64,000 bases of DNA from contig NZ_FOKZ01000004.1 of assembly GCF_900112285.1 (NCBI RefSeq), positions 1 to 64,000 of the forward strand, written 5' to 3'. The notes below the pieces were generated by a model that saw only the letters and a program-made list of their open reading frames with translations, was not told the DNA's origin and ran no database searches. The stretch comes from Polaromonas sp. OV174 (GTDB taxonomy: Bacteria > Pseudomonadota > Gammaproteobacteria > Burkholderiales > Burkholderiaceae_C). Position numbers and translations under genes: made by a program. Position 1 is the stretch's first letter. Each line of letters opens with the position of its first letter. This document shows, piece by piece, positions 1-64,000 of this stretch.

Positions 1-142
1 GAGGAGCGCAGGGCCAGACGGATCAGGGCTCGTGCTTGTCTGAGCCGCAGGCGAGTTTGCACGAGACCCCGGCTGGACCGAGCACCGCAGGGTGCCCGTA
101 GCGAAGCGAAGGGTCGCAGACAGTAGGGTCGCCTTTTCTTTG

Positions 143-176
143 CTTACTTTCTTTTGGCGAAGCAAAAGAAAGTAAG
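143..176. repeat. Perfect 14-bp inverted repeat (hairpin)
   Basis: The arms CTTACTTTCTTTTG (143-156) and CAAAAGAAAGTAAG (163-176) are exactly complementary around a 6-base loop. I recall similar hairpins as dispersed repeats in Comamonadaceae, but this cannot be verified here. It could also stop transcription arriving from either side. Confidence 0.75.
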
Positions 177-220
177 TAGCCGCCGGGCTACCCCCGGCCA
201 GCCACGCTCAATAGCCCCGG

Positions 221-275
221 CTAACTATCAATTCAATAGCTGTCTACGCAAGCTCCCTCTAGGCTGTGGCTACGA
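221..275 (+). repeat. Diverged copy of the AATAGC interspersed repeat
   Basis: The segment has the order seen in the better copies (near 33680, 39070, 59480): CTATC-AATTC-AATAGCTG, then a CGC-containing middle, then a CTAGGCTGTGGCT tail. It is more diverged than those copies. Confidence 0.4.
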
Positions 276-300
276 AACACTTAAGAAAATCCAAAACCCG

Positions 301-489
301 TCACTGCGCCGGATAACCCGCCTCGGCCAGCGCCTCAGCCACGGTCTCGCGGTCTTCGGTGGTCTGCACCGTCACTTTTTTGCTGGCCAGATCAATGCTG
401 ACCTGGGCGTCGGGATCGGCTTGCTTCACGGTTTTGGTAATGACGCTGGCGCAGTGGCCGCAGCTCATGTCGGGGATGGTGAATTCCAT
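301..489 (-). CDS. copZ: Copper chaperone, heavy-metal-associated (HMA) domain, CopZ-like
   Basis: A 62-residue single HMA-domain protein. The metal motif MSCGHC, of the MxCxxC type, lies near the N terminus (about residues 8-13), followed by the usual beta-alpha-beta fold pattern. Such proteins carry Cu(I) in the cytoplasm and pass it to CopA-type ATPases. The start at 489 gives the standard N terminus MEFTIPDMSC; a longer frame exists but adds sequence that overlaps the promoter. It is divergent from copA, and a CueR-like box at 537-556 probably controls it. Chaperone role is inferred from family and context. Confidence 0.9.
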   Translation of the reverse strand: MEFTIPDMSCGHCASVITKTVKQADPDAQVSIDLASKKVTVQTTEDRETVAEALAEAGYPAQ

Positions 490-529
490 AAATAACTTCT
501 TGAAGGGTTGATGAATGTCTGCAAACCAA

Positions 530-559
530 AGTCTGAAGCTTGCCATGGGGCAAGGTCAA
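530..559 (-). promoter_or_regulatory. CueR-type promoter of the copper chaperone gene
   Basis: On the minus strand TTGACC (rc of 554-559) is followed by the dyad ACCTTGCC-CCAT-GGCAAGCT and then CAGACT (rc of 530-535) as a -10 box. The -35/-10 spacing is 18 bp, longer than the 17 bp optimum, as is typical of promoters that MerR-family activators untwist. The same elements recur in the copA promoter. Confidence 0.65.
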
Positions 560-609
560 CGCCCGGCCTGCAATGCCCTTGCAGCGTGTCGGCTATTGCG
601 GGCGCCGGC

Positions 610-640
610 TTGACCCTGCCACGATGGTAAGGTTCAGACT
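610..640 (+). promoter_or_regulatory. CueR-type promoter of copA-cueR
   Basis: TTGACC (610-615) and CAGACT (635-640) are separated by 19 bp, the classic MerR-family spacing. The spacer contains the imperfect dyad ACCCTGCC-ACGAT-GGTAAGGT (613-633), close to known CueR boxes. It lies about 50 bp before the copA start. Confidence 0.75.
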
Positions 641-688
641 TCGCTCCATGACACTTCAAACCACCATACCCGGATCCGGAGCCCAGCC

Positions 689-3130
689 ATGAACCTCAGC
701 GCCAACTTGCAAACCCCCGCCACCGGCCTGGCCGAATGGCAGTTTCCCGTGGAGGGCATGACCTGCGCCTCGTGTGTGGCGCGGGTGGAGCGCGCCTTGG
801 GCGCCGTGGCGGGTGTGGCCGAGGCCAGCGTCAACTTCGCCACCGAACAGGCCCGCGTCAGGGCCAGCCGCGAAGTCAGCATGGAGACGCTGAAGGCCGT
901 GGTGGAGAAAGCCGGCTACGCCGTGGGCGAGCAGTCGATACGGCTCAAGATTGGCGACATGACTTGCGCCTCTTGCGTCACGCGCGTGGAAAAAGCGCTC
1001 AAGCAATTGCCCGGCGTGCGTTCGGCCGAAGTCAACCTGGCCACAGAAACCGCCGAGGTCACGGTGACCGGCGGCGCCGTCAGCTTGCCGCAACTCATAG
1101 CCGCCGTGGACAAGGCCGGTTACCGCGCCTGGGAAATGCAGGCCTCCACCGCGGATGGCGGCGCCACCCAGGCAGCCGGCGCCAGCTGGTGGCCCATCGC
1201 GCTGGCCGCCGCGCTGTCGGCGCCGCTGGTGCTGCCGATGTTCGGCATGCTGTTTGGCAAGTCGGGGATGCTGGACGGCTGGCTGCAGTGGCTGCTGGCC
1301 ACGCCGGTGCAGTTCTGGCTGGGCGCGCGCTTTTACCGCGCCGGCTACAAGGCGCTGCGCGCCAAAACCGGCAACATGGATTTGCTGGTCGCCATAGGCA
1401 CCTCGGCCGCCTATGGGCTCAGCGTCTACCAGTTGCTGCTGCATGGCGACCACGGCATGGCGCACCTTTATTTCGAAGCCTCGGCGGTGGTCATCACGCT
1501 GGTGCTGCTGGGCAAATGGATGGAGGCGCGCGCCAAGCGCCAGACCACAGCGGCGATACGCGCACTCAATGCGCTGCGGCCGGAAACCGCGCGGCGCCGC
1601 CAGGGCGGCCAGGACCAGGAGGTACCGGTGGGCCAGGTGCGAGTGGGCGACCTGATCGTGGTGCGCCCGGGCGAGCGCATTGCCGTGGACGGCGAGATCA
1701 CCGAAGGCGCAACGCAGGTGGATGAATCGCTGATCACCGGCGAGAGCCTGCCGGTCAACAAGCATGCGGGCGACCATGTCACCGGCGGCGCGGTCAACGC
1801 CGAAGGGCTGATCGTGGTGCGCACCACGGCGGTGGGCGCCGAATCGACACTGGCGCGCATCGTCCGCATGGTCGAGTCGGCGCAGGCCAAGAAAGCGCCG
1901 ATTCAGCGCCTGGTCGATCAGGTCAGCGCGGTGTTTGTGCCGGTGGTGATTGGCATTGCCCTGCTCACGCTGCTGGGCTGGGGCTTGTTCACCGGCAACT
2001 GGGAAATGGCCATTCTCAATGCGGTGGCCGTGCTGGTGATTGCCTGCCCCTGCGCGCTGGGCCTGGCCACGCCCACGGCCATCATGGCCGGCACCGGGGT
2101 GGCGGCGCGTCACGGCATTTTGATCAAGGACGCCGAGGCGTTGGAAGTGGCGCACCAGGTGAAGGTCGTGGCTTTCGACAAGACCGGCACCTTGACCGAA
2201 GGCAAGCCCGAGCTGGTGGCGCTGCAGCCCCATGGCGTGACACGCGATGAGGCGCTGGCACTGAGCGCCGCCATACAGTCCGGCAGCGAGCACCCGCTGG
2301 CCAGGGCCGTCACGCAACTGGCGGCCCAGGAACAGCTCAAGGTGCCGGCGGCCACGCAGGTACGCGCCGTGGCCGGGCGCGGCATGGCGGCGCTGGTGGA
2401 GGGGCGCGAGTTGCGCCTGGGCAGCCCGCGCTTCATGCAGGAGCTGGGCGTGGACCTGGGCGATTTCACGGCCAGCGCCCAGGCGCTGGAAACCGAGGGC
2501 CGCACGGTGTCGTGGCTGGCCGATGTGACGCCCGCCAACACCACGCCGCAGCTGCTGGCGCTGCTGGCCTTTGGCGACACGCTCAAGGCCAGCGCCGCGC
2601 CGGCGGTGGCCAGCCTGCACGCGCTGGGCATACAAACCGCACTGGTCACCGGCGACAACCGCGGCAGCGCCGAGGCCGTCGCAAAACAACTCGGCATAGA
2701 TATCGTGCATTCCCAGGTGCTGCCCGAAAACAAGGCCGCCATCATCGGCCAACTCAAGGACCAGCTCCGCCAGGCGGGCGGCCGCGTCGCCATGGTCGGC
2801 GACGGCATCAACGACGCACCGGCGCTGGCCGCCGCCGATGTCGGCATTGCCATGTCCACCGGCACCGACGTGGCCATGCACGCGGCCGGCATCACGCTGA
2901 TGCGCGGCAACCCGGCGCTGGTGGCCGATGCCATAGACATCTCGCGCCGCACTTACGCCAAGATCCGGCAAAACCTGTTCTGGGCCTTTGCCTACAACGT
3001 GATCGGCATACCGCTGGCGGCCTTTGGCCTGCTCAGCCCGGTGATCGCCGGCGCCGCCATGGCGTTTAGCAGCGTCAGCGTGGTGATGAATGCCTTGCTG
3101 CTGCGGCGCTGGAAAGGAAGCTCCAAATGA
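689..3130 (+). CDS. copA: Cu(I)-translocating P-type ATPase CopA
   Basis: An 813-residue P1B-type ATPase that pumps Cu(I) out of the cytoplasm. Two N-terminal HMA domains carry CASC motifs (C26/C29 and C93/C96). The intramembrane CPC motif is at C453-C455, the phosphorylated aspartate is D497 in DKTGT, and the hinge motif GDGINDAP starts at about G704. Length and domain order are normal for CopA. The gene overlaps cueR by 4 bp, so the pump and its copper sensor are co-translated. A MerR-type promoter lies just upstream. Silver may also be a substrate, as for other members. Confidence 0.96.
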
Positions 3131-3543
3131 CAGCCACGCTGATACAGGCCGGCCCTTTAAACATAGGGCAAGCAGCGGCCCAATCGGGCGTTTCAGCCAA
3201 GATGATCCGCCACTACGAATCGCTAGGCCTGCTGCCCACGGTGCAGCGCACCGAGGCCGGCTACCGCCAATATGGCGACAAGGAAGTGCACACGCTGCGC
3301 TTCATACGCCGCGCCCGCAACCTGGGCTTCAGCATGCTGGAGATTGCCGAGCTGCTCAAGCTCTGGCAAAACAAGCGCCGAGCCAGCGCCGACGTCAAAC
3401 GCATCGCGCTGGCCCATGTGGCCGACCTGGAGCGCCGCATTGCCGAGATGGAGGCGATGCGGCAGACGCTGCAGCAACTGGCGCATTGCTGCCAGGGCAA
3501 TAATCGGCCCGATTGCCCGATCTTGAGCGAGCTGGCGGCCTGA
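3127..3543 (+). CDS. cueR: Copper-responsive MerR-family regulator CueR
   Basis: A 138-residue MerR-family activator. The N-terminal winged HTH begins [20 protein letters not shown], followed by a dimerisation helix. The C-terminal metal loop has C122 and C130 with seven residues between them, the arrangement used by CueR for Cu(I)/Ag(I). The start codon lies in an ATGA overlap with copA. The protein should activate both copper promoters upstream. Its last 78 bp are duplicated in decayed form at 4089-4166. Confidence 0.93.
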
Positions 3544-3684
3544 CGGGCCGGCGGCTGGTGCGCCTTTTTTGGCGCATGGCGTGGCCGTGTAGGAGTAGTC
3601 CTGCCAACGCAGAGAGTTCGGTCTGATGGCACGCGAACGAGGAGGCGCAGAAGATGAATGGCCTTCCATGAAAAGGAGTATCAA

Positions 3685-4086
3685 ATGCCGACACCAAGCG
3701 AGACCTTGATCGACCTGGAGACGAAGTTCTGGCAATCGATGGTCGACCACGACACGGAGACCGCTCTGGAGATGCTGGGCGAGCCATCACTCATGGTCAG
3801 CACCCACGGCGCCATGAAGTTTGATCACGCCGGCTATCGAAAAATGGCGGATCACGGCTCAATGATCGTGACTTCATTCAAACTCAGCGACATGGAAACC
3901 GTCTTCCCCAGCGACACGACGGCGATTCTGACCTACCGCGTCAAGCAAAAAATTGCACCACGCGGAAAAGGCAAAAGCATTGAGCAGGAAATGCATGACT
4001 CGTCGACCTGGATCAACACGCCCACGGGATGGAAATGCGTCATGCACACGGAGACGCCCATAGCATCCAAGGCGGCGGTGCATTGA
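3685..4086 (+). CDS. NTF2/SnoaL-like small protein, function unknown
   Basis: A 133-residue protein of the NTF2-like/DUF4440 type, a cone-shaped fold used by many small enzymes and binding proteins. The N terminus has a long helix with ETKFWQSMVDHD, and the rest is mostly predicted strand with a W near the C terminus. The start at 3685 follows a good ribosome site (AAAAGGAG) and the upstream in-frame ATG at 3658 is less likely. The gene sits alone between cueR and a decayed copy of the cueR 3' end, which suggests it was inserted. No specific reaction can be assigned. Confidence 0.8.
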   Translation: MPTPSETLIDLETKFWQSMVDHDTETALEMLGEPSLMVSTHGAMKFDHAGYRKMADHGSMIVTSFKLSDMETVFPSDTTAILTYRVKQKIAPRGKGKSIEQEMHDSSTWINTPTGWKCVMHTETPIASKAAVH

Positions 4087-4088
4087 TA

Positions 4089-4166
4089 ACGCTGCTGCAA
4101 TAAACGCATTGCTGCCAGGGAAATAGCCGGCCAGATTACCCGAACTTGAGCGAGCTGGCGGCCTGA
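4089..4166 (+). pseudogene. Decayed duplicate of the cueR 3' end
   Basis: This 78-bp stretch aligns without gaps to the last 78 bp of cueR (3466-3543), including the stop codon. The blocks CGCATTGCTGCCAGGG and CTTGAGCGAGCTGGCGGCC are identical, with roughly a dozen differences elsewhere. The first codons already contain an in-frame stop, so it is not expressed as protein. With cueR it forms direct repeats around the NTF2-like gene. Confidence 0.85.
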
Positions 4167-4221
4167 ATGAAGCGTCCGAATCCGACGAGCTTCAGGACGC
4201 ACGCCGGGTTTATGCTGAGAC

Positions 4222-4941
4222 ATGGACTTGTTTACTTCTTCCCCTCTTGCGCCTGACGTTGCCCGCTGGGCCGAGACCCTGGCCGAGCTGAGTCGCCAGG
4301 GCAGCGCCGTCATACCCAAACTCCTGGACGCGCAGGCGTGCGAAGCACTGATCGCTCTCTATCCACAGGCCCAACACTTTCGCAGCCGCGTCGTGATGCA
4401 GCGTCATGGCTTCGGCCAAGGCGAATACCAATACTTCAGCTACCCGCTGCCGCAGACCGTGGCGCGCCTGCGCAACACGCTGTACCCGCCACTGGTGGGC
4501 CTGGCCAATGCCTGGAACGAAGCCATGGGTATAGCCGTTCGCTATCCTGAAGAGCACGCGGACTTTCTGGCGCGCTGCCACCAGGCCGGCCAGCAGCAGC
4601 CCACGCCTTTGCTCTTGCAATACGGCGCTGGTGATTACAACAGCCTGCATCAGGACTTGTACGGCGAACATGTCTTTCCCCTCCAGGTGGCGGTGCTGCT
4701 GTCACGGCCCGGCGAGGATTTCACGGGCGGCGAGTTCGTGCTGACCGAACAGCGTCCGCGCATGCAGTCACGTGCCGAAGTGGTGCCGCTGACGCAAGGC
4801 GACGCCGTGGTGTTTGCGGTGCACCACAGGCCGGTGCAGGGCACGCGCGGCTTTTACCGCGTCAACATGCGGCATGGGGTCAGCACCTTGCGCAGCGGCC
4901 ATCGCCATACGCTGGGAATCATCTTTCACGATGCGCAGTAA
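4222..4941 (+). CDS. 2OG-Fe(II) oxygenase family protein
   Basis: A 239-residue non-haem iron dioxygenase of the 2-oxoglutarate family. The iron ligands H143 and D145 are visible in SLHQDLYG, and a distal histidine lies in the FAVHHRPVQG segment near residue 201, followed by an arginine-rich end that could bind 2-oxoglutarate (FYRVNMRHG). These enzymes hydroxylate or demethylate substrates with O2 and 2-oxoglutarate. It lies 27 bp before alkB on the same strand, so the two probably form one operon, which hints at nucleic-acid repair or modification. The substrate is unknown. Confidence 0.85.
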   Translation: MDLFTSSPLAPDVARWAETLAELSRQGSAVIPKLLDAQACEALIALYPQAQHFRSRVVMQRHGFGQGEYQYFSYPLPQTVARLRNTLYPPLVGLANAWNEAMGIAVRYPEEHADFLARCHQAGQQQPTPLLLQYGAGDYNSLHQDLYGEHVFPLQVAVLLSRPGEDFTGGEFVLTEQRPRMQSRAEVVPLTQGDAVVFAVHHRPVQGTRGFYRVNMRHGVSTLRSGHRHTLGIIFHDAQ

Positions 4942-4968
4942 GCACGGCCAACGCAAGCAGGAGGCGGT

Positions 4969-5622
4969 TTGACAGCAGATCTTTTCGACGACACGCCTAG
5001 TCCCTATGTGACGCCTGAGGTGATCGCGCCGGGCGCCGTGTTGCTGCGCGGCTTTGCCAGGGAGCAGGCGCAAGCGCTGCTACAGGCGGTGGAACAGCTG
5101 ATCGCGGCCGCGCCGCTGCGCCACCTGGTGGTGCCGGGCGGGCACAGCATGTCGGTCGCCATGAGCAATTGCGGCACGCTGGGCTGGGTGTCTGACCGCA
5201 GCGGCTATCGCTACAGCGCCAGCGACCCGTTGTCCGGCCAGCCCTGGCCGGCCATGCCCGCCTGCTTTGCCGAGCTGGCGCTGCGCGCCGCCGCCGAGGC
5301 GGGATTTAACGGCTTCAAGCCCAATGCCTGCCTGATCAACCGCTACCAACCCGGCGCGCGCCTGTCGCTGCATCAGGACAGGGACGAGGGCGAGCTGAGC
5401 GCGCCGATTGTGTCGGTGTCGCTGGGTTTGCCGGCGGTGTTTTTGTTTGGCGGCACACGGCGCAGCGACAACCCGGCGCGTTACCGGCTGCTGCACGGCG
5501 ACGTGGCCGTGTGGGGCGGCCCGTCGCGGCTGGCCTATCACGGTGTCGCGCCGCTGGCCGAGGGTGATCACCCCCGCCTGGGGCGGCAGCGCATCAACCT
5601 GACCTTCAGACGAGCGGTCTGA
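4969..5622 (+). CDS. alkB: DNA oxidative demethylase AlkB
   Basis: A 217-residue AlkB-type dioxygenase that removes methyl groups from 1-methyladenine and 3-methylcytosine in DNA. Iron ligands H135 and D137 (LSLHQDRDE) and H191 are present, with the substrate-side pattern RYQPGARLS and the C-terminal RxxxxxR motif ([10 protein letters not shown]). The likely start is TTG at 4969, seven bases after a strong CAGGAGG ribosome site; no good ATG fits the family N terminus. The 3' end overlaps the convergent hyi gene by 17 bp. Confidence 0.93.
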
Positions 5623-6418
5623 GCCAGCCCAGCCCGGCCGCCGTGGCGCCGGCTTGCGCACCGCGCGCCGGTTGGTATTCGCAACCGACCCAGCCGCCAT
5701 AGCCCAGCTCATCCAGCAGGGCAAACAAATAGGGGTAGTTGATTTCGCCCACATCGGGCTCATGGCGCCCGGGCGCGCCGGCGATCTGGATATGGCCGAC
5801 CCGCCCGGTAGGCAGGTAGTGGCGCAGCTTCATGGCCAGGTCGCCTTCCACCACCTGACAGTGGTAGAGGTCCATCTGCACCTTGAGATTGGCGGCGCCG
5901 ACTTCACCAATGATGTCGTGCGCATGGTCTTGCCGATTCAAAAAATAACGCGGGATGTCGCGGCTGTTGATGGGTTCTATCAGCAGCTCCACGCCGACCT
6001 TGGCGGCCTGGCGCAAGTTATCCACATAAGTGGCTTGCACCGCCTGGCGCGCCACGCCCTCGGGCAGCACACCGGCCATCACATGGATGCGCGGGCATGC
6101 CAGCACTTGCGCGTAGTCCAGCGCCATGGCGATGCCGGCGCGGAATTCGTCCTCGCGCCCGGGCAGGCAGGCCAGGCCCTTCTGGCCGGTGGCCCAGGCG
6201 CGCTCAATGCCGGCGGCGTCCGTGCCACCGGGCGGGGCGTTGATGAGCACCAGTTGCAAGTCATGCGCGGCCAGCAGCGCCTTCAATTCGCCCGCAGGCC
6301 AGGCATAGGGCGACAAAATCTCCACTGCCTTGAAGCCATCGCCGGCCGCCGCCGCAAAGCGCTCCGGAAAAGGCAGCTCGGTGTAGAGCCAGCTGAGGTT
6401 GGCGGCAAAACGGGGCAT
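5606..6418 (-). CDS. hyi: Hydroxypyruvate isomerase family (TIM-barrel sugar isomerase)
   Basis: A 270-residue xylose-isomerase-like TIM barrel. It begins [17 protein letters not shown] and contains the [15 protein letters not shown] and QMDLYHCQ blocks typical of Hyi/OtnI, with glutamate, aspartate and histidine metal ligands. Hyi interconverts hydroxypyruvate and tartronate semialdehyde; OtnI acts on related 2-oxo-tetronates, and the two cannot be separated by eye. It lies 3 bp after the SulP gene on the same strand, so co-transcription is likely, although a functional link is not obvious. Confidence 0.88.
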
Positions 6419-6421
6419 GGG

Positions 6422-8281
6422 TCAGGCCTTGGCTTCGGCCTGCTCGGCGCCGGGCGCGGTTTTGCATTCCCAGAAAATCCTGGCCGTGCAATGCCGGCAA
6501 ATTTCCGGATCCAGCTTGCTGAAGATGGTGGAAATCGCGGTGAACTTGTCGGGGAACTGGTGCTCCGGGCCCAGCACATCGGTGAAGCCGGTCTTGCGCC
6601 ACATGCGAATCACTTCGGGCCGCGGCCGGTGAAAGTAGAGGTTGCCGCCCATGGCGCGGCGCGCGGCGAGTTCGCTCTCCCACAGCTCGGCCCCGGCCAG
6701 ATCGATGAAGTTCATGCTCTTGGCCATAATCAGCAAATGCTTTTGCGGCTGCGGCTGGCTGCGCAGCGCGTGCAAGATGTCGGCCACATGCTGGGTGGCA
6801 CCGAAATAGACCTCGCCCTCCATGCGCAGCAGCTTGAGCTGCGGGCACTCGGGTAAGGCCTGGCGCGGCGGCTCGTCAGACCTATTTGATCCATTCGCCG
6901 CTTCCGGCTCGGGGTCTATCACCACAAACTGGCGGTCCAGGCCGCGGCTGTCAAAGCCCATGCTGCGCATGGCCGGGCGCGAGGTGCGGTACAGAAACAG
7001 CATCAGCGACAACAACATGCCGAGCAAGATGGCAATCTCCAGCCGGATGGTGACGGTGGCGATCATAGTCGCCAGCGCCACGCCGAAATCGCTGCGGCTC
7101 AAACCGAAGAGCTCGCGCCAGCGCGCCAGCGCCAGCAAGTTCATGGCCACCAAGACCAGCAGCGCCGACAGCGCGGCCATAGGAATCTGCGCCAGCAGCT
7201 GCGCGCTGAAGGCCACCAGTGCCAGCAGCAGCAGCGCCGAGAACACCGAGGCCAGCGGCGTGCGCGCGCCGGCCTCCAGATTCGGCATGGAGCGGTTCAT
7301 GGAGCCGCAGGACACATAGCTGGAGAAAAAGCCGCCCACGATGTTGGACAGGCCCTGACCGCGAAACTCGCGGTTCGCGTCAATACGCTGGCCAGACTTC
7401 AGGGCCACCGTCTTGGCGATGGAGATCGCCTGGCCCAGGGCCACAATGGTCAGCGCAAAAGCCAGGCCTATCAGCTCCGAGGCCTGGGCCCAGCTGATGT
7501 CGGGCACCTGGAAACGTGGCCAGGGCGTGGCGATATGGCCCACGGTGCGCAGCGCCGCTGACGGCGTCGCGCTGGCGTAGTGCGTCCACAACCAGGCCAG
7601 CGCGGTGGCGACCACCAGGCCTATGAGCATGTAAGGCCAGTTGCGGCGAAAGCGGCGCAGCAGCAAGGCCACACCCAGGGTGATGGCAGCCACCACCAGC
7701 GCGGCCGGCTGCGCCGACGTCAAGTGGCTGATCACGTGCTTGAGCACGGCGCCGGCGCTGTGCTCGGGCGCAGCGGCCAGGCCCAGAAAATCGGGCAGGG
7801 CATGCACCGCTATCAGCAGCGCAGCACCCGAGGTGAAGCCAAACAGCACCGCCGGCGAGATGAAGTTGGCCAGCACGCCCAGGCGCAAAGCGCCTATCAG
7901 CCATTGCAGCACGCCGACCATCACGGTGACGGCCAGCGCCAGCTGGATGTAGGCCGGGCTGAAGGCCATGGCCAGCGGCGAGAGCATGGCAAACAGTGCC
8001 AGCGAATTGGCATTGGTCGGGCCAGACATCACATGCAAGCTGGAGCCGAACAGCGCGGCGATGATGCAGGGAACGATGGCGGTGTACAAGCCGTATTCGG
8101 GCGGCAGGCCGGCCAGCGTGGCAAAGGCAATGCCTTGCGGCAAGACCAGCACCGCGCCCAGCAAGCCGGCCATGGCATCGGCGCGCAGGGTGGCTGGTGT
8201 CAGTTGCCTGACCCAAGCGCCAAACAGGCGTTCAAGCAAGGGAAGAGCAAGCGAGGTGCTAGGGGTATCTGAGGATTTCAT
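6422..8281 (-). CDS. SulP-family inorganic anion transporter with STAS domain
   Basis: A 619-residue SulP/SLC26 permease. The N-terminal signature VLPQGIAFATLAGLPPEYGL and about eleven hydrophobic segments are followed by a cytoplasmic STAS domain (about residues 470-570). Family members carry sulfate, bicarbonate or other anions. The end carries a cysteine-rich tail, ICRHC then seven residues then C, which could bind metal or respond to redox state. The start at ATG 8281 was preferred over the adjacent GTG at 8284. The substrate cannot be told from sequence. Confidence 0.9.
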   Translation of the reverse strand: MKSSDTPSTSLALPLLERLFGAWVRQLTPATLRADAMAGLLGAVLVLPQGIAFATLAGLPPEYGLYTAIVPCIIAALFGSSLHVMSGPTNANSLALFAMLSPLAMAFSPAYIQLALAVTVMVGVLQWLIGALRLGVLANFISPAVLFGFTSGAALLIAVHALPDFLGLAAAPEHSAGAVLKHVISHLTSAQPAALVVAAITLGVALLLRRFRRNWPYMLIGLVVATALAWLWTHYASATPSAALRTVGHIATPWPRFQVPDISWAQASELIGLAFALTIVALGQAISIAKTVALKSGQRIDANREFRGQGLSNIVGGFFSSYVSCGSMNRSMPNLEAGARTPLASVFSALLLLALVAFSAQLLAQIPMAALSALLVLVAMNLLALARWRELFGLSRSDFGVALATMIATVTIRLEIAILLGMLLSLMLFLYRTSRPAMRSMGFDSRGLDRQFVVIDPEPEAANGSNRSDEPPRQALPECPQLKLLRMEGEVYFGATQHVADILHALRSQPQPQKHLLIMAKSMNFIDLAGAELWESELAARRAMGGNLYFHRPRPEVIRMWRKTGFTDVLGPEHQFPDKFTAISTIFSKLDPEICRHCTARIFWECKTAPGAEQAEAKA

Positions 8282-8415
8282 CACGAGACTTCAAGCATAG
8301 CGTGGACAAGTCCCCCGGATTGTCGGGCCAGACCCAGCCAGCGCGGCGACAGCCCGGCCAAACCCGAGGCCGCCATCACGGCATAGCGGCAAGCACGCCC
8401 ATCAGTTTTGGTATC

Positions 8416-8464
8416 AAAAAGGCCTGTAGCGCTCTATAGATAAGCGACGGCAGCTATAAAAATG
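8416..8464 (-). repeat. Copy of the AATAGC interspersed repeat
   Basis: Read on the minus strand it runs TTTTTATAGCTGCCGTCGCTT, then TATAGAGCGCTACAGGCC and TTTTT. It sits just after the metW stop codon. Confidence 0.6.
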
Positions 8465-8513
8465 AGAGCGCCATTGGCAATCACCGCCACCACAACGACG
8501 GCGGTGACCCCAC

Positions 8514-9122
8514 TCAGGCTCGCTGGAACTTGAACACCGCCCGGCTGGCGCGCGCATTGGGCCAGAAGCGGATTTCCCGGCCGTCCTGCAGGCCAAACTC
8601 ATCGAGCACCCGCAGCTGGTTTTTCACCGCCAGCGCCTCGAAGTCGCGCAGCGTGCCGACGCGGATATTGGGCGTGTCATACCACTGGTAAGGCAAGGTC
8701 TTGGTCACCGGCATGCGGCCGCGCAGCACCGCCAGGCGATTCGGCCAGTGGGCGAAGTTGGGAAAGGTCACGATGCCGATGCGACCCACGCGCGCGGTTT
8801 CGCGCAGCATGACTTCGGCATTGCGCAAATGCTGCAAGGTATCGATCTGCAGCACCACGTCAAAGGAGTTGTCGCCGAACACCGCCAGGCCTTCGTCCAG
8901 GTTGAGCTGGATCACGTTGACGCCGCGCGCCACGCAGGCCTGCACATTGGCGTCGTCGATTTCCACACCGTAGCCGGAGCAGCCGCGCTCACGGATCAGA
9001 TAGTCCAGCAGTTCGCCGGTGCCGCAGCCCAGGTCGAGCACGCGCGAGCCCTTGGGCACCAGTCTGGCAATCGACAGCAGATTGGCGGAAGGCTGCGTCT
9101 TCACCTCAGGCAGTCCGTTCAT
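8514..9122 (-). CDS. metW: Methionine biosynthesis protein MetW
   Basis: A 202-residue class I methyltransferase-like protein with the SAM-binding motif [12 protein letters not shown] near residue 32. MetW always accompanies MetX in this bacterial group and is needed for full homoserine acyltransferase activity, although its own catalytic role is unclear. Its ATG overlaps the metX stop codon by 4 bp, so the two are translationally coupled. Both genes lie behind the SAM-II-like riboswitch at 10341-10390. Confidence 0.95.
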
Positions 9123-10276
9123 GATGCCACCTTGCTCTGAAAATAGGAGCGAACCACGCCCATGTAACGGGCGTCATCGAGCAAAAATGCATCATGGCCA
9201 TGGGGAGCATCAATCTCCGCGTAACTGACGTCGCGCTGGTTGTCGAGCAAGGCCTTGACGATTTCGCGGCTGCGCGCCGGGGAAAAGCGCCAGTCGGTGG
9301 TGAAGCTGACCAGCAGGAATTTGGCCTTGGCTTGCGCCAGGGCCAGGCTCAGGTCGCCGCCAAAGGCGCTGGCCGGGTCAAAGTAGTCCAGCGCACGGGT
9401 GATCAGCAAATAGGTGTTGGCGTCAAAGTACTCGGCAAACTTGTCGCCCTGGTAGCGCAGATAGCTTTCAATCTGGAACTCCACGTCCTGGGTTGAATAT
9501 TTGTAGCCACTCGCGCTGGCGCTGTCGATCACCGCATCCCTCAGTTGGCGGCCGAACTTTTCGTTCATCACGTCGTCGCTGAGATAGGTGATGTGGCCAA
9601 TCATGCGGGCGATACGCAGGCCGCGTTTTGGCAGCACGCCGTGGCGGTAGAAATGGCCGCCGTGAAAGTCGGGGTCGGTGACGATGGCGCGGCGGGCGAC
9701 TTCATTGAAGGCAATGTTTTCGGCCGTCAGATTGGGCGCGCTGGCCACCACCACGGCGTGGCGCATGCGTTCGGGGTATTGCAAGGTCCAGGCCAGCGCC
9801 TGCATGCCGCCCAGGCTGCCGCCCATGACGGCGGCCAGTTGCCGTATGCCCAGCGCATCGAGCAGCCTGGCCTGGGCCGCCACCCAGTCCTGCACCGTGA
9901 CGACAGGAAAATCCGCGCCGTAGATTTCGTTAGTGTCGGGGTGGCGCTGCATCGGTCCGGTGGAGCCGAAGCACGAGCCCAGATTGTTGACGCCAATGAC
10001 GAAAAATCGATCGGTATCCACCGGTTTGCCCGGGCCTATCATGGTGTCCCACCAGCCTTCGGACTTGGCGATGACGGCGCCGCTGTCGTCGCAGTAAACA
10101 CCAGCCACATGGTGGGAGGCATTGAGCGCGTGGCAGATCAGCACGGCATTGGACTTGTCGGCGTTGAGCTCGCCGTAAGTCTCGTAACTCAGGTCATAAG
10201 CGCGAATCGACGCGCCGCTTTGCAGAGGCAGGGCCTCGGCGAAATGCATGGTCTGCGGTGTCGCAACTAAGGTCAA
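9119..10276 (-). CDS. metX: Homoserine O-acyltransferase MetX
   Basis: A 385-residue alpha/beta-hydrolase-fold enzyme that acylates homoserine, the first dedicated step of methionine synthesis. The nucleophile is S154 in GGSLGGMQA, and the histidine of the triad lies in [10 protein letters not shown] near the C terminus. In betaproteobacteria with metW the acyl donor is often succinyl-CoA rather than acetyl-CoA, but residues cannot settle this by eye. The start is TTG at 10276 after AGGTGA; an internal ATG at 10249 is the alternative. A leader with riboswitch and terminator precedes it. Confidence 0.94.
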
Positions 10277-10290
10277 GAAATCACCTGTAG

Positions 10291-10330
10291 AAAAACAAAA
10301 AACCCGGCATCGCTAAAGCGAGTCCGGGTT
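10291..10330 (-). terminator. Intrinsic terminator in the metX leader
   Basis: On the minus strand AACCCGG-ACT-CGCTTTAGCG-AT-GCCGGGTT forms a strong hairpin followed directly by a T-rich run (TTTTTTGTTTTTC). It lies between the SAM-II-like aptamer and metX. The apical CTTTAGC is complementary to GCTAAAG of the aptamer, which gives a ready antiterminator. Confidence 0.85.
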
Positions 10331-10340
10331 GATGGATGTC

Positions 10341-10390
10341 GTCTTTAGCTGAACTTTTTACGCGCCCGCAAGCTGAGCAAATCGGCGCAG
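10341..10390 (-). ncRNA. SAM-II-like riboswitch aptamer upstream of metX
   Basis: The minus strand reads GCGCC-GATTT ... GGCGCG-TAAAAA-GTTCA-GCTAAAG. This matches the SAM-II layout: a short P1 stem (GCGCC/GGCGC), a conserved GATTT loop, an A-rich linker and the 3' GCTAAA that closes the pseudoknot. It stands directly upstream of a terminator and metX, the expected gene. A -10 box TATACT (10395-10400, minus strand) would start the transcript almost at the aptamer. Confidence 0.8.
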
Positions 10391-10405
10391 GGCAAGTATA
10401 GCAAG

Positions 10406-10969
10406 CTAGGCCTTGATCAGCAGCGCCAGCACACCCAGCACCGCAAAAACCAGCGCCGACACGATATGGACCACGCGCAACGGCACCAGCCGCGTGACGC
10501 GCTCACCGAGCCAGACCACGGGCGCATTGGCCAGCATCATGCCCAGCGTGGTGCCGGCCACCACGGCGTAATAGGCTTCGTAGCGGGCGGCCAGCATGAC
10601 GGTGGCAATCTGGGTTTTGTCGCCCATTTCAGCCAGGAAAAACGCCAGCACGGTGGTGCCGAAAACGCCAAAGCGCGGCGCGCTCGAGCCCTCTTCATCG
10701 TCAAGCTTGTCCGGTATCAGCATCCACACCGCCATGGCGAGGAAGGAAGCGCCCAAAATCCAGCGCAGGATTTGCGGACTGATCAGGGTGGTGACCCAGG
10801 CGCCCAGTGCGCCGGCCATGGCGTGGTTGGCAATGGTGGCGACAAAAATACCCAGAACTATGGGCCAGGGTTTGCGAAACCGAGCCGCCAGCACCAGCGC
10901 GAGCAGCTGGGTTTTGTCACCCATTTCGGCGAGGGCGACGATGCCGGTGGATATGAGGAAGGCTTCCAT
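10406..10969 (-). CDS. mneA: UPF0016/GDT1-family manganese exporter (MneA-like)
   Basis: A 187-residue membrane protein with six predicted helices in two halves. Each half carries the family signature EMGDKTQ, the cation-binding ExGDKT motif of the GDT1/TMEM165 family. Bacterial members such as MneA export Mn2+. The start at ATG 10969 follows a CCGGAG ribosome site; a TTG at 10990 is possible. A yybP-ykoY manganese riboswitch precedes it, which strongly supports manganese as substrate. Confidence 0.92.
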   Translation of the reverse strand: MEAFLISTGIVALAEMGDKTQLLALVLAARFRKPWPIVLGIFVATIANHAMAGALGAWVTTLISPQILRWILGASFLAMAVWMLIPDKLDDEEGSSAPRFGVFGTTVLAFFLAEMGDKTQIATVMLAARYEAYYAVVAGTTLGMMLANAPVVWLGERVTRLVPLRVVHIVSALVFAVLGVLALLIKA

Positions 10970-10988
10970 GAATAACTCCGGCCGGAAC

Positions 10989-11041
10989 AAAAACCCATGA
11001 CTGCACGACCCCCCCGGCCTAAAACGGTGGCTGTGCAGTCA
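10989..11041 (-). terminator. Hairpin with T run, expression platform of the Mn riboswitch
   Basis: On the minus strand TGACTGCAC (rc of 11033-11041) pairs with GTGCAGTCA (rc of 10998-11006) and is followed by TGGGTTTTTG. The loop is large and GC-rich. It is placed between the aptamer and the exporter ribosome site, so it may end transcription when manganese is low. Confidence 0.55.
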
Positions 11042-11145
11042 AAGGTCTCGCTTGATCCGAAGACCGCTTGCGCCATGTCCATGCTGGACAAGTCTGTTGA
11101 CGCAAGCCCCTTTCAAAAATTGAAAGGCTGGCTACTCCCCAATGA
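11035..11145 (-). ncRNA. yybP-ykoY manganese riboswitch
   Basis: The minus strand contains both hallmark segments of this class: GGGGAGTAGC (rc of 11131-11140) and GCGAGACCTTTG (rc of 11040-11051), with GTCAACAGACTTG between. The class senses Mn2+ and typically controls manganese exporters, exactly the UPF0016 gene found downstream. Confidence 0.88.
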
Positions 11146-11153
11146 CAGCGCTC

Positions 11154-11159
11154 ATTATA
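11154..11159 (-). promoter_or_regulatory. -10 box of the riboswitch-exporter transcript
   Basis: A consensus TATAAT on the minus strand lies about 10 bases before the start of the yybP-ykoY aptamer. No good -35 box is visible at the standard distance. Confidence 0.55.
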
Positions 11160-11257
11160 GAACCGGGCGGCAAGCCCTTCCCCTGGACGGTATAGCCATT
11201 ACCAGGCACGCACCGCTTTTTACCCACAAGCGACAGCACTGCCACTAGACTGCGTTC

Positions 11258-11824
11258 ATGCCAAGCTTCGAAGAGCAACTGCTGGAACACCGCGCATATC
11301 TACTGCGGTTCGCACGCCTGCAGCTGCGCAATGAAGCCTGGGCCGAGGATGCCGTGTCCGAAACGCTGCTGGCGGCATTGTCCAAACCGCAGATGTTTGA
11401 GCAGCGCTCCCAGCTCAAAACCTGGCTGGTCGGCATTCTCAAACACAAGGTCATTGACCTGATTCGCAGCAATGCGCGACTGGTTGCCGCGCCAGATACG
11501 CAGATGGTCAGCGAGGGCGGTGAACTTGACCGCCTGTCATTCAAGGCCGATGGCCACTTTGCTCAAACCCCCAATGACTGGGGGGACCCCGAGCAGACCT
11601 TGCAGCAGGCGCAATTCTTTGCCGTGCTGGACGCCTGCATGGAGCGTCTGCCTCCGGCGCTGGGACGGCTGTTTTTGATGCGTGAGTGGCTGGAACTTTC
11701 TTCACCAGAGATCTGTAAGGAACTGTCGCTCACCCCGACTAACTTGTATGTCCAATTGCACCGGGCTCGATTGCGCTTGCAGGAATGCCTGAACCTTCAC
11801 TGGTTTGGCAAGCACAGCGCCTGA
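11258..11824 (+). CDS. ECF-type RNA polymerase sigma factor
   Basis: A 188-residue sigma-70 family factor with only regions 2 and 4. Region 2 includes LRNEAWAEDAVSETLLAAL and the promoter-melting stretch around LKTWLVGILKHKVIDLIR. Region 4 includes RLPPALGRLFLMREWLELSS and the HTH SPEICKELSLTPTNLYVQLH. An apparent zinc-finger anti-sigma gene follows 24 bp later, so the pair forms a typical stress-response switch. The inducing signal is not evident from the neighbours. Confidence 0.9.
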   Translation: MPSFEEQLLEHRAYLLRFARLQLRNEAWAEDAVSETLLAALSKPQMFEQRSQLKTWLVGILKHKVIDLIRSNARLVAAPDTQMVSEGGELDRLSFKADGHFAQTPNDWGDPEQTLQQAQFFAVLDACMERLPPALGRLFLMREWLELSSPEICKELSLTPTNLYVQLHRARLRLQECLNLHWFGKHSA

Positions 11825-11848
11825 GCCTTCCGATGGTCTTGCTCATGA

Positions 11849-12097
11849 TTGTTTGATGTGAAAACGACATTCACTTTGTTAAGACGCAGCTGCCGGCAGG
11901 CTGCCGCGCTGCTGATCGCCCGCGAAGACCGTCCCTTGGGACTACCAGATCGCATCGCGCTGAAGCTGCACCTGCTGGCGTGTGACGCTTGTCCGAAATT
12001 TGAAAACCAGGTGCTGACCTTGAGAGCAGCCATGGGGCGCTGGCGTCACTACGGCAGCGAAGCGGATCAAAAGGCCGGTTCGGCACCCAAAATCTGA
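11849..12097 (+). CDS. Putative zinc-finger anti-sigma factor
   Basis: A small protein of about 82 residues with C, then HLLACDACPKF, which matches the HxxxCxxC zinc motif of zf-HC2 (ZAS) anti-sigma factors. It lacks a membrane segment and is therefore probably a soluble anti-sigma, like ChrR-type or RsrA-type proteins. It follows the ECF sigma gene directly. The start is uncertain: TTG at 11849 or GTG at 11858. The role as inhibitor of the adjacent sigma factor is inferred from motif and position. Confidence 0.75.
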   Translation: MFDVKTTFTLLRRSCRQAAALLIAREDRPLGLPDRIALKLHLLACDACPKFENQVLTLRAAMGRWRHYGSEADQKAGSAPKI

Positions 12098-12381
12098 AAA
12101 CCGCGAAGAGTCAACCCTATGCTGCAACACACCTGCCATTGGGATGGCTAGAAGGGTTCAAACGCCCTGTTTCTGCGGCTTTGAGCGCCCCTGCGACGTC
12201 TAGGTATAAACGATAGTTGCTTGCTTTTTCTATAACTGGAGCATAATAGAGGCGTGTAAATGCACGCATTTATGCATGTTAGGTGATCGGTAAGTTTCGC
12301 GCGCTACAGCGGTACGTATAAGATTTGTTGTGCTTTCGGGACCCCATCGCTTTTATTTTTGTGTTTTAGAGGAGTCCCTTC
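12098..12381 (+). promoter_or_regulatory. Leader region of the RRM protein gene
   Basis: This 284-bp gap is AT-rich compared with its neighbours. A candidate promoter is TTGCTT (12221-12226) with CATAAT (12242-12247), which would give a leader of about 130 nt. The leader contains the hairpin AAATGC-AC-GCATTT (12258-12271) and ends with a strong AGAGGAG ribosome site. Long structured leaders are common for cold-induced RNA-binding protein genes, so temperature control of translation is plausible but unproven. Confidence 0.45.
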
Positions 12382-12828
12382 ATGGGCAACAAACTTTACG
12401 TCGGCAACCTGCCTTACTCGGTGCGTGACGAAGACCTGCAACAATCCTTTGGTCAATTCGGCGCTGTCACCAGCGCTAAAGTCATGATGGAACGCGACAC
12501 CGGTCGCTCCAAGGGCTTTGGCTTTGTCGAAATGGCTAGCGATGCAGAAGCACAAGCAGCCATCAACGGCATGAACGGTCAGCCTTTGGGCGGCCGTAGC
12601 GTTGTCGTGAACGAAGCGCGTCCCATGGAAGCACGTCCTCCACGTACCGGCGGCTTCGGCGGCGGTGGTGGCGGTTACGGCGGTGGTGCTGGTGGTGGTG
12701 GCGGCGGTTACGGCGGCGGCGGCCGTTCCGGTGGCGGCAGCGACGGCGGTTTCCGTAGCCCGTACGGCGGCGGCGGTGCTGGCGGCGGTCGTTCCGGTGG
12801 CGGCGGCGGTGGACGCGGCGGCTACTAA
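12382..12828 (+). CDS. Glycine-rich RRM RNA-binding protein
   Basis: A 148-residue protein with one N-terminal RRM (residues 1-80): RNP2 is LYVGNL and RNP1 is KGFGFVEM. The C-terminal half is almost only glycine with scattered Tyr, Arg and Ser, a low-complexity tail like that of cyanobacterial Rbp and plant GRP proteins. Such proteins bind RNA and are often cold-induced chaperones. A ribosome site AGAGGAG precedes the ATG and a strong terminator follows. Single gene. Confidence 0.93.
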   Translation: MGNKLYVGNLPYSVRDEDLQQSFGQFGAVTSAKVMMERDTGRSKGFGFVEMASDAEAQAAINGMNGQPLGGRSVVVNEARPMEARPPRTGGFGGGGGGYGGGAGGGGGGYGGGGRSGGGSDGGFRSPYGGGGAGGGRSGGGGGGRGGY

Positions 12829-12900
12829 GCCCTGCTTTTAAGCAGCTGACTTACTAGTTAGCACAAACAGCATCTTCGGTCATTGACTGAAGATTGCTTT

Positions 12901-12940
12901 AAAAGGCTTCAGAACTTAGGTTTTGAAGCCTTTTTGCTTT
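12901..12940 (+). terminator. Rho-independent terminator after the RRM gene
   Basis: AAAAGGCTTC (12901-12910) pairs with GAAGCCTTTT around a 13-base loop and runs into TTTTTGCTTTT. It lies about 75 bp after the stop codon. Confidence 0.88.
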
Positions 12941-13006
12941 TATCTATTGATCACGATCGCAAGAAGCCCTTGGTTCAATATGTAAATCTGGGCTAGCAGG
13001 CTGTGA

Positions 13007-13783
13007 TCAGCGCTCGCCCTGCCGATGTTTACGGGCACGGCCGGCCAAAGCCCAGTCGAACAACCTATTCGGCAAAAGACGCAGCAACTTGGCAACCACA
13101 CCCATTTGCCAGGGAATCACGCGGTAACTATGACCCGCCTGGATGGAGGCAAAAGCCTTGTCAGCAAAACTATCGGCCTTCATCAGAAACGGCATGGCAT
13201 AACGGTTTTGCCGCGTCAGCGGCGTGTCGATATAGCCAGGGCAAATCGTCACCACCTTCACCCCGCTGGAGCGAAGCTCGCCACGCAAGCTTTCGCAATA
13301 GCTGATGACTGCGGCCTTGCTCGCACAATAGGCGCCGTGACCTGGCAAGCCACGCGCGCCGGCCACGCTGCCAATTCCCACCAGCGCGCCGCTACCACGC
13401 ACCACCATGCCAGCCATAAATGGGTGAAAAGTGGCGGCCATGCCGATGTTGTTGGTGGCAAAGGTTTGCGCCATCACCTCCAGATCCTCCAACACCGCGC
13501 TATCCATGCCTATGCTGACGCCGGCACTGGCGATGACCACATCGGGCAAACCTTGCCCTGCGATACAGGCCTGGCCTGCTGTCACTATGCTGTCTATATC
13601 TGACACATCGGCGCCATAAATCTGACAGCGGCTGGCGCTGATGGCATTGGCCTCGGCCCAGGACTGGACTTCCGCGGTTCGACGTGCAGTCAGCGCCAGG
13701 CGATAGCCCGCCGCGTAATAGCGCAGCGCCAGGGCCTGGCCAAGGCCGCTGGATGCACCGGTGATGAACACGAGTCTGGACAT
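13007..13783 (-). CDS. Short-chain dehydrogenase/reductase
   Basis: A 258-residue classical SDR. The nucleotide-binding motif GASSGLG is at residues 8-14, the NAG-equivalent ASAGVS follows, and the catalytic YCASK motif is present after an upstream serine. The start at ATG 13783 gives the usual MSRLVFITGASSG N terminus. The C-terminal end is rich in Arg and Leu and may touch the membrane. It is 63 bp downstream of lptC on the same strand, so it may be read with the LPS genes. Substrate unknown. Confidence 0.88.
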   Translation of the reverse strand: MSRLVFITGASSGLGQALALRYYAAGYRLALTARRTAEVQSWAEANAISASRCQIYGADVSDIDSIVTAGQACIAGQGLPDVVIASAGVSIGMDSAVLEDLEVMAQTFATNNIGMAATFHPFMAGMVVRGSGALVGIGSVAGARGLPGHGAYCASKAAVISYCESLRGELRSSGVKVVTICPGYIDTPLTRQNRYAMPFLMKADSFADKAFASIQAGHSYRVIPWQMGVVAKLLRLLPNRLFDWALAGRARKHRQGER

Positions 13784-13846
13784 GCTGGACTGACCTGAGT
13801 TGAAAACGGGCAGGGCCGGGGCCATACACGGCCACGGTACGAAGCG

Positions 13847-14560
13847 TTAGCGGGCTGGGGGCTTGGCAGCAGCGGGACTCGCGGCAGCACTCGATGATTT
13901 GGGCATCAACACACCTCGAACCCGGCCTTTCAGATTGGCTACTTGGTCCAGGTTATCGTAGGCAAAAGTGTCGCCGGTGAACTGGTCGGTGCCCCGGATC
14001 AAAATGACAGGTTTGTGGGACTGAACACGCTCTTCGTTTAAAAAGGCATGCAGGAATTCCCCACGAAACTCCAGTCGCGGCATCTCTTTGCCATTGGCGT
14101 CCTTGCTGGAATCACGTACCACCCGCGCATTGCCGGTCAACTGAACTTCCGAACCATCGCCATTGGTATAAGCCCGATTCGCCGTGGCCGTCGTGAGCCG
14201 CCCGTCGATGCTGATGCTATGAATCCGAGCCTGGTCGATTTCCAGAATGTCGGTGTCTTGGAAATGTCGTGCCTCGGTGCCATAGACTTCGCTTTTGAGT
14301 TTGCCGTTCTCGTCAAAGGTCTTGATGGTGAACTTGCGCATGAAGTAATCTACCTCGTGACCCGACTCCTTGACCACCTCAGGGGCGCTGAAGGTAGGCG
14401 CATTTCGTACCAACCAATAAGTGCTCAAGGCCAGCGAGCCCATCAACAGAACGGGCATGTAAATAGCCATGCGGTCCCATAAATGCAAGAAATTGCGCCA
14501 GGCCCCTGGCGACGGCGCAACACTACGGCCCTGGCCTGGATCGGGTAGAACGCCTGTCAT
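13847..14560 (-). CDS. lptC: LPS export ABC transporter periplasmic protein LptC
   Basis: A 237-residue LptC: a short cytoplasmic N terminus, one membrane helix (about residues 32-50), then a periplasmic beta-jellyroll domain. LptC links the LptB2FG transporter to the LptA bridge that carries LPS to the outer membrane. Its start overlaps the kdsC stop (ATGA). The proline/alanine/lysine tail is longer than in E. coli. The usual partners lptA and lptB do not follow in this window. Confidence 0.9.
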   Translation of the reverse strand: MTGVLPDPGQGRSVAPSPGAWRNFLHLWDRMAIYMPVLLMGSLALSTYWLVRNAPTFSAPEVVKESGHEVDYFMRKFTIKTFDENGKLKSEVYGTEARHFQDTDILEIDQARIHSISIDGRLTTATANRAYTNGDGSEVQLTGNARVVRDSSKDANGKEMPRLEFRGEFLHAFLNEERVQSHKPVILIRGTDQFTGDTFAYDNLDQVANLKGRVRGVLMPKSSSAAASPAAAKPPAR

Positions 14561-15102
14561 TGGCTATATTCCTGCAGCAAACTGGCATAACGCCCGCTGG
14601 CAATCAGCAGCACATCACAAAATTCGCGTGCAGCGCCCTGGCCGCCGCAGGCTTGCGTGACATGGTGGGCTTGCGCTCTGACCTCACTATGGGCATTCGC
14701 TGGCGCGCAACTCAAGGCCACTCGTCGCATCACGGGCAGATCGGGCCAGTCATCGCCCATGGCCGCCGCCGCGCTCCAATCCAAGCCCAGGGCCTGCAAG
14801 GTGATTTCGGCAGCAGGACGCTTGTCTTCGGTGCGAAAGTGCGCGTGCGTGATGCCCAGCGCTTGCAAGCGCGCGCGCAGCACAGGACTGTCGCGGCCGG
14901 TGATGACTGCGGGTGTGATGCCGGCTTTTTGCAACAGCTTCAGGCCCAAGCCATCCAGAATATTGAAGCGCTTGAGGCTCTCGCCGGCCTCGGACAAATA
15001 AAGCCCGCCATCCGTCAGCACGCCATCGACATCAAAAAAGGCGACTTTCACCCCCTGTGCACGCAGCAGCAGTTCGGGAGAAAAATTCAAGGCAGGCGTC
15101 AT
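14557..15102 (-). CDS. kdsC: 3-deoxy-D-manno-octulosonate 8-phosphate phosphatase KdsC
   Basis: A 181-residue HAD-family phosphatase of the compact C0 type. The nucleophile motif DVDGVLTDG is near residue 24, and GDDWPDLP supplies the acidic Mg2+ ligands. It hydrolyses KDO-8-phosphate to KDO for lipopolysaccharide core synthesis. It lies one base after kdsD and overlaps lptC, giving a kdsD-kdsC-lptC operon that joins KDO supply with LPS export. Confidence 0.95.
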   Translation of the reverse strand: MTPALNFSPELLLRAQGVKVAFFDVDGVLTDGGLYLSEAGESLKRFNILDGLGLKLLQKAGITPAVITGRDSPVLRARLQALGITHAHFRTEDKRPAAEITLQALGLDWSAAAAMGDDWPDLPVMRRVALSCAPANAHSEVRAQAHHVTQACGGQGAAREFCDVLLIASGRYASLLQEYSQ

Positions 15103-15103
15103 A

Positions 15104-16096
15104 TCAAATCACCTTGGCACGCATCAAGTCGTGGGTGTTGAGCGCTCCACACAACTCTCCGGCCTGATCCACCACCAACACACTGGTAATGCCGTGCTGC
15201 TCCATCAACGCCACCGCCTCGACGGCCAGGGAATCGGCCCGCACCGTGCGTGGCTGGGCATGCATCACCGCGCCCGCCGTGCTGCTGCGCAAGTCCGCGC
15301 CTTTTTCCACCAGGCGGCGCAAGTCACCGTCAGTGAAAATGCCGAGGACTCGCCGGTTTTCGTCCACCACGGCGGACGCCCCCAGGCCCTTGGCGCTCAT
15401 CTCGCGCATGAGGTCTACAAATGAAGTCTCTAATCGCACCTGAGGAATGGCATCGCCACTGCGCATCACGTCACTGACGTGAGTCAACAGCTTGCGACCC
15501 AAGGCCCCACCGGGGTGCGAGCGGGCAAAGTCCTCTTCCTTGAAGCCGCGCGCATCCAGCAAAGCCACGGCCAGGGCATCGCCAAGCGCAAGTTGCGCCG
15601 TGGTACTGGCCGTGGGCGCCAGATTCAAGGGACAAGCTTCCCTGGCGACGCTGCTGTCAAGGACGACGCGAGCCTGCTTGGCCAGCGTCGACTGCAACCC
15701 GCCGGTAATGGCGATCAGCGGCACACCGAGGCGGCTCAACACCGGCAAAATCGCCGTCAGTTCCTCGCTCTCGCCGCTATTGGAAATGGCCAACACGACA
15801 TCAATGGCCTGGATCATGCCCAAGTCACCATGGCTGGCTTCGGCCGGATGTACAAACAGGGAAGGCGTGCCGGTGGAAGCCAGCGTGGCAGCAATCTTGC
15901 GGCCTATATGACCGCTCTTGCCCATGCCCATCACCACCACGCGGCCGCGACACGCCACCAGCAGGCCGATCGCCTGGACAAACTCGGTTCCTACGCGTGC
16001 GGCCAAGCCCAGCACGGCCGCGGCCTCAATCTCAAAGGTCTTGCGGGCAAGCGTCAGCGCCTGCTCGGCATCAAATTTCGCGGTGTCAAAGCTCAT
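15104..16096 (-). CDS. kdsD: Arabinose-5-phosphate isomerase KdsD
   Basis: A 330-residue sugar isomerase that converts ribulose-5-phosphate to arabinose-5-phosphate, the precursor of KDO. An N-terminal SIS domain (GMGKSGHIGRKIAATLASTGTP) is followed by two CBS domains in the C-terminal third. First gene of the kdsD-kdsC-lptC operon; the Kef antiporter gene starts divergently about 120 bp away. Confidence 0.95.
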   Translation of the reverse strand: MSFDTAKFDAEQALTLARKTFEIEAAAVLGLAARVGTEFVQAIGLLVACRGRVVVMGMGKSGHIGRKIAATLASTGTPSLFVHPAEASHGDLGMIQAIDVVLAISNSGESEELTAILPVLSRLGVPLIAITGGLQSTLAKQARVVLDSSVAREACPLNLAPTASTTAQLALGDALAVALLDARGFKEEDFARSHPGGALGRKLLTHVSDVMRSGDAIPQVRLETSFVDLMREMSAKGLGASAVVDENRRVLGIFTDGDLRRLVEKGADLRSSTAGAVMHAQPRTVRADSLAVEAVALMEQHGITSVLVVDQAGELCGALNTHDLMRAKVI

Positions 16097-16214
16097 TGCC
16101 GCATTCTATAGAGGAGCGCAAAGACACACGGGGTCTACGCATAGCCGGAACAGGGCTGAAAAACGACAAGAGATCGGGGCCGGTCAGAGCAGGCTCATCC
16201 GCTACTATCAAGCC

Positions 16215-18200
16215 ATGAGTGCGCTTGAGATCACCTTGCTTTACCTGCTGGCTGCCGTGCTGGGGGTGGTGGCCTGCCGTTCGCTCAAATTACCGCCCAT
16301 GCTGGGCTATCTGGCCGTCGGCGTGCTGATTGGCCCACATGCGCTGGCGGTTGCGCAAAGCGCAGATGCGGTACGCCATCTGGGCGAGTTCGGCGTGGTG
16401 TTTCTGATGTTTGTGATCGGACTGGAATTCAACCTGTCCAAGCTGCGCTCCATGCGCCGCCATGTCTTTGGCCTGGGCCTGCTCCAGGTCTCGATGACCA
16501 TGATCTTTGTGACCTTCGGTTCATTGTTTCTGGCCAGCATGGCGCCCACTTTATGGACCATGGAGTGGCAGACCGCGCTGGCGCTGTCAGGCGCCATCGC
16601 CATGAGCAGCACGGCCATCGTGGTCAAGCTGCTGTCCGAACGCCTGGAGCTGGCCTCCGAGCATGGCCAGCGCGTGATGGGCGTGCTGCTGTTCCAGGAT
16701 CTGGCCGTGGTGCCGCTGCTGGTATTGATTCCGGCACTGGGTTCCTCTCCCGATCAACTCTTCATGGCGCTGGCGATTGCCGGTTTGAAAGCCACGCTGC
16801 TGGTCGGCCTGTTGCTGACTGGCGGCCAGCGCTTGATGCGCTGGTGGCTCACCATCGTGGCCAGGCGCAAAAGCGAAGAGCTGTTTGTCCTCAACCTGCT
16901 GCTGGTCACGCTGGCTCTTAGCTGGCTGACCGAGTTGGCGGGCCTGAGCCTGGCACTGGGCGCCTTCATCGCCGGCATGCTGATTTCGGAAACCGAGTAC
17001 AAGCACCAGGTCGAAACCGACATCCGGCCATTTCACGACGTCTTGCTGGGGCTTTTCTTCATCAGCGTCGGCATGATGCTGGACTGGCACGAGGTGGCAC
17101 GGCAGTGGGCGCTGGTGTTGCTGCTGCTGATACTGCCCGTTCTGTTCAAGCTGGTGCTGGTCACCGGGCTGGCACGCTGGCTGGGAGCAACCGGTGGCGT
17201 TTCTTTGCGCACCGGTCTGTATCTGGCACAGGCCGGTGAGTTCGGTTTTGTGCTGCTGTCGCTGGCGCAAGACAGCCGGCTGGTGCCGCCCACCTTGCTG
17301 AACGCCATCCTGGCCAGCATGGTGCTGTCCATGCTGGCCACGCCCTTCATCATCATGTACAGCAATCGCATCGTGCTGAAGCTGGTCGCCAGCGAATGGT
17401 TGCAGCAGTCGCTGCAGATGACCACCATTGCCAGCAAATCCATGAACGTCAACAAGCACGTCATCATTTGCGGCTACGGTCGCTGCGGCCAGAACCTGGG
17501 CCACATGCTGGAGCGCGAAGGCATTCCCTACATGGCACTGGATCTGGATCCGGATCGGGTGCGCCAGGCTGCAGCGGCCGGTGACTCGGTGGTGTTTGGC
17601 GATGCGGTGCGCCTACAGGCCTTGATGGCGGCCGGACTGTCCCGCGCCAGTGCCGTGGTGGTGACCTATCTGGATACCGCCAGCGCCCTGAAACTGCTGG
17701 CCAACGCACGCGCCCATGCGCCCACGGTACCGGTGATTGTGCGCACCGTGGACGACCAGGATCTGGAAAAATTGCAGGCTGCCGGCGCCACCGAAGTCGT
17801 GCCCGAAGCCATAGAAGGCAGCCTGATGCTGGCCAGCCATGCGCTGGCGCTGGTGGGTGTGCCCATGCGCCGCGTGATTCGTGTCGTACAGGACCAGCGC
17901 GATGCGCGCTACAACCTGCTGCGCGGTTATTTTCGCGGTGCCGACGATGACACCGTGGGCGAACTCGAACAAGAACGCCTGTCGACCGTGACACTGCCGC
18001 CCGGCAACAAGTCGGTCGGCCAAACACTGGGCGCGCTGGCCTTGCAGACCACCGGCGTGCGCGTTGTCAGCCTGCGGCGCGGCAATGGCAAAACCCAGAA
18101 GGCGCTTGAAGAAGCCTGGCTGGAAGAGGGTGACACCTTGGTGCTGTCCGGCAAGCCCGAGGCACTGGCCATCGCAGAGCAGGCGCTGCTGCGCGGCTGA
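16215..18200 (+). CDS. Kef-type potassium/proton antiporter (CPA2 family)
   Basis: A 661-residue CPA2 transporter. About twelve membrane helices cover residues 1-390, an RCK_N/TrkA-N nucleotide-binding domain starts near residue 413 ([15 protein letters not shown]) and a TrkA-C domain ends the protein. KefB/KefC proteins expel K+ during electrophile stress and are gated by glutathione adducts. The ATG at 16215 gives the standard N terminus [18 protein letters not shown]; longer upstream frames read through the kdsD promoter. In related genomes a kef gene often sits opposite kdsD. Confidence 0.92.
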
Positions 18201-18274
18201 CGAACCGCACGCAAGCGGCGCGCCCCCCAAGGTACAGGGCAAAATGGAGAGCCACAGCACCACAGGCTGACACC

Positions 18275-18841
18275 ATGCCAAATACCCCAGACGCCTTCAA
18301 TTACGGCCCCTACCTGCGACGCCACATCCGCACCGTGCCCGACTGGCCGGCGCCCGGCGTGCAGTTTCGCGATATCACGCCGCTGCTGCAAAACCCCAAA
18401 GTCTTCAGAGTGCTGATTGATGCCTTTGTCCACCGATACATGGACCCGGCGCTACGCCCCGACGTGGTCGCTGGGCTGGATGCACGCGGCTTCATTCTGG
18501 GTGCGGTAGTGGCCTACGAGCTGAATGTCGGTTTTGTGCCGATACGCAAAAAAGGCAAGCTTCCCTTCACCACGGTCGAGGAAACCTACGAGCTGGAATA
18601 CGGCAGCGCCAGCGTCGAGCTGCACACAGACGCCGTCAAGGCTGGCGACAGGGTGCTGCTGATTGACGACCTGATCGCCACCGGTGGCACCATGATGGCG
18701 GGTAAAAAGCTGCTGGAAAAGCTGGGGGCCACGGTGACCGAAGGCGCCGCCATTGTTGACCTGCCGGAGCTCGGTGGTTCGGCCAGGTTGCGGACCGCAG
18801 GCCTGCCTTTATTCACATTGCTAGATTTTTCCGGTCACTGA
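18275..18841 (+). CDS. apt: Adenine phosphoribosyltransferase
   Basis: A 188-residue type I phosphoribosyltransferase that salvages adenine to AMP with PRPP. The PRPP-binding motif [14 protein letters not shown] is present, with the N-terminal hood [21 protein letters not shown] typical of Apt. Single gene 74 bp after the Kef antiporter; possible read-through but no clear functional link. Confidence 0.95.
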
Positions 18842-18960
18842 ACCATCACCCACCGACGGGCGAGATTACTATAAAAACAATAGCATTTAACGCCCGTTGA
18901 ATAACGACAAACCTTGTTTTTTCTTATTATTTTCCTTCCCAATCAACCAGCTTGCCCGGC

Positions 18961-19674
18961 TTAATTGAGTTCGCCATATTGGGTATTGCTAAGCCCCGGA
19001 GAAGCAGCTGATTCAGCTCTCTCGGTATCTGCAAAGTCATTGACCTGCGGCGAGTAACGCAAACCGCGGCGAGCTTCAATGCGCTTTTCTGGCGCCACGG
19101 AGGTGCTGCGTGCGGACGCCGCCAGCAGGGCTTGGCGAAAGGCCGTCACTTCATCCGCCTGAATCGGCTCGTAACGCGAGGCCTGCGGTTTGACCGGTTT
19201 GGCTAACGCATCAGACGCTGGCGCTGCATGAGCTTCGGATTTTTTCACCACATCGACTTCAAGCACGCGCCAGTACACGGCGGGCACGGTAATTTCAAAC
19301 CGCTGTTTGGCGTCTTGCACCATCAAGGCCTCAATCTCGCCAAGCCGAGGTGTCGGGGCAGCGGAGGCCTTGACCAGATCCATCATGACCAAAAACTCGT
19401 TACCGCCCTGGTCCAGCGACAGCACTTTGAACTTGTAGCTGGCAGACAAGACGCCGGCCCGGGTCATGGTTTCACGGATCGCCACATAGAGCTGTTCGCG
19501 GCGTGCATGACGTTTGGCTTTGCGCTCATCAGCAGAACCGCTGACCTCTGCTTGCGGACGCTGAAACGGCACCGCGCCGGCTTGCTCATGCCTCTTGAGC
19601 GCACGTGTTGCGCCATCAGGAGGCGTCGCTCTGGCGGAGCGGGAATGGCCTGAAAACCAGTTGAAAAAAGACAT
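18961..19674 (-). CDS. Conserved hypothetical protein
   Basis: I do not recognise a named family. The 237-residue product begins MSFFNWFSGHSRSAR and has no signal peptide or membrane helix. Residues about 50-150 look folded (a basic helix AKRHARREQLYVAIRETMTRAG, then strands), while both ends are rich in Ala, Pro and Ser and probably disordered. It may be a lineage-specific cytoplasmic protein of Burkholderiales. Convergent with apt; a diverged interspersed repeat lies between them. Confidence 0.7.
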   Translation of the reverse strand: MSFFNWFSGHSRSARATPPDGATRALKRHEQAGAVPFQRPQAEVSGSADERKAKRHARREQLYVAIRETMTRAGVLSASYKFKVLSLDQGGNEFLVMMDLVKASAAPTPRLGEIEALMVQDAKQRFEITVPAVYWRVLEVDVVKKSEAHAAPASDALAKPVKPQASRYEPIQADEVTAFRQALLAASARSTSVAPEKRIEARRGLRYSPQVNDFADTERAESAASPGLSNTQYGELN

Positions 19675-19847
19675 CTTTGCGCTTTTCTGCAGGCCACAGA
19701 CGGCTTGCCATTGTTGTTGAATCCAGCGGATTCAGTTTAGCAATGAGCAACTGAATTCACTAGGATGAACAGAGCCGTATTTCTGCTTTTTTGTGGCATT
19801 CCCAACACTGTCACGACGCTGCAATAGCGGCTTGAACACGGTAGGGA

Positions 19848-20339
19848 TCAGGTGACCGCCACACGCCGGGGACGGTTGTACAAGCGCTTGGCCATCACGG
19901 CCCCCATGGCCAGCGTCAACTCCAGTGCAATCGGGCTGTGACGGTTGGCCATTTCCTGAAAGCGTGTGGAAGTCAAACTCCACAGCTTGCAGGGCGTGGC
20001 AGCATGCACCGTGGCGCTGCGCGGCTGAGACGCGAAAAAAGTGCCTTCACCCAGCACAGTACCTGCGCTCACCATAGCCATCCGAACTCGCGCCTTTTCG
20101 TCTTTGTAATGCACGCTCAGGCTACCGCTTTCGATGAAATACAAAGTACGGTCGGTTGTGCCTTGCTCCATCAAAACCTGCCCATTGTTCAGGGTAAATG
20201 GCTGCATATAGGTTGCCAAAATATCCCAGTGAGGCTGGCTGAATTGGCAACTCAAGGCATCGCTCGCTTGGGAATGTGTGATGGCCTGGGCCAAACCTCG
20301 GATATCAGAACGGACGGCGGTGAGTAATGGTGCATTCAT
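19848..20339 (-). CDS. Cyclic nucleotide-binding domain protein
   Basis: A 163-residue protein that is essentially one cNMP-binding (Crp N-terminal) domain: YFIESGSLSVHYKD and GTVLGEGTFFASQPRSATVHA form the beta-roll and phosphate-binding cassette. It lacks the C-terminal helix-turn-helix of Crp/Fnr, so it is not itself a DNA-binding regulator. It may sense a nucleotide and act on a partner. No partner is obvious in the neighbourhood. Confidence 0.82.
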   Translation of the reverse strand: MNAPLLTAVRSDIRGLAQAITHSQASDALSCQFSQPHWDILATYMQPFTLNNGQVLMEQGTTDRTLYFIESGSLSVHYKDEKARVRMAMVSAGTVLGEGTFFASQPRSATVHAATPCKLWSLTSTRFQEMANRHSPIALELTLAMGAVMAKRLYNRPRRVAVT

Positions 20340-20480
20340 GGTGGACGGAAGATACCTTTGACCTACAAAAGCTGCAAGGGTAATTACCCATTAGCCAGGC
20401 TACTTTATGCCAACGCATCTTGCTGGTTTTGTCATCTTGTCATCCTCGCAGCCTCGCAGCCTCGCGTATGCTGGCTGAAT

Positions 20481-21917
20481 CTACTTCCCGATACAGAATC
20501 TGGAAAAGATCTCGCCCAGCAAGTCGTCCGAGCTGAAAGCGCCGGTGATCTCACTCAACTGAAGTTGCGCCTGGCGTAAATCCTCGGCCAGCAAATCCAG
20601 CGCCGGTTGTGAGGCCAGTAGCTGAGCCGATGCGGTTTCCAACCCGGCTTGCACCTTGTGCAGCGCATGTACATGGCGTTCACGCGCCATGAATACCCCT
20701 TCGGGCGCGGCCTGCCAGCCCACCACCTGCAGCAACAGCTGGCGCAAAGCTTGCAGACCAGTGCCGGTTTTTGCCGAAATTTGCACGCCGCCAGAGATTT
20801 TTTTCAACAGCGCAGCGCTGGCCATGTCGCACTTGTTCCAGACATCGATGACCGGCGTATTTTTTGCAAGCTTTTGGCTTAATTCCCTTGCTATCTGTGC
20901 GTCATCAGCTATGTAATTAATAGCATTACCGGCCGAACCCTCATCTTCTTGCCGGGTCATGTCGTGCAAAAACAGCACGGCATCCGCCGTTTCAATTTCT
21001 GCCCAAGCGCGCTCCACGCCAATTTTCTCCACCTCGTCCAGCGCATCACGCAAACCGGCGGTATCCACCACATGCAGGGGCACGCCCTCTATCTGTATCA
21101 GCTGCGACACCTTGTCGCGCGTGGTGCCGGCGATCGGCGTGACGATGGCCAACTCGGCGCCGGCCAGCGCATTGAGCAGCGAGCTCTTGCCGGCATTGGG
21201 CTGGCCGGCAATCACCACCTTGATGCCCTCGCGCAAAATCGCCCCCTGGGTGGCACGCTGCAAGACGCCCGCCAGCGTGGTCTGCAAGCGCAGCAACTGA
21301 CCCTGGGCATCGGCCTTTTGCAAAAAGTCTATGTCTTCTTCCGGAAAATCCAGCGTCGCCTCTACCAGCATGCGCAAATGAATCAGCTGCTCCAGCAAGG
21401 TATTAACGGCCAGTGAAAACTCGCCTGACATGGAACGCGCTGCCGAACGGGCCGCCGTTTCGGTGCTGGCGTCAATCAGATCGGCAATGGCTTCGGCCTG
21501 TGCCAAATCGATCTTGTCATTGAGAAAGGCGCGTTCGGTGAATTCGCCCGGTTGCGCCACGCGAAGCAAGGGCAGGGAGGCTTGGCCCGTCACCGGATCC
21601 AGAGCAGCGCCGGCTTCCAGGCAACGCGCCAGCAATAGTTGCAACACCACTGGCCCGCCATGGGCCTGCAGTTCCAGCACGTCTTCACCGGTGTAAGAAT
21701 GAGGCGCGGGGAAATGAATCGCCAAGCCCTGATCTATGACCTGACCCAGGGCATCGCGAAAAGGCAAGTAGGTGGCCTGGCGCGGCGACAGGGAGCGCCC
21801 GCAAACGGCGGCAATCACCGCTGCAATCTGCTGACCGGAAACGCGGACTATGCCCACCGCTCCCCGACCGGGTGCTGTGGCAATAGCGACGATGGGATGG
21901 TGATGTCGGGCCAACAT
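20481..21917 (-). CDS. mnmE: tRNA-modifying GTPase MnmE
   Basis: A 478-residue MnmE/TrmE. With MnmG it adds the carboxymethylaminomethyl group to U34 of certain tRNAs. The N-terminal THF-binding domain ([20 protein letters not shown]), helical domain, G domain ([25 protein letters not shown]) and the C-terminal CIGK are present. The start at ATG 21917 gives [14 protein letters not shown]. Between DAVLFLHD and NKCD the loop is longer than in E. coli by about a dozen residues, and that segment (about residues 331-347) matches the interspersed repeat. Confidence 0.95.
20876..20927 (-). repeat. AATAGC interspersed repeat inside mnmE
   Basis: On the minus strand this reads AATGCTATTAATTACATAGC, then TGATGACGCACAGATAGC and a GGGAATTAAGCC tail. 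The order and core (GCTATTAAT, ATAGCTG-TGACGC, AAGCC) match the intergenic copies at 33651-33706 and 59455-59513. It is in frame and is read as [17 protein letters not shown] of the MnmE G domain. Confidence 0.6.
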
Positions 21918-21933
21918 AAAGCTTCGCAATGTT

Positions 21934-21956
21934 AAAGGGCCGCTTAGCGGCCCTTT
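21934..21956. terminator. Perfect hairpin between yidC and mnmE
   Basis: AAAGGGCCGC and GCGGCCCTTT pair fully around TTA. On the yidC-mnmE (minus) strand only three T residues follow the stem, so termination there would be partial; the plus strand has a better T run. It may attenuate mnmE relative to yidC. Confidence 0.6.
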
Positions 21957-21959
21957 TTA

Positions 21960-23666
21960 TTATTTGAACTTCGGCAGATTGAACTGCGGCGGAACACCCA
22001 TCCGGGTATTGATGACCCATTGCTGGGTAATCGACAAGATGTTGTTGGTGATCCAGTACAAGACCAGGCCGGCCGGGAAGAAGAAGAACATCACGCTGAA
22101 AATCAGCGGCATGAACCACATCAGCTTGGCCTGCATCGGATCAGGCGGCGCGGGATTGAGCGCGGTCTGCAGCATGGTGGTCAAGGCCATCACGACCGGC
22201 AAGATGTAATACGGATCGGGCGAAGACAAGTCCTTGATCCACAAGATCCATGGTGCGCCGCGCATTTCGACGCTGGACAAAAGCACCCAGTACAGGGCAA
22301 TGAAGACCGGAATCTGGATCATGATGGGGAAGCAGCCGCCCATAGGGTTGACCTTTTCCTCACGGTAAATCTTCATCATCGCCTGCTGCATTTCCTGCGG
22401 CTTGTCTTTCAGGCGTTCGCGCATTTCCGTGATTTTCGGATTGATGGCCTTCATCTTGGCCATGCTGGCATAGGCCTTGGCGTTGAGCCAATAAAACGCG
22501 ATTTTCAGCAGCAGCACCAGCGCCACGATGGACCAGCCCCAGTTCTGGATGAAGCTGTGCAGCTTGTCGAGCAGCCAGTACAGCGGCTTGGCCAGAATGG
22601 TCAGCCAGCCATAGTCCTTCACCAGTTCCAGGCCAGGCGCCAGAGCTTCCAGCACTTTTTCTTCCTGAGGGCCAACAAAAAACTTGGAATCTATGGTCTT
22701 GGTCGCACCGGGTGCAATGCTGTCCAGCGGCGTAATCATGCCCACGGCATACAAATTCGTGTCGACCTTGCGCAAAAACAGGTCGCGCTTGATGCCGTCA
22801 GCCAGAATCCAGGCCGAGGCAAAGTAATGCTGCACCATGGCTACATAACCGTTGGTGGCCTGTTTCTCCACATCGACCTTGTTGTTTTCAATGTCCTTGA
22901 ACTCAACTTTTTGGTATTTCTTGGCTTCGGTGTAAATCGCCGGACCGGTGAAAGTTGAGTAAAACGACGATTCTCCAGGCGGCTTGTTGCCGTCGCGTAC
23001 CAATTGCAGATAGAGCTGAGGCGCCACCGGCGCGCTGCCGGTGTTGATCACCTCATGGCGCACCGCTAGGTCATACGCACCACGCTTGATGGTGTAGGTC
23101 TTGAGCAGCTTGACGCCACCGATGTCGGCCGACTCAAACTTGACTTGCAATTCATTCTGGCCGTCTTTCAAGACACGCTCGCCAGGCAGCAAGGTCATCA
23201 GTGTTTTGTGCGTCGGGAAAGCACCGCCCGTACTGCCTGCAACCAGACCCGATTGCGCGACATAAACACGGTTGGCGCTTTCATCCAGCAGCACAAAACC
23301 CTGCTCTTTGTGCGCCATATCCTTATATTTGTTGAACGCCGAGTGAACCAGCGTTCCACCTTCACTGTCAAAAGTCAGGCTGAGCACATCAGTGTTCACC
23401 ACCACACGCTCTTTGGCAGCGGCGGGCGTTATAGAAGGTGCGCCCGTTGGCACCGTGCCTGGCGTCGCGCTCACTGGCGACGGCACTGCGGCGGCACCGC
23501 TGCCGGCAGCCGACGCGGCTGCGCTGACGACAGGTGCCTTGGCAGTCTGGCTGCTGGAAGGGAAAAAAGTGGCTTTGTGGCCATTAAAGACCTGCCATTG
23601 GTCCCACAACAAGACCATGGAGAAACCAAAAATCACCCACAAAATGGTGCGGCGGATGTCGTTCAT
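21960..23666 (-). CDS. yidC: Membrane protein insertase YidC
   Basis: A 568-residue YidC. An N-terminal membrane anchor (MNDIRRTILWVIFGFSMVLL) is followed by a linker rich in Ala, Ser and Pro, a large periplasmic domain, and the conserved C-terminal five-helix insertase core (NPMGGCFPIMIQIPVFIALY; LNPAPPDPMQAKLMWFMPL). It inserts and folds inner-membrane proteins with or without Sec. Overlaps yidD by 4 bp in the rpmH-rnpA-yidD-yidC-mnmE run. Confidence 0.97.
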   Translation of the reverse strand: MNDIRRTILWVIFGFSMVLLWDQWQVFNGHKATFFPSSSQTAKAPVVSAAASAAGSGAAAVPSPVSATPGTVPTGAPSITPAAAKERVVVNTDVLSLTFDSEGGTLVHSAFNKYKDMAHKEQGFVLLDESANRVYVAQSGLVAGSTGGAFPTHKTLMTLLPGERVLKDGQNELQVKFESADIGGVKLLKTYTIKRGAYDLAVRHEVINTGSAPVAPQLYLQLVRDGNKPPGESSFYSTFTGPAIYTEAKKYQKVEFKDIENNKVDVEKQATNGYVAMVQHYFASAWILADGIKRDLFLRKVDTNLYAVGMITPLDSIAPGATKTIDSKFFVGPQEEKVLEALAPGLELVKDYGWLTILAKPLYWLLDKLHSFIQNWGWSIVALVLLLKIAFYWLNAKAYASMAKMKAINPKITEMRERLKDKPQEMQQAMMKIYREEKVNPMGGCFPIMIQIPVFIALYWVLLSSVEMRGAPWILWIKDLSSPDPYYILPVVMALTTMLQTALNPAPPDPMQAKLMWFMPLIFSVMFFFFPAGLVLYWITNNILSITQQWVINTRMGVPPQFNLPKFK

Positions 23667-23977
23667 GACGGCGTCTTTTTAGAAGGAATAGAAGCCGCGG
23701 GCGTGAGCAGGCGGCTGAAAAGGGAAGCAGAATTCGTGGCCGGCACCGGATCGTGTCCGCCATCACACCAGGGCTGGCAGCGTGCCAGTCGGCTCAGCGT
23801 CAGGTAGCTACCCTTGAGCGCACCGTGTTCTTGCAATGCTTGCAAGGAATAAACCGAGCAACTGGGTTCAAACCGGCAGGACGCACCCAGCCAGGGACTG
23901 AGCAATAAGCGATAGCCCTTGACCAAACCGATCAGCACGGTTTTCGGCAAACGCGTCAGGGTGGCGATTGCGTTCAC
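23663..23977 (-). CDS. yidD: Membrane protein insertion efficiency factor YidD
   Basis: A 104-residue YidD. The family core RLLLSPWLGASCRFEPSCSVYSLQAL, with its conserved cysteines, is present, followed by LARCQPWCDGGHDPVP. YidD helps YidC-dependent insertion of inner-membrane proteins. Overlaps both rnpA (4 bp) and yidC (4 bp). Confidence 0.94.
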   Translation of the reverse strand: MNAIATLTRLPKTVLIGLVKGYRLLLSPWLGASCRFEPSCSVYSLQALQEHGALKGSYLTLSRLARCQPWCDGGHDPVPATNSASLFSRLLTPAASIPSKKTPS

Positions 23978-24393
23978 GACGCCTTCGCTCCTGCCAACAT
24001 CAACACCTGCATTTCGGCCCGCACCGCCTGCTTGAGCAGTTCCGAGCTGGCGCTGACAAATTCCGTACGGGGAAAACCGCGGCGCAAGCGAACCACAAAT
24101 GCGGCTTGCGGATATTGCTGAGAAAAATCAGCACTCACGGTGTAGATCTGTCGTTTGATAGCGTTGCGCGTTGCAGCGCGTTTCGCCCAACGTTTTGGAA
24201 CCATCGCGCCTATCCACATTGCCTGGACGGGAAACAACACAGGCGTATTGACCCGTTTGTCGGACTCTTCTTGCGCCGCCTTCACGTCCAGCGCATTGCG
24301 ATGCAATGCGAAGTGCGTTGTTTTTGCAACGATGGCGCCGGCAAGAACTGCCTGAAACTGAGGTCGGGTTTTCAGCCGTAGCACTAGTGCCAA
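23974..24393 (-). CDS. rnpA: Ribonuclease P protein component
   Basis: A 139-residue RnpA, the protein subunit of RNase P that matures tRNA 5' ends. The signature KRWAKRAATRNAIKRQIY contains the conserved basic R..NxxKR helix. The start is uncertain: TTG at 24393 gives MALVLRLKTRPQF, GTG at 24384 is an alternative; no ATG suits the family N terminus. It follows rpmH as in nearly all bacteria. Confidence 0.93.
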   Translation of the reverse strand: MALVLRLKTRPQFQAVLAGAIVAKTTHFALHRNALDVKAAQEESDKRVNTPVLFPVQAMWIGAMVPKRWAKRAATRNAIKRQIYTVSADFSQQYPQAAFVVRLRRGFPRTEFVSASSELLKQAVRAEMQVLMLAGAKAS

Positions 24394-24442
24394 GCGTCAG
24401 CTCAACAGCAAAAACGGCACATGGCCTGCAAAAAAAACTGGC

Positions 24443-24577
24443 TTAGACAGCCAGACGCTTGCGACCTTTGGCGCGGCGTGCAGCGATAACTGCGCGGCCG
24501 CCACGCGTTTTCATGCGGGTCAAAAAGCCGTGCGTACGTGCGCGCTTAACTTTGGATGGTTGGTATGTGCGTTTCAT
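24443..24577 (-). CDS. rpmH: 50S ribosomal protein L34
   Basis: A 44-residue, highly basic protein that I read as [20 protein letters not shown] and onward, ending GRKRLAV. This is the normal length and sequence of L34, one of the most conserved markers of the origin region. It is the first gene of the leftward rpmH-rnpA-yidD-yidC-mnmE run and faces away from oriC and dnaA. Confidence 0.97.
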
Positions 24578-25518
24578 GATAAATCCTACTAGCCCTACCG
24601 GGCCTGTTACTGGGCTGTCAGCTACAAAACTTCCCCGGGCGATTCGAATGATTTTTAGGCCGAAAAACGGCCCTTTTTGTAAGTCCAGGGACTTGCATTA
24701 CTGCAGCGACAAGCTTTGAAGACGAATCAACAAGCAAGACTGCGCAGGCAGCGTTAAGCCGCAACGAATCGGGGAAACCCGTGATTATCGCAGATTTCCC
24801 AATCCTGGCAACAAGTTAGCGCTGATGTCGTCAGCAAGGGGTGAAATCAGACGGCTCGAATAGCTATTGCAAGCCTCACAACGCCAATGAAAAGAAATTT
24901 TCTGGCGTGCTGGTTTTCTCTCGGTAACTTCGATTTCTGGTCCCACTTTCGGCAACTTACAGCGATTTGGATGAAAAAACGACTTGGAATGAGTGTTCGA
25001 GGCAAAGCCGACGAGGCTATGTTTTTTGGATCGCCTGATTTTTCTATCTCTTCTTTAATTCTTTAATTCAAAATAGTAGTAGTGGTAAGGGATGCCACTA
25101 TCTGTGGATAAGTTGTTTTTCCCTTTAAAAATCATCTGCTTAGGATTTGTTTAACCTTGTGCCAAGCTATTACGGAAGTCTGCTGCCATATATGAACAAC
25201 TGTCAAAAGCTAACTTTCCCTGTGGATAAGTAGGTAGTTGTTCAAAAGTTGTCCCCAAAGTTATGTGACAAACCCAGTTTTTTCAAAAAAATAGTAAAAA
25301 AGTACTGCTTTTATGCAAAACTTCTTCTTGGCTTCATGTTTGATTTCGTCTTCGTCATGACTTCTTATTCAGAGTCAGCGCACTCAGCCAGATCAACCGA
25401 GAAGCCCCAATCTTGTGGATAACTAGCTGTCACGACTACAATTACGGGTGTCCAAAATTAACAATATCCACAAGCAGCTACAGCCTGCTTTGCACCCGCA
25501 GCCTGGTCAAAAGTCGTC
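24578..25518. other. oriC: Chromosomal replication origin region (rpmH-dnaA)
   Basis: A 941-bp gene-free stretch, AT-rich relative to the genome. DnaA boxes in the TGTGGATAA orientation lie at 25103-25111, 25221-25229 and 25414-25422, with a one-mismatch box at 25464-25472 (ATATCCACA). A tandem TCTTTAAT pair and three TAG triplets (25074-25082) mark a likely unwinding element. Promoters for rpmH (left) and dnaA (right) must also lie here. The first 250 bp next to rpmH show no clear signal to me. Confidence 0.88.
25052..25163 (+). repeat. Left arm of a 112-bp inverted repeat flanking dnaA
   Basis: It contains, in order, an AT-rich tandem TCTTTAAT, the triplets TAGTAGTAG (25074-25082), 20 bp, a perfect DnaA box (25103-25111), a poly-T/poly-A tract and TTTGTTTAACCTTGTGCC. 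The same series is present in inverted orientation at 27060-27171. The two arms align without gaps at roughly 80-85 percent identity by eye. Confidence 0.9.
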
Positions 25519-26913
25519 ATGAGTGAGGCATCCGTCAATAGCCTGAGTCAGGATTTGTGGCAGACCTGTGTTGACCATTTGGCCCAGGAATTACCTGAAC
25601 AGCAGTTCAACACCTGGATTCGTCCATTGGTGGTCATAGTCGCCCCCGACCTGTCAAAAGTCACCGTTCAGGTTGGTAATCGCTTCAAACTGGACTGGGT
25701 TCGGGCCCAGTACGCCGCTCGTATTGCGGCCTTGCTCGAAAAAATATCGGGCCAGCGAATTCCCATAGAGTTAGCGCTCGCTCCCAGGGAAGCGCCTGCA
25801 AAATCAGATGTATTGATACGAAAATTTGATGCCATAGGGGTGTCTGAGCCGGCTAACTTGGGTGCGCCCGAGGAAACTGCCGCGTCCGCGTTCAAGAACC
25901 GGATCAATACCGCGCTGACCTTCGACACTTTGATTGAAGGCACGGCCAACCGCATGGGCCGGGCTGCCGCGCTTCATGTGGCCAGCAGTCTGGGTCAGCT
26001 TTACAACCCTTTGTTTATCTATGGCGGCGTCGGTCTGGGCAAGACCCATTTGATGCATGCCATCGGCAACAAACTGTTGGCGGATAACCCTGCGGCCAAA
26101 GTTCTCTACATCCATGCGGAGCAATTTGTATCGGATGTGGTTAAAGCCTATCAGCGCAAGACTTTTGACGAGTTCAAAGAGCGTTATCACTCGCTGGATT
26201 TGCTGCTGATCGACGATGTGCAGTTTCTGGCCAACAAGGATCGCACTCAGGAGGAGTTTTTCAACGCCTTTGAGGCCTTGCTGACTAAAAAATCACACAT
26301 CGTGATGACCAGCGACACTTATCCCAAGGGTTTGACCGACATCCATGAACGCCTGGTGTCGCGCTTCGATTCCGGTCTGACGGTGGCCATTGAGCCGCCG
26401 GAACTGGAAATGCGCGTCGCCATTCTGATTCGCAAGGCCGATACCGAGGGTGCGGTCATGCCCGAAGAGGTGGCATTTTTTGTCGCCAAGAACGTCCGCT
26501 CCAACGTGCGTGAGCTGGAAGGCGCCTTGCGCAAAATACTGGCGTACTCGCGTTTCAACCACAAGGAAATCTCGATTCAGCTGGCCCGGGAGGCCCTGCG
26601 CGACCTGTTGTCAATCCAGAACCGGCAGATTTCCGTTGAAAACATCCAGAAGACGGTCGCCGACTATTACAAGATCAAGGTCGCCGACATGTATTCCAAG
26701 AAGCGGCCAGCCAGCATCGCCAGACCGCGCCAGATTGCCATGTACCTGGCCAAGGAGTTGACGCAAAAGAGCTTGCCGGAAATTGGCGAGCTCTTTGGCG
26801 GCCGCGACCACACCACGGTGCTGCATGCGGTACGCAAAATGGCCGCCGAACGCCAGTTGATGACCGAACTCAACCAGCAACTCCACGTGCTGGAGCAAAC
26901 CCTTAAGGGCTAA
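25519..26913 (+). CDS. dnaA: Chromosomal replication initiator DnaA
   Basis: A 464-residue DnaA. Domain I (residues 1-90) binds DnaB and regulators, a short linker follows, the AAA+ domain III has Walker [10 protein letters not shown] (K175) and Walker [11 protein letters not shown], and domain IV ends with the box-recognition signature [15 protein letters not shown]. It melts oriC and loads the helicase. The gene lies between two inverted origin-like elements. dnaN follows after 275 bp. Confidence 0.98.
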
Positions 26914-27188
26914 AAGAATGCTTTTGTACTCTTTTTCAAAAACCTTGGACCAGACCCAATAATGCTGGGGATAACTTTTTAGCAAGTCATGACTTATCCA
27001 CAGAAGCAGATGACAATCGAAAGTTGTTCCTGTCCGACAGGATACTTCCGGGGCCTCTGGGCACAAGGTTAAACAAACGCCAAGTATTTGATTTAAAAGG
27101 GAAAAATCACGCTATCCACAGATAGTGGCGGCCCTTATCACTACTACTAATTTGAATTAAAGAATTAAAGATAAATACAGAGGAAGAC
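26914..27188. other. dnaA-dnaN intergenic region with DnaA boxes
   Basis: This AT-rich gap holds a perfect box TTATCCACA (26994-27002), a near box TGGGGATAA (26966-26974) and CTATCCACA (27112-27120) inside the right arm of the inverted repeat. It could act as a second half of the origin or as a regulatory site for dnaN. The dnaN ribosome site AGAGGAAG is at its right end. Confidence 0.75.
27060..27171 (-). repeat. Right arm of the 112-bp inverted repeat flanking dnaA
   Basis: Read on the minus strand it repeats the left arm: tandem TCTTTAAT, TAGTAGTAG (rc of 27141-27149), 20 bp, the box TGTGGATAG (rc of 27112-27120, one mismatch to consensus) and TTTGTTTAACCTTGTGCC. The triplet-to-box distance is identical in both arms. 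Confidence 0.9.
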
Positions 27189-28295
27189 ATGATCGTTCTG
27201 AAAGCCACTCAAGAAAAAGTGTTGTCGGTGCTGCAATCGGTCGCGGGCATTGTGGAGCGCAGGCACACTTTGCCGATTCTGGCGAATGTGCTGATCCGTA
27301 AAACCGGTCCCCAGTTGCAGCTCACGACGAGCGATCTTGAAATTCAGATCCGCACCACAGCCGAACTCGATGGCGACGCCGGCAACTTCACCACCACGGT
27401 AGGTGCGCGCAAGCTCATAGACATTCTGCGTTCCATGCCCAGCGACCAAACCGTATCGCTGGAGTCGGCGCAAAACAAGCTGATCCTGAAAGGCGGAAAA
27501 AGCCGCTTTACTTTGCAGACGTTGCCGGCGGAAGACTTTCCGCTGGTGCAAGAGGCCGCCAATTTTGGTCCGGCCTTCGCGGTACCGCAAAAAGTGCTCA
27601 AGGAATTGCTGAATCAGGTGTCGTTTGCCATGGCGGTGCATGACATTCGCTACTACCTCAACGGTATTTTGTTTGTTGCCGAAGGCAAGCAGCTGAGCCT
27701 GGTCGCCACCGACGGCCACAGGCTGGCCTTTTCTTCCGCCACGCTGGATGTTGAAGTGCCCAAGCAGGAAGTCATCTTGCCGCGCAAGACGGTGCTGGAA
27801 ATGCAGCGCCTGCTCAGCGACAAGGAAGGCGCGATCGAAATGCAATTTGCCGGCAACCAAGCCAAGTTCAGTTTTGAGGGCATGGAGTTTGTGACGAAGC
27901 TGGTCGAAGGCAAATTCCCCGACTACAACCGCGTGATTCCCAAAAACCACAAGAACATCATCACGCTGGGCCGCGTGCCCCTGCTGGCCAGCCTGCAGCG
28001 CACCGCGATTTTGACCAGCGAAAAGTTCAAGGGCGTGCGACTGAACATCGAGCCCGGCACTTTGCGTGTGGCCTCGAACAACGCCGAGCAGGAAGAAGCG
28101 GTCGACGAGCTGGATATCGATTACGGCGGCGACGCCATCGAAATCGGCTTCAACGTCACCTACCTGATTGATGCGCTGGCCAATATGGACCAGGACATGG
28201 TGAAAATCGAGCTGGCGGACTCCAATAGCTCGGCCCTGCTCACCATTCCCGACGACACGGCTTTCAAATATGTCGTGATGCCGATGCGAATTTGA
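27189..28295 (+). CDS. dnaN: DNA polymerase III beta sliding clamp
   Basis: A 368-residue sliding clamp with three repeated domains. It begins MIVLKATQEKVLSVLQSVAG and ends with the conserved YVVMPMRI, which forms the edge of the partner-binding pocket. The dimer encircles DNA and tethers polymerases. Length and position after dnaA are standard. Start supported by AGAGGAAG upstream. Confidence 0.98.
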   Translation: MIVLKATQEKVLSVLQSVAGIVERRHTLPILANVLIRKTGPQLQLTTSDLEIQIRTTAELDGDAGNFTTTVGARKLIDILRSMPSDQTVSLESAQNKLILKGGKSRFTLQTLPAEDFPLVQEAANFGPAFAVPQKVLKELLNQVSFAMAVHDIRYYLNGILFVAEGKQLSLVATDGHRLAFSSATLDVEVPKQEVILPRKTVLEMQRLLSDKEGAIEMQFAGNQAKFSFEGMEFVTKLVEGKFPDYNRVIPKNHKNIITLGRVPLLASLQRTAILTSEKFKGVRLNIEPGTLRVASNNAEQEEAVDELDIDYGGDAIEIGFNVTYLIDALANMDQDMVKIELADSNSSALLTIPDDTAFKYVVMPMRI

Positions 28296-28390
28296 CGCGC
28301 GGCTTGCACCAGAGCGCGTCAAAAACTGCCAACAGACCCGCTTGCCGAAGCGGGTTTGGTCATTGAAGAGATTGAAGAAATTGGGAATAG

Positions 28391-31021
<2,631 letters not shown>

Positions 31022-31039
31022 TAGGCAGGTGGGGTTTCC

Positions 31040-31645
31040 GTGAGTCTCACCGCCGTCATCGACTTTGAGACCACCGGTATTTCGCCCGCCTGCGGCGACC
31101 GTGCCACCGAGGTGGCCATCGTGCTGCTGGAAAACGGCCGGGTGGTGGACCGCTTCCAGAGCCTGATGAATGCCGGCGTGCGCATTCCGGCCTTCATCAC
31201 CCAGCTCACCGGCATCACCAATGCCATGGTGGCCGCCGCGCCGGCTGCGGAAAAAGTGATGGGCGAGGCCAGCCGCTTTGTGGGCCAGGCGCCGCTGGTG
31301 GCGCACAACGCCGCCTTTGACCGCAAGTTCTGGCAGGCCGAATTGCAGCGCGCCGGGCTGGATGCGCCGCAGCCTTTTATCTGCACCTTGCTGCTGTCAC
31401 GCCGACTTTATCCACAGGCGCCCAATCACAAGCTGGGCTCGCTGGTCGATTACCACCGCTTGCCGAAAACCGGCCAGGCGCACCGGGCGCTGGCCGATGC
31501 CGAAATGGCCGCCGAGTTGCTGGGCCAGATTCAGCGCGATCTGCAGTCCCGTCACGGCGTGGCCGGCATGGATCACGCCTTGTTGATGGCCTTGCAGCGC
31601 TGCGCCAAATCCGCCGTCAACAGCTTTATGGCGCGCTATGCGTAG
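31040..31645 (+). CDS. 3'-5' exonuclease, DNA polymerase III epsilon-like
   Basis: A 201-residue DEDDh exonuclease. The motifs are DFETTG (residues 7-12), HNAAFDRKF and HRALADAEMAAELL, which supply the four acidic ligands and the histidine. It is shorter than DnaQ and lacks the polymerase-binding tail, so it is more likely an accessory repair or RNA-processing exonuclease. It starts with GTG 18 bp after gyrB and is probably co-transcribed with it. Confidence 0.88.
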   Translation: MSLTAVIDFETTGISPACGDRATEVAIVLLENGRVVDRFQSLMNAGVRIPAFITQLTGITNAMVAAAPAAEKVMGEASRFVGQAPLVAHNAAFDRKFWQAELQRAGLDAPQPFICTLLLSRRLYPQAPNHKLGSLVDYHRLPKTGQAHRALADAEMAAELLGQIQRDLQSRHGVAGMDHALLMALQRCAKSAVNSFMARYA

Positions 31646-31659
31646 TCATCACTTTCAAA

Positions 31660-31714
31660 TTGCTATTGTTTTTGTAGCTGGTGGTGCTCTAGCCATATGC
31701 CATAGAGCCCTAAA
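31660..31714 (+). repeat. Copy of the AATAGC interspersed repeat
   Basis: The copy reads TTGCTATTGTTTTTGTAGC, then TGGTGGTGCTCTAGCC and CATAGAGCCCTAAAA. It sits between the exonuclease gene and the DAHP synthase gene. Confidence 0.65.
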
Positions 31715-31731
31715 ACACTCATCATTTCGCC

Positions 31732-32832
31732 ATGAATACCCACGTCCACCCCGCCACGCCACCGTCCACCCATGACAGCACCCGTATCGACGACCTGCGC
31801 ATCAGCGCCGTGCGTCCGCTGATCACGCCGGCCTTGCTGGAGGAGTGGCTGCCCGTGCCCGAGGCCGCGCAGCGGCTGGTCGAGCACAGCCGCGCTGCCA
31901 TCTCGCGCGTGTTGCATGGCGCCGACGACCGGCTGGTCGTCGTGGTCGGGCCCTGCTCGATTCACGACCACGACCAGGCCATGGACTACGCGCGCCAACT
32001 GAAGGCGCAAGCCGACGCCCTGGCCGGCGAACTGCTGGTGGTGATGCGCGTGTATTTTGAAAAGCCGCGCACCACCGTGGGCTGGAAGGGTTACATCAAC
32101 GACCCGCACATGGACGGCAGCTTCGCCATCAACGAAGGGCTGGAAATGGCGCGCAAGCTGCTGCTGGACGTGCTGGACCTGGGCCTGCCGGTGGGCACCG
32201 AGTTTCTGGATTTGCTCAGCCCGCAGTTCATCAGCGATCTGGTGAGCTGGGGCGCGATTGGCGCGCGCACCACTGAAAGCCAAAGCCACCGCCAGCTGGC
32301 CAGCGGCCTGAGCTGCCCGGTCGGTTTCAAGAACGGCACCGACGGCGGCGTGAAGGTGGCCACCGACGCCATCCAGGCGGCCCAGTCCGCCCATGCCTTC
32401 ATGGGCATGACCAAGATGGGGCAGTCGGCGATTTTTGAAACCCGTGGCAACCACGACTGCCATGTGATTCTGCGCGGCGGCAAGCAGCCCAATTATTTCA
32501 AGGCCGACGTGGACGCGACCTGTGGACAACTTCGGGCCGCCGGTCTGCGCGAGCAACTGATGATTGACGTTTCGCACGCCAACAGCAGCAAGCAGCACCA
32601 GCGCCAGATCAGCGTGGCCGCCGATGTGGCTAGCCAGGTGGCGGCGGGCGACGCCCGCATCATGGGCGTGATGATTGAAAGCCATCTGCATGAAGGCCGG
32701 CAGGACATTGTTCCCGGCCAGAGCCTGAAGCACGGCGTATCTGTGACCGATGCCTGCATCAGTTTTGAGCAGACGGTGCCGGTGTTGCAGGGCTTGGCCG
32801 CTGCTGTGCGGGCGCGACGGGCTGCCGCTTGA
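31732..32832 (+). CDS. aroG: 3-deoxy-7-phosphoheptulonate (DAHP) synthase, class I
   Basis: A 366-residue class I DAHP synthase, first step of the shikimate pathway, joining phosphoenolpyruvate and erythrose-4-phosphate. Motifs VVVGPCSIHD, YFEKPRTTVGWKG, GARTTESQ and IMGVMIESHL match the AroF/AroG/AroH type, whose members are inhibited by Phe, Tyr or Trp; which one applies here is not readable by eye. Single gene. Confidence 0.94.
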   Translation: MNTHVHPATPPSTHDSTRIDDLRISAVRPLITPALLEEWLPVPEAAQRLVEHSRAAISRVLHGADDRLVVVVGPCSIHDHDQAMDYARQLKAQADALAGELLVVMRVYFEKPRTTVGWKGYINDPHMDGSFAINEGLEMARKLLLDVLDLGLPVGTEFLDLLSPQFISDLVSWGAIGARTTESQSHRQLASGLSCPVGFKNGTDGGVKVATDAIQAAQSAHAFMGMTKMGQSAIFETRGNHDCHVILRGGKQPNYFKADVDATCGQLRAAGLREQLMIDVSHANSSKQHQRQISVAADVASQVAAGDARIMGVMIESHLHEGRQDIVPGQSLKHGVSVTDACISFEQTVPVLQGLAAAVRARRAAA

Positions 32833-32881
32833 CGCTTTATTAAGCGCTTGCCGAATTCAAGCCAGGTCTGCCCCTAGTCGT

Positions 32882-33526
32882 TTATTGGCAAGGAATGCGG
32901 AACTGCTGGTCGCGCAGTTTTTTCTTTTCCGCCGATATCCAGTCTTGCCTTTGTGCGCCTTGAGGCTGACGGGCCATCGCGTCCAAGCGCTTGATTTGTT
33001 CATCGAGGTTGGCGCAGATGAGTTTGGTTGAGTTGAGCGCTGGGCCGCTTTGCGTGACGACGACTGTTTGCTCAAACGTGGTTTCGCTGTCGGTATTGGC
33101 TGATGGGCGAACCGCGGCCATCAGGTTGTGGTCGTTTCTCGTCGTGACCCGGCTGGCAACGGCGCCTTGGGCGCACGCGCCGTCGCCGTAACTTGTCTTG
33201 CCATTGACGACGCATTTGGTGACCGTGCGTGTGCTGGACTCGCTGGTTTGCGGATAGTCGTAACTGGGTGCTGCCTGATGCGGGCTTGCTGGCGCGGCGC
33301 GCCTCACTGCCGCGGGCAGTTCGCTGGGTGATTGTGGATAACTCTGCTGCTTGGCGGCAAGGGCCGGGACCGGTGACTTGAGTTTCCAGTCCGCCACCTG
33401 GTAGAGCAGGAAAAGGATGGCGACAAAGATGAGCACCTTGCTCAGGGTGCTGAAGCGATCGGGCGGTGGGCTGAAAGGGCGCTGGCGCCTCTCTTCATGC
33501 ATGTAGTCCCGGTCCATCAAGCCCAT
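32882..33526 (-). CDS. Membrane-anchored hypothetical protein with DUF4124-like segment
   Basis: A 214-residue protein with one N-terminal membrane helix (about residues 29-46, VLIFVAILFLLYQV) after a basic, proline-rich cytoplasmic stretch. The periplasmic part contains TKCVVNGKTSYGDGACAQG, which resembles the DUF4124 cysteine motif, and ends with IPCQ. Function unknown. The ATG at 33526 follows a GGGAGG ribosome site. A perfect DnaA box lies inside it at 33333-33341. Convergent with the DAHP synthase gene. Confidence 0.75.
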   Translation of the reverse strand: MGLMDRDYMHEERRQRPFSPPPDRFSTLSKVLIFVAILFLLYQVADWKLKSPVPALAAKQQSYPQSPSELPAAVRRAAPASPHQAAPSYDYPQTSESSTRTVTKCVVNGKTSYGDGACAQGAVASRVTTRNDHNLMAAVRPSANTDSETTFEQTVVVTQSGPALNSTKLICANLDEQIKRLDAMARQPQGAQRQDWISAEKKKLRDQQFRIPCQ

Positions 33527-33650
33527 TGTTGCCTCCCTTTGCTTCTGTCTTTGTAGGCCGACCTTACCGCAAGCGCATGCTTGACAAGGTCTTAATGTCT
33601 CCGGCCACAGCCCAAGGTAGATGGCTGCACACCAATAAATTCAAGAGAAA

Positions 33651-33706
33651 TAAGCCTTTTGCGTATATAGCACGGGCGTCACCAGCTATTAAAAAAATAG
33701 CGTTTT
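33651..33706 (-). repeat. Copy of the AATAGC interspersed repeat
   Basis: On the minus strand it reads CGCTATTTTTTTAATAGCTG, then GTGACGCCCGTGCTATA and a AAAAGGCTT tail. One of the best-preserved copies. Confidence 0.7.
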
Positions 33707-33761
33707 GGTGAACGCCGTCACATAATCAAGCTCTCTTCGTTTTTTGTCTCAAGGCAACACC

Positions 33762-34340
33762 ATGGGCATGCTGATTCTGGGCTTGGTTCTTTTTCTAGGC
33801 GTGCATTCCACGCGCATCGTGGCCGATGGCTGGCGCACGGCCATGATAGGCCGCGTTGGCGAGCGGGCGTGGAAGGGCGGCTATGCCTTGCTGTCCATAG
33901 TCGGCTTTGTGTTGATCGTCTGGGGCTTTGGCCTGGCGCGGCAGCAGCCGGTGCAGCTGTGGATGCCGCCCCGGGGCATGCGGCATCTGGCTTCCTTGCT
34001 GACACTGATCGCCTTCATCCTGCTGGCGGCCACTTATGTGCCGCGCAACGCCATCAAGGCGCGGCTGCATCACCCCATGGTGCTGGCGGTCAAGGTCTGG
34101 GCGTTGGCGCATTTGCTGGCCAATGGCAACGTGGCGCATGTGGTGTTGTTCGGCTCCTTCCTGGTGTGGGCGGCGCTGAGCTTTCGTGCGGCGCGCTCGC
34201 GTGACCGGGCGGCCGGCACGGTGTACCCGGCCGGGACCATGTCTGCCACGGTGACGACGGTGCTGGTCGGCACGGTGGCCTGGGCCGTCTTTGCGTTCTG
34301 GGCGCACGGATTGTTGATCGGTATCCGGCCTGTAGGTTGA
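33762..34340 (+). CDS. NnrU family membrane protein
   Basis: A 192-residue integral membrane protein with about five to six helices. The N-terminal LVLFLGVHSTRIVADGWR and the central RHPM-like LHHPMVLAVKVWALAHLLANG are characteristic of NnrU. NnrU was first linked to nitric oxide and denitrification genes, but most members, including this one, lie outside such loci, so the role here is open. The ATG at 33762 is preferred over an in-frame TTG at 33744. Confidence 0.85.
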   Translation: MGMLILGLVLFLGVHSTRIVADGWRTAMIGRVGERAWKGGYALLSIVGFVLIVWGFGLARQQPVQLWMPPRGMRHLASLLTLIAFILLAATYVPRNAIKARLHHPMVLAVKVWALAHLLANGNVAHVVLFGSFLVWAALSFRAARSRDRAAGTVYPAGTMSATVTTVLVGTVAWAVFAFWAHGLLIGIRPVG

Positions 34341-34400
34341 GGCTGATGCCGCATCGAAGTCCGGCGGCGTTATTGAAGTGGTGGCGTTGGGCGGTTTGAC

Positions 34401-35213
34401 CTAGTCGGCGATGGCAGTCTTGATCCAGGCGATGACCTCATCGCTGGCGTTGCGCGGCGTGTCCAGGTGGCCGCCCGAGACTTCCAGGTATTTGTTTTTC
34501 GGATTGGCGGGCAGCTTGTCGACGTAATAGGCTTTGACCCGCTTGAACATCGGGTCCTTTTCGCCGATCACCGTCATCACCGCGGTCGTGGCCGGCACGC
34601 GCGGCGCGCTCAGCGACATCTCGGCATCGCCCTGGGGATCGAAGTAAGACAGGTAATCCTTGGAGCTGGTGATGATGGTTTGTTGGCGGCCCTGGTTGAT
34701 GTCGCTGAAATGCTCGCGCGAATCGCCCTTGCCGGCGGCTACCAGAGCGCGTGCCTCGTCTATGCTGTCGTGCACCACCTGGCTCTTGAGCACGCTGTAG
34801 TAGGTCACCGGTGAATGTCCGGGTGCCAGCAGCACCAGCGCATCAACATTGCCGGCGCGCACCGCATGGCTGAGCGCCGCGGGCACCCCCATGCTGTGGC
34901 CGACGATGACGATTTTGCTCGCGCCTTGTTCGCGCAAGGTTTTCACATGGCCGGCCACTTCGGCCATGGCCTGGTCCCAGTGGCCATCGAGGTAGCGGCC
35001 GCGCGACCAGGGCATGTCGGGCACAGCGGCCAGCCAGCCCTGGCGCTCGAAAGTGGCTTTCATGGGGCTGAAATTGGGGTCCATATTGTTGCCCGGGCTT
35101 TTGCCGTGCAGCATCAGCACGCCGATGCGCGGCTGGGCATGGGCGGCGTTACTGCCAAAACCAAAGACGACGGCAAGGCAAAGGCTGAGGACCAAGAGCA
35201 GGCGATGACGCAT
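34401..35213 (-). CDS. Exported alpha/beta hydrolase
   Basis: A 270-residue protein with a signal peptide (RHRLLLVLSLCLAVVFGFG, cleavage probably after AHA). The mature part has the alpha/beta-hydrolase nucleophile elbow GHSMG and a candidate catalytic histidine in SGGHLDTPRN. It should act as an esterase or related enzyme in the periplasm. The start at ATG 35213 places the signal peptide at the N terminus. No operon partner; substrate unknown. Confidence 0.82.
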   Translation of the reverse strand: MRHRLLLVLSLCLAVVFGFGSNAAHAQPRIGVLMLHGKSPGNNMDPNFSPMKATFERQGWLAAVPDMPWSRGRYLDGHWDQAMAEVAGHVKTLREQGASKIVIVGHSMGVPAALSHAVRAGNVDALVLLAPGHSPVTYYSVLKSQVVHDSIDEARALVAAGKGDSREHFSDINQGRQQTIITSSKDYLSYFDPQGDAEMSLSAPRVPATTAVMTVIGEKDPMFKRVKAYYVDKLPANPKNKYLEVSGGHLDTPRNASDEVIAWIKTAIAD

Positions 35214-35445
35214 GGCGGGACTTTCTGGTGGATCAGGCGCTGGCAGGGTTTGAACCCATGCTGTCATGGGTTCGCGGTGGCAGTCGGCTCAATTTAGCGG
35301 CATCCGTCAGCCGTGTCAGTCGGGTTTTCACGCGGGCGCGGCCAGCCCTGAGAGGCCCAGGCTGGTTGGATTTTTGGGGCCACAGGGCCATACTGGGGCC
35401 GCTGGCGGAACGCGGTGTTCGGCCCGCACTCGAGGAGAAAACACC

Positions 35446-35787
35446 ATGCTGGACTGGGTTGGATACCGTAAGGAGTTGATGGGCAGCATCGGGGAGGTGG
35501 GGCGTTTGAGCCCCGACACGCTCAAGGGCTACCAGGTGCTGTCGGGGGCCGGTGAGAAGACCGGCCACCTGGACGCCAAGACGCGGGAGCTGATTGCGCT
35601 GGCCGTGGCGGTGACGACACGCTGTGACGGCTGCATCACGGTGCACACCACGCAGGCGCTGAAACAGGGCGCCACCAAGGAAGAGATTGCCGAGGCGCTG
35701 GGGGTAGCCGTGGCCATGAATGCCGGCGCCGCCATGGTTTATTCGGCCCGCGTGATGGATGCCGTCCACGCCAACCAGGCCAGCTGA
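35446..35787 (+). CDS. AhpD-like carboxymuconolactone decarboxylase family protein
   Basis: A 113-residue AhpD-fold protein. The redox motif C-DG-C (RCDGCITVH) with the following histidine is the active site of alkylhydroperoxidase-type members. The start at 35446 follows CGAGGAG. Members reduce peroxides or act as decarboxylases; the CxxC plus His favours the peroxidase-like type. Single gene. Confidence 0.88.
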   Translation: MLDWVGYRKELMGSIGEVGRLSPDTLKGYQVLSGAGEKTGHLDAKTRELIALAVAVTTRCDGCITVHTTQALKQGATKEEIAEALGVAVAMNAGAAMVYSARVMDAVHANQAS

Positions 35788-35826
35788 CGGGCACTATCGC
35801 ACCGGGATTTTTCCGGTTTAAGAGCG

Positions 35827-35875
35827 AAAAATGGCTCTGGCCAAGGCAGAGCGGGCGCAGCCAGCTATCAAATCA
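35827..35875 (-). repeat. Diverged copy of the AATAGC interspersed repeat
   Basis: The minus strand reads TTTGATAGCTGGCTGCGCCC, then GCTCTGCC and GGCCAGAGCCATTTTT. It lies between the AhpD-like gene and minE. Confidence 0.5.
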
Positions 35876-35905
35876 GGAGTTTGACTGGGCCGGCCGGCTG
35901 CTGCT

Positions 35906-36169
35906 TTATTTCGCGTCTGGCAGCTCTATCTTCACTTCCAGCACATCGAGGTTGTCCTGGCGCTCCAGGTTGACCTTGATGTCGTCGGGATTGATGTGGA
36001 TGTACTTGGAGATCACCGCAATCAGGTCGCGCTGCAGCGCCGGCAGGTAGTCGGGCTCGTGGCTGTGGCGACCCGAGCGCTCGTGCGCCAGGATAATTTG
36101 CAGCCGCTCTTTGGCGACCGAGGCGGTTTTCTTTTTCTCGCCCAGCAGAAATGACAGGAATGAGGCCAT
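35906..36169 (-). CDS. minE: Cell division topological specificity factor MinE
   Basis: An 87-residue MinE. The N-terminal amphipathic membrane-targeting helix ([24 protein letters not shown] region) precedes the MinD-stimulating helix and the dimerisation domain with [14 protein letters not shown]. MinE drives the pole-to-pole oscillation of MinCD. It starts 6 bp after minD in the minC-minD-minE operon. Confidence 0.96.
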
Positions 36170-36175
36170 GGTGTT

Positions 36176-36991
36176 TTATTTCCCCCCGAACAGGCGCTTG
36201 AGAAAACCGGGTTTTTGGGCGTCGGTAAAGCGCATCGGCTTGTCTTCGCCCATGAAACGGTCGATCACGTCTTTGTAGGCTTCGGAGACATCACTGCCCG
36301 CCATGTGCACCGCCGGCACGCCCTGGTTGGAGGCTTGCAGCACCGCCTCGGACTCGGGAATCACGCCTATCAGCTTGATGCGCAGGATGTCCTGGATGTC
36401 TTCGAGCGAGAGCATTTGCCCCTGGTCGACCCGGCTGGGGTTGTAGCGGGTGATCAAGAGGTGTTCCTTGATCGGGTCGTCGCCGTTGATGGCGCGCTGG
36501 GTCTTGCTGGCCAGCATGCCCAGGATGCGGTCGGAGTCGCGCACCGAGGAGACCTCGGGGTTGGTCACCACCAGGGCTTCGTCGGCGAAATGCATGGCCA
36601 TCAGGGCGCCGGTTTCTATGCCGGCGGGCGAGTCGCAGACGATGTATTCAAAGTCCATGGCGGCCAGATCCTGCAGGATTTTCTCCACGCCGGCCTGGGT
36701 CAATGCGTCCTTGTCGCGGGTCTGCGAGGCCGCCAGCACAAACAGGGTGGGGCACTGCTTGTCCTTGATGAGGGCCTGGTTCAGCGTGGCCTCGCCCTGG
36801 ATGACGTTGACCAGGTCGTAGACCACGCGGCGTTCGCAACCCATGATGAGGTCCAGGTTGCGCAGGCCGACGTCGAAATCTATGACGGCGGTTTTGTGGC
36901 CGCGTAGCGCCAGGCCGGTGGCAAAGCTGGCGCTGGTGGTGGTTTTGCCCACGCCGCCCTTGCCGGAGGTGACCACAATGATTTTTGCCAT
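36176..36991 (-). CDS. minD: Septum site-determining ATPase MinD
   Basis: A 271-residue ParA/MinD ATPase. The deviant Walker A KGGVGKTT lies at about residues 11-18 and the C terminus ends in the amphipathic membrane helix KPGFLKRLFGGK. It recruits MinC to the membrane and is released by MinE. The start at ATG 36991 gives the standard MAKIIVVTSGKGGVGK. Confidence 0.97.
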   Translation of the reverse strand: MAKIIVVTSGKGGVGKTTTSASFATGLALRGHKTAVIDFDVGLRNLDLIMGCERRVVYDLVNVIQGEATLNQALIKDKQCPTLFVLAASQTRDKDALTQAGVEKILQDLAAMDFEYIVCDSPAGIETGALMAMHFADEALVVTNPEVSSVRDSDRILGMLASKTQRAINGDDPIKEHLLITRYNPSRVDQGQMLSLEDIQDILRIKLIGVIPESEAVLQASNQGVPAVHMAGSDVSEAYKDVIDRFMGEDKPMRFTDAQKPGFLKRLFGGK

Positions 36992-37082
36992 TTGTAAAAG
37001 TCCTTTTGAAAACAAAGAAGGGTGTCGGGGACGGGTGGATGCGGGTTCGCGCCTTAGGCGAAACGAGGGCTGCGGGAGCGCT

Positions 37083-37844
37083 TCATGTCAGCACACTCAT
37101 CACCAGCTTGTCGCCCTCGGGGCCTGGCACCAGCCGCACTTGCGTGGGATGGCCGGCCACGCCGGGTGGCAGCGGATTTTCACTGGTGCGGTAAACGCCG
37201 GCGATGGACAGCAGCTCGGCCTCCAGCGCCAACGCAAAGATGCGCGCCTCGGTGTTGCCGCGCGCGCCGGCCATGGCCTTGCCGCGTAGCGGCGCATAGA
37301 CATGGATGTGGCCGTCGGCAATCACTTCGGCGCCGGCATTGACCATGGCCAGCACGATCAGGTCGCGGCCACGGGCATAGACCTGCTGGCCAGAGCGCAG
37401 CGGCTTGTCTATGACCAGGGCGCCCAAAGGCGCTGCCGGGGTGGGCGCAGGAGCCGGTTCGCTGGGCGGCGGCGGGACATGGCGGGGGCTGGTCAGGTGG
37501 GCGTCTGGCGCCGGCAGCAGGCCGGCTTGCAGGGCGGCTGCCATTTGCGCGGGGTTGCCGTTTTTGACGGAAATCGGCACCAGCTGGTAATGGCCCAGGA
37601 GGCTGATGAGGGCGGAAAAATCGATCGCGTTGCTGTCATCGGCGCCTGGCTTGGCTTGCAGCGGCGCCAGATCGATCATCAGCGCGTCCTGGTCGAAGAA
37701 ATCGGGCGTGTCGCCGAAGCGCTGTGCCAGTTCGCGCGCGAGCGCCTCAAGGTCGGTGGATTTGAGCAGCAGCGCCACCAGCGGCAGGTTGGCACTTTTG
37801 ATCTCAAAAGTGACGGGGGCCGTGGCCGGGATGGCAACAGTCAT
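37083..37844 (-). CDS. minC: Septum site-determining protein MinC
   Basis: A 253-residue MinC, the inhibitor of FtsZ ring assembly. The N-terminal FtsZ-binding domain and the C-terminal beta-helix (SGQQVYARGRDLIVLAMVNAG, ADGHIHVYAPLRGKA) are joined by a linker rich in Pro and Ala (about residues 125-150). First gene of minCDE; the gap to minD is about 90 bp. The ATG at 37844 was chosen over an upstream TTG. Confidence 0.95.
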   Translation of the reverse strand: MTVAIPATAPVTFEIKSANLPLVALLLKSTDLEALARELAQRFGDTPDFFDQDALMIDLAPLQAKPGADDSNAIDFSALISLLGHYQLVPISVKNGNPAQMAAALQAGLLPAPDAHLTSPRHVPPPPSEPAPAPTPAAPLGALVIDKPLRSGQQVYARGRDLIVLAMVNAGAEVIADGHIHVYAPLRGKAMAGARGNTEARIFALALEAELLSIAGVYRTSENPLPPGVAGHPTQVRLVPGPEGDKLVMSVLT

Positions 37845-38089
37845 GGGCAATGCCGGGTCAGGGGCGCGACGTGGCGTGGGTGGGGTTGGCCGGCCTGGCT
37901 GCGGCTGGCGCCTGGCCGCTCACCGGAGCGGCCTTTTTTTGTCTGGGAAGGATGGTGCATTGAATGCATGCGGATTGCGCTCACATAAAAACTTGAGAAC
38001 AAAAAAGCCATTATCCCGGAACTTGCGGGATGTTTTGGAGCAGATGCTTGTAAGCGCCTGTTTACGTTGGCGCGAGGCGCTGGCCGGCC

Positions 38090-38908
38090 TTATAGATGGA
38101 TCTCGGCCGCCAGCGGGGCATGGTCTGACAGATGCGACCAGGGTTTGCTGGGCAGCACCACGGGGGCATGGGCCAGCGCATTGCGCACGTAGATGCGGTC
38201 CAGTCGCAGCAACGGCAGGCGCGCCGGAAAGGTGCGCGCCGCCTGGCCGTGGGCTTGCACGAACACCTCGTGCAGGTCGGCGCCGCGCTTGAGCTGGGCG
38301 TGGGCACGGTGGCGCCAGTCATTGAAGTCGCCGGCCACCACCAGGGGCGCGCGGGCCGGGATGTCTTTGCGCACCAGATCGCACAGCATCTTGATCTGCT
38401 GGGTGCGATGGGCTTCCATCAGGCCCAGGTGCACGCAGATGGCATGGATGTTTTTGCTGTGGCCAGGCAGTTGCAGCTCGCAGTGCAAGAGGCCGCGCCG
38501 TTCCGGGCCGCTGATGGAGACATCGTGGTTTTCGAAACGCACGATGGGAAATTTGGACAGCACGGCGTTGCCATGGTGGCCGTTGGTGTAGACGGCGTTG
38601 CGGCCGTAGGCAAATTCGGGCCAGATCGTGTCGGCCAGAAATTCGTAATGCGGCGCGTCGGGGTAGTTGTCGAACTTTTCGGCGTGCTTGCGGTGGGTGC
38701 CCGTGACCTCTTGCAGAAACACCACATCCGCACCCACGCTGCGTACGGCTTCGCGCAATTCGGTGAGTATGAATTTGCGGTTGAAAAACGTGAAGCCCTT
38801 GTGGATGTTGACGGTCAGAACCTTGAAGGAGAACGCCGCATCGGCGCTGGTCGCGGCCTTGACGACAGGCTTGCGGCGCGCGCGTGTATCAGTAGCAGAA
38901 GGTGACAT
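38090..38908 (-). CDS. Endonuclease/exonuclease/phosphatase family protein
   Basis: A 272-residue EEP-fold metal-dependent hydrolase. Motifs: [13 protein letters not shown] (metal glutamate), [21 protein letters not shown] and the final [12 protein letters not shown]. Such enzymes cleave nucleic acids or phosphoesters; similar bacterial proteins are often found beside cardiolipin synthase genes, but none follows here. The start is uncertain (ATG 38908 or TTG 38935) because no ribosome site is clear. Confidence 0.85.
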
Positions 38909-39039
38909 AAGAGGGAGGCAACAGACGGCAGACAAGTAGTTTGGCTATTGTCTGCCTGTGAGCAAGCCTGCGTTGTAGGACGGGCTCTTTTTTGTGACGG
39001 GCTGACGCGGGCGCTGCCTGGATGTCGTCAAAATTTAAT

Positions 39040-39096
39040 AAAAAGTGGCTATAGCCCAATAAGGACGAGCGCCACCAGCTATTAAATTAATAGTTG
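39040..39096 (-). repeat. Copy of the AATAGC interspersed repeat
   Basis: On the minus strand it reads AACTATTAATTTAATAGCTG, GTGGCGCTCGTCCTTATTGG and GCTATAGCCACTTTTT. It is the most complete copy and serves as my reference for the family. Confidence 0.75.
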
Positions 39097-39142
39097 ATGG
39101 CGCACCAAGGGCGGCACAGTCGCACCAGCCTTCACAAGGGTA

Positions 39143-39709
39143 TTAGCCTTTGTGATGCATGCCGCCTGGGTGATGGCCGCGGCCGTCGCGGCCGCCGGAG
39201 CGCTTGTGCTCGGCATCAAAGACTTTTTGCTGCTCGGGGCTCAAGGCGGCATAAAAGGCCTTGGTGGCATCGCCGCGCTGGTCCATGGCTGCGTTCATGT
39301 CGGCCATGCGCTGGGTGCGCAGGGCGCGCATTTTGTCGATGCGCTCGGGCGTCGTCAGCTTGTCGAATTCGGCGCGCTGCTCGGCCGTGGGGCGCTGACC
39401 CATGTGGGCGGGCGGTTTCATGGCCGTGGTGTAGCTGGTCCAAGCGCCTTCCTGGGCTGGCGTGAGCTTGAGCTTGGCCTTCAGCTCGGCCTGGCGTTTG
39501 GCCATCCAGGCCTGCATTTTGGCCGGATCGTGACGGCCCATTTTGTGATGATCACCGGCGTGCGCCGTGGCTGGTTTGGTGGCTGCGGCCGGGGCCGCCG
39601 CCGGTGCTGCGGGCGCACCCTGTGCCATGGCGCTGGCGCCTGCGGTGGCCAGCAGGCCGGCCAGAAGCAGACCATTCAGGGAAGCAAGAGGTTTGAGGGC
39701 GAATTTCAT
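39143..39709 (-). CDS. Spy/CpxP-like periplasmic protein
   Basis: A 188-residue exported protein. A signal peptide (LNGLLLAGLLATAGASAMAQ) is followed by an alanine/proline-rich stretch and a helical domain with the LTPAQ motif of the LTxxQ (Spy/CpxP) family. Histidine-rich ends (GDHHKMGRH and the C-terminal HHPGGMHHKG) suggest metal contact. Family members are periplasmic chaperones or stress sensors. The ATG at 39709 follows AAAGGAAG. Single gene. Confidence 0.83.
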   Translation of the reverse strand: MKFALKPLASLNGLLLAGLLATAGASAMAQGAPAAPAAAPAAATKPATAHAGDHHKMGRHDPAKMQAWMAKRQAELKAKLKLTPAQEGAWTSYTTAMKPPAHMGQRPTAEQRAEFDKLTTPERIDKMRALRTQRMADMNAAMDQRGDATKAFYAALSPEQQKVFDAEHKRSGGRDGRGHHPGGMHHKG

Positions 39710-39876
39710 GGAAACTTCCTTTCGGGGAGTAGACGCCTGGCACCAGTGACGTGACATACGGCTTTTGGCTACAGGTTGAAAGCAAGTTTGGCGGCCCCGT
39801 GTATACGCACCATTGCGCAGCGGTGATGGTTTGTAAAGTTGGGTGAGCGCCGGGTGAACCCGCGGCCGGGCGGCGT

Positions 39877-41187
39877 TCAGGACGTGCCGCGCAGCAGCGT
39901 TTCAAACAGGCTCTCGTCGCCCATTTGCCCGCCCTTGAGCATGAGCTCCATGCCGTCCAGCCTGGCCTGGTCGCTATGCAGGCGGCATAGCGCCACGCCG
40001 GGCGCCAGCTGCGCCTGGTAGCTCAGGCCCCAGGCCTGGAGCGCCTGCACGGCGTGGCTGGAGGTGTCGCCACCGGCAATGCCCAGGCGCCGCAGCGGCG
40101 CGGCCTCAAGCACTTGCGCCAGCAACTCGCCGCAGGCCGGTGCCAGGGCCCGCGCCGGCCTGGCGCTCTGGCGCTCGCTGTCGTCGCTGGCGGTACAGGC
40201 CAGCACATGCTGGCCCTGACGCAGCAGGCCGGCGATCTGCGCGGCCATTTGTGCCAGGTAGGCCGGGTCCTCGCACAGGCGCGGCGCATCCAGCGGCAGC
40301 TGCCGGTAGGAGCTGGCGGCCTTGATCTGACGCGCCGTCATGGGCGACAGACTGCCCGCCAGCACCAGCACCGGGCCGTCGGCCGGGGCAATGGTCGCCG
40401 GCTGGGTATCCAGGCTGCTTTGCCAATGCGCCGCCAGCGCCTGCACCACGCTGCTGGGCCCAACGGCCAGCAGGCGCTGGCGCTGGGCCTGCTGCCAGAT
40501 CAGCCGGCCGACGGGGGCGAGGTGCGCGCTGTCGCCGATGTCAAACAGCACGGCGGTTGGCGTTTCTGTTTCAAGCAGCGTGTCCAGCTGTCGCTCCAGT
40601 GCCTCGTCGTCCTGCGCGTAGTCGGGGTAGGCGATGGCGCTGATGTGCGGCAAGCCTTGCTGCGCCAGGTGCAGGCGCAGGTCGGCCTCATGCATGGGCG
40701 TGACCGGATGCTGGCGCATGGTCGGGTGGCGGTCGATGCGGTGGATCTCTGGCCCGGCGCTGGCAAACAGGTTGCCGAACACGCAGTAGCGGCGCAGATT
40801 GGGTTGGCCGCCGACTATGGGCACGAATAAGTTATCCACATGCGGTCTGAGCAGCTGTATGGCCGCACCAATGCTGCCCATGTGCGGCGCGCTGTCGAAA
40901 GTGGAGCAGGTCTTGTAGTGAACGACAGGCGCTTGCAGGGCGGCGAACAGTTCGCCGACAGGCGTCAATTCGAGCTGCATTTCTGCCGGCGTCATGGCGC
41001 GCGCCGCACCGGCAATGCCCAGGCAGTCCAGCGGGCCGGCGCGCTGCAGCTGTGCGGCCGTCGGCAGGCCCAGGAACAGCAGGGTGCGCAGGCCGGCGCG
41101 CGCGGCCGTGGCGAGGGTGTCGGTGGCGCCGGTGAAGTCGTCGCCGTAGTAGGCGATCTTCAAGTCGCGCTGTTCCTGTGCGCTCAT
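39877..41187 (-). CDS. DUF1537 four-carbon acid sugar kinase family protein
   Basis: A 436-residue DUF1537 kinase. The N-terminal YYGDDFTGATDTL binds the sugar acid, and the C-terminal GGDTSSHAVQAL binds ATP. The family phosphorylates sugar acids such as tetronates (OtnK, DtnK) and 3-oxo-isoapionate (OiaK). It lies 7 bp after the RuBisCO-like gene, and this kinase-RLP pair is known from D-apionate catabolism, where the kinase makes the RLP substrate. The exact substrate here is inferred, not shown. A perfect DnaA box is encoded at 40832-40840. Confidence 0.88.
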   Translation of the reverse strand: MSAQEQRDLKIAYYGDDFTGATDTLATAARAGLRTLLFLGLPTAAQLQRAGPLDCLGIAGAARAMTPAEMQLELTPVGELFAALQAPVVHYKTCSTFDSAPHMGSIGAAIQLLRPHVDNLFVPIVGGQPNLRRYCVFGNLFASAGPEIHRIDRHPTMRQHPVTPMHEADLRLHLAQQGLPHISAIAYPDYAQDDEALERQLDTLLETETPTAVLFDIGDSAHLAPVGRLIWQQAQRQRLLAVGPSSVVQALAAHWQSSLDTQPATIAPADGPVLVLAGSLSPMTARQIKAASSYRQLPLDAPRLCEDPAYLAQMAAQIAGLLRQGQHVLACTASDDSERQSARPARALAPACGELLAQVLEAAPLRRLGIAGGDTSSHAVQALQAWGLSYQAQLAPGVALCRLHSDQARLDGMELMLKGGQMGDESLFETLLRGTS

Positions 41188-41194
41188 GCCTGCC

Positions 41195-42460
41195 TCACTT
41201 GCCAAAAAAGGCCAGCGCGGCGGCCAGCTCGGGCGCCTGGCGCGCGTAGTCGGCCAGAGCAACACCTTCGCGCGCGGCGGCCCAGGCCTGGCGAATGCTG
41301 GCCACGCCGGCGGCCGCACCGCCCGGGTGCGCCAAGATGCCGCCGCCAGACATGAAGAGCAAATCCTCGCTGTTGATGGCGGACCAGGTGGCGGGCACGG
41401 TGCCGGCCCACTGCCCCGAAGAGAAGGCGGGCATGACGCGGTCGTCCAGGCCCTCGCTTAGCGGCGTGTAGCAATCGTGCGCCGATTCGATGACTTCCGC
41501 ATCGGGCTGCGAGAACTTGCCTTGCAGACCGTGCACATGCATGTGATCGACGCCGGCCAGGCGCCACAGCGTCTGGTAGGCCTGAAACGACATTCCCAGC
41601 AGCGGATGGCGCGAGATGGCGCCGTAGCCGTTGCGGTGGCCGTGGATGGCCAAGCCGGTGTGGCGGCGCAGCGTCTGCATGCCGGAATGGCCGCACCAGT
41701 TGAGGCTGGCCATGACGCAGCTGCCACCTTCGCGTTCGATGAGGTCGGCATGGCGTTTCATGGCGTCGGTTTCGTCGGTGATGTTGAAAGCCATCATCAC
41801 GTGCTTGCCGCTGCGTTGCTGGTGCTCACGAATGACGGCCATCACGGCCGGCACGCGCTGCGCCAGCGGCGCATGCAGCGGGTCGGCGCAGACCTCGTCG
41901 TCCTTGATGAAGTCCACTCCCGCAGCGCACAGACTAGCCACCAGTTCCGCGGTCTGTTCGGCGGAAAAACCCACATTGGGCTTGATGATGGTGCCGACCA
42001 GCGCATCACGGCTCACGCCGGTGCGCCGACGTGTGCCGGCAATGCCGACCTTGGGTAGCTCGAACTGCGCGCGATAGGCGGCGGGCAGCTTCATGGACTC
42101 CAGGCGCAGGCCGCTGGCTTCGCCCAGGTCGTAGAGATTGCCTGAGACGGTGGCGGCCAGTGTCGGCAGGTTGGCGCCGACGTTGGCGACCGGAAAGGAG
42201 ATGCGTACGCGGGCGCGCCGCCACGGGCCATTGTGGCCCTTGCGTTCCAGCAGGGCGTTGGCCAGACTGGGGGCGTTCACCGCTTCGAGTTCGGTGATGG
42301 ACTCGACGGTGGCGCGGGCGCGCAGGCGCAGCTCGTCGGTCTCGCCCGCCACGCGGGTGAAGGTGCCGCAGGACTGCTCGCCCGCCATCACCTCGGCGAC
42401 ATGTTCAGGCGCCAGCGGCGTTTCAATCAGATAAGTGGCTTCAAAGCGGTCGGCAGTCAT
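41195..42460 (-). CDS. RuBisCO-like protein (form IV type)
   Basis: A 421-residue RuBisCO large-subunit homologue. Retained residues: K160 in GTIIKP, the carbamylation site K186 with D188/E189 in DFIKDDE, H273/H275/R276, loop-6 K315 (LQGKFS), and S371-GGG and HPGG phosphate loops. The lysine equal to K177 of true RuBisCO is N162, so it is not a CO2-fixing enzyme. Comparable RLPs act as decarboxylase or transcarboxylase on 3-oxo-isoapionate 4-phosphate. It is grouped with a DUF1537 kinase, a VOC protein and a TRAP transporter. Confidence 0.9.
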   Translation of the reverse strand: MTADRFEATYLIETPLAPEHVAEVMAGEQSCGTFTRVAGETDELRLRARATVESITELEAVNAPSLANALLERKGHNGPWRRARVRISFPVANVGANLPTLAATVSGNLYDLGEASGLRLESMKLPAAYRAQFELPKVGIAGTRRRTGVSRDALVGTIIKPNVGFSAEQTAELVASLCAAGVDFIKDDEVCADPLHAPLAQRVPAVMAVIREHQQRSGKHVMMAFNITDETDAMKRHADLIEREGGSCVMASLNWCGHSGMQTLRRHTGLAIHGHRNGYGAISRHPLLGMSFQAYQTLWRLAGVDHMHVHGLQGKFSQPDAEVIESAHDCYTPLSEGLDDRVMPAFSSGQWAGTVPATWSAINSEDLLFMSGGGILAHPGGAAAGVASIRQAWAAAREGVALADYARQAPELAAALAFFGK

Positions 42461-42470
42461 GGGCGGCGTT

Positions 42471-43013
42471 TCAGGGTTGGCTCAGATCAGGAAAAGGGCG
42501 GACGGGATCGGTGACACCGTCCCAGCCTTCGGAAGACTGGCGTATCAGGTCAAACATCTTGCCCTTGGGGCCGGCCACTTCGGACAGCTCTATGACGGTG
42601 CCGGGGTGGTATTCGGTGTCGAAATAAATGAAGCGGCCATTGACGCCGACTTCACCGCTCATCACCGGCTTGAAGCCCTGCTTGAGCAGGCGTTCCAGGT
42701 CGGCGTCGTAGTGGCTGGTCCAGTAGGCGACATGCTGCAGACCGGTGCGGCCGGCTTGCAGAAAGTCGCGGTACATGGAGGGCACGTCGTTGCGGGTCTG
42801 GATCAGCTCGACCTGTACAAAGCCGGAGTTGGCCAGCGCCACGGAGTTGTGCGGCTCGTGCGCTTCGCCCTTGTACGTGTAGTTCTTGATAGGCACCTTG
42901 GGGTTGTAAAACCAGGGGCCGACACCTAACGTTTCGCTCCAGTATTTCATGGCGGCTTCGATGTCGTGAACGACGTAACCCAGCTGGCGGATTTCTCCGA
43001 AATGGCGACTCAT
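42471..43013 (-). CDS. VOC-family (glyoxalase-fold) metalloenzyme, function unknown
   Basis: A 180-residue protein with two beta-alpha-beta-beta-beta modules. Probable metal ligands are H16 (GYVVHDIE), a glutamate in VQVELIQ, a histidine in LQHVAYW and a glutamate in VIELSE, the H-E-H-E set of VOC enzymes. Members act as epimerases, isomerases, dioxygenases or lyases. It lies 10 bp before the RLP gene, so it should act in the same pathway, perhaps as an epimerase or isomerase of the acid intermediate. Nothing in the known apionate routes clearly matches it. Confidence 0.8.
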   Translation of the reverse strand: MSRHFGEIRQLGYVVHDIEAAMKYWSETLGVGPWFYNPKVPIKNYTYKGEAHEPHNSVALANSGFVQVELIQTRNDVPSMYRDFLQAGRTGLQHVAYWTSHYDADLERLLKQGFKPVMSGEVGVNGRFIYFDTEYHPGTVIELSEVAGPKGKMFDLIRQSSEGWDGVTDPVRPFPDLSQP

Positions 43014-43067
43014 GTTGTGATCCGTTGTTAAAGAGTTAAGGGGATGGAAAAGGCGGGCGCGGTGCGC

Positions 43068-44945
43068 TTATTTCAGGAAACCGGTGGAGATCCAGGGAAT
43101 GGCCGCCACCAGCGCCAGGCCCACCAGCAGCGCGGCCATATAGCCCCCGATGTACTTCAGGCCTTCATTGGGGTCGACCTTGGCCACCGCGCAGGCGCCG
43201 TAGTAGCCCACGCCTATGGGCGGCGCGAACAGGCCTATGCCCATGGCGAAGATCACCACCATGGAGTAGTGCACCGGATGCACGCCGACCTGTGACGCGA
43301 TGGGAAAGAGCAGGGGGCCGAACAGCACGATGGCGGGAATGCCTTCGAGCACGCAGCCGAGCACGATGAAGGCCAGGATGGACACGGCCAGGAAGCCGTA
43401 GCTGCCGCCGGGAATGTTTTTCATCAACTGGGCCAGGTCGGTGGAGAATCCCGACTGCGTCAGGCCCCAGGCCATGGCGGTGGCGCAGCCGACGATGAAC
43501 ATGATGGCGCCCGACAGCGAGGCGGTTTCTATCAGCATGGGCTTGAGCCGGCGCCAGTCGAACTGGCGGTAGATCAGCAGGCCGGCGAGCACGGAATACA
43601 CCACGCCTATGGTTGACACCTCGGTGGCCGTGGCCACGCCTTCGACCACCGCGGCGCGTATCACGAAGGGCAGGGCGATGGCGGGCAGCGCAATGACAAA
43701 AAACTTGCCGATCTGGCTCTTGCTGTAGCGCGTGACGCCGCTCAGGTCTTCCTTGCGGTAGCGCCACCAGACCACGCTGCACAGACACAGACCCAGCACC
43801 AGCGCCGGCAGCATGCCGCCCGTGAACAGCGCGGCAATCGAGACGCCGGTGACCGAGCCTATGGTGATCAGCACGATGGACGGCGGAATGGTTTCCGTCT
43901 GCGCGCCTGTGGCCGACAGCAGCGCCACCAGATCGCCGGGTTTGGCGCCGCGCTTTTTCATTTCTGGAAACAGCACGGGCGCGATCGCCGCCATGTCGGC
44001 AATCTTGGAGCCCGAGATGCCGGAGACCAGGTACATGGCGCCTATCAGCACGTAGCTGAGGCCGCCGCGCACATGGCCCAGCAGACTGGCCAGAAACTGG
44101 ATCATGGCCTTGGCCATGCCGGTCATCTCTATCAAGGCGCCCAGGAAGATGAACAGCGGCACCGCCAGCATGATCAGGTGCGACATGCCCTCGTCCATGC
44201 GGCCCACCATCACGACCATGGGCGTTTGCGTGGTGAGTGCCAGATAGCCAAAGGTGGCCAGCGCAAACGAGAAGGCGATGGGCACGCCCAGAAACACATT
44301 GACGGCCACCACGACTAGGAAAAACACCACCAGGTTGAGCTTGCCCAAGTGGGTAAAAACCGGCTGGGCCAGCCAGAAGATTCCCACCATGAGAGCCGAG
44401 ACGCCCACCGTCAGGGCGATGTTCTTGAGGCTGGAAAAACGGAACAGGCGCAGCAGGCCGAAGACCCCCATCAGGGCAATGCCCACGGGAATGGCGGAAG
44501 CGCGCCAGGCGTTGCTGATTTCCAGTGCCGGCGTGACGATGTAAGACTCTTCGTCGGCGTATTCATAAGCCGGCAGCATGACCATGACGATAAAGGCCAG
44601 CGAGGCACTGATGGCCAGGGCTTCCAGCACGGCACGCGCTTGCGCGCTGACCTTGCTCACCACCGCCGTCATGCGCATGTGTTCGCCGCGGCGCAGGGCC
44701 ACCACGGCGCCCAGCATGGACAGCCAGAGGAAAAAGATGGAGGCCAGCTCGTCCGACCAGACCAGCGGCGCATGAAACACATAGCGCGAGACCACGCCCG
44801 CAAACAGGATGATGATTTCGACCAGCACGATGGCGGCGGCGATGGCTTCGATCACGGCGCCGAATTGCTTGTCAATGCGGCTGGCCAGCCCGCTCAAGGG
44901 ATTGGCGGGCGGCGCGTTGACGTCTATGGCGGGTGCGTGGGACAT
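43068..44945 (-). CDS. TRAP transporter, fused small and large permease subunits (DctQM)
   Basis: A 625-residue fused permease. Residues 1-190 are the four-helix DctQ part (VSRYVFHAPLVWSDELASIFFLWLS), and the rest is the DctM part with about twelve helices (ALIEMTGMAKAMIQFLASLLGHVRGGLS; FAPPIGVGYYGACAV). TRAP systems import organic acids using a sodium gradient and a periplasmic binding protein. It follows the dctP gene and precedes the VOC and RLP genes, so it probably imports their substrate. Confidence 0.93.
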   Translation of the reverse strand: MSHAPAIDVNAPPANPLSGLASRIDKQFGAVIEAIAAAIVLVEIIILFAGVVSRYVFHAPLVWSDELASIFFLWLSMLGAVVALRRGEHMRMTAVVSKVSAQARAVLEALAISASLAFIVMVMLPAYEYADEESYIVTPALEISNAWRASAIPVGIALMGVFGLLRLFRFSSLKNIALTVGVSALMVGIFWLAQPVFTHLGKLNLVVFFLVVVAVNVFLGVPIAFSFALATFGYLALTTQTPMVVMVGRMDEGMSHLIMLAVPLFIFLGALIEMTGMAKAMIQFLASLLGHVRGGLSYVLIGAMYLVSGISGSKIADMAAIAPVLFPEMKKRGAKPGDLVALLSATGAQTETIPPSIVLITIGSVTGVSIAALFTGGMLPALVLGLCLCSVVWWRYRKEDLSGVTRYSKSQIGKFFVIALPAIALPFVIRAAVVEGVATATEVSTIGVVYSVLAGLLIYRQFDWRRLKPMLIETASLSGAIMFIVGCATAMAWGLTQSGFSTDLAQLMKNIPGGSYGFLAVSILAFIVLGCVLEGIPAIVLFGPLLFPIASQVGVHPVHYSMVVIFAMGIGLFAPPIGVGYYGACAVAKVDPNEGLKYIGGYMAALLVGLALVAAIPWISTGFLK

Positions 44946-45051
44946 GGGCGAATGCTTTCTTCAGGGCAGGGTCCAGCCGGCGCGGCAGCGCCGGTGGTGC
45001 GTCTCAGGACGCAGGGGGAAGCAAGAGTCGCCGCTGCGACCCTTTGTCAAC

Positions 45052-46071
45052 TCAGGCCAGTTTGCCGACCGATTGCTCCAGCAGGCCCCAGGCCTCATTG
45101 CCGAAACGGCCTTTCCACTCGCTGTAAAAGCCGGACTCGCGCAGCTTGGCGCGAAAGCTCTCCGAGGTCGGGCGGTTGATGCTCAGGCCCTTGGCTTCCA
45201 GATCGGAGACGACCGAGTCGTTGAGTTTTTTGATGTCCTCGCGCTGCTTCATGCCGGACTCGTTGATGGCGGCGGCCACGATGGTTTTCAGGTCGGCCGG
45301 CAGGCGGTCCCAGGCCTTGCCGTTGGCGATGAACCAGTAACCGTCCCAGATGTGGTTGGTCAATGAGCAGAACTTTTGCACTTCGTAGAGCTTGGCGACC
45401 TGGATGATGGGCAGGGGGTTTTCCTGCGCGTCAACGATCTTGGTTTGCAGCGAGGAATAGACCTCGCTGAACTGCAGGCTGGCCGGCGCGGCGCCCAGGC
45501 CCTTGAACATGGAGATAGACAGCGGGCTGACCGGCACGCGGATCTTCAGGCCGTCCAGATCCTTGGCCGACGTCACGGCGGCCTTGCTGCTGGTGGTCTG
45601 GCGAAAGCCGTTGTCCCACATCTTGTCGAAGGCGTAGAGGCGCATCTTGCCTATGGCCGCACGCACATGGGCGCCCAGCTTGCCATCCATGGCGTTCCAG
45701 ACCTGGTTGTAGTCGGAGAAGGCGAAACCGACGGCGTTGATAGCGGCGACCGGCACCAAGGTGGCGATCACCAGCGCCGAGGGCGTGAAGAACTCGATGC
45801 CGCCCGAGCGCACCTGGGCCAGCATGTCGGTGTCGCCGCCCAGCTGGTTGTTCGGGAAGATCTTGATTTCGACCCGGCCCTTGGTTTCCTTCAGGATGCG
45901 GTCGGCCGCTTCCTGGGCGCGGATGTTGAGCGGGTGGGTCACCGGCAGGTTGTTGCCGTATTTGTAGCTGAACTCGGCGGCGCGTGCCATGGAGGGCAGG
46001 GCGGCGGCAATGCCGGCAGCGGGTACGGCGGACAGGCTGCGCAAAACACTGCGGCGGGTAACTTGGCTCAT
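45052..46071 (-). CDS. TRAP transporter solute-binding protein (DctP family)
   Basis: A 339-residue periplasmic binding protein. A twin-arginine-like signal (TRRSVLRSLSAVPAAGIAAALP) ends near ARA. The body has DctP features: FPNNQLGGDTDMLAQVRSGGIEF, LDGLKIRVPVSPL (the ligand-carboxylate arginine) and VDAQENPLPII. The start at 46071 follows GGAG. First gene of the leftward RLP operon, divergent from the lacI-type regulator. Confidence 0.93.
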   Translation of the reverse strand: MSQVTRRSVLRSLSAVPAAGIAAALPSMARAAEFSYKYGNNLPVTHPLNIRAQEAADRILKETKGRVEIKIFPNNQLGGDTDMLAQVRSGGIEFFTPSALVIATLVPVAAINAVGFAFSDYNQVWNAMDGKLGAHVRAAIGKMRLYAFDKMWDNGFRQTTSSKAAVTSAKDLDGLKIRVPVSPLSISMFKGLGAAPASLQFSEVYSSLQTKIVDAQENPLPIIQVAKLYEVQKFCSLTNHIWDGYWFIANGKAWDRLPADLKTIVAAAINESGMKQREDIKKLNDSVVSDLEAKGLSINRPTSESFRAKLRESGFYSEWKGRFGNEAWGLLEQSVGKLA

Positions 46072-46120
46072 GGTTGTCTCCAGTTTTGTTTTGATGCGTT
46101 TTGAGGCATCATTGGATAAA

Positions 46121-46150
46121 TAGCATCGCAACGATAGGTGCTAGATGCTA
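46121..46150. promoter_or_regulatory. Candidate operator between dctP and the LacI-type regulator
   Basis: TAGCATC (46121-46127) and GATGCTA (46144-46150) form a perfect 7-bp inverted repeat with a 16-bp spacer in the divergent 113-bp intergenic region. The spacer also holds ATCG-CAA-CGAT. It is the best binding-site candidate for the LacI-family protein encoded at 46185. Confidence 0.45.
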
Positions 46151-46184
46151 AATCGTCAAATCAAAAAATGATGGGTTTTGATGT

Positions 46185-47249
46185 ATGAGGGTTATCCCTG
46201 ATCAATTGGACGAGTTGCCGACACGTGCGCGTGTGGCCGACATCGCACGGGCCGCCAAGGTCTCGACCGCCACCGTGGACCGGGTGCTGAACCGCCGGCC
46301 CGGCGTGCGCGATGCGACGGCGCAAAAGGTGCTCAAGGTTGCGGCCGGGCTGGATTACCTGCCGGAAACCGGCTTGTATGCCGCGCTCGCGGCGGCGCCC
46401 ATGCGTCTGGTGTTTTTGCTGCCCGACGGCAGCAATCGCTTTATCCGCATGCTGGGCGACACGGTCGGCTATTCGCAGGAACATCTGACGCCCTTTAACG
46501 TGAAGTGCCGCAGCGAGCAATTCGAAAGCTTTAACCCGCAACAGCTCGCCGCCAGCTTGCTGCGCCTGGGCCAGCGCAGCGACGGCATTGCCTTCATGGC
46601 GCTGGAGCATCCGGCGGTGCGCGAAGCCGTCAGTGTGCTGGCCGAAAAAGGCGTGCCTACGCTGACCCTGATTTCGGATCTGTCGGGCTCGCAGCGCGCC
46701 GGCTATGTCGGCCTGGATAACCGCGCGGCCGGTCGCACGGCCGGCTATCTGGTCGGGCGCTTCATTGGGCCTGGTGTGCGTGCGGGCAAGGTGGCCCTGA
46801 TTGCCGGCTCGCGCAGCTATAGCGCGCACGAGGAGCGCGAGGCCGGCTTTCTGCATGTGATCGAAGAGATGTTTCCGGCCTTGCAGGTGGTGGGCCTGCG
46901 CGAGGGCCAGGACGACGCGCAGAAAAATTACCAGCAGACCCGCACCCTGCTGGAGCAGTACCCGGACCTGGCCGGCATCTACAACATAGGCGGCGCTTCC
47001 GATGGCGTGGCACGCGCGCTGAAGGAGAGCGGGCGCGAGCACAAGGTGGTGTTCATAGGCCACGGCCTGACGCCGGATACCCGCGCCATGTTGATAGACG
47101 GCAGCATGGACGCGGTGATCACGCAAAGCCCGCAGAGCGCCATGATGAGCTGCGTGCGCATGTTCACCAACCTGCGCGACAAGCGCGATGTGATGAGTGG
47201 TGTGGATGCCGTGCGCAGCCAGGTGATTTTCAGAGAAAACCTGCCCTAG
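46185..47249 (+). CDS. LacI-family transcriptional regulator with periplasmic-binding-protein domain
   Basis: A 354-residue LacI-type regulator. The HTH ARVADIARAAKVSTATVDRVLNRRPGV (residues 15-41) is followed by a sugar-binding domain; the VDRVLNRR variant instead of VSRVLN is typical of the LacI subgroup that binds sugar acids or cyclitols. It is divergent from the TRAP/RLP operon and should control it, probably as a repressor released by a pathway intermediate. Confidence 0.9.
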   Translation: MRVIPDQLDELPTRARVADIARAAKVSTATVDRVLNRRPGVRDATAQKVLKVAAGLDYLPETGLYAALAAAPMRLVFLLPDGSNRFIRMLGDTVGYSQEHLTPFNVKCRSEQFESFNPQQLAASLLRLGQRSDGIAFMALEHPAVREAVSVLAEKGVPTLTLISDLSGSQRAGYVGLDNRAAGRTAGYLVGRFIGPGVRAGKVALIAGSRSYSAHEEREAGFLHVIEEMFPALQVVGLREGQDDAQKNYQQTRTLLEQYPDLAGIYNIGGASDGVARALKESGREHKVVFIGHGLTPDTRAMLIDGSMDAVITQSPQSAMMSCVRMFTNLRDKRDVMSGVDAVRSQVIFRENLP

Positions 47250-47291
47250 CCCATGATACATATGCGCAATCGGCTATTAATTTGGTAGTAA

Positions 47292-49472
<2,181 letters not shown>

Positions 49473-49473
49473 C

Positions 49474-50556
49474 ATGGACCGCCTGCACATAGGCATTGCC
49501 GGTGCCGGCCTGGCCGGCCGCACGCTGGCCTGGCGCCTGCTGCGCGCCGGTTGCCGCGTCAGCCTGTTCGATGCGCGCCGTCGCGACGACTTATCCACAG
49601 CGTCCATGACGGCGGCGGCCATGCTGGCGCCGCTGGCCGAGCTGGCGGTGTCGGATGATGTGGTGTTTGCACAGGGCCAGCGCTCCATGCAGCTATGGCC
49701 GAAGTGGATTGCCGAGTTGAAGGATGCGGGCGCGGGCGAGGTGTATTTTCGCCAGCAGGGCACCTTGGTGGTAGCGCATGCGGCGGACCAGTCTTCGCTG
49801 GAGCATTTCACTCGCCTGCTGCAGCACAAGCTGCCGCAAGCCTGCAGGACGCAAATGAAATCGCTCGATGGCGCGGCATTGGCGCAGCATGAACCCGCGC
49901 TGGCCGGCCGCTTTGGCGGCGGCCTGTTTTTGGAGGGCGAAGGCCAGCTCGCCAACGATCAATGGATGGCGGCGCTGGCAGTGGAAATCGACCGGCTGGG
50001 CGGCCATTGGCATGAAGGCAGGGCGGTCGAAGGTGTGGAGGAAAAGCGCCTGCTCTGTGGCGGCGAAACGCATGGCTTCGATGTGACGGTGGACACGCGC
50101 GGCGTCGGCAGCAAGGCGCAGTGGCCGGCCAGCAATCCCTTGCGTGGTGTGCGCGGCGAGGTGCTGACGGTGGAATGCGCGGGCGTGCAATTGCAGCGCC
50201 CGGTGCGCCTGATGCACCCGCGCTACCAGCTCTACGTGGCGCCGCGTCCGAATCAGCAGTTTGTGGTCGGCGCGACCGAGCTGGAGTCCGAAGACAGCGG
50301 CCCCGTGACCCTGCGCTCCACCCTGGAGCTGGGCAGCGCGCTGCACAGCCTGCATCCGGCTTTTGGCGAGGCGCGCGTGCTGCGACTGGCGGCCGCCCTG
50401 CGCCCGGCGCTGGACGATCACCGGCCCACGCTGGCGCTGCGCGACGGCGTCTGGCATCTCAATGGCTTGTACCGCCATGGCTATCTTTGCGCACCGGCGC
50501 TGGTGGATGAATTGGTGCGGCAACTGCTGCCCGCAGCTGACAAGGAGTCAACATGA
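49474..50556 (+). CDS. thiO: FAD-dependent glycine oxidase ThiO
   Basis: A 360-residue DadA-type flavoprotein. The FAD motif GIAGAGLAGRTLAWRLL is at residues 7-23, and the C-terminal part has the DxxRP-like LRPALDDHRPTL. ThiO oxidises glycine to the imine used for the thiazole ring of thiamin. It begins one base after the thiC stop and ends overlapping thiS by 4 bp. Confidence 0.92.
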   Translation: MDRLHIGIAGAGLAGRTLAWRLLRAGCRVSLFDARRRDDLSTASMTAAAMLAPLAELAVSDDVVFAQGQRSMQLWPKWIAELKDAGAGEVYFRQQGTLVVAHAADQSSLEHFTRLLQHKLPQACRTQMKSLDGAALAQHEPALAGRFGGGLFLEGEGQLANDQWMAALAVEIDRLGGHWHEGRAVEGVEEKRLLCGGETHGFDVTVDTRGVGSKAQWPASNPLRGVRGEVLTVECAGVQLQRPVRLMHPRYQLYVAPRPNQQFVVGATELESEDSGPVTLRSTLELGSALHSLHPAFGEARVLRLAAALRPALDDHRPTLALRDGVWHLNGLYRHGYLCAPALVDELVRQLLPAADKEST

Positions 50557-50762
50557 CAAGGCTGGAAATTTCCCTCAACGGCGAGCGCCTGCAAACGCAG
50601 GCTGGCACGCTGCAAACGCTGCTGCTTGAGCGCGGCTATGAGCTCAAAAGCGCGTTTGCCTGCGCCATCAACAGCAGCTTTGTGCCGCGGCCGCAGTGGC
50701 CAGCTCGCGCCTTGCAAAACGGTGACCGCATTGATGTGGTGACCCCGATTACCGGAGGCTGA
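50553..50762 (+). CDS. thiS: Thiamin sulfur-carrier protein ThiS
   Basis: A 69-residue ubiquitin-like protein ending in the diagnostic ITGG. The C-terminal glycine is thiocarboxylated and donates sulfur to the thiazole ring. Length and position between thiO and thiG are standard; it overlaps thiO and touches thiG. Confidence 0.96.
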   Translation: MTRLEISLNGERLQTQAGTLQTLLLERGYELKSAFACAINSSFVPRPQWPARALQNGDRIDVVTPITGG

Positions 50763-51581
50763 ATGACCATGACAACAGCAGAAAGCATTGCCCACGGCAG
50801 CTCGTGGACCGTGGCCGGAACGACTTTGAATAGCCGGTTTTTTCTCGGCACTTCGCACTACCCCTCGCCGCAGGTGATGAGCGAGGCGGTGCGCGCCAGC
50901 GGCACCCAAGTGCTGACCGTGGGCCTGCGCCGCCTGCAGCCCGAGAGCGGCGGCGGCAACAGCTTCTGGCAACGCATCCAGGCGCTGGGCTGCCACATCC
51001 TGCCCAACACGGCGGGCTGTCACTCTGCCTCCGAAGCCATCACGTTGGCGCAGATGGCGCGCGAGATTTTCGGCACCACCTGGATCAAGCTGGAGGTGAT
51101 AGGCGATGACTACACGCTGCAGCCCGACACCGTGGCCACGCTGGAAGCGGCGACGGTGCTGGCGCGCGAGGGCTTTGCGGTGTTTGCCTATACGACGGAC
51201 GACCTGGTGATGGCGCAGCGCTTGCGCGATGCCGGCTGCGCCGCCGTGATGCCCTGGGCCGCGCCCATAGGCACGGGCCGTGGGCCGCTCAACCCTTACG
51301 CGCTGGAAACCATGCGCCGGCGTTTGCCCGATGCGGTGCTGGTGGTCGATGCCGGCCTGGGCCGGCCCTCGCATGCGGCGCAGGTGATGGAGTTGGGCTT
51401 TGACGCCGTGCTGCTCAACACCGCCGTGGCGCAGGCCGGCGACCCGGTGCGCATGGCGCGCGCCTTTGCCGACGGCGTGGCGGCCGGCCGCGCCGCTTAC
51501 GAATCCACCCCCATGCCCGAGCGCGCTGCGGCGCAGGCCTCCACCCCAACCGTCGGCGTGCCGTTTTGGCATGCCAATTAA
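50763..51581 (+). CDS. thiG: Thiazole synthase ThiG
   Basis: A 272-residue TIM-barrel enzyme that assembles thiazole phosphate from deoxyxylulose phosphate, dehydroglycine and ThiS thiocarboxylate. The lysine of the Schiff base lies in [12 protein letters not shown], and phosphate-binding loops are [16 protein letters not shown] and [23 protein letters not shown]. Start directly after the thiS stop. Confidence 0.97.
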
Positions 51582-51585
51582 TGCC

Positions 51586-52221
51586 ATGAAATCCACTGCC
51601 TTCACACCATTGACCGGCCCCATCGGCTTTTATCCCGTCGTGCCCGATGCCGCCTGGGTGCAGCGCCTGCTGGACTGGGGCGTGCGCACGATTCAGCTGC
51701 GCATCAAGGCGGCCGACCACACGCAATCCGAGATTGAACGCGAGGTGCGCGCCGCCGTCGAGGCGGGCAGCAAAGTAGCCGGCGCGCAGGTCTTCATCAA
51801 CGACCACTGGCAGCTTGCGCTGGCGGCCGGTGCCTATGGCGTGCACCTGGGCCAGGAAGACCTGGACAGCGCCGACCTGGACGCGCTGCGCAGCGCCGGC
51901 ATCCGCCTGGGCCTGAGCACGCACACGCCGGCCGAGCTGGCGCGGGCCAAGGCGGTGCAGCCGTCCTACCTGGCGATTGGTCCGATTTACCCGACCACGC
52001 TGAAAGTCATGCCCTATGAGCCGGTGGGGCTGGAACAACTAAAGGCGTGGCTGCCACTGGCCGCACCCTACCCGGTGGTGGCGATAGGCGGCATTTCGTT
52101 GGAGCGCCTGCCCGGCGTGATGGCTTGCGGCGTTGATGGCGTGGCGGTGGTCAGTGCCGTGACGCTGGCGCCAGATCCGCAAGCTGCGGCGCTGAGCGGT
52201 GTGCGGCTGGCGCTGCGCTAA
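51586..52221 (+). CDS. thiE: Thiamin-phosphate synthase ThiE
   Basis: A 211-residue TIM-barrel enzyme that joins HMP-pyrophosphate and thiazole phosphate. Motifs: IQLRIKAAD (diphosphate contact), VFINDHWQLAL, GVHLGQEDL and YLAIGPIYPTTLK. Last gene of thiC-O-S-G-E; thiD and thiL are not in the window. The start is ATG 51586; an upstream ATG at 51571 overlapping thiG is the alternative. Confidence 0.93.
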   Translation: MKSTAFTPLTGPIGFYPVVPDAAWVQRLLDWGVRTIQLRIKAADHTQSEIEREVRAAVEAGSKVAGAQVFINDHWQLALAAGAYGVHLGQEDLDSADLDALRSAGIRLGLSTHTPAELARAKAVQPSYLAIGPIYPTTLKVMPYEPVGLEQLKAWLPLAAPYPVVAIGGISLERLPGVMACGVDGVAVVSAVTLAPDPQAAALSGVRLALR

Positions 52222-52230
52222 AACCGGGTT

Positions 52231-52284
52231 TTAGGCATTAAATAGTGCTCTAGCCCAATAGTGACGGGCGCAAGGCGCTATTGA
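52231..52284 (-). repeat. Diverged copy of the AATAGC interspersed repeat
   Basis: On the minus strand it reads ATCAATAGCGCCTTGCGCCC, then GTCACTATTGGGCTAGAGC and ACTATTTAATGCC. It directly abuts the decayed OYE fragment at 52281-52329. Confidence 0.55.
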
Positions 52285-52329
52285 TCGGATAGCGTCGGGT
52301 CGTCGGTATAGCGCCTTGGTGCCGCCGCC
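52281..52329 (-). pseudogene. Decayed duplicate of the OYE gene 3' end
   Basis: The plus strand TTGATCGGATAGCGTCGGG (52281 on) followed by CGTCGGTATAGCGCCTTGG and GCCGCCGCC matches the last 48 bases of the OYE gene at 56331-56378 with about four substitutions and one extra base, in the same orientation. The extra base breaks the frame (intact form encodes GGGAKGYTDYPTLSD). The two copies are direct repeats around the 4-kb GntR-sulfatase-Bug-kinase block. Confidence 0.85.
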
Positions 52330-52364
52330 AGCACGGCTGACTGGCGTGAGGCGTGAGACGAGTT

Positions 52365-52407
52365 TTGACGCAGCTGGAAAAATTTGTATACTTGCATGCA
52401 AGAATAC
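52365..52407 (+). promoter_or_regulatory. Promoter and palindromic operator of the GntR gene
   Basis: TTGACG (52365-52370) and TATACT (52387-52392) with a 16-bp spacer form a good sigma-70 promoter. A 22-bp palindrome at 52386-52407 (GTATACTTGCATGCAAGAATAC), asymmetric only at one pair, covers the -10 box. FCD-type GntR proteins bind such CTTGxATxCAAG sites, so autorepression is likely. Confidence 0.75.
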
Positions 52408-52417
52408 AGGATCCATC

Positions 52418-53194
52418 ATGACGCCTACATTAGCCCGCAGCAATTCAAAATCTCAAGCATCCGGTCAGCTTGACCTGGGTGGGCCCATAGGCTTGCACAC
52501 CGGGCTTCCCATCCGTCACCAGGTGGAGCAGCGCCTGAAGGAGCGGATTCAGAACGTCACCCTGCTGCCGGGCACGCCGTTGCCCGAAAACGAGCTGGCT
52601 CAGCAGCTGGAAGTCTCGCGCACTCCGGTGCGCGAAGCGCTGCAACGATTGACCCACGAGGGTTTGATCCAGGTGGTGCCGCAGGTCGGCACCTTCGTCG
52701 CGCGCATTGACCTGGATCGCGTGAAAGAAGCCCTCTTCGTGCGCGAGGCCGTCGAATGCACCGCGCTGACCAACATCAGCACCCGGCTATCGAAGGACGA
52801 CATGGCGGCGCTGAAGCGCCTGGTGGAAATGCATCAGGCAGCTGTTGAGAAGAACGACACCGAAGCGACGCTGCGGGCGGACGAGGCCTTTCATCGCTAC
52901 CTGCTGGCGCTGGGCGGCGTGCCCGGAGCCTGGCGCTACGTGCAGGAGGCGCGCGAGATGCACCGGCGCGTACGCATCCTCACGCAGACCAGTGCGGCTG
53001 ACGGCGCGCGACGCTCGGTTGCGCAACACGCGAGCATCTTGAAACGGCTGGCACAAGGCAAGTTGCCTGAGGCCGCCGATCTGCTTCGCGAGCATGTCCG
53101 GATGAATTTCGAGATGGCCAAGGAGCTGGCCCGTTCACATCCGGACTACTTTGTGGCGAGCTCAATTGCCACCTTGCCTGGCACCAACGCCTGA
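52418..53194 (+). CDS. GntR-family regulator, FCD subfamily
   Basis: A 258-residue regulator. The winged HTH spans about residues 35-95 (PENELAQQLEVSRTPVREALQRLTHEGL) and the helical FCD ligand domain follows. FCD regulators sense organic acids or sugar acids. The ATG at 52418 lies just after the operator. It is the first gene of the block with sulfatase, Bug protein and kinase, all on the same strand, and probably controls them. Confidence 0.93.
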   Translation: MTPTLARSNSKSQASGQLDLGGPIGLHTGLPIRHQVEQRLKERIQNVTLLPGTPLPENELAQQLEVSRTPVREALQRLTHEGLIQVVPQVGTFVARIDLDRVKEALFVREAVECTALTNISTRLSKDDMAALKRLVEMHQAAVEKNDTEATLRADEAFHRYLLALGGVPGAWRYVQEAREMHRRVRILTQTSAADGARRSVAQHASILKRLAQGKLPEAADLLREHVRMNFEMAKELARSHPDYFVASSIATLPGTNA

Positions 53195-53200
53195 ACACGT

Positions 53201-54685
53201 ATGACTCCCAAACACCCCAACGTTCTCTTTGTGATGGTCGACCAGTGGCCCGGCAAGTTGCTGCGGACCGCCGGCCATCCGCGCGTGCTCACGCCCACGC
53301 TAGACCACCTGGCCCGCCTGGGCACGCGCTACAGCCGTGCCTATTCCGAATGCCCCATCTGCATTCCCGCGCGCCGCACCGTGATGACCGGAACATCGTC
53401 TCGCACGCATGGCGACCGCAGCTTCGCGCCGGCGATGGAGATGCCTGCGCTGCCGACGATGGCGCAGAGCTTTCGCGATGGTGGCTACCAAGCTTATGCC
53501 GTCGGCAAGATGCATGTGTTCCCGCAGCGCGATCGCATGGGCTTTGACGACATTTTGCTGGCCGAGGAAGGCCGGCCGCAACTGGGCAGTGTTGACGACT
53601 ACGACATCTACCTCTCTGAGCAGGGCGTGGCCGGAGAACAGTTTCTCCACGGGATGAACAACAACGACTACCTGTTCAGGCCTTGGCACCTTCCCGAGCG
53701 CATGCATGTGACCAACTGGACCACGCGCGAGATGGCCAAAACCATCAAACGTCGCGACAAGCGCAAGCCCGGTTTCTGGCATGTGTCCTACACGCATCCG
53801 CATCCGCCACTGGTGCCGCTGGAGAGCTACCTCAATCTCTATGAACGCGCCGCCATCGACCTGCCGCTGGGCGCGAGTTGGGCAGGCGAAGACGTGCCGC
53901 ACGCGCTGCAGACCATACGCGACCACTGGTACACGCGTTATGCCGACGACGAGCTGCAGGCCATACGCCGCGCTTTCTACGCCTTATGCACCCACATCGA
54001 TCACCAGCTGCGCGTGCTCATAGGCACCTTGCGCGAAGAGCAACTGCTGGAAGACACCGTCATCCTGGTCTGCAGCGACCACGGTGACATGCTGGGCGAC
54101 TTTGGCCTCTGGGCCAAGCGGCTGTTCTATGAAGGTGCGGCCAACATCCCCATGCTGCTGGTCGGTCCGAGTCGCGACGCCCGCATCGGGGTCAACCGTG
54201 TTGATGACCGCCTGGTCGGTCTGCAGGACGTGATGCCTTCGCTGCTGGACCTGGCCGGGCTGCCCGTGCCTGCTTCGGTGGAAGGGATTTCCATCGTCGG
54301 CAATCAGCGCCGCGAGGTGCTCTACGGCGAGTGCAAGGAGAACGCCCTGGCCACCCGCATGGCCCACGATGGCCGCCACAAGCTGATCTGGTATCCCGCT
54401 GGCAACGTGCTGCAGCTCTTTGACCTTGAAACCGATCCAGGCGAGGCATGCAATCTCATCGGCCATCCGGATCGGGTCGCGGTGGAGCAGCGCCTCACCC
54501 GATCGCTGATGGACAAGCTCTGGGGTGGCGATCTGGACTGGGTGAAAGATGGCCGCCTTGTCGGTATGCCGCGACCGGCCGCATCACCTGGCAAGGGCGA
54601 CCGCCATTTCGGCGGTCAGCGTGGTCAGCACTACCCGCAGCCGCCGCTGGACGACCCTGCGCGCATGGTCGGGTCGCCGGGCTGA
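53201..54685 (+). CDS. Type I sulfatase, probably cytoplasmic
   Basis: A 494-residue alkaline-phosphatase-superfamily sulfatase. C54 in the motif C-I-P-A-R (CxPxR) is the residue converted to formylglycine; metal ligands include D14 (MVDQW) and the SDHGDMLGDFG segment. No signal peptide is visible, so it acts in the cytoplasm on an imported sulfate ester. Phosphonate monoester hydrolases and choline sulfatases are close relatives and cannot be excluded. It lies 6 bp after the GntR gene. The sulfatase-maturing enzyme is not in the window. Confidence 0.88.
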   Translation: MTPKHPNVLFVMVDQWPGKLLRTAGHPRVLTPTLDHLARLGTRYSRAYSECPICIPARRTVMTGTSSRTHGDRSFAPAMEMPALPTMAQSFRDGGYQAYAVGKMHVFPQRDRMGFDDILLAEEGRPQLGSVDDYDIYLSEQGVAGEQFLHGMNNNDYLFRPWHLPERMHVTNWTTREMAKTIKRRDKRKPGFWHVSYTHPHPPLVPLESYLNLYERAAIDLPLGASWAGEDVPHALQTIRDHWYTRYADDELQAIRRAFYALCTHIDHQLRVLIGTLREEQLLEDTVILVCSDHGDMLGDFGLWAKRLFYEGAANIPMLLVGPSRDARIGVNRVDDRLVGLQDVMPSLLDLAGLPVPASVEGISIVGNQRREVLYGECKENALATRMAHDGRHKLIWYPAGNVLQLFDLETDPGEACNLIGHPDRVAVEQRLTRSLMDKLWGGDLDWVKDGRLVGMPRPAASPGKGDRHFGGQRGQHYPQPPLDDPARMVGSPG

Positions 54686-54739
54686 GCGCCAAGCTTTCAT
54701 TCAACAGATACAACGATTTCACATAAGGAAAGAGAGACG

Positions 54740-55723
54740 ATGAAACGCAGGAATTTGATTAGCTTGGCCACGGCGGCCGGGCTGGCCGTTGGCACCATGG
54801 GCGTCACTGGCTTGGCACAGGCTCAGGCCTGGCCGGCACAAAAGCCGATACGTTTGATCGTGCCCTTTGCCGCTGGCGGCAATGCCGACATCATCGGCCG
54901 CGTATTCGCGCAGAAGATCGGCGAGTCCATAGGGCAGAGCATTGTGGTGGACAACCGTGCGGGTGCGGGGGGGTCTATTGGCGCCACGCTCGCCGCACGG
55001 GAACCGGCGGATGGCTACACGCTTTTCCTGGGCGACATCGCCACCCACGCCATCAACCGCCTGGCCATGCCCAAACTGCCCTACGACGCAGAGAAAGACT
55101 TCGTGCCGGTCTCGCGTCTGACCTCGGTGTCGCTGCTGCTGGTGGCCAATGGCAAGAGCGATGTCAACGACACCGCAGGCCTCATCAAGTGGGCCAAGGC
55201 CAATCCGGGCAAACTCAGCTACGGCTCCAGTGGCAACGGCACGCCCAGCCACTTGTCCACCGAAATGTTGCGTGGCATGACGGGAATGGACATCCAGCAC
55301 ATTCCCTACAAGGGTAGTGCGCCGGCGCTCAACGACCTGGTCGCTGGCCAGATCGACCTGATGATCGACGGCTCGGCGGCACCGCTGGTCAAGGCCGGCA
55401 AGCTCAAGGTGCTGGCTGTCACCGGCCAACGCTCGCCCGCTTTTCCCAATGTGCCCACCTTGGCCGAGGCCGGCGTGGCAGGATTCAACTTTGTCTCCTG
55501 GCATGGACTCTTCGCGCCCAAGGGCACGCCGCCAGAGGTTGTCCGCAAGGTCGCCGCGGCAGTCGCAGAGATCGCCCGCCGCCCCGACGTGCGTGCGCAG
55601 CTCGAAGGTCTGGGCATCACCTTGAATACCAGCTCAGGCCAGGAGTTCAGCAACTTCATCGCGCAGCAGCGGCAGTCTCTGGCCACGCTGGTCAAGCAAC
55701 GTCAGATCAACTTCGACCAGTGA
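54740..55723 (+). CDS. Bug/TctC-type tripartite tricarboxylate transporter binding protein
   Basis: A 327-residue periplasmic binding protein of the Bug family. A signal peptide ends at AQA; the mature protein has WPAQKPIRLIVPFAAGGNADIIGR, VVDNRAGAGGSIGATLAAREPADGYTL and IPYKGSAPALNDLVAGQIDLMIDG, all typical. Bug proteins bind carboxylated ligands. No TctA/TctB membrane genes accompany it, so it must use a permease elsewhere, as many orphan Bug proteins do. Position suggests it captures the sulfated or acidic substrate of the neighbouring enzymes. Confidence 0.92.
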   Translation: MKRRNLISLATAAGLAVGTMGVTGLAQAQAWPAQKPIRLIVPFAAGGNADIIGRVFAQKIGESIGQSIVVDNRAGAGGSIGATLAAREPADGYTLFLGDIATHAINRLAMPKLPYDAEKDFVPVSRLTSVSLLLVANGKSDVNDTAGLIKWAKANPGKLSYGSSGNGTPSHLSTEMLRGMTGMDIQHIPYKGSAPALNDLVAGQIDLMIDGSAAPLVKAGKLKVLAVTGQRSPAFPNVPTLAEAGVAGFNFVSWHGLFAPKGTPPEVVRKVAAAVAEIARRPDVRAQLEGLGITLNTSSGQEFSNFIAQQRQSLATLVKQRQINFDQ

Positions 55724-55740
55724 GGCCTAGCGGAGTTTCT

Positions 55741-56301
55741 ATGGGTGGCGGCGACGCCGCCGCACCCATTGTCGTGATGGGCGTGTCCGGCTGCGGTAAA
55801 TCGACCTTGGCCCTGAGCTTGGCGACGGCTCTGGCGTGGCCCTTCATCGAAGGCGATGCCTATCATCCGCCGGCGAACGTAGAGAAGATGACCGCCGGCA
55901 TTGCCCTGACGGATGCCGATCTGCAATCCTGGCTGGCTTCCTTGGTCGAGGTGTTGCGCACGCACCCGCAAGGGACGGTGCTGAGTTGCTCGGCCCTCAA
56001 GGCCGCCTACCGGGATACGCTGCGACAAGCCCATGCGGGCATGCGCTTCGTTTTTCTGGATCTTGACGAAGTCGCCGCAACGCAGCGCGTGGCAGCTCGC
56101 AGTGGCTCGCATTTTTTCAACCCATCACTGGTGCGCAATCAGTTTGACAACCTGCAGCGACCCGATGCCGAGCCGGGCGTTCTCTGTCTGGATGCAATGC
56201 TGCCGCAGGCGCTGCTTTGCCAGCAGGCCCTGGTCTGGGTGAAAGGTGAAGCGCCAAAGCCTGAAGGCCAGCGTCATCAACGGCCTATATTGGCTTTGTG
56301 A
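55741..56301 (+). CDS. Gluconokinase-like carbohydrate kinase
   Basis: A 186-residue P-loop kinase of the gluconokinase (GntK) family. Walker A GVSGCGKST is at about residues 14-22, and the substrate motif EGDAYHPPANVEKM and LTDADLQSWL are present. It resembles the second kinase at 62510-63019 in all motifs but is clearly diverged. The start at ATG 55741 follows GCGGAG; a GTG at 55720 overlaps the Bug gene. In this block it would phosphorylate the sugar acid freed by the sulfatase. Confidence 0.88.
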   Translation: MGGGDAAAPIVVMGVSGCGKSTLALSLATALAWPFIEGDAYHPPANVEKMTAGIALTDADLQSWLASLVEVLRTHPQGTVLSCSALKAAYRDTLRQAHAGMRFVFLDLDEVAATQRVAARSGSHFFNPSLVRNQFDNLQRPDAEPGVLCLDAMLPQALLCQQALVWVKGEAPKPEGQRHQRPILAL

Positions 56302-56329
56302 GGCCGTTCGCCACCCACGTTGGCAGCTC

Positions 56330-57436
56330 TTAATCGGATAGCGTTGGGTAGTCGGTATAGCCCTTGGCGCCGCCGCCGTAAAAAGTGCTTTGGTCCGGCG
56401 TGTTGAGTGGCGCATTGAGGTGCAGGCGCGTCACCAGGTCGGGGTTGGCGATGAAGGGTTTGCCAAAGGCGATCAGATCGGCGCCATCCTTCACGGCCTG
56501 CTCGGCGTGCGCCTTGTCGTAGCCGTTGTTCACCATCCAGGCGCCCTGGCCGCCAGCGGCGCGGTAGGCGGCCTTGAGCGCCGGGTAGTCGAACGGGCGC
56601 TCGGGCAGGTCGCGCGGCCCGCCGGTGGCGCCTTCAATGATGTGGATGTAGGCCAGGTCCAGCTTGGCGAGCTGCTTGATCACATAGTCAAACAGCGGCT
56701 GCGGATCGGCGTCGTAAGCATCGTTGGCCGGTGTGACCGGTGACAGGCGAATGCCGGTGCGGCTGCTGCCAACGGCGCCGGCGACGGCACGCACCACTTC
56801 GAGCAGCAGGCGGGCGCGGTTTCGTATGCTGCCGCCATAGTCGTCGTGGCGCTGGTTGGAGCCGCTTTTGAGAAACTGATCCAGCAAGTAGCCGTTGGCG
56901 GCATGGATTTCCACGCCGTCAAAGCCGGCGGTTTCGACCGCATTGCGTGCCGCCGCCTGGTAGGTGTGAACGATCTCGGGCAGCTCGCCGACATCCAGCG
57001 CGCGCGGCTCCGAGGTCGGCACGAAGACCGGTACGCCGCCTCTGATCAGCACGGTCTTGGTCTTGGCGGTGATGGCCGATGGCGCCACCGGCGCGGCGCC
57101 GCCAGGCTGCAGCTCGCGATGAGAAACCCGGCCCACATGCCAGAGCTGGGCCACGATCTTGCCGTCTTCGTCATGCACCGCCTGGGTCACCTGCTTCCAG
57201 CCGTCGAGTTGCTCGCTGCCATAGAGGCCGGGCACATCGGCATAGCCCTGGCCCTGCTGGCTGATGGCGGTGGCTTCGCTGATCAGCAGGCCGGCGCTGG
57301 CGCGCTGGGCGTAGTAGGTGGCCATCAGCGGCGTGGGAATGGCGTCGGGCGCGCGGTTGCGCGTCAGCGGCGCCATCACGATGCGGTTGGCGAGCTGCAG
57401 GTCACCGACCTGGATGGGATCGAATAAGGAAGGCAT
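56330..57436 (-). CDS. nemA: Old Yellow Enzyme family NADH:flavin oxidoreductase
   Basis: A 368-residue FMN-dependent ene-reductase of the NemA/XenB type. It begins SLFDPIQVGDLQLANRIVMAPLTRNRA and has the barrel motif GFDGVEIHAANGYLLDQFL with its substrate-binding H and N residues. These enzymes reduce activated alkenes, maleimides, nitroesters and quinones. The last 48 bases are duplicated in decayed form at 52281-52329. The gene name is a class label, as substrate is not known. Confidence 0.92.
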   Translation of the reverse strand: MPSLFDPIQVGDLQLANRIVMAPLTRNRAPDAIPTPLMATYYAQRASAGLLISEATAISQQGQGYADVPGLYGSEQLDGWKQVTQAVHDEDGKIVAQLWHVGRVSHRELQPGGAAPVAPSAITAKTKTVLIRGGVPVFVPTSEPRALDVGELPEIVHTYQAAARNAVETAGFDGVEIHAANGYLLDQFLKSGSNQRHDDYGGSIRNRARLLLEVVRAVAGAVGSSRTGIRLSPVTPANDAYDADPQPLFDYVIKQLAKLDLAYIHIIEGATGGPRDLPERPFDYPALKAAYRAAGGQGAWMVNNGYDKAHAEQAVKDGADLIAFGKPFIANPDLVTRLHLNAPLNTPDQSTFYGGGAKGYTDYPTLSD

Positions 57437-57537
57437 GAAAAATGATCCGGAATTGAATTGAGCCTCAAGTGTGCGCCGATGTGAATCGGCTGACCAGCCA
57501 CGGCTTGCCGAAAGCCTGAGGCTGGTACCCTGCTGGC

Positions 57538-58146
57538 TTACTTGATCAGGCCTTCTTCCCGCATGGCGGTCTGCACGGCGGGGCGGGCCGCCATGCGTTC
57601 ACGGAAGGCGGCGATATTGGCAAAACCGGAAATATCCAGACCCACAAAGTCGGCCCAGTTGGTGACGGTGAAGAGATAGGGGTCGGCCACGCTGAAGGCC
57701 TCGCCCATCAGGTAGGACTTGCCGGCGAGCTGGCCGTCCACCCATTGCAGGCGTTCCAGCAGCTTGGCAATGAGCATGGTTTTGTACTCGGCCGGGGTTG
57801 CCGGATTGAACAGCGGGCCAAAGCCCTTGTGCACCTCGGTGCCTATGAAGTTGAGCCAGGCCTGCAGCTGGGCCCGTGCCACGGTGCCATTGGCCGGCGC
57901 CAGTTTTTTCTCCGGCACCTGGTCGGCGATGTATTGCACGATGGCCGGACCCTCGGTCAGGCGGGTGCCGTCGTCGAGTTCTAGCAGCGGCACATAGCCC
58001 AGCGGGTTGATGCTGTAGTAGTCGGTGCCGTCGTCCAGCTTGTGGGTTTTGGTCGGAGCCTGAATATGTTCAAACTTCAGGCCGGCCTCGTGCAAGGTGA
58101 TGTGGGGCGACAGCGAGCAGGCACCGGGGGAGTAGTAGAGCTTCAT
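57538..58146 (-). CDS. gstA: Glutathione S-transferase, beta class
   Basis: A 202-residue GST. The N-terminal thioredoxin-fold domain begins MKLYYSPGACSLSPHI, with the catalytic cysteine (C10) of beta-class bacterial GSTs, and the helical domain contains GEAFSVADPYLF, the N-capping motif. It conjugates or reduces electrophiles with glutathione. It lies about 100 bp upstream of the OYE gene on the same strand and could share a detoxification role. Confidence 0.93.
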   Translation of the reverse strand: MKLYYSPGACSLSPHITLHEAGLKFEHIQAPTKTHKLDDGTDYYSINPLGYVPLLELDDGTRLTEGPAIVQYIADQVPEKKLAPANGTVARAQLQAWLNFIGTEVHKGFGPLFNPATPAEYKTMLIAKLLERLQWVDGQLAGKSYLMGEAFSVADPYLFTVTNWADFVGLDISGFANIAAFRERMAARPAVQTAMREEGLIK

Positions 58147-58383
58147 GGAAGTGTCCTTGAATGGCCGGGAAGGGCGGTTGATAAACAGGCACTAAGCCTT
58201 TCACCATCCTAGCCGGATGAGGCATTTTGCGCTCGTGGGGTCTTGTCCTACAAGCTCGGGCGGGTGCTGCCGATGGCGCTATGTGGGCGCTGACTTATGC
58301 TTCAGTGACCGCCGCATGAGTCTTTTTGCCGGCGGTGCTTGGCAGTCCATCTTTTGTTACACGATGCTGCAGAGGAGATACTG

Positions 58384-58569
58384 ATGATTAAGTACGCGAT
58401 CATTTTTGCGCTGATTTCACTGCTCGCTGGCGCCCTGGGTTTTGGCGGCGTGGCGGCTGGTGCGGCCGGCATTGCGAAGATTTTGTTCGGCCTGTTTTTA
58501 ATTTTGGCGCTTATTTTTGTGGTGCTGGCGGCCTTGGGCGTGGGTGCGATCAGCAAGGGGATGAAGTAA
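58384..58569 (+). CDS. DUF1328/UPF0391 small membrane protein
   Basis: A 61-residue protein with two hydrophobic helices separated by a glycine-rich turn ([19 protein letters not shown]), the standard form of the YtjA/UPF0391 family. Often induced by envelope or general stress; function unknown. The ATG at 58384 follows GAGGAG. Confidence 0.93.
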
Positions 58570-58860
58570 ATGAAAGTTCGTACAACCAAGCCAGGCGGCG
58601 CCGAGCCAGTCGGTGAGCCGCAGGCCAGCGCCACCGAGACAGCCAAGCCCCAGGTGGCGCTGATACCGGCGCCCCGGCGTATTTTTGGTTTTCCGGCCAG
58701 TGTGGCCGAGTTTTTGCTGCTGTTTCGCTTGCGGGTGCGCCGCTCCTCGGCTCTCTCGGTCGATGTGCTGGAGCGTGCCGCGCGCGTGGTGCTGGTGACC
58801 TGCCAGAACTGGTTCAGCCCCGGGACTGCGCCGAAAAGCGGCCCGGGCAAGCGTTCCTGA
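58570..58860 (+). CDS. Hypothetical protein
   Basis: A 96-residue protein that starts at the base after the UPF0391 stop codon, so it is probably translated with it. It is basic, without a membrane helix; an N-terminal disordered part leads to FGFPASVAEFLLLFRLRVRR and a possible helix up to LVTCQNWF. I do not recognise it. The tight coupling is the main argument that it is a real gene. Confidence 0.55.
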   Translation: MKVRTTKPGGAEPVGEPQASATETAKPQVALIPAPRRIFGFPASVAEFLLLFRLRVRRSSALSVDVLERAARVVLVTCQNWFSPGTAPKSGPGKRS

Positions 58861-58869
58861 AGCGATGGC

Positions 58870-59328
58870 TTAAAAAACCTTTTTCAGCAGACGATCGATG
58901 GAGTGAGCACCGGCGCCGCGCACCAAGATCAGAAAGGTCATGGCGGCCCACAGCAGGGATTTTTCGGCGCCATCGTAACCCTGAGATTTCACGATCCAGT
59001 GGAAGTAAACGGTCACCAGCAGCACGATGGTGGTGGCCAGCGCCGCCGGGCGTGTCAGCAGACCCAGGGCCAGCAAAATGCCTCCTATGAATTCCGTCGC
59101 CGCCAACAGCACGGCCCACAAAGGTCCGGGGGCGAAGCCCAGCGATTCCACCATGCCTACCAGCTTCATGGGATCCTGGATCTTGGGCCAACCATGTATG
59201 GCTAAGGCTACACCCGCCATCACCCGCAGCAGGGCGAAGGAGATGTCGTGCAGGCCGTCATAAAGCTTTCCCAGGGCCGGGATGATCAAGCGCGATGAAG
59301 ACGAAGAAGTAGGGATGGATGAAGCCAC
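58870..59328 (-). CDS. DoxX-family membrane protein
   Basis: A 152-residue DoxX-like protein with four predicted helices: LRVMAGVALAIHGWPKI, WAVLLAATEFIGGILLALGLLTR, a valine-rich third helix and a fourth before a basic end. DoxX proteins are membrane components linked to oxidative stress or thiosulfate metabolism. The GTG at 59328 follows AAGGAAA and removes an implausible N-terminal extension. Convergent with the hypothetical gene. Confidence 0.85.
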   Translation of the reverse strand: MASSIPTSSSSSRLIIPALGKLYDGLHDISFALLRVMAGVALAIHGWPKIQDPMKLVGMVESLGFAPGPLWAVLLAATEFIGGILLALGLLTRPAALATTIVLLVTVYFHWIVKSQGYDGAEKSLLWAAMTFLILVRGAGAHSIDRLLKKVF

Positions 59329-59454
59329 GGGTTTCCTTTTTTGGTTTGAATGCACAAGATGTAGATCACTGTATCTGCATGTAGGCAGAGCGCCGAAGCC
59401 AGACAAAGTTCAGTTCGGTGTTGCTGAAGTGCTGCCAAGTCGTTCGGACTTGAG

Positions 59455-59513
59455 TTGCTATTAAATAAATAGCTGTTGGCGCTTATTGTGCATGGGTTAA
59501 AGGCCTTTTTGGC
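59455..59513 (+). repeat. Copy of the AATAGC interspersed repeat
   Basis: It reads TTGCTATTAAATAAATAGC, then TGTTGGCGCTTATTGTGC and ATGGGTTAAAGGCC with TTTTT. One of the best copies; the end AAAGGCCTTTTT could serve as a weak terminator. Confidence 0.72.
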
Positions 59514-59563
59514 ATAAAAAAACGGCCTGGAGCGCAGGCCGCTGAGTGGGAATGCCCCGGCGC

Positions 59564-60583
59564 TTATTTCTGAGCGCGTATCTTGACCAGTTCGGCCTGG
59601 GTTTCGTTCCACAAGTCCATGCCGACGTCGTTGCCGATCTGGGTATAGACCTGGGTCAGCTTGTTACGCATGCGGCTGGCTTCGGCCGGCGACAGCTCGT
59701 TGACCTGCATGCCCTTGGCCTTGAGGTCGGCCATGGCCTTGGAGGCTTCGTCGCGCGTGTCCTTGCGCTCGTAGTTGCGGCTGGTCTTGGCGGCGTCCAT
59801 CAGCACTTTCTGCTCGGCCTTGGAGAGCTGGTCCCACCACTTCTTGCTGACCAGCACGATCCACGGGCTGTAGACGTGGTTGGTCACGGTCAGGTACTTT
59901 TGCACCTCGTAGAACTTGCTCGACAAGATGGTGTTGTAGGGATTTTCCTGGCCGTCAACGGTCTTGGTTTCCAGCGCGCCGAAGAGCTCGGAAAAAGCCA
60001 TGGGCACGGCGTTGGCGCCCAGGGTCTTGAAGCTGCTCAGGAACACGTTGTTCTGCATCACGCGCAGCTTGATGCCGTCCATGTCTTCGAGCTTTGTGAC
60101 CGGGCGCTTGCTGTTGGTCAGGTTGCGAAAGCCGTTTTCCCAATAGACCAGACCGACCAGGCCTTTTTCCTGCAGCTTGTCCTTGATTTTCTCGCCGATG
60201 GGGCCGTCCAGCAGGATGTCGGCTTCCTTGGGGTTGCTGATGAGAAAGGGCGTGTCCCACAGCGCCATTTCCTTGGTAATGCCGACCAGCGTGGCGGTGG
60301 AGCCGACCATCATTTCCTGCGCGCCGCCTATCAGCGCCTGCTGCATCTGCGTGTCGGGGCCCAGCGCGGCGGCGCCAATGGCGCGCACCTTCATCTTGCC
60401 GCCCGAGGCTTTTTCTACCGCTTCGGCAAACACCTTGGTGGCGCGGCCCTGGTTGCTTTGCTCATTCAGGCCATAGCCAAAACGGATGATGCGCGGCTTG
60501 ATGTCTTGCGCCAGTACCGAGAAGGAGGCGCCGAGCACGGCGACGGTGGCGGCGGCGACAAGAGTGCGTCGAATAATAGTCAT
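59564..60583 (-). CDS. TRAP transporter solute-binding protein (DctP family)
   Basis: A 339-residue periplasmic binding protein with an N-terminal signal (TLVAAATVAVLGASFSVLAQ). DctP features: LEDMDGIKLRVMQNNVFL, TKTVDGQENPYNTILSSKF. It closes the gluconokinase-dctQ-dctM-dctP run, which suggests gluconate or a related sugar acid as ligand. A G-rich tandem repeat separates it from dctM. Start supported by AGGAGA. Confidence 0.92.
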   Translation of the reverse strand: MTIIRRTLVAAATVAVLGASFSVLAQDIKPRIIRFGYGLNEQSNQGRATKVFAEAVEKASGGKMKVRAIGAAALGPDTQMQQALIGGAQEMMVGSTATLVGITKEMALWDTPFLISNPKEADILLDGPIGEKIKDKLQEKGLVGLVYWENGFRNLTNSKRPVTKLEDMDGIKLRVMQNNVFLSSFKTLGANAVPMAFSELFGALETKTVDGQENPYNTILSSKFYEVQKYLTVTNHVYSPWIVLVSKKWWDQLSKAEQKVLMDAAKTSRNYERKDTRDEASKAMADLKAKGMQVNELSPAEASRMRNKLTQVYTQIGNDVGMDLWNETQAELVKIRAQK

Positions 60584-60603
60584 GGGAATGTCTCCTGGTT
60601 TTT

Positions 60604-60636
60604 GGGTGAGGGTGAGGGTGAGGGTGAGGGAAGGGG
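60604..60636 (+). repeat. GGGTGA tandem repeat with G-quadruplex potential
   Basis: Five GGG tracts are separated by TGA, then AA and GGGG. It fills most of the 54-bp gap between dctM and dctP. The G tracts are on the plus strand, the template for these genes. Confidence 0.9.
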
Positions 60637-60637
60637 C

Positions 60638-61930
60638 TTAGCGCATCCACGCGACGGGCGCGGTGACGATCTGGGGAAAGAGCACAAAGAGGAAGAGGAT
60701 CAGCGTGTAGGTGATGAGGAAGGGGTTGACGCCCCGTATCACCTGGTGCAGCGGCATGCGGCCCACGCCGGCCACCACGTTAAGCACCGTGCCGACCGGC
60801 GGCGTGATCAGGCCGATGGCGCCGTTAAGCACAAACATCAGGCCAAAGTAGACCGGGTCTATGCCGGCCTTGACGGCAATCGGCAGCATCACCGGCGCGA
60901 AGATCAGTATGGTGGGAGTGAGGTCAAGCGCCGTGCCCACCAGGATCAGCGCGACCATCATCACGGCCATCAGCAGGCGCGGGTTATCCACCAGCGGGCC
61001 CAGCCAGTTGGTCAGCGTGCTGGGCAGGTCGGCCAGGGTGATCATGTAGCTGGCGACCTGGGCGCCGGCGCATAGAAACATCACGATGGCGGTGGTCTTG
61101 GCGGCGCGCACCAGCACGCCGTGCACTTCGGCCAGCTTCATTTCGCGGTGCACGAATAGGGCCACGACCAGCGCATAAAAGGCGGCGACCACGGCCGCTT
61201 CGGTCGGTGTGAAGATGCCGGTTTTCATGCCGCCAATGATGATGAGCGGCATCAAGAGCGCCCAAAAGGCCTTGACGGTGGCGCGCAGTCTTTCGCGCAT
61301 GGGCAGCGGCTGGCCCTGGGGCAGGTCGGTCTTGCGTAGCACCAGCTTCCAGGCCACGATCAGGCCGACACCCATGATGATGCCGGGCACGATGCCGGCG
61401 ATGAAGAGCGCCGAGATCGAGGTGTTGGTGGTGACGCCGTAAATCACAAAGGGCAGCGAAGGCGGAATGATGGGCGCGATGATGCCGCCCGAGGCAATCA
61501 GCCCGGCCGAGGTATGCATGGGATAGCCCTGCTGGCGCATCATGGGCAGCAGAATAGTGGCCAGCGCGGCGGTGTCGGCCAGCGCCGAGCCGCTCATGCT
61601 GGCCATCAGCACGGCCGCGCCAATCGCCACATAGCCCAGGCCGCCACGGATATGACCGACCCAGGCCTGCGCCATGGCGATGATGCGGCGGCTGATGCCG
61701 CCCGAGTTCATCAGCTCGCCGGCCAGAATGAAAAAGGGCACGGCCAGCAGCGGAAAGCTGTCCACCCCGGCGACCAGGTTTTGCGCCAGCAGCTGGGTGT
61801 CCCAAAAGCCCAGCACCCAGGCCATGCCAGCGCCGGTCAGCACCAGCGCCAGGCCCATGTTCATGCCTATGCCCATGAGCAGCAGCATGCCCAGCGAAAA
61901 AACGATGAAGGCCTGACCTTCGCTGCTCAT
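60638..61930 (-). CDS. TRAP transporter large permease (DctM family)
   Basis: A 430-residue permease with about twelve helices and DctM signatures: LLAVPFFILAGELMNSGGISRRI, SGSALADTAALATILLPMM and ITPPVGTVLNVVAGVG. It carries the substrate across the inner membrane with sodium ions. The ATG at 61930 gives MSSEGQAFIVFSLGMLLL. It follows dctQ and belongs to the gluconate-type operon. Confidence 0.93.
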   Translation of the reverse strand: MSSEGQAFIVFSLGMLLLMGIGMNMGLALVLTGAGMAWVLGFWDTQLLAQNLVAGVDSFPLLAVPFFILAGELMNSGGISRRIIAMAQAWVGHIRGGLGYVAIGAAVLMASMSGSALADTAALATILLPMMRQQGYPMHTSAGLIASGGIIAPIIPPSLPFVIYGVTTNTSISALFIAGIVPGIIMGVGLIVAWKLVLRKTDLPQGQPLPMRERLRATVKAFWALLMPLIIIGGMKTGIFTPTEAAVVAAFYALVVALFVHREMKLAEVHGVLVRAAKTTAIVMFLCAGAQVASYMITLADLPSTLTNWLGPLVDNPRLLMAVMMVALILVGTALDLTPTILIFAPVMLPIAVKAGIDPVYFGLMFVLNGAIGLITPPVGTVLNVVAGVGRMPLHQVIRGVNPFLITYTLILFLFVLFPQIVTAPVAWMR

Positions 61931-62000
61931 GCTGCGCTCCGCTGCGCGTTGGCCGGCCCGGTCTGGGCGTGTGAGATGAGGGGTTTGAATGTCATGGGAC

Positions 62001-62513
62001 TTATTCCACTTCCGCACCGTGACCGAGGTCCAGCGGCGTGCGTTTGATGATTTCGAACAGCGCCATCAGGCCTATGGCCGCGGCGCATAAAAAAGCCGGC
62101 AGTGGCAGCAGCGCGGTCGGGTAGCCGAGCACCACCGAGTAGCTGTCCAGGCCGACCACCACCTGTTGCCAGGCGCCCCAGCCCAACAGGGCGCAGCCCA
62201 GCAGCACCAGCGCGCGTATCAGCAGCGTCATGGCCAGCATGGCGCGTGGTTTTTTTTGCAGCGCGCCGACCAGGCTGGTGAAGGCCATGTGCTCGCCGGC
62301 CGGGTAGGCGGCGGTGGCGCCTATGAAGACCATCCAGACAAACAGCAGGCGCGACAGCTCTTCGCTGGCGGCCACGCCGCTGCCAAAGCCGTAGCGCAGC
62401 ACCACGTTGATGAAAACCGCCACGGCCATCACGCCCAGGCAGCTGGCCATCAGCGCATTGCTGATACGTTGAAAGCGGCTCTTGGGCGCTTCGGTCACGG
62501 TGTCTGTAGTCAT
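62001..62513 (-). CDS. TRAP transporter small permease (DctQ family)
   Basis: A 170-residue four-helix membrane protein. The DctQ motif is NVVLRYGFGSGVAASEELSRLLFVWMVFIGA. It pairs with DctM to form the membrane part of a TRAP transporter. Its ATG overlaps the gluconokinase stop codon (ATGA), so kinase and transporter are co-translated. Confidence 0.92.
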   Translation of the reverse strand: MTTDTVTEAPKSRFQRISNALMASCLGVMAVAVFINVVLRYGFGSGVAASEELSRLLFVWMVFIGATAAYPAGEHMAFTSLVGALQKKPRAMLAMTLLIRALVLLGCALLGWGAWQQVVVGLDSYSVVLGYPTALLPLPAFLCAAAIGLMALFEIIKRTPLDLGHGAEVE

Positions 62514-63019
62514 GCTTGCTCCTGTTGGGCCTTGAGCCAGGCGCTGACCTCGAGCTGCAATTGCGCCAGCGAGTCCAGCGCATCGACGCGCAGCACGCCG
62601 GCCTCGCCGGTGGGCAGCTCCAGCGTGGCGAACTGGCTGTCGACCAGGCTGGAGGCAAAGAAATGCAAGGGTGCGCGCGCCGCGACGCGGGCCTTGGCTT
62701 GCTCGGGGCTGATGTCCAGGAAGACGAAGCGCAGACCCGGTGCGGCCTGACGCAGGCGCTCGCGGTAGGCCCGCTTGAGCGCCGAGCAAGTGAGCACCAA
62801 CGCCTCGGGATGAGCCTGCAGTTGCTCGCTCAAGGTGTTGAGCCAGCCCTCGCGGTCGGCGTCGGTCAGGGCCACGCCCTGGCTCATCTTGGCCCGGTTG
62901 GCGGGGCTGTGATAGTCGTCGCCCTCGACCAGCTGCAGGCCTGTGGTCTGGGCAATTTTGGCGCCCAGGCTGGACTTGCCGCAGCCGGCAACGCCCATGA
63001 TGACAAGTGAATGGCTCAT
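62510..63019 (-). CDS. gntK: Gluconokinase
   Basis: A 169-residue GntK. Walker A GVAGCGKSS is near residue 8, EGDDYHSPANRAKMSQG and LTDADREGWL form the gluconate site. It makes 6-phosphogluconate for the Entner-Doudoroff or pentose phosphate pathway. First gene of the gntK-dctQ-dctM-dctP operon, divergent from a LacI-type regulator, with two identical palindromes in the intergenic region. It is the second gluconokinase-type gene in the window. Confidence 0.94.
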   Translation of the reverse strand: MSHSLVIMGVAGCGKSSLGAKIAQTTGLQLVEGDDYHSPANRAKMSQGVALTDADREGWLNTLSEQLQAHPEALVLTCSALKRAYRERLRQAAPGLRFVFLDISPEQAKARVAARAPLHFFASSLVDSQFATLELPTGEAGVLRVDALDSLAQLQLEVSAWLKAQQEQA

Positions 63020-63032
63020 TGTGAAAAGTCTT

Positions 63033-63046
63033 GGATAGCGCTATCC
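63033..63046. promoter_or_regulatory. Palindromic operator copy 1 (gntK side)
   Basis: GGATAGCGCTATCC is a perfect 14-bp palindrome with the CG-centred form typical of LacI-family sites. It lies 13 bp before the gntK start codon. Confidence 0.8.
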
Positions 63047-63142
63047 GTGTTGCTGAAAATAAACGGTGAACTGCTGGAATGCCTGTTTTTGGATCACCTG
63101 CGTCAGGCGGTCCTAGGGATTCTCCGGCTGGTGCTCACCGTT

Positions 63143-63156
63143 GGATAGCGCTATCC
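63143..63156. promoter_or_regulatory. Palindromic operator copy 2 (regulator side)
   Basis: The same GGATAGCGCTATCC occurs again, with TT also conserved before it, 46 bp ahead of the regulator start codon. Centre-to-centre distance to copy 1 is 110 bp. Confidence 0.8.
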
Positions 63157-63201
63157 TATGCCAGGATTCATTCATTAAAAGTTGGTAGTTTCCCTAGACT
63201 C

Positions 63202-64000
63202 ATGAGCTCAACTCCCGCCCGTTCCCGCGCCACCGGCCGCGTCACTTTGTCCGATGTGGCCCGCAGTGCCGGCGTCAGCCCCATCACCGTGTCGCGGGCG
63301 CTGCGCGGCGAGCGCGCCGTCGATCCGGCGCTGGTGGCCAGGGTGCAGGCGGCGGCGCAGCAACTGGGCTATGTGCCCGATCCGGCCGCCCGGGCGCTGG
63401 CATCGCAGCGCAGCTCGCATGTGACGGTGCTTATTCCCATGCTTTCCAACGCCTTGTTTGTCGATTTGCTGGAGGCGGTGCAGCGCAGCCTGCGGCCGGC
63501 CGGCTACCAGACGCTGATGGGCGTGACCCATTACGACGCCGGCGAAGAGGAGTCGCTGCTGCGCGAACAGTTGGCGCAGCGCCCGGCCGGCCTGCTGCTG
63601 ACCGGGCTGGAGCGCAGCGACGCGGCCCGTGCGCTGATTGCGCAAAGCGGCGTGCCCTGCGTGCATCTGATGGAAGTCTGCGCCACGCCCGGCGTCTACA
63701 GCGTCGGCTTTTCGCAGGCCGACGCCGGCGCCGAACTGACGCGCCACCTGCTGGCGCGCGGCCGGCGCCGCATCGCTTTTGTTGCGGCCCAGCTGGATTC
63801 GCGCACCTTGCAGCGGCTGGAGGGCTGGCGCCGCGAATTGCGCGCCGCCGGTTTGTACCAAGCCGAGCTGGAGTGGCTGAACCCAGCGCCCTCATCAATC
63901 GCGCTGGGCGGCCAGATGTTCGAGCAAATCATGCAGCGCCAGCCCGAGGTGGACGCGATCTTTTTCTGCAACGACGACCTGGCGCAAGGCGCTTTGCTGG
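63202..64000 (+). CDS. LacI-family regulator of gluconate genes (3' end outside window)
   Basis: The reading frame starts at ATG 63202 and runs off the window, so only about 266 residues are seen. The HTH is VTLSDVARSAGVSPITVSRALRGE (about residues 14-37), and the hinge PDPAARALASQRS and effector domain follow. It resembles GntR/IdnR gluconate regulators. It is divergent from gntK-dctQMP, and two identical 14-bp palindromes between them are its probable binding sites. Confidence 0.92.
   Translation, partial: MSSTPARSRATGRVTLSDVARSAGVSPITVSRALRGERAVDPALVARVQAAAQQLGYVPDPAARALASQRSSHVTVLIPMLSNALFVDLLEAVQRSLRPAGYQTLMGVTHYDAGEEESLLREQLAQRPAGLLLTGLERSDAARALIAQSGVPCVHLMEVCATPGVYSVGFSQADAGAELTRHLLARGRRRIAFVAAQLDSRTLQRLEGWRRELRAAGLYQAELEWLNPAPSSIALGGQMFEQIMQRQPEVDAIFFCNDDLAQGALL

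Follow-up and report, generated by a model that had tools for sequence, protein, structure and literature searches.

A probable insertion of a four-gene operon between thiE and an Old Yellow Enzyme gene, flanked by a duplicated gene end, in Polaromonas sp. OV174

In the window (the whole stretch of 64,000 nt that was analyzed), a block of four genes stands between thiE and an Old Yellow Enzyme (OYE) gene and is bounded by two copies of the OYE 3′ end. The block was most likely inserted in this lineage with duplication of the OYE tail (probability of approximately 0.8), because the flanking repeat is unique in the genome, empty sites were found in relatives, and no second tail was found in the examined flanks of relatives. 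We infer insertion as the direction of change. For the mechanism, our tentative preference is recombination between two short att-like sites by a recombinase that acted in trans or has since been lost. The coordinates of all features are listed in Table 1.

Table 1. Features of the islet and its native neighbors (positions are those of the window)
Feature	Position	Strand	Evidence and remarks
thiE (thiamine phosphate synthase), left native neighbor	51400..52221	+	TIGR00693 and NF002904 above cut-off
Native-looking thiE/OYE spacer	52222..52273		Likeness to OYE-downstream spacer of relatives
Left repeat copy	52274..52329		Probably displaced, decayed OYE 3′ end; CAA for the TAA stop of the right copy; 1-nt insertion
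Sigma-70-like promoter of the inserted operon	52365..52392	+	10 of 12 consensus bases; consensus match only
24-nt palindrome TGTATACTTGCATGCAAGAATACA	52385..52408		Overlaps −10 region; 22 of 24 positions symmetric
GntR/FCD transcriptional regulator	52418..53194	+	PF00392, PF07729
Cys-type sulfatase	53201..54685	+	PF00884, PF16347; CIPARR at residues 54-59
TctC/Bug-type periplasmic binding protein	54740..55723	+	PF03401
GntK/IdnK-type gluconokinase	55741..56301	+	TIGR01313, 152.8 bits (cut-off 113.75)
Right repeat copy	56322..56377		Intact OYE 3′ end (48 nt) plus 8 nt past stop
OYE/N-ethylmaleimide reductase-like (NemA-like) gene, right native neighbor	56330..57436	−	PF00724; NF007899, 397.5 bits (slightly below its cut-off of 403); a GST gene follows, as it does in relatives

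The two repeat copies, which have the same orientation, were recovered when the OYE 3′ end was aligned locally with the sequence on its left. Of the 57 alignment columns, 50 were identical, 5 were substitutions, and 2 were single-base gaps; the alignment covered the last 48 nt of the OYE gene together with 8 nt past its stop codon. The copies had been placed at 52281-52329 and 56331-56378 in the earlier note, which was right within a few bases; the match extends 7-8 nt past the OYE stop. The local score of 75 was compared with a maximum of 33 in 500 shuffles (an 83-nt stretch with the tail, against 4.7 kb), and the equivalent self-comparison at 41 other OYE loci of the genus, within their examined flanks, gave a maximum of 28. 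When up to 3 mismatches were allowed, a 28-nt core pattern was found at two places in the 4.53-Mb genome, namely the two repeat copies, and the reversed-pattern control gave no match in the same 4.53 Mb. A dispersed repeat was rejected on this count, and recurrence of the repeat at many unrelated sites, which the earlier note had named as evidence against its reading, was not observed. The core of the repeat is OYE coding sequence. Duplication during assembly is unlikely because the two copies differ. A palindrome, GCTAT-N7-ATAGC, is located at the OYE stop region in the left copy (the right copy is one base off) and was also found at three other places in the 64-kb window.

The block between the copies (52330-56321; 3,992 bp) has the order promoter-GntR-sulfatase-Bug-gluconokinase, and its four genes were as named before, according to Pfam and TIGR profile matches. 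The margins were short: 35 bp lie between the left copy and the promoter, and 20 bp between the kinase stop and the right copy. The operon end showed no terminator-like site. The block looks like one complete operon. One sigma-70-like site was found, against 0.6 expected in shuffles, and the 24-nt palindrome is a candidate GntR operator, judged from its sequence. The gluconokinase reading frame is open from a GTG at 55720; the ATG at 55741 was taken as the start. No signal peptide was apparent by eye in the sulfatase. The Cys-type sulfatase could be activated in this host, since the genome contains matches to the formylglycine-generating-enzyme family (three PF03781 stretches in two places). 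The operon would be self-contained, with its own promoter-like site and a GntR operator that is probably autoregulatory. Its products may import a sulfated sugar-acid-like compound, remove the sulfate in the cytoplasm, and phosphorylate the product.

OYE matches at E ≤ 1e-140 were present in 71 of the 87 genus genomes (own included), and the OYE locus was examined in 41 of the 70 others; many of the 87 genomes are drafts, and flanks ranged from none (three loci, one side) or 123 bp to 14 kb. In 14 of these 41 genomes, thiE and OYE converged, their matches being 23-160 bp apart (G029, G020, G016, G008, G010, G036, G032, G313, G325, G320, G323, G319, G311, and G335). This is the empty site, with thiE followed by OYE and one tail copy, that the earlier note had predicted, and its presence in 14 of 41 means that the four genes do not stand between thiE and OYE in all relatives. 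A GST gene was located on the far side of OYE, within the examined flank, in 9 of the 14 empty-site genomes; because the window has the same arrangement, OYE is in its native place. No second OYE tail copy was found in the examined flanks of any of the 41 loci. thiE was not beside OYE within the examined flank at 27 of 41 loci, and thus the genus has at least two arrangements, of which adjacency is one. The start of the thiE reading frame was set mechanically, and the real start is probably later; as a query, the frame met an in-frame stop at residue 6 in five relatives and at residue 60 in another.

The left copy is most likely at the original place of the OYE end, because its flank resembles the native spacer and that of the right copy does not. 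When positions 52222-52276 (the spacer plus the first 3 nt of the left copy) were compared with the OYE-downstream spacer of 17 relatives, none of 200 shuffles reached the score in 6 genomes (G016, G325, G323, G319, G335, and G014), 1-5 of 200 did so in 5, and at least 11 of 200 in the remaining 6. The stretch to the left of the right copy (56230-56321) gave no genome with 0 of 200 in the same test, 1 of 200 in G029, and at least 22 of 200 in the other 16. The test used single-base shuffles and stretches of unequal length (55 vs. 92 nt), and its result may partly reflect a shared dispersed motif. The right copy is complete and in frame. The left copy has a 1-nt insertion found in none of the 41 relatives and is changed at columns that are nearly invariant among them. 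Over 53 columns, 6 differences separate the two copies, and the 41 relatives differ from the right copy at 6-19 columns and from the left copy at 8-25. These distances would fit a duplication in this lineage; they do not prove it, because the distance between the two copies is matched by that of one relative, G014, from the right copy.

We propose that the operon inserted once, in this lineage, at the OYE 3′ end where OYE meets thiE. Such an insertion would duplicate approximately 56 bp; the copy joined to OYE would keep the gene whole, and the displaced original end would stay beside thiE and decay.

The block was probably acquired from another Burkholderiales lineage, judging from protein similarity. 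Acquisition is suggested by the sulfatase, which is nearer to those of Bordetella and Achromobacter than to those of the genus: the closest relatives found share 75% (Bordetella genomosp. 4), 73% (Achromobacter kerstersii), and 71% (Advenella incenata) identity with it. A sulfatase match at E ≤ 1e-30 was present in 15 of 86 other genus genomes, and 9 of these matches were at orthologue level (60-64% identity). The nine genes had more distant Bug genes adjacent, and neither OYE nor thiE was found beside them in the flanks examined (up to 1.5 kb). In the wider family, 1 of 249 other genomes matched the sulfatase at E ≤ 1e-60 (G106; 55% identity, with a weak GntR match beside it), and in the order none of 398 other genomes matched at E ≤ 1e-150. 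For the GntR gene, none of 398 other family genomes matched at E ≤ 1e-60 (top candidates of each genome scored; a sample of the family, not the whole genus). Kinase matches at E ≤ 1e-55, with 56-58% identity, were found in 6 of 398 other family genomes, and the best match in the genus had 53%. A plasmid-borne block was rejected: 89 plasmid records matched by DNA, none covering 80% (the top-ranked covered 30% at 66.5% identity), and at the protein level the top-ranked plasmid sulfatase was 62% identical.

The base composition of the block is not foreign. Its GC content (0.62-0.64) lies inside that of the flanks (0.60-0.69), and its GC3 (0.70-0.80) overlaps theirs (0.77-0.86). The comparison that the earlier note had proposed therefore gave values close to the flanks, apart from the slightly low GC3 of the kinase (0.695, below all measured flank genes, which were at 0.765-0.859); the GntR gene (0.764) was level with the lowest. 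This host-like composition says little about origin, because the likely donors, GC-rich as well, would look the same.

A site-specific cause of the insertion is plausible. Four features were counted in favor of site-specific recombination: the length of the repeat, its position at a gene end, the restoration of the target gene, and the displacement of the native end. Att repeats of tyrosine recombinases are described as generally 8-60 bp long, with one repeat keeping the target gene whole (PMC5704250). The earlier note had seen no integrase. No integrase or mobility gene was found among the four block genes, and none of the 14 Phage_integrase (Pfam) matches in the genome was on the 271-kb contig that carries the block (C34). 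When 12 of the 14 were used as queries, no relative was found in the examined OYE loci; as a control, all 12 matched integrase loci. Ten open reading frames near the OYE 3′ end in nine genomes included no Phage_integrase by Pfam. One of the ten was a DDE_3 transposase 402 nt from OYE (G316), so mobile DNA does land near OYE in that genome. The OYE end is not known as an attachment site, given that no tail duplication was seen in the examined flanks of the 41 other loci, and Old Yellow Enzyme as an integration site did not appear among the literature matches listed. For the same lack of tail copies, the idea that integration recurs at the OYE 3′ end as a hot spot was rejected. The claim of site-specific integration restoring a gene end thus held in part: the inserted block and the duplicated gene end stood, and the role of a site-specific recombinase is putative, with no integrase match on the contig, no integrase relative in the examined OYE loci, no reuse of the site seen, and flank-like GC and GC3.

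Two other targets or agents were set aside. No tRNA is present in the window, which removes a tRNA as the target. Transposon target duplications are usually short; a transposon insertion was rejected because the duplication is approximately 56 bp and terminal inverted repeats are lacking (no inverted repeat between the 80-nt insert ends; best local score, 14).

Recombination between att-like sites was given a small lead over homologous recombination with a donor on one side, which we regard as a serious possibility of somewhat lower probability. In the latter reading, a linear donor carrying the operon beside OYE would have recombined homologously within OYE on the right and illegitimately within the tail of the recipient OYE on the left; the old tail would persist as a relic, and no integrase would be needed. 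The process, homology-facilitated illegitimate recombination, joins one end by homology and the other illegitimately, most cases showing 3-10 bp of micro-homology, according to the available part of PMC3240628. It would account for the absent integrase, the host-like composition, and the clean operon edges; moreover, a left join anywhere in OYE would cost nothing and leave a tail copy, whereas one in thiE would disrupt thiamin synthesis. However, the sulfatase search, which covered 87 genus genomes (drafts in many cases, with short flanks), found no donor with the operon beside OYE, the identities of OYE segments gave no clear change of nearest relative toward the 3′ end (a weak test), and the process generally deletes recipient DNA, as far as that part of the source describes it (PMC3240628).

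Break repair or template switching is an unlikely explanation. Either would copy the operon in from another part of the genome or from DNA entering the cell and duplicate a 56-bp target, with no specific site, and this reading agrees with the lack of an inverted repeat at the insert ends noted above and with the lack of recurrence in the examined flanks of the other OYE loci; however, insertions of this sort do not usually duplicate 56 bp of target. An ancestral arrangement, in which the ancestor had all four genes between thiE and OYE, other lineages lost them, and the repeat is a chance match or a conserved element, is very improbable: thiE and OYE are separated in G024 and G025 too (on one contig, in convergent orientation, at distances of 8.3 and 10.1 kb), but these two genomes have no tail copy within 600 nt after thiE and none of the four block genes in between (tblastn), no orthologue-level sulfatase was among the matches of 77 of 87 genus genomes (many drafts), and the repeat core, being OYE coding sequence, has just two places in the genome.

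The palindrome GCTAT-N7-ATAGC, with its 7-nt spacer, has the shape of a tyrosine-recombinase core site. If such sites serve a trans-acting recombinase, integrase-less operons might be moved as cassettes between gene ends in the genus. We consider this idea very improbable and put it forward as speculation; if true, the islet would be one captured example of such movement.

The islet is a further case of an integrase-less genomic islet, a type already known, and no new kind of element is established. It is a clean case, with a single operon between two conserved convergent genes and an identified empty site, and it offers a test bed for the insertion of islets without integrases. It also suggests that a sulfatase/Bug/kinase pathway was gained by one lineage.

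Adjacent sulfatase and Bug genes are shared with Bordetella, Achromobacter, and Advenella (sulfatase, 71-75%; Bug, 59, 62, and 51%, respectively). These loci have a gene upstream that by eye looks LysR-type, and GntR or gluconokinase matches at E ≤ 1e-3 were not found next to the pair in the three Alcaligenaceae loci (one, L103, has a weak GntR match 4.6 kb away). A donor of the four-gene block was therefore not found, since sulfatase and Bug alone are adjacent in the three loci examined.

With the products of homology-facilitated illegitimate recombination, as presented in the accessible part of PMC3240628, the islet shares foreign DNA next to a homologous segment and no need of mobility genes; unlike the usual products described there, it has a duplication, not a deletion. 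Cis-mobilizable elements (CIMEs) are elements that lost their integration and transfer genes and kept attL and attR, in the definition available from PMC5704250. Like the CIMEs outlined in that portion of the source, the islet has att-length repeats at the 3′ end of a protein gene, a whole gene, and no integration or transfer genes. It agrees with CIMEs and genomic islands in its flanking direct repeats, restored target gene, and empty site in relatives, the identity of the repeats as att sites being putative. It departs from integrase-mediated genomic islands in two features: no integrase was found in the element or at the same site in the relatives examined, and the composition is not foreign, a foreign composition being common but not essential. 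An integrase within the element is not required for a CIME. Unlike CIMEs as described there, the islet is one complete operon with margins of 35 and 20 bp, not element debris, and there is no sign that an ICE or IME used the site.

The microcin H47 island of E. coli H47 shares a small cargo, imperfect direct repeats, empty sites in other strains, and the lack of its own recombinase, as reported in the available sections of PMC3191183 and PMC5426353. It still excises with its imperfect repeats and no integrase (PMC3191183), and no tested recombination function of E. coli K12, including the 16 site-specific recombinases, appeared to be involved in excision, according to the sections of PMC5426353 available. 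In these same sections, the H47 island is 13 kb long, its excision and integration were detected experimentally, and its sites are widespread in E. coli strains, whereas the Polaromonas islet is 4 kb long and occurs once.

Within the genus, two genomic locations appear to be common for OYE, the Old Yellow Enzyme gene. In G028, thiE lies near one contig end and OYE likewise near a contig end (L031, L088), so repeated sequence may separate the two genes. A short palindromic motif close to GCTATTNATNNNATAGC was repeated within the window and was also found in the OYE/thiE spacers of relatives; this motif is apparently an element dispersed across the genus. Mobile DNA near OYE was represented by a transposase gene in G316.

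Features located in the window and in other genomes.
Feature	Location	Strand	Basis or remark
GCTAT-N7-ATAGC motif	window 20908	-	pattern match
GCTAT-N7-ATAGC motif	window 33685	-	pattern match
GCTAT-N7-ATAGC motif, near match	window 39079	-	pattern match
Short palindromic motif	window 52277	+	pattern match
GCTAT-N7-ATAGC motif	window 59457	-	pattern match
Second gluconokinase-like gene	window 62519-63010	-	50% identity to islet kinase
DDE_3 transposase gene, G316	L156:3006-4100		402 nt past OYE 3′ end
Hemerythrin-domain ORF near OYE	L033:8839-9417		PF01814 (profile scan, L033 only)

The thiE ORF overlapped thiG by 182 nt (window 51400-51581). Because in-frame stops were present in the thiE of relatives at residue 6 (five genomes) or residue 60 (one genome), the true start is probably downstream of the ORF start at 51400. 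DctP/DctM transporter genes (window 59564-62017) were found near the second gluconokinase-like gene.

In several genomes where thiE does not adjoin OYE, a hemerythrin-domain gene was near OYE; ORFs similar to that of L033, the locus scanned for PF01814, were present in L036, L037, L045, L048, L155, and L163. An ORF that by eye resembled a metal ATPase was often also near OYE in the genomes with the hemerythrin gene.
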